From DRGV01 sp018903055 [NCBI: bacterium] (lineage in GTDB: Bacteria > UBP18 > UBA7526), in contig JAHIPW010000056.1 in NCBI GenBank assembly GCA_018903055.1, positions 1 through 12,202 of the forward strand: a stretch of DNA of 12,202 nucleotides, given 5' to 3'. Below the pieces are notes generated by a model. That model was not told where the DNA came from. It worked only from the letters and a program-made list of their open reading frames with translations, and did no database searches. The position numbers were made by a program, and so were the translations under genes. Shown one piece after another: positions 1 through 12,202 of the stretch (positions are counted from its first letter, which is position 1; each line of letters starts with the position of its first letter).

Positions 1-9
1 AAATTTTTC

Positions 10-38
10 TTGCTCTTGGTTTAAAAATGGGTTAATAT
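10..38 (+). promoter_or_regulatory. Possible sigma70-like promoter of glnA
   Basis: TTGCTC at 10-15 and TAATAT at 33-38 are separated by 17 bp, the usual sigma70 spacing. The -35 is only partly consensus and the -10 is an imperfect match. The site lies a suitable distance upstream of the glnA ribosome binding site at about 56-62. No sigma54 signature (GG-N10-GC) stands out. The start of the window cuts off any upstream operators. Confidence 0.35.
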
Positions 39-66
39 ATGGTGAGTTTCATATTAGGGGGAAGAA

Positions 67-1395
67 ATGAAGTGTAAAGATGCCAACGAAGTATTAAAGG
101 TAGTCCGGGAGAAGAAAGTAAAGTTTGTCCAGCTGTGGTTTACTGATATCCTGGGCTTCTTAAAGACCGTTTCCATTACTATCCGGGAGTTACCCGAGGC
201 CCTGGAAAGCGGAATAGGGTTTGATGGTTCTTCTATCGAAGGTTTCGCCCGAATCGAAGAGAGCGACATGGTAGCTAAGCCGGATCCCACCACCTTTCAG
301 ATCCTTCCCTGGAGACCTTCCCGCCAGGTGGTGGGTCGAATGTTCTGTGATATCCTGACACCAGAAGGTACCCCTTATGAGGGTGACTCCCGTTATGTAT
401 TAAAAAGGAATCTGGAAAAGGCTAAGAAGAAAGGTTTTATCTGCTACCTGGGACCGGAATTAGAATATTTCTATTTTAAAAATGCAAGAGGTATTGAACT
501 ACTGGACCGTGCCGGCTATTTCGACCTCACTCCAGCAGATATGGCTAAGGATCTGCGTAGCAAAACCGTAACCACCCTGGAAAAGATGGGCATCCCCATG
601 GAATGCAGCCATCACGAGGTGGCCCCCAGTCAGCATGAACTGGATTTCAAATTTCAGGATGCTTTAACCACTGCTGATAACGTAATAACCTACCGACTGG
701 TCACTAAAGAAGTGGCCCGTCGGCAGGGAGTATATGCCACTTTTATGCCTAAACCCATCTCTGGGGTAAACGGAAGCGGAATGCATGTCCATCAATCACT
801 CTTTAAGGGCAAGAGGAATGCCTTCTTTGATCCCAAAGATAAATATCATCTCTCTAAAGTGGGGAAGAAATTCCTGGCCGGATTGCTCCGCCACTCCCGA
901 GAGATTACCTCTATCACCAATCAGTGGGTCAATTCCTATAAAAGGCTTATTCCGGGCTACGAGGCCCCGGTCTATATCTGCTGGGGACAACGCAATCGCT
1001 CTGCTTTAGTAAGAGTGCCTCATTACAAGCCGGGAAAGGAAATGGCTACCCGGTTAGAGTTACGCTCTCCCGACCCCGCCTGTAACCCTTATCTTGCTTT
1101 TAGTGTTATGCTGGCCGCAGGACTAAGGGGTATAGAAAAGAATTACAAGTTGATGCCCTCAGTAGAAAGAGACGTCTATGATATGAACAGCGCAGAGAGA
1201 GCTAATCTGGGTATCAAGTCCCTCCCGGAAGACCTTCACGAAGCGATTACTGAAACAGAAAAGAGTTCTCTGATAAAAGAGGCCTTAGGAAAACATATCT
1301 TTCAACAATTCATTGCTAATAAGAAGATTCAGTGGGATGAGTATTGCCGCCAGGTCACCCAGTACGAACTGAAACGATATCTACCCCTTCTCTAA
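67..1395 (+). CDS. glnA: Type I glutamine synthetase (GSI-alpha)
   Basis: This enzyme makes glutamine from glutamate, ammonia and ATP in the cytoplasm. At 442 residues it has the length of the GSI-alpha subgroup, without the extra insertion of GSI-beta. Visible family blocks are GFDGSSIEGF (51-60), the GPELEYF metal/glutamate site, NGSGMHVHQSL, the NSYKRLIPGYEAP loop and LELRSPDPACNPYLAF. Arg62 in GFARIEESD matches Arg62 of Bacillus subtilis GS, a residue linked to glutamine feedback inhibition, so allosteric feedback rather than adenylylation is the likely control (inference). The ATG start follows AGGGGGA at 56-62. The gene ends in a strong hairpin terminator, so it is probably a single-gene transcript. 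It is free of the repeat insertions seen in several neighbours. Its product supplies the amide donor for the nearby gatCAB enzyme. Confidence 0.97.
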   Translation: MKCKDANEVLKVVREKKVKFVQLWFTDILGFLKTVSITIRELPEALESGIGFDGSSIEGFARIEESDMVAKPDPTTFQILPWRPSRQVVGRMFCDILTPEGTPYEGDSRYVLKRNLEKAKKKGFICYLGPELEYFYFKNARGIELLDRAGYFDLTPADMAKDLRSKTVTTLEKMGIPMECSHHEVAPSQHELDFKFQDALTTADNVITYRLVTKEVARRQGVYATFMPKPISGVNGSGMHVHQSLFKGKRNAFFDPKDKYHLSKVGKKFLAGLLRHSREITSITNQWVNSYKRLIPGYEAPVYICWGQRNRSALVRVPHYKPGKEMATRLELRSPDPACNPYLAFSVMLAAGLRGIEKNYKLMPSVERDVYDMNSAERANLGIKSLPEDLHEAITETEKSSLIKEALGKHIFQQFIANKKIQWDEYCRQVTQYELKRYLPLL

Positions 1396-1412
1396 ACTAA
1401 TTTATAAATGAC

Positions 1413-1442
1413 AAAAAGGCGTGCTTTTTGCACGCCTTTTTT
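1413..1442 (+). terminator. Rho-independent terminator of glnA, probably bidirectional
   Basis: A perfect 7-bp stem, GGCGTGC (1418-1424) with GCACGCC (1430-1436), encloses a TTTTT loop. It is extended by A1413-1417 pairing with T1437-1441, and the T-run follows directly. It starts 17 bp after the glnA stop. The left-hand A-run gives a T-run on the other strand, so it could also stop transcripts arriving from gatA. Confidence 0.93.
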
Positions 1443-1523
1443 ATTCCATCCCCTGCTCATTTACCCCGTTGCTAACTTCGTCCCAGACTCCTTTCTCTTG
1501 GATATTAGGGGATTTGGATAGAC

Positions 1524-1538
1524 GCCAGACAAGCTGGC
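1524..1538. repeat. Small 5-bp stem hairpin
   Basis: GCCAG (1524-1528) and CTGGC (1534-1538) are inverted around the 5-nt loop ACAAG. On its own this is weak, but the stem-5/loop-5 geometry matches the hairpins at 3457-3471, 9993-10007 and 12048-12080. The rest of 1443-1565 holds no gene that I can support. Confidence 0.35.
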
Positions 1539-1565
1539 TAAATTCTTCGCGATGCTCAGAATGCA

Positions 1566-1605
1566 GGATTTGGAAACTGGGATATTTGGACATTGGGAAT
1601 TTCGC
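1566..1605. repeat. Degenerate octamer array, G-rich on the plus strand
   Basis: Five consecutive 8-bp steps run from 1566 to 1605. The first four units are GGATTTGG, AAACTGGG, ATATTTGG and ACATTGGG, each ending in GG. The unit sequence drifts while the 8-bp step holds. The G-rich strand is opposite to that of the longer array at 1618-1801, so the two form an inverted pair. Confidence 0.6.
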
Positions 1606-1617
1606 TATTCGTCATTC

Positions 1618-1801
1618 TTCTCACTTTCCCACCTGCACACCTGCTCACTTTCTCCCTATCCCCGTTTCTCCCCTTCTCCGTTTCCCCGATTCGCTATCGA
1701 TCCCAATCCCCCAGTCCCCTAATCCTCAAATCCCAGTCTCCCAGTCACCAAATTTCCCTTCTGGTCTATTACCTGATAACCTGATTACCCGATTACCGGC
1801 C
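1618..1801. repeat. Long degenerate octamer array (23 units)
   Basis: Reading 8 bp at a time from 1618 gives 23 consecutive units up to 1801. Position 3 of the unit is C in 21 of 23, and position 5 is C in about 18 of 23. Typical units are ATCCCCGT, TTCTCCGT, ATCCCAGT and TACCTGAT. This array fills most of the 427-bp gap between glnA and the gatA 3' end. Open frames through it are proline/serine-rich by-products of the repeat and show no ribosome binding site or coding character. Confidence 0.75.
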
Positions 1802-1822
1802 CTTCATTTCATTCAGGATCGC

Positions 1823-3430
1823 TTAGTCTCGAGTGAAAACGAGAGGCGGTTTTCTTTTATGCCACTCTGTATTCTGTTCGTAAGTATAGGCAACCTTGAG
1901 GATGGTTTCTTCAGCAAAGGGCTTGGCTAATATCTGTAGTCCTATAGGAAGGCCTTTCTTAGTAAAACCACAGGGGATAGAGATTCCCGGGATCCCAGCC
2001 AAATTGGTGGAAATGGTAAAGATATCTGAAAGGTACATCTTCAAAGGGTCATTGATCTTCTCCCCAATCTTAAAGGACGGGGTGGGACTGGTCGGAGTAA
2101 TCAAGCAATCGCACTTCTCAAGGGCCTTATCAATATCCTCTTTGACTAATGTTCTCACCTTCTGGGCCTTAAGGTAATAGGCATCATAATAGCCAGCAGA
2201 TAGAGCATAGGTTCCCAACATTATCCTCCTCTTTACTTCATCCCCAAACCCCTCTTTTCTTGTTTCCTCATACATCTCTAACAGTCTCCCTGTCTGCCTG
2301 TCCACCTGTCTATCCTGTCGACTGGCTGATCGAAGCGGAGCGGAGATCCCGACCCCTTTCTCCTCGCTTTGTCGGGACTGGCTGACTGGCTTCAGCCCGA
2401 GGCTGATCCGCCTTTGGCGGAGACCGGCTGACGCTCGATGACCATATTTCACTCCCTCATACCTTGCTAAATTGGAAGAGGCCTCGGCAGTGGCAATCAG
2501 ATAGTAAACCGCCACAGCATACTTCGTATGGGGAAGGGAGACTTCCTTTATCTGAGCACCCAATTTCTCCAATAATTTTATGGCATCTTTTACACTCTTT
2601 TCTACCTCTTCATCCATTCCCTTGATGAAATATTCCTTAGGAATGCCGATCTTCATTCCCTTTACATTGTTTACCAAGGACTTTGTATAATCTGGAACAG
2701 GATAGTCGCAAGAAGTAGAGTCTCTCTCATCATAACCGCTTATCACATTCATAAGTAAAGCAGAGTCAGTGACATCCTTTGTTATGGAACCAATCTGGTC
2801 CAAGGAAGAGGCAAAGGCAACCAGCCCATATCTCGATACCCTGCCATAGGTTGGCTTAAGACCAACTACTCCGCATAGGCTGGCCGGCTGCCTAATAGAG
2901 CCGCCAGTATCACTCCCCAGGGCAAGGATGGCCTCATCACTGGCTACCGCTGCTGCCGAACCACCGCTCGAGCCACCGGGAATAGTCTCTAAATTCCAGG
3001 GGTTATGAGTAATCTTAAAAGCAGAATTCTCTGTGCTGGAGCCCATGGCGAACTCGTCCATATTCGTCTTGCCAATAAATACCAAATCGTTCTCTTTTAA
3101 TCTTTTAATTACTGTGGCATCATAAGGGGATTTAAAATTCTCCAACATCTTAGAAGAACAGGTAGTCAAGACTCCATCGATGCACATATTATCCTTGATG
3201 GCTATGGGTATCCCGGCCAATGGAGAAATCTTCTCTTTCTTCTTTATCTTCTCATCAACTATTCTTGCCTGCTTCAGAGCCCCTTCCTTCATTAGAGTAA
3301 CGAAAGAACCCACTTTCTTCTCTACCTTCTCTATTCTCTCGAAGACGCTCTTCGTTACTTCCTCAGAAGAGACTTCTCCTTTTCTAATCAACTTACTTAT
3401 CTCATATGCCGTCAACTCATTCAACTTCAT
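1823..3430 (-). CDS. gatA: Asp-tRNA(Asn)/Glu-tRNA(Gln) amidotransferase subunit A
   Basis: GatA hydrolyses glutamine and passes the ammonia to GatB for transamidation of mischarged Glu-tRNA(Gln) and/or Asp-tRNA(Asn). The amidase-signature Ser-cisSer-Lys triad is intact. With the start at 3430 (MKLNEL) it falls at Lys79, Ser154 and Ser178, matching Staphylococcus aureus numbering, which is why I prefer this ATG over the upstream GTG at 3460. The length is 535 residues against about 485 for the family. The excess is an in-frame insertion at about residues 333-382 (DNA 2285-2434) between the conserved [16 protein letters not shown] and [14 protein letters not shown] blocks. It is rich in Arg, Gln and Ser and is made of short repeats and hairpins, unlike the flanking sequence. 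Both flanks and the C-terminal [15 protein letters not shown] block are normal, so the protein is probably functional. It lies 112 bp downstream of gatC in the same direction. Confidence 0.95.
2281..2320. repeat. Octamer array inside gatA
   Basis: In 8-bp steps from 2281 the plus strand reads ACAGTCTC, CCTGTCTG, CCTGTCCA, CCTGTCTA and TCCTGTCG, the last shifted by one base. On the gatA coding strand this encodes the Arg/Asp/Gln-rich stretch [13 protein letters not shown] second octamer, GACTGGCT, occurs at 2320-2327 and twice in tandem at 2376-2391. Confidence 0.7.
2347..2377. repeat. Hairpin inside the gatA insertion
   Basis: TCCCGAC (2347-2353) and GTCGGGA (2371-2377) form a perfect 7-bp inverted repeat around a 17-nt loop. 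It lies between the octamer array and the double-hairpin element in the extra segment of gatA. Confidence 0.5.
2391..2423 (+). repeat. Double-hairpin element, copy in gatA
   Basis: This copy has the two-stem pattern CAGCC-N3-GGCTG followed by TCCGCC-N3-GGCGGA. It matches the elements at 3918-3951 and (reverse complement) 9875-9908 with only a few substitutions. In gatA it is read on the minus strand as [11 protein letters not shown] without a stop. Confidence 0.8.
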
Positions 3431-3439
3431 TTCTTTGCC

Positions 3440-3537
3440 CTTTCTCACTTTCTCATCCACCTCATCGGTGGACCTGCCGATGCCTCTTCGGCATCCACCG
3501 CAGAGGTGGAAGAGGCAGGCTTTCTCACTTTCTCATC
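3440..3537. repeat. 18-bp direct repeat bracketing a hairpin insert
   Basis: CTTTCTCACTTTCTCATC occurs exactly at 3440-3457 and again at 3520-3537, 80 bp apart. The 62 bp between them (3458-3519) is almost entirely small inverted repeats. The arrangement looks like an inserted segment with a duplicated flank. It sits in the gatC-gatA gap just upstream of the gatA start. Confidence 0.8.
3457..3519 (+). repeat. Double-hairpin element with nested hairpins
   Basis: CCACC (3457-3461) pairs with GGTGG (3467-3471) around TCATC. After one A, CCTGCC (3473-3478) pairs with GGCAGG (3514-3519). The enclosed stretch carries two more hairpins: GATGCC (3479-3484) with GGCATC (3490-3495), and CCACC (3495-3499) with GGTGG (3505-3509). 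Without a 30-bp insert (3481-3510), it aligns with 12048-12080 at 29 of 33 positions. Confidence 0.75.
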
Positions 3538-3542
3538 TGCGT

Positions 3543-3833
3543 TTAATCAATGACCTTGGGGACTTTGAAAAAGCCTCTTGCCTTCTCTGGTGCGCTCTCT
3601 AAAGCTTTCTCCACTTTAAGAGACTTCCCTACTTTATCCTCCCGGAAGACATTCTTCAGAGGTAGAACATGAGAAGTAGGCTTCACCTTTTCTGTGTCCA
3701 GTTCATTTAACTTATCAACATACTTTAGAATTTGATCCAATTGTTTGGCAAACTTCCCCTTCTCTTTTTCTGACAGTTTTAGCCTAGCTAGCTTGGCCAC
3801 ATACTCAACATCTTGTTTCGTTATCTTACTCAT
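3543..3833 (-). CDS. gatC: Asp-tRNA(Asn)/Glu-tRNA(Gln) amidotransferase subunit C
   Basis: GatC is the small subunit that wraps around GatA and stabilises the GatA-GatB complex. The 96-residue length is normal. The family pattern is clear: an N-terminal ITKQDVEYVAKLARLKLSEKE helix region, a QLDQILKYVDKLNELDTEKVKPTSHV middle, and the LPLKNVFREDKV segment followed by a C-terminal APEKARGFFKVPKVI motif. The ATG at 3833 is preceded by GAAAGG (plus-strand 3840-3845) at a good distance. It is the first gene of a gatC-gatA unit divergent from gatB. No insertion is visible in this gene. Confidence 0.95.
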   Translation of the reverse strand: MSKITKQDVEYVAKLARLKLSEKEKGKFAKQLDQILKYVDKLNELDTEKVKPTSHVLPLKNVFREDKVGKSLKVEKALESAPEKARGFFKVPKVID

Positions 3834-3917
3834 TTAAAACCTTTCAAATTTCCACCAGCAAAGATCACCGCTTTTTCATTTTGACTTCCTATTCAAGATA
3901 ATTCTGAAACCACAGAT

Positions 3918-3951
3918 TTCAGCCAGAGGCTGATCCGCCTTCGGCGGAAAC
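3918..3951 (+). repeat. Double-hairpin element, intergenic copy
   Basis: This 34-bp element has two adjacent stem-loops, CAGCC-AGA-GGCTG and TCCGCC-TTC-GGCGGA, bordered by TTT and AAA. The reverse complement of 9875-9908 in tsaB is nearly identical, and 2391-2423 in gatA is a close relative. It lies between the divergent gatC and gatB genes. There is no T-run directly after it in either direction, so it is not a standard terminator. Confidence 0.8.
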
Positions 3952-3990
3952 ACAGGTAGTCACTGTTTTCTTTAAATCAGAGAATTTCTG

Positions 3991-4054
3991 TATCGGTGTA
4001 TCGGTGTCTTTCTCTTTTACTCCCTTACCCCGTTGCTCCCCTACCCCCTTACAC
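3991..4054. repeat. Octamer array between gatC and gatB
   Basis: Eight units in 8-bp steps begin with TATCGGTG twice in tandem (3991-4006) and continue with C/T-rich units such as CCTTACCC and CCCTACCC up to 4054. The C-rich units resemble those of the 1618-1801 array. The remainder of the 397-bp gatC-gatB gap holds the double hairpin at 3918-3951 and the probable gatB promoter region. I see no gene in it. Confidence 0.6.
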
Positions 4055-4105
4055 TATTTTGTGTTCATCCATGTTCATCTAAGGTTTCATTGAAATTCCG
4101 ATGCT

Positions 4106-4133
4106 TTGAGAATATCTTATAAAATAGTATAGC
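4106..4133 (+). promoter_or_regulatory. Possible gatB promoter
   Basis: TTGAGA (4106-4111) and TATAGC (4128-4133) are separated by 16 bp in a markedly AT-rich stretch upstream of gatB. It would leave a leader of roughly 90 nt. Both boxes deviate from consensus and other AT-rich hexamers nearby are possible, so the exact site is uncertain. Confidence 0.35.
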
Positions 4134-4230
4134 ATATTTTAAAACTGTGTGCAAGAAAAAAGTTTTGTTATTTATTTTGATTTATGCTAAACTATTGTTA
4201 TTAAGCCCCCCGCCTAGAAGGAGTGTAGAG

Positions 4231-5745
4231 ATGGAATATGAAGCCATTATTGGGTTAGAGAGCCATGTGCAACTAAAGACCAAATCTAAGATATTCTGCT
4301 CCTGTTCCACAAAGTTTGGGGCGGAGCCTAATTCTCAGGTTTGTCCGGTATGCCTGGGACTTCCCGGGGTTCTGCCCGTCATGAATAGAACTGCCCTGGA
4401 ATATGCTATTAAGGCGGCGTTGGCTCTAAATTGTAAAATTGCCCAAAAGTCCATCTTTGCCCGCAAGAACTACTTCTATCCTGATCTACCCAAGAGTTAT
4501 CAGATATCGCAGTATGAGCAGCCCCTTTCCAGTGGAGGATTTGTGGATGTTATTACAGGTGGAAAGGTAGAGAGGATTAGAATTACCAGGGTTCACCTGG
4601 AAGAGGATGCCGGGAAACTATTGCATGAAGAGGTAAAAGATTCTACCTTAGTAGATCTCAATAGATGTGGAGTCCCCTTAATCGAGATCGTCACTGAGCC
4701 AGATATAAGAAGTGCTAAAGGGGCTCACAGGTTTCTGACTATTTTAAAGAGCATCCTCCAGTATATCGAGGTTTCGGAGTGCAATATGGAGGAGGGGTCT
4801 TTGAGGTGCGATGCCAATATTTCCGTCAGACTGTCAGACCGTCAGCTCATTAACCCGTCAAAAGAAGAAACTGGCAAACTGGCAAACTGGCAAACTGGCA
4901 AACAACTAGGTGTAAAGGTAGAGGTCAAAAATATGAACTCCTTTAAAGCAGTGGAGAAGGCCTTAGAGTATGAGATGGAGAGGCAGATTAAAGCACTGGA
5001 GGAAGGGAAAAGGATTATTCAGGAGACCAGGCTCTGGGATGAGAGTAAAGAAATTACGGTTGCTATGAGGAGTAAAGAGGAGGCTCATGACTACAGATAC
5101 TTTCCAGAACCAGATTTAGTTCCCATAGAGATTGATAGAGAATGGATTGAGAGAATCAGAGAGAGCCTTCCTGAATTGCCCGAGGCGAGAAAGGCGCGCT
5201 TTATTAAGGATTATAAAATTCCAGATTATGATGCCAGTATCTTAACCTCTTCCAGGGAGTTGGCGGATTACTATGAAGAATGCGTTAAGGCACGTCGCAA
5301 ATCGCAGGTCGCAAGTCGCAGGTTCAATAAGGGGATTGCTAACTGGATAATGAGTGAGTTATTGAGGGAACTAAAGGAAAAGAATATGGGAATAAAGGAG
5401 TGTAAAGTAGCTCCGGAACATTTAGCGGAGATGATCGCCTTAATAGATAAAGGAGGTATCTCAGGGAAGATGGCCAAAGAGATCTTTGTTGAAATGTTTA
5501 AGACGGGAAGGAAAGCCTCCCAGATTGTAGAAGAGAAGGGCTTGGTTCAGATAAGCGATGAAGAAGTACTGGCTAAGATAGTTGATAAGATATTGAAGGA
5601 GAATCCCAAGGTGATAGAGGATTATGAGAAGGGAAAGGAGAAGGCTTTAGGCTATCTGGTTGGTCAGGTGATGAAGAAGACTAACGGGACGGCCAATCCT
5701 AGATTAGTCAATAAACTCTTAAAGAAAAAAATCGTTTTTTCTTAA
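4231..5745 (+). CDS. gatB: Asp-tRNA(Asn)/Glu-tRNA(Gln) amidotransferase subunit B
   Basis: GatB binds the mischarged tRNA, activates the acyl group with ATP and completes transamidation with ammonia from GatA. I chose the ATG at 4231 because [15 protein letters not shown] is the family N-terminus and AGAAGGAG lies 7 nt upstream. The frame stays open to 4147, but that extension has no family match. Visible motifs are zinc-type cysteines C23, C25, C38 and C41, [15 protein letters not shown] (80-94), HLEEDAGKL (122-130), [11 protein letters not shown] (190-200) and the C-terminal [14 protein letters not shown]. At 504 residues it is longer than the usual 475-480. The excess sits at residues 201-226 (octamer array) and about 355-364 (heptamer array), both in-frame and between conserved blocks. 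acpS follows after 21 bp, so the two are probably cotranscribed. Confidence 0.95.
4825..4904. repeat. Octamer array inside gatB
   Basis: Ten consecutive 8-bp units run from 4825 to 4904. They begin GTCAGACT, GTCAGACC and GTCAGCTC and end with GGCAAACT three times and GGCAAACA. The array encodes residues about 199-225 of GatB, where typical GatB proteins have only a short loop of about seven residues. No stop codon is generated. Confidence 0.8.
5295..5322. repeat. Heptamer array inside gatB
   Basis: Four 7-bp units, TCGCAAA, TCGCAGG, TCGCAAG and TCGCAGG, encode [10 protein letters not shown] of GatB. Compared with the usual VK-LGGDPKLV-ANW spacing, this region has about eight extra residues. 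A related heptamer, CAGGTCG, recurs in the intergenic array at 10036-10077. Confidence 0.75.
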
Positions 5746-5766
5746 GGATAGGATGGGGTAAGTTAA

Positions 5767-6147
5767 ATGATCAAAGGCGTAGGAATAGACCTTGTTGAGA
5801 TAAAAAGAATTAAAAGGGCCATCGATAATAATAATAAGTTTCTGAAAAAAGTTTTCACTATGGAAGAGATCGCTAAAGGAGAGAAGAAGAAGAATAGATA
5901 TCAGTTCTACGGGGCCCACTTCGCTACCAAGGAAGCGGTGATGAAGGCCCTGGGAACGGGATGGAGAAAAGGAGTAAGATGGATAGATATCCAGATCATC
6001 CATAATAATGATGGAAAGCCAGAGGTTAGATTGGTAGGAAAGACCAAAGAGATTGCCAAGAGATTAGGAATAGACGAAGTCCTGATATCTATGTCTCACA
6101 CAAAAGAGTATGCTGTTGCTCAGGCCATCGCTGTTAAACACGGATGA
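5767..6147 (+). CDS. acpS: Holo-[acyl-carrier-protein] synthase
   Basis: AcpS transfers 4'-phosphopantetheine from coenzyme A to a serine of acyl carrier protein, activating it for fatty acid synthesis. The 126-residue length is typical. The signature parts are present: GIDLVEI with Mg-binding Asp8, FATKEAVMKALGTG with the second metal ligand Glu56, and the C-terminal SHTKEYAVAQAIA block. Translation starts at ATG 5767, 21 bp after the gatB stop, with only a modest ribosome binding site (GGGGTAAG). The last residues (KHG) and the stop codon lie at the edge of a direct-repeat array (6140-6178), so the original 3' end may have been replaced. The acpS-nnr order is common in bacteria. Confidence 0.95.
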   Translation: MIKGVGIDLVEIKRIKRAIDNNNKFLKKVFTMEEIAKGEKKKNRYQFYGAHFATKEAVMKALGTGWRKGVRWIDIQIIHNNDGKPEVRLVGKTKEIAKRLGIDEVLISMSHTKEYAVAQAIAVKHG

Positions 6148-6221
6148 GCACGGATTGAATAACGGATGAGCACGGATTAAATCGGTGCTAATCAGTGTAG
6201 TAAAATCAGTGCTAATCAGTG
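6140..6221. repeat. Direct repeats between acpS and nnr
   Basis: ACGGATGAGCACGGATT is exactly repeated at 6140-6156 and 6162-6178, and the first copy contains the acpS stop codon. Next, GTGCTAATCAGTG occurs at 6185-6197 and 6209-6221. The tracts end just before the AAAGGAG ribosome binding site of nnr. Confidence 0.75.
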
Positions 6222-6242
6222 CATCGACTGAAAGGAGAGTAG

Positions 6243-7823
6243 ATGAGGGTCGTTACTGCAGAAGAGATGCGGGAGATTGACAGGAAGACCATCGCTTCTG
6301 GAATTCCCTCTATAGAACTTATGGAGAATGCCGGAAGAGCAGTAGCAAAAGCAATTAAATCTCATTATAGACCCTTAAGAGGTAAAGAAATCTCTATCTT
6401 CTGTGGCAAGGGGAATAATGGTGGAGATGGACTGGTCATCGCTCGCCTTTTAGCAAAAGAGAAAGCAAAGATTAAAATATTCTTGTTAACAAGGAAGAAA
6501 GAACTTAAGAAAGACCCGAAAACCAATCTTAGAAAAGCATTAAAACAAAAGATAGAAGTAATAGAAACAGATACTTCTCAAAAGTTAAAGAAGTTTAGAC
6601 AAGAAATCAAAAAGTCAGATTTAATTGTTGATGCTATTCTGGGAACAGGAATAAAGGGTGCACCTAAGGGGTTAGAAGCGAAGGCCATTAAGTTTATCAA
6701 TTCCCTGAAGAAGCCCATGGTCTCTGTGGACATTCCCTCTGGAGTGGAGGGAAGCACAGGCCGGGTCTCTGGCGAAGCAATAAGGGCAGATTTGACCATA
6801 ACCTTCGGTCTTCCCAAGATTGGGTTGGTCGTCTACCCCGGAGCAGAGTATGTGGGGAAATTAGAGGTTGCTCACATCGGATTCCCCAAGAGGTTCTTAA
6901 GCGATAAAGAGATTAAGGTATATTTAGTTACTAAAGAAGATATATCATCCTATCTTAAGCCGCGGAGACCAGATACCCATAAAGGAACCTATGGCCATCT
7001 CTTTGTCATTGCTGGTTCGGTTGGTATGACCGGGGCAGCAACTTTGACTTCTCAGGCGGCCTCTCTCTGTTTTGGAGCTCTAAGAAGCGGAGTGGGTTTA
7101 GTCACCTTGGGCATTCCAGAGAGCCTGAATGAGATTATGGAGGTAAAACTAACTGAGGGGATGACTCTGCCTTTACCAGAGACGAAAAAGAAAACCCTTT
7201 CTTTAAAAGCAAAAGAAGAAATACTCAAATTTTCTAAGAAAGCAGATGCCCTGGCCCTTGGTCCTGGGCTATCTGCTAATAAAGAGACTAAACAGTTGAT
7301 AAGGAATCTAATAAAAAAGATTTCTCTCCCCATGGTCATTGACGCCGACGCTCTCAATGCCCTCGTAGGTCACCTTTCTATCCTACAATCCAGGATCCAG
7401 CATCCAGGATCCAGAATCATTACCCCCCATCCCGGCGAGATGGCGAGGCTCATAGGTAAAAAAGCAAAAGAGGTGCAGGAGAATAGAATAAAGGTAGCAG
7501 GCGACTTTGCCAAGAAATATAAGGTGATTGTTGTCTTGAAAGGAGCAAGGACGGTCATTTCTGATCCAAAAGGGAATATCTGTATCAATCCCACAGGGAA
7601 TCCGGGAATGGCCTCTGCTGGTGTAGGGGATGTTTTAACAGGGATGATTGGTTCCTTCTTAGCCCAGAGAAGAGAACCCCTAGAGGCAGCGAAGATGGGA
7701 GTCTATCTCCATGGTCTGGCAGGGGATCTGGCTGCCCAGGAGAAGGGAGAGGAACCCCTTATTGCATCCGATGTCTTGGAGAAACTACCCCAATCTTTCA
7801 AGCAAGTAAAAAGTAACAAGTAA
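6243..7823 (+). CDS. nnr: Bifunctional NAD(P)H-hydrate repair enzyme (epimerase and ADP/ATP-dependent dehydratase)
   Basis: Nnr repairs NADHX and NADPHX: the N-terminal domain epimerises the R and S forms and the C-terminal domain dehydrates the S form. The epimerase domain (about 1-220) shows ELMENAGRAV, GKGNNGGDGLV (55-65), DAILGTG from Asp130 and SVDIPSGV (161-168). The dehydratase domain (about 230-518) shows HKGTYGHLFVIAGS, ALGPGLS, DADALNAL, TPHPGEMARL, VLKGA and NPGMASAGVGDVLTG with the GxGD aspartate at 463. The ATG at 6243 follows AAAGGAG. Two oddities are a heptamer array (7388-7415) encoding residues just before TPHPGE, and a C-terminal SNK plus stop that come from another heptamer array (7804-7838). 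The segment ASLCFG near 273-278 also looks slightly longer than usual. The enzyme appears intact. Confidence 0.95.
   Translation: MRVVTAEEMREIDRKTIASGIPSIELMENAGRAVAKAIKSHYRPLRGKEISIFCGKGNNGGDGLVIARLLAKEKAKIKIFLLTRKKELKKDPKTNLRKALKQKIEVIETDTSQKLKKFRQEIKKSDLIVDAILGTGIKGAPKGLEAKAIKFINSLKKPMVSVDIPSGVEGSTGRVSGEAIRADLTITFGLPKIGLVVYPGAEYVGKLEVAHIGFPKRFLSDKEIKVYLVTKEDISSYLKPRRPDTHKGTYGHLFVIAGSVGMTGAATLTSQAASLCFGALRSGVGLVTLGIPESLNEIMEVKLTEGMTLPLPETKKKTLSLKAKEEILKFSKKADALALGPGLSANKETKQLIRNLIKKISLPMVIDADALNALVGHLSILQSRIQHPGSRIITPHPGEMARLIGKKAKEVQENRIKVAGDFAKKYKVIVVLKGARTVISDPKGNICINPTGNPGMASAGVGDVLTGMIGSFLAQRREPLEAAKMGVYLHGLAGDLAAQEKGEEPLIASDVLEKLPQSFKQVKSNK
7388..7415. repeat. Heptamer array inside nnr
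   Basis: Four 7-bp units, ATCCAGG, ATCCAGC, ATCCAGG and ATCCAGA, lie within the dehydratase domain. They encode part of the linker before the conserved TPHPGE motif and keep the frame open. Confidence 0.75.
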
Positions 7824-7904
7824 CAAGTAACAAGTAAGAGGCTAATAAGTAAATAAGTAAATAAGTTGATAAGTTGATAAGAACGTTAAGCGTTAAGAGT
7901 TAAG
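7804..7904. repeat. Heptamer-octamer-heptamer array at the 3' end of nnr
   Basis: Five heptamers of the type AAGTAAC span 7804-7838 and include the nnr stop codon at 7821-7823. They are followed by five octamers such as AATAAGTA and GATAAGTT (7844-7883), then three heptamers CGTTAAG, CGTTAAG and AGTTAAG (7884-7904). AAGCGTTAAG (7888-7897) is inverted at 7987-7996. The stretch 7905-8050 has no gene that I can support. Confidence 0.75.
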
Positions 7905-8050
7905 CGTTTTTTGGCTTTTGGGTGGGCAAGTTTTCAGATTTCAAGATCCTCAAAACTTTCAATCTTATTACTCAAATTCTTCACTGCTTAACGCTTTTCG
8001 CTTTCCGCATAACACATTTCGTATTTTCTTATTCTCTACTTTTTAATTTT

Positions 8051-8078
8051 GCATTTTGCATTTTGAAATTTAAATTTT
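8051..8078. repeat. AT-rich heptamer steps upstream of the CBS gene
   Basis: GCATTTT occurs twice in tandem (8051-8064), followed by GAAATTT and AAATTTT in the same 7-bp step. The tract ends 3 bp before the ribosome binding site of the CBS-domain gene. AT-richness makes chance similarity more likely here than in the other arrays. Confidence 0.4.
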
Positions 8079-8096
8079 GTTAAAGGGGGTGTTGAA

Positions 8097-8558
8097 ATGG
8101 TAGTGCAAGCGAAGGACATTATGACCAGGGAAGTATTGACAGTGAAAGAGGATATGACGGTAAAGGAGGTGGCAAAATTTCTGGTAGCGCACAGGATAAG
8201 TGGAGCGCCGGTAGTGGATGAGAATGATAGATTGAAAGGAATTGTGACTGAGGCGGACTTAATCATCAGGGATAAGAAGGTCCATATCCCTACCGTGGTC
8301 CAACTTTTGGAAGGAGTAATCTATCTGGAGAGCCCCAAGAGGTTCGAAGAGGAGATGGGCAGGATCTTAGGACAGAAGGTCTCCCAAATCATGACCAAAG
8401 AGGTAATCACCATAAAACCAGATACCTATATCGAGGATATCGCAACTCTAATGTCCACGGAGAGAAAGTATCTTCTACCTGTGATGGAGAAGGACAAGAT
8501 GGTGGGCATTGTAGGGAAGGCGGATGTGGTGAGGGCCATTGCCAAGGGAGAAGCCTGA
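8097..8558 (+). CDS. Two-CBS-domain protein
   Basis: This 153-residue protein consists almost entirely of a CBS-domain pair (Bateman module). The first domain is about residues 6-60 (DIMTREVLTVKEDMTVKEVAKFL then GAPVVDENDRLKGIVTEADL). The second is about 96-150 (QIMTKEVITIKPDTYIEDIA then LLPVMEKDKMVGIVGKADVV). Such modules usually sense adenine nucleotides or S-adenosylmethionine, but a stand-alone pair gives no indication of its partner. There is no membrane segment or attached catalytic domain. The ATG at 8097 follows a strong AAAGGGGG ribosome binding site. The position between nnr and tsaE does not identify its target. Confidence 0.9.
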   Translation: MVVQAKDIMTREVLTVKEDMTVKEVAKFLVAHRISGAPVVDENDRLKGIVTEADLIIRDKKVHIPTVVQLLEGVIYLESPKRFEEEMGRILGQKVSQIMTKEVITIKPDTYIEDIATLMSTERKYLLPVMEKDKMVGIVGKADVVRAIAKGEA

Positions 8559-8614
8559 GACGCAGATTGCAACCGCCAAAGCGCTAAATAGAACTGAAAG
8601 ACGCAGAGAAAAAA

Positions 8615-8693
8615 GATGCGAATCTACACGAATAGTTAACGCAGATGATCGCGAATCAAGAGATGCGAATTATCGCGAATACTTAACGTAGAT
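8615..8693. repeat. Imperfect 32-bp direct repeat between the CBS gene and tsaE
   Basis: The segments 8615-8646 and 8662-8693 share GATGCGAAT, a central GAATA, TTAACG and a final AGAT at the same spacing, and agree at roughly three quarters of positions. The whole 181-bp gap is made of variants of CGCAGAT and GCGAAT words. No gene is evident in it. Confidence 0.55.
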
Positions 8694-8739
8694 AACTGCA
8701 GATTAAAGCGCAAATTACCGTAGATAGTGGGATAGAATA

Positions 8740-9195
8740 ATGATAGAAACAAAGAGTGCTACAGAGACAATAAATTTAGGGAAAAGAATAGGGAAGTTAT
8801 TGCAGGCGGGGGATGTTGTTGCTCTGATCGGGAGGTTAGGGAGCGGGAAGACCACTCTGACTCAAGGTCTGGCAAGGGGTTTAGGAGTAAAGAGAAAAGA
8901 TTATGTAACCAGTCCTTCCTTTACTTTGATTAAGGAGCATAAAGGAAGAATCCCCATTTATCATATTGACCTTTACAGGATAGATAACATTAAGGAGATT
9001 TTTAATCTAGGCTATGAAGAATATTTCTATGGAGAGGGAGTGGCCATCATTGAGTGGGCAGATAAGATAAGAAAACTTTTACCCAGAGAGGTCTTAATTA
9101 TAAATCTGGAAATTATTGGTGAGAACAGAAGAAAGATAGAGCTTGTTCCAAAGGGGAAGCATTACCAAAATATAATAAAAAAGGTTTACGGTTGA
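8740..9195 (+). CDS. tsaE: tRNA t6A37 biosynthesis ATPase TsaE
   Basis: TsaE is the P-loop ATPase that acts with TsaB and TsaD when threonylcarbamoyl is transferred to A37 of ANN-decoding tRNAs. The 151-residue length is typical. The Walker A motif is GRLGSGKTT (31-39), with Arg where Glu is usual in the GELGAGKTT form. SPSFTLIKEH (58-67), YHIDLYRI (74-81) and IIEWADKI (103-110) are the other family blocks. The ATG at 8740 has only a poor ribosome binding site; repeats fill the upstream gap. The last residues (KKVYG) and the stop codon are encoded by the start of a heptamer array at 9183-9210. tsaB follows 73 bp downstream. Confidence 0.94.
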   Translation: MIETKSATETINLGKRIGKLLQAGDVVALIGRLGSGKTTLTQGLARGLGVKRKDYVTSPSFTLIKEHKGRIPIYHIDLYRIDNIKEIFNLGYEEYFYGEGVAIIEWADKIRKLLPREVLIINLEIIGENRRKIELVPKGKHYQNIIKKVYG

Positions 9196-9266
9196 CGGTT
9201 TACGGTTTTTTTACCGTAAACAGTAAACAGTGACGAACAAAGTGAGGAACGGGTAAACGGTAAACG
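9183..9266. repeat. Inverted heptamer arrays between tsaE and tsaB
   Basis: GGTTTAC, GGTTGAC, GGTTTAC and GGTTTTT run in 7-bp steps from 9183 to 9210 and contain the tsaE stop codon (9193-9195). GTAAACG occurs twice in tandem at 9253-9266 in the inverted sense. GTTTACGGT (9198-9206) pairs perfectly with ACCGTAAAC (9213-9221). No T-run follows that stem, so a terminator role is doubtful. Confidence 0.75.
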
Positions 9267-9268
9267 AT

Positions 9269-9976
9269 ATGACAATACTTGGCATTGAGACCTCAACCAT
9301 GACTGGTTCTATTGCTCTGATGGATGAGGAGCGATTGATTGCAGAGTATACTTTAAATCTCAGGGAGACCCATTCCTCAAGATTGATGCCTGCTATAGAT
9401 AGGATACTGAAGGATGCCTCTTTGACTATTAAAGATTTGAATGGAATCGCTGTCTCTTTAGGCCCCGGTTCCTTTACTGGCCTACGCATTGGGATTGCCA
9501 CTGCCAAAGGATTGGCCCAGGGATTAGATATCCCTATCGTTGGAATACCAACCTTGGATGGATTGGCCTTTAATCTCTCCCATTGTAAGGATTTAATCTG
9601 CCCTATCTTAGATGCTAGAAAGGGAGAGGTCTATTGTGCTTTGTATAAGAATGGAAAAAGACTCACTAAGTATATGGCTTGTGAACTGGGTGAATTGTTA
9701 AAAAAAGTAAAGTCCAAAGTCCGAAGTCCAAAGTCCAAAGTCGTATTTCTCGGAGATGGGATTGAGATCTGTGGAGAGTTGATTAAGAAGAGATTAGGAA
9801 AAAAGGCGATTTTTATTTCTAAATCAAGAAGATTACCGAATGCTTCATCCATCGCTGAGTTAGGATTGAAGAAGTTTCCGCCAAAGGCGGATCAGCCTCT
9901 GGCTGAAAAGAGAAGCAAAAAGAGTGAACTCCCAACCTTGAGACCTATCTACGTTCGAGCACCAGTGGGAAAGTGA
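9269..9976 (+). CDS. tsaB: tRNA t6A37 biosynthesis protein TsaB
   Basis: TsaB is the ASKHA-fold partner of TsaD that scaffolds the t6A transferase with TsaE. Family features are ILGIETST (3-10), THSSRLMPAI (34-43), the strongly conserved LGPGSFTGLRIG (64-75), PILDARKGEVYCALY (112-126) and the C-terminal RPIYVR. The length, 235 residues, is normal. The ATG at 9269 has no close Shine-Dalgarno; GAGG at 9244-9247 is too distant. Two repeat-derived tracts lie in the variable C-terminal half: the heptamer array at 9709-9743 (VKSKVRSPKSKV, 147-158) and the double-hairpin element at 9875-9908 (FPPKADQPLAEK, 203-214). Both keep the frame. rimI and tsaD, frequent neighbours, are not present here. Confidence 0.94.
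   Translation: MTILGIETSTMTGSIALMDEERLIAEYTLNLRETHSSRLMPAIDRILKDASLTIKDLNGIAVSLGPGSFTGLRIGIATAKGLAQGLDIPIVGIPTLDGLAFNLSHCKDLICPILDARKGEVYCALYKNGKRLTKYMACELGELLKKVKSKVRSPKSKVVFLGDGIEICGELIKKRLGKKAIFISKSRRLPNASSIAELGLKKFPPKADQPLAEKRSKKSELPTLRPIYVRAPVGK
9709..9743. repeat. Heptamer array inside tsaB
   Basis: Five 7-bp units (AAAGTCC three times, one GAAGTCC and a final AAAGTCG) encode a Lys/Ser-rich tract at residues 147-158. Because 7 is not a multiple of 3, successive units are read in different frames, and none creates a stop. Confidence 0.8.
9875..9908 (-). repeat. Double-hairpin element, copy in tsaB
   Basis: The reverse complement of this 34-bp segment is almost identical to 3918-3951. 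In tsaB it is read as FPPKADQPLAEK. It has the same orientation relative to transcription as the gatA copy but is read in a different frame. Confidence 0.85.
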
Positions 9977-9992
9977 GGGGTTACAGGCCTCC

Positions 9993-10034
9993 CGCCCCTA
10001 AAGGGCGAGGCTCGCCCGAAGTAAATTTCGGGCG
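9993..10034. repeat. Pair of hairpins downstream of tsaB
   Basis: CGCCC (9993-9997) pairs with GGGCG (10003-10007) around a 5-nt loop. CGCCCGAA (10013-10020) pairs with TTCGGGCG (10027-10034) around a 6-nt loop. The spacing and two-stem layout resemble the other double hairpins of the window. No T-run follows, although the position after tsaB would suit a transcript 3' end. Confidence 0.65.
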
Positions 10035-10035
10035 G

Positions 10036-10077
10036 CAGGCTACAGGCTTCAGGCCACAAACTGCAGGTCGCAGGTTT
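10036..10077. repeat. Heptamer array downstream of tsaB
   Basis: Six 7-bp steps run from 10036: CAGGCTA, CAGGCTT, CAGGCCA, CAAACTG, CAGGTCG and CAGGTTT. It begins 2 bp after the hairpin pair. The rest of the 342-bp tsaB-ilvD gap holds the hairpin at 10193-10215 and the ilvD promoter, with no supported gene. Confidence 0.7.
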
Positions 10078-10192
10078 TTAAGACCTCTGATGACAGTGAT
10101 TCTCGAATGATTATAGTGATAAAATCTCCAATGGGATTGAGGGATTTTGTACCTTCAACATCACTGCCAATGCTTAATTATTTATGCTCTCT

Positions 10193-10229
10193 AGGATGCC
10201 AGCGTAGCGCATCCTGAATCTCCTTTTTT
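10193..10229 (+). terminator. Hairpin, possibly a weak terminator before ilvD
   Basis: AGGATGC (10193-10199) pairs with GCATCCT (10209-10215) around a 9-nt loop. A T-run lies at about 10223-10229, roughly 7 nt after the stem, which is far for intrinsic termination. It may instead be another dispersed hairpin of this genome. Confidence 0.35.
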
Positions 10230-10259
10230 CCATCACTGTAATCTTTTAGTTAATAAAAT

Positions 10260-10288
10260 TTGACATAGCAAAAGTTATACGCTATACT
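10260..10288 (+). promoter_or_regulatory. Near-consensus sigma70 promoter of ilvD
   Basis: A perfect -35 TTGACA (10260-10265) and a TATACT -10 (10283-10288) are separated by exactly 17 bp. This places the transcript start near 10295, only about 25 nt before the ilvD ATG. It is the clearest promoter in the window and indicates that ilvD starts a new transcription unit. Confidence 0.85.
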
Positions 10289-10318
10289 AAATAATTACTC
10301 TAATTAAGGAGCTCGATA

Positions 10319-11977
10319 ATGAGAAGCGATATTATGAAGAAGGGATATAAGAAAGCGCCTCACCGGTCCCTTATGAAGGCCCTGGGCCTGAAGGATGAAG
10401 ATATCGCCAAACCCATTATCGGCATCGCCAATTCAGCCAATGAGATTATTCCTGGCCACATCCATCTCGATAGATTAGCTAAGGAGATAAAGAAGGGAAT
10501 AAAGGAAGCCGGAGGAACACCCATAGAGTTTGGGACCATCGGAATCTGCGATGGTATCGCCATGAACCATCCGGGGATGAAATACTCTTTAGCCTCTCGG
10601 GAACTCATCGCTGATTCTGTGGAGAGTATGGCCATTGCTCATCCTTTTGATGGATTAGTACTACTTACCAACTGCGATAAGATTACTCCCGGGATGCTCA
10701 TGGCCGCCGCGCGACTCAACATTCCTTCTATAATCGTCTCCGGTGGCCCGATGCTCGCTGGCAAGTATAAGGGAAAGGATGTAGATCTAATAAATGTCTT
10801 TGAAGGAGTAGGTAAGGTTGCTATCGGCGAGATGACAGAGAAAGAGCTAAAAGAGTTGGAAGACGTTGCCTGTCCGGGAGAGGGATGTTGCGCGGGAATA
10901 TTCACTGCCAATTCTATGAACTGCCTCTCTGAGGCCTTAGGGATGGCTCTTCCCGGAAATGGAACCATCCTGGCCGTCTCTGATAAGAGAAAAGAATTAG
11001 CGAGACTTGCTGGAAAGCAGATTATAGAATTGGTTAAAAAAGATATCAAGCCTTTACAGATAATGACCAAGAAAGCTTTTGAGAATGCCATTACTGTTGA
11101 TATGGCCCTGGGCTGTTCTTCAAATACTGTCTTGCACCTTCCGGCCATTGCAAATGAGTGCGGAATAGAATTAGATTTAGAACTCTTTAATGAGGTTAGT
11201 TCCCGTACTCCCCACTTATGTGATATTGCTCCCAGTGGAAAATATCATATGCAGGACTTAGATGAGGCGGGCGGGATTCCAGCACTAATGAATGAATTAG
11301 CAAAGAAAGATCTTTTAAACCTCAATGAGTTGACAGTCACTGGAAATAAAATAGGAGAGAATATCAAAGAAGCGAAGATAGAGAGAAAAGAGGTTATTCG
11401 TTTCCTTAAAAATCCCCTTCATAAGGAGGGGGGAATCGCCATTTTAAGAGGAAACCTGGCTCCAGATGGCGGAGTAGTTAAACAGATCGCTGTCTCTAAG
11501 GAAATGCTTAAACATAAAGGTCCGGCGAGAGTCTTCGATTCTGAAGAAGAAGCGGTGGAGGCCATCTTAGGAGGAAGAATAAAGAAGGGAGAGGTAATTG
11601 TCATAAGGTATGAGGGTCCTAAAGGAGGTCCGGGGATGAGAGAGATGCTTACTCCTACCTCTGTTGTCTGCGGTATGGGTCTGGAGAAAGACGTGGCCCT
11701 CATTACGGATGGAAGGTTCTCAGGTGGAACCAGGGGTCCCTGTATCGGCCATATCTCACCAGAGGCAGTTAAAGGAGGACCAATAGCCATAGTCAAAGAT
11801 GGAGATATAATAAGTATCGATATCCCCAATAAAAAGATAGATATCGAACTAAGTGAAGAAGAAATAAAAGAGAGGCTTTCCAAATGGAAGGCTCCGGAGC
11901 CCAAGATTAAGAAGGGCTATTTGGCAAGATATGCCCGGATGGTCAGTTCAGCGGATAAAGGAGCGATATTAGAATAG
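10319..11977 (+). CDS. ilvD: Dihydroxy-acid dehydratase
   Basis: IlvD dehydrates 2,3-dihydroxy-3-methylbutanoate and its homologue to the 2-oxo acids leading to valine, leucine and isoleucine. At 552 residues it has normal length. Iron-sulfur and active-site blocks are [17 protein letters not shown] (117-133, Cys119), [18 protein letters not shown] (185-202, Cys191), [11 protein letters not shown] and [20 protein letters not shown]. The first cysteine of the [2Fe-2S] class is absent: PGHIHL stands where that class has PCN-HL, as in Escherichia coli IlvD, which suggests the oxygen-sensitive cluster type (inference). AAGGAG at 10307-10312 precedes the ATG, and a strong promoter lies just upstream. 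No repeat insertion is visible in this gene. Confidence 0.97.
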
Positions 11978-11995
11978 GGGTAAGTAAGGAGGACA

Positions 11996-12142
11996 ATGTT
12001 ACTACGTTCCGCCAATGCGGAACTGTTACTATTGGTTACTACGCTTTCCGCCTCATCGGCGGACCAGCCGAAGAGGCTGGCGCTGTTACTATCGGTTGCT
12101 GTAACTGTTAGTAACTGTTTAGTAACCCTTAGTAACTGCTAG
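11996..12142 (+). CDS. Possible 48-codon Leu/Val-rich leader-like ORF (doubtful)
   Basis: AAGGAGG (11986-11992) sits 3 nt before an ATG that opens 48 codons ending in TAG at 12140-12142. By my count the peptide has 13 Leu and 5 Val, including a run of four Leu at residues 10-13, which recalls leader peptides of branched-chain amino acid operons. It lies between ilvD and the next gene and covers three hairpins. Against it, the spacing to the ribosome binding site is short, there is no Ile, no T-run terminator follows, and the sequence is built of repeats (for example CTGTTACTAT at 12023 and 12083). It could be a by-product of those repeats. Confidence 0.2.
   Translation: MLLRSANAELLLLVTTLSASSADQPKRLALLLSVAVTVSNCLVTLSNC
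12006..12023. repeat. Hairpin downstream of ilvD
   Basis: GTTCCGC (12006-12012) pairs with GCGGAAC (12017-12023) around CAAT, a perfect 7-bp stem. It is 25 bp upstream of the double hairpin at 12048-12080. There is no T-run after it. Confidence 0.6.
12048..12080 (+). repeat. Double-hairpin element upstream of the last gene
   Basis: CCGCC (12048-12052) pairs with GGCGG (12058-12062) around TCATC. After one A, CCAGCC (12064-12069) pairs with GGCTGG (12075-12080) around GAAGA. It is a 33-bp relative of 3457-3519. Its reverse complement has the same stem order (CAGCC type, then CCGCC type) as the 34-bp element at 3918-3951. Confidence 0.8.
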
Positions 12143-12150
12143 TAACCTTC
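12101..12150. repeat. Degenerate 10-11 bp tandem repeat
   Basis: GTAACTGTTA and variants (GTAACTGTTTA, GTAACCCTTA, GTAACTGCTA, GTAACCTTCA) occur about five times in tandem. Together with the hairpins above it fills the gap between ilvD and the next start codon. Confidence 0.65.
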
Positions 12151-12183
12151 AGCTGTTTTCCTTGCTAATCCGTGAAGTAATTT

Positions 12184-12190
12184 GAGGAGG
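12184..12190 (+). promoter_or_regulatory. Strong ribosome binding site for the next gene
   Basis: GAGGAGG lies 5 nt before the ATG at 12196, which is close to ideal. It marks a genuine gene start at the edge of the window. Confidence 0.7.
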
Positions 12191-12195
12191 AAATA

Positions 12196-12202
12196 ATGGC
12201 CA
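12196..12202 (+). CDS. Start of a truncated gene (possibly ilvB)
   Basis: Only ATG GCC A is present, so the product cannot be read. The strong ribosome binding site and the position 218 bp after ilvD make a real gene likely. In many bacteria ilvD is followed by ilvB, the acetolactate synthase large subunit, but that identity is inferred from gene order alone. Confidence 0.45.

What the first reader, a model, noticed from the sequence alone, without database searches (positions are those of the whole stretch)
1566..10077. Degenerate 7- and 8-bp step arrays pervade the window, inside and between genes
At least nine tracts hold a strict 7- or 8-bp step while the unit sequence changes from tract to tract: octamers at 1566-1605, 1618-1801, 2281-2320, 3991-4054, 4825-4904 and 7844-7883; heptamers at 5295-5322, 7388-7415, 7804-7838, 7884-7904, 9183-9210, 9709-9743 and 10036-10077. 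This resembles the heptanucleotide STRR sequences of heterocystous cyanobacteria, except that here the step rather than the word is conserved. Plain slippage from one parent word does not obviously explain it. A templated or enzyme-driven process with a 7-8 nt register is one speculative idea.
Basis: partly seen in the sequence, partly recalled or inferred. Interest (0 to 1): 0.78.

Follow-up and report, generated by a model that had tools for sequence, protein, structure and literature searches.

The report
Genome-wide 7- and 8-base repeat arrays
An uncultured bacterium and its closest relatives carry many short stretches that repeat every 7 or 8 bases, between genes and even inside core genes; the same spot in a sister species often keeps the rhythm but changes the letters, an extreme form of a repeat type already known from other bacteria.

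Summary
All 13 listed tracts hold their step better than shuffles of themselves. In 186 kb of the genome there are 75 lag-7 and 33 lag-8 tracts, against 2 and 1 in a Markov control. Lags 7 and 8 dominate, also in three sampled relatives.

"The step, not the word, is conserved" is half right. At the same gap in related species the word is usually different (1 of 16 shared). Yet words recur at unrelated loci of one genome (127 same-word heptamer pairs, 7 expected), and 272 of 312 merged tracts have a dispersed partner. About a quarter have a strong inverted match, rarely exact over 14 bases (1 of 305).

Best reading: long simple-sequence repeats, a known kind. Units arise by local duplication in a 7-8-nt register, then spread between loci by recombination or template switching. 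MutS and MutL are undetected in all six genomes held of the phylum; small samples suggest a link but also exceptions. A dedicated enzyme is not excluded and not shown. New variant of a known kind.

The parts
1452..1856 (.). 405-bp array block between glnA and gatA: octamer tracts 1618-1692, 1702-1749, 1768-1797, plus the loose 1566-1605 tract; about 11-12 bp at this place in sister genome G001
   Evidence: tracts; 405 bp against 11 bp in G001
1789..1853 (-). Core A, dispersed element of about 60 bp next to the ATTACCTG octamers; elsewhere it lies between inverted GGTTTAC-type heptamer arrays. The gatA stop codon lies in it
   Evidence: 5 copies, this one included, in 733 kb of sampled family DNA
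2277..2310 (.). Octamer tract (CCTGTCTN) inside gatA, where relatives have a short loop; G001 has a short heptamer array here, G003 no insertion
2391..2424 (+). Core C in gatA: double-hairpin repeat TTCAGCC..GGCTGA TCCGCC..GGCGGA type; further copies at 3918-3951 (+) and 9874-9907 (-)
3440..3535 (.). CTTTCTCACTTTCTCA octamers on both sides of a palindromic core (3460-3520, no second copy found in the sample); most of the block 3449-3547 is absent from G001
3989..4052 (.). Octamer tract upstream of gatB, word changing from TGTATCGG to TCCCTTAC types
4825..4903 (+). Octamer tract inside gatB (GTCAGACT.. then AAACTGGC x4.5); G001 has AAACGGGG x4 in the same loop and lacks 24 bp; G002 and G003 have no insertion
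5290..5323 (+). Heptamer tract inside gatB (TCGCARG); G001 has 21 bp more; G002 has an AACTCCC heptamer tract at the matching place; G003 none
6135..6228 (+). Hairpin CACGGATGAGCACGGATT..AATCAGTGCTAATCAGTG across the acpS stop codon into the acpS-nnrD gap; 68 bases (6158-6225) identical in G001
   Evidence: (z -3.15)
7388..7418 (+). Heptamer tract ATCCAGG inside nnrD (NAD(P)H-hydrate epimerase/dehydratase)
7804..7921 (+). End of nnrD and downstream: heptamers AAGTAAC, octamers AATAAGTA (7835-7881), heptamers CGTTAAG (7884-7921)
7986..8078 (.). Heptamer-step tract GCTTAAC..TTGCATT with an overlapping lag-8 part at 8017-8057; by eye its start GCTTAACG is the reverse complement of CGTTAAGC in the tract before
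9183..9266 (+). Hairpin: GGTTTAC array across the tsaE stop codon, then inverted GTAAACA and GGTAAAC arrays before tsaB
   Evidence: z -2.33
9709..9742 (+). Heptamer tract AAAGTCC inside tsaB
10031..10075 (+). Loose heptamer tract CAGGCTA/CAGGTCG downstream of tsaB
10165..10216 (+). Core D, dispersed hairpin element with 13 listed copies (this one included) in 733 kb; elsewhere beside ATCTGTG-type repeats and, in L196, inside an AAATCAC-type hairpin

Best explanation
The tracts are a genome-wide population of long simple-sequence repeats with 7- and 8-nt units, in a small uncultured phylum (six genomes held) in which no MutS or MutL was detected. New units arise by local duplication of the neighbouring unit in a fixed 7-8-nt register. 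The likeliest agent is replication slippage or re-priming, with the register set by the stretch of template held by a polymerase (hypothesis of Mrazek and co-workers, read here only as cited by others). Once an array exists it serves as homology for recombination or template switching with similar arrays elsewhere, so words spread between loci, also in inverted orientation, and small palindromic cores sit in or beside arrays. Arrays are gained, lost and rewritten faster than genes diverge, and survive where harmless: soon after stop codons and in loops of conserved proteins. Shown: the step, its presence over the sampled genomes, decay of identity between units, sharing of words, dispersed partners, different words at orthologous sites, interrupted inverted arms, no match to MutS/MutL. 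Inferred: slippage as agent, the polymerase as ruler, recombination as carrier, and that missing mismatch repair helps, for example by letting diverged copies recombine.
For: Lags 7 and 8 dominate: G000 14.8 and 7.7 tract bases per kb against 0.1-3.0 at lags 4-6 and 9-12; G001 18.1 and 17.7 (0.3-3.5 at those lags), G003 11.0 and 12.2 (0.1-3.1), G002 4.8 and 2.9 (0.4-1.7); E. coli K-12 has 0 tracts at lags 7 and 8 in 50 kb. Identity between units falls with distance: 0.754, 0.663, 0.599, 0.515, 0.432 for heptamers (123 tracts for d 1-4, 79 for d 5) and 0.748 to 0.548 for octamers (78; 57 at d 5). GatB differs between sister species by 24 bp (3 octamers) and 21 bp (3 heptamers), with four adjacent units all AAACTGGC in one and AAACGGGG in the other. 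Words recur above chance: 335 against 21 and 79 against 1.5 over four genomes; 127 against 7.1 and 33 against 0.6 between different loci of one genome. 272 of 312 merged tracts have a dispersed partner at E 1e-6 against 51 of 186 tract-free gaps, and 39% of 418 within-genome pairs extend 15 bp or more beyond the tract on one side. Tracts fill 5.6% of intergenic and 0.7% of coding bases in G000; 210 tracts of four genomes in same-strand gaps lie a median 17 nt after the stop and 71 nt before the next start. MutS_V unmatched in 6 of 6 family genomes (14 of 15 others have it), MutL in 6 of 6 (13 of 15 others have it), RecA found in 6 of 6. Of 9 MutS-lacking genomes of other phyla sampled without regard to arrays, 4 have 8 or more lag-7/8 bases per kb, against 0 of 14 short MutS-bearing stretches and 4 of 80 named stretches.
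Against: No polymerase property was measured; the ruler is borrowed. Plain slippage would be expected to make other unit lengths and, without mismatch repair, long homopolymers, but runs of 8 or more are fewer than in a Markov copy (16 against 48), and lags 4-6 stay low (0.1-1.7 per kb). In fission yeast loops above four nt are not MutS-alpha/MutL-alpha substrates (PMC5427490, abstract and start of introduction seen), so MMR loss need not act on 7-8-nt units directly. MutS-bearing genomes can have 7/8 tracts (G178 12.0 and 18.6 per kb, G193 6.5 and 6.2, on contigs chosen for an element hit), and MutS-lacking samples can have none (G041, G166, G187). Blocks nearly absent at the relative's site (405 bp against 11 between glnA and gatA) look more like insertion than slippage. 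Within-array decay is partly built in, because tracts were detected by neighbour identity.
Confidence: 0.5

Rival explanations
1. Mobile hairpin elements (MITE- or REP-like): the arrays are arms of non-autonomous elements moved by a transposase, and the step is a property of their ends.
For: Composite copies within one genome, for example 90% over 105 bp (L032/L166), 96% over 105 bp (two places in L180), 91% over 129 bp (L193/L203 of G001). Filled and nearly empty sites between sister species: 405 against 11 bp, and a block of about 90-98 bp. Cores A, C and D recur inside or beside arrays of different words. 24.6% of 305 tracts have an inverted match scoring 16 or more in their own locus, against 4.0% with other loci.
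Against: Y1_Tnp (RAYT) has no match in 6 of 6 family genomes, 11 of 15 others have it. No clear target-site duplication or fixed ends seen. Only 3% of within-genome partner pairs extend 15 bp beyond the tract on both sides. Of 111 inverted matches scoring 14 or more, 65 are self-overlapping palindromes and only 46 have two separate arms. Units in one tract decay like neighbour duplicates. Other transposase families were not searched.
Confidence: 0.22
2. A selected function: arrays or their interrupted hairpins act in RNA or DNA (mRNA 3' ends, pausing, binding sites), and the step fits a bound protein or periodic internal loops.
For: Tracts lie close after stop codons (no gap-matched control was made). 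Four of six folded examples, picked because they looked like hairpins, have z below -2.3. Inverted arms in one locus avoid long perfect pairing: in 46 two-arm cases the longest run is 6.6 against 8.4 expected and none reaches 14; for matches to other loci 22 of 133 do. The acpS-nnrD hairpin keeps 68 identical bases in G001. Heptamers upstream of starts were proposed as translational sites (PMC4679880, abstract).
Against: Of 69 orthologous gaps, 26 have a tract in one species only, and of 16 with tracts in both, 15 differ in word class. 20 of 117 G000 tracts lie inside genes. Only 24% of 225 tract-centred 120-mers fold with z below -2, against 7% of random pieces. Avoided perfect pairing may only mean that perfect hairpins are cut or lost.
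Confidence: 0.13
3. Loss of mismatch repair alone drives the arrays by unrepaired slippage.
For: MutS and MutL undetected in 6 of 6 genomes with RecA present. 4 of 9 MutS-lacking genomes of other phyla reach 8 or more lag-7/8 bases per kb (G016, G060, G066, G110), against 0 of 14 MutS-bearing GatB stretches and 4 of 80 named stretches.
Against: Homopolymers depleted and 2-6-nt arrays low in G000. 7-8-nt loops exceed the repair limit found in fission yeast (PMC5427490, abstract). MutS-bearing G178 and G193 have tracts, MutS-lacking G041, G166 and G187 samples none. The comparison is small, uneven in sample length and gene content, and not corrected for descent. NucS_C matches pass the family cut-off in 4 of 6 genomes (24.4-25.5 bits) but over only about 40 of 124 positions, so a substitute repair was not settled.
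Confidence: 0.08
4. A dedicated enzyme writes or copies the arrays in 7-8-nt steps, for instance a template-switching polymerase, primase-polymerase or reverse transcriptase.
For: Dominance of two unit lengths, step kept while words change along a tract and between species.
Against: No candidate gene looked for or found beyond MutS, MutL, NucS, RecA and Y1_Tnp. The same steps occur in samples of unrelated phyla, and heptamers are reported for many prokaryotes, so a general polymerase property would suffice.
Confidence: 0.07

Closest known systems
Prokaryotic long simple sequence repeats of 5-11 nt (Mrazek and co-workers 2007; paper not held, read as cited in PMC4679880 introduction and PMC4692102 introduction and discussion)
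   Same: Tandem arrays beyond chance, heptamers the commonest of the longer units; a polymerase footprint of about 7 nt was proposed as cause
   Different: Here octamers are as common as heptamers in G001 and G003, units are degenerate, dozens of words coexist, and inverted and composite forms occur
GGGNATC-type heptamers of Xanthomonas and Nostoc (PMC4692102; abstract, introduction, discussion, homology section and found passages seen)
   Same: Genome-wide heptamers, enriched in intergenic DNA, 70 and 75 inverted pairs in two Xanthomonas genomes, same gaps in related species with varying length and sequence
   Different: There one G-rich, quadruplex-forming word type, 83% kept in the same context between the two species. 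Here many words, and usually a different word at the same gap
TAACTGA heptamers of Beggiatoaceae, cyanobacteria and Bacteroidetes (PMC4679880; abstract, introduction and found passages seen)
   Same: Heptamer arrays in many gaps, some inside genes, patchy distribution over phyla
   Different: One fixed word, mostly just upstream of start codons; here tracts lie nearer the preceding stop and words vary
STRR heptanucleotides of heterocystous cyanobacteria (recalled; three Calothrix heptanucleotides are cited in PMC4692102)
   Same: Heptamer step
   Different: Few conserved words there; no octamers that I recall
REP/BIME and MITE elements (recalled)
   Same: Small palindromic dispersed cores, here cores A, C and D
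   Different: No RAYT gene matched in the six genomes; no ends or target duplications established

Membership tests
Prokaryotic long simple sequence repeats (5-11 nt units) | Tandem arrays of a 5-11-nt unit beyond statistical expectation | tested here: met
   75 and 33 tracts at lags 7 and 8 against 2 and 1 in a Markov copy of 186 kb
Prokaryotic long simple sequence repeats (5-11 nt units) | Heptamers the leading class | tested here: inconclusive
   Leading in G000 and G002, about equal in G001, octamers slightly ahead in G003
Prokaryotic long simple sequence repeats (5-11 nt units) | Copy number varies by whole units (slippage) | tested here: inconclusive
   Two sites only: 24 bp = 3 octamers and 21 bp = 3 heptamers in GatB; no within-population reads
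STRR / TAACTGA / GGGNATC heptamers | One or a few fixed words | tested here: not met
   77 heptamer and 53 octamer word classes with exact dimers in four genomes; the commonest heptamer class covers 14 of 152 tracts
GGGNATC quadruplex repeats | G-tracts able to form quadruplexes | not tested
   The ten commonest heptamer classes hold no GGG, several octamer classes do; quadruplex folding was not computed
TAACTGA repeats | Located just upstream of start codons | tested here: not met
   210 tracts in same-strand gaps of four genomes: median 17 nt after the stop, 71 nt before the next start
REP/BIME elements | RAYT (Y1_Tnp) encoded in the genome | tested here: not met
   PF01797 no match in 6 of 6 genomes, which are incomplete (53-93%)
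MITE | Terminal inverted repeats | tested here: inconclusive
   Two-arm inverted matches in a minority of tracts, imperfect
MITE | Target-site duplication | tested here: inconclusive
   Alignments with G001 gave no clean junction; only a possible 5-bp TAAGT around one core copy in L196
Known RNA families | Rfam match | tested here: not met
   0 matches in the window at gathering thresholds

The most novel reading that the evidence does not exclude
A dedicated process with a 7-8-nt ruler, distinct from ordinary slippage, writes and rewrites arrays throughout these genomes: it copies words between loci in both orientations, keeps inverted arms interrupted, and re-fills the same gaps and protein loops with a different word.
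Probability: 0.1. Interest if true: 0.85.

Novelty: new variant of a known kind. Interest (0 to 1): 0.5.

Why it matters
Why heptamers dominate the longer simple repeats of prokaryotes was left as a hypothesis in the papers seen. This family offers an extreme case: two unit lengths dominate, many words coexist, turnover is fast, and sister species give filled/empty pairs, so rival causes (polymerase footprint, recombination, mobile hairpins, lost mismatch repair) can be tested with population reads and purified polymerases. Arrays that sit in frame inside GatA, GatB, NnrD and TsaB also show how repeat turnover can add loops to core proteins.

Tried and rejected
MutS/MutL loss as sole cause: not favoured, not excluded. 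In one search's 19 samples (18 genomes, 8 samples on contigs chosen because an element hit lay there; L266, 297 bp, not scored; L271 reads as all N) exceptions occur both ways.

RAYT-driven REP elements: no PF01797 match in the six genomes. Universal words: the pattern (AACCAGT)x3 with up to one mismatch was found in 3 of 6 family genomes and 3 of 380 others; the reversed control pattern in 4 others, so this word is not universal. A 162-bp hairpin query (L198:212-373) matched 9 of 191 genomes outside the family; 7 of the 9 have MutS.

Hairpins as the general rule: too strong; 24% of 225 tract-centred pieces of G000 and G001 against 7% of random pieces reach z below -2. In one search an exact 14-base inverted partner was rarer in the own neighbourhood (0 of 381) than elsewhere (1.5%); this led, chosen after seeing that result. 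One search, which also looks inside the tract, has 1 of 305 (L186 92-224) against 1.9%. mixes self-overlapping palindromes with two-arm cases; one search separates them.

Hot-spot gaps: at 22 orthologous gaps of G000 and G001 arrays are in both 6, only G000 3, only G001 3, neither 10 (Fisher p 0.08), so a preference for the same gaps is not shown. All 16 gaps with arrays in both species share at least one step, which says little as there are only two; a change of step at one site was seen in GatA alone. The flank-based count (13 of 16 G000 tracts have a tract in the G001 gap) uses a looser threshold, two gaps count twice, and that output was cut after the G001 part.

Sampling: tract counts use 53 of 191 G000 contigs (window included; 289 kb; one search used 33 of them, 186 kb), 196 kb of G001, 98 kb of G002, 150 kb of G003. 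Eight further G000 contigs (L041-L048), fetched because gatB DNA hit them, were left out of the counts. G004 and G005 were searched for genes and patterns but not sampled for tracts. The named-organism search returned nothing above 59% GatB identity, so the taxon is unnamed. Gene calls come from my own simple codon-usage caller. Scripts failed before worked. No paper on octamer arrays of this kind was seen in the listings of eight searches; subscription journals are mostly not held.

Full report
What was checked. The window is contig 37 of a 1.085-Mb draft genome (G000, 191 contigs, 85% complete). Its genes are ordinary: glnA, gatA, gatC, gatB, acpS, nnrD, a CBS-domain protein, tsaE, tsaB and ilvD (NCBIfam matches; the CBS gene only by weak domain matches below cut-off). 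Only six genomes of its phylum are held, all in one family.

All 13 tracts beat shuffles of themselves. In 186 kb including the window there are 75 lag-7 tracts (3,202 bases) and 33 lag-8 tracts (1,584 bases), against 2 and 1 in a Markov copy; the other lags from 4 to 13 give 1 to 16 tracts. With the larger sample, tract bases per kb at lags 7 and 8 are 14.8 and 7.7 in G000, 18.1 and 17.7 in G001, 4.8 and 2.9 in G002, 11.0 and 12.2 in G003; lags 6, 9, 10 and 12 show smaller excesses (up to 3.5). 80 stretches of named genomes from other lineages give 1.26 and 0.38; E. coli K-12 has none in 50 kb. So two steps dominate throughout the sampled family.

Where the tracts lie. Of 117 merged tracts in G000, 80 are intergenic, 17 cross a gene end and 20 lie inside a gene. 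They cover 5.6% of intergenic and 0.7% of coding bases; in G001 it is 11.0% and 0.9%. For 210 tracts of the four genomes that lie between genes on one strand, the median distance is 17 nt after the stop codon and 71 nt before the next start, and 68% are nearer the stop. Inside GatB they sit where other genomes have a short loop (nine genomes aligned).

What changes between species. GatB offers two arrays. At the first, G000 and G001 share the flank and four adjacent octamers, but all four read AAACTGGC in one and AAACGGGG in the other, and G000 has 24 bp more. At the second, G001 has 21 bp more of TCGCAGG-type heptamers, and G002 has an AACTCCC heptamer tract at the matching place. In GatA, G000 has an octamer array with a palindromic core, G001 a GACCTGC heptamer array, G003 no insertion. 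Over 69 orthologous gaps in five genome pairs, 16 have tracts in both species, 26 in one, 27 in neither, and only 1 of the 16 shares a word class.

What is shared nevertheless. The same words return: the commonest heptamer class, AAAATGC, is found in 14 tracts of four genomes, AACCAGT in 12, the octamer AAAGTGAG in 10; same-class pairs are 335 for heptamers and 79 for octamers, where random genomic words give 21 and 1.5. Restricted to different loci of one genome they are 127 and 33 against 7.1 and 0.6. 272 of 312 merged tracts match another locus at E 1e-6, against 51 of 186 tract-free gaps. Some copies are composites: core A lies between inverted GGTTTAC-type arrays in G000 and G003 but beside ATTACCTG octamers in the window; core D lies beside ATCTGTG-type repeats and once inside an AAATCAC-type hairpin; core C inside heptamer and octamer arrays.

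Inverted forms. 24.6% of 305 tracts have an inverted match scoring 16 or more in their own locus, against 4.0% with other loci. Of 111 matches scoring 14 or more, 46 have two separate arms and 65 are self-overlapping palindromes. The arms are interrupted: over the 46 two-arm cases the longest exact run is 6.6 bases where random placing of the mismatches gives 8.4, and none reaches 14; inverted matches between different loci behave nearly randomly (9.9 against 10.3, 22 of 133 reach 14). One tract of 305 has an exact inverted match of 14 or more (L186 92-224). Mismatches tend to recur 7 or 8 bases apart (obs/exp 1.48 and 1.27), as they also do in direct matches (1.36 and 1.32), which follows from the arms being repeats. 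Either perfect hairpins are removed or interruptions are useful; I cannot tell.

Mechanism. Unit identity falls steadily with distance, as neighbour duplication predicts, though detection by neighbour identity favours this, and the two resolved GatB length differences are whole units. This supports local duplication. It does not explain why 7 and 8; the proposal in print is that about 7 nt is the stretch held by the polymerase (read as cited in PMC4679880 and PMC4692102; the 2007 paper is not held). Sharing of words, composites and nearly empty sites need a second process that copies arrays between loci; recombination or template switching between similar arrays is the simplest, mobile hairpins the main rival.

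Mismatch repair. MutS and MutL have no match in the six genomes while RecA has. 7-8-nt loops lie beyond the repair limit found in fission yeast (PMC5427490, abstract), and homopolymers are depleted rather than raised, so if the loss matters it may be through recombination of diverged copies. Other phyla give a mixed picture: 4 of 9 MutS-lacking genomes sampled without regard to arrays reach 8 or more lag-7/8 bases per kb, against 0 of 14 short MutS-bearing stretches and 4 of 80 named stretches of unknown MutS status; but MutS-bearing G178 and G193 have tracts and MutS-lacking G041, G166 and G187 samples have none. The samples differ in length and gene content and are not corrected for descent.

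Compared with what is known. The arrays meet the definition of prokaryotic long simple sequence repeats. They fail the fixed-word criterion of STRR, TAACTGA and GGGNATC repeats, and the start-codon location of TAACTGA repeats. Xanthomonas heptamers come closest: inverted pairs, same gaps, varying length, but one word type and mostly kept between species (PMC4692102). Not seen in those papers are co-dominant octamers, a large shared vocabulary, different words at the same sites (and a different step in GatA), in-frame arrays in GatA, GatB, NnrD and TsaB, and interrupted arms. I file it as a new variant of a known kind.

Limits. Drafts are incomplete (53-93% for the relatives), so absence of genes is not proof, though six of six agree. 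About 27% of G000 was sampled. No reads, no transcripts and no strain-level comparison were available.

Noticed in passing
window 6158-6225: A 68-base run in the acpS-nnrD hairpin is identical in G001, while the aligned region around it (5744-6833) is about 86% identical; most other arrays compared have different words.
   Followed up: partly
window 1789-1853: The gatA stop codon lies in dispersed core A, so an insertion seems to have rewritten the end of the protein.
   Followed up: partly
G000-G005: Neither MutS_V nor MutL domain is detected in any of six genomes of this phylum; NucS_C matches pass the cut-off in 4 of 6 but over only about 40 of 124 positions.
   Followed up: partly
G000 sample (289 kb): Homopolymer runs of 8 or more are fewer than in a Markov copy (16 against 48) despite undetected mismatch repair.
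   Followed up: no
L032 1890 and 13880, L166 4502; L180 14678 and 16064: Long G-rich/C-rich hairpin-like repeats (TTGGTAGTTGGGTTAGGGTAAGG type) recur in G000 at about 89-96% identity within two groups.
   Followed up: partly
G000 C27:598-805 (L003, L209, L287): A short frame in contig 27 matches parts of GatA (80% over 65 residues) and GatB (57% over 44 residues), perhaps a partial second copy or a misbinned contig.
   Followed up: no
window 12097-12147: A further tandem tract with a 10/21-bp period near the window end.
   Followed up: no
L277 (G178), L274 (G193): Unrelated MutS-bearing genomes carry octamers such as GGCACAAA and AGGCACTA in similar 7/8-step tracts.
   Followed up: partly
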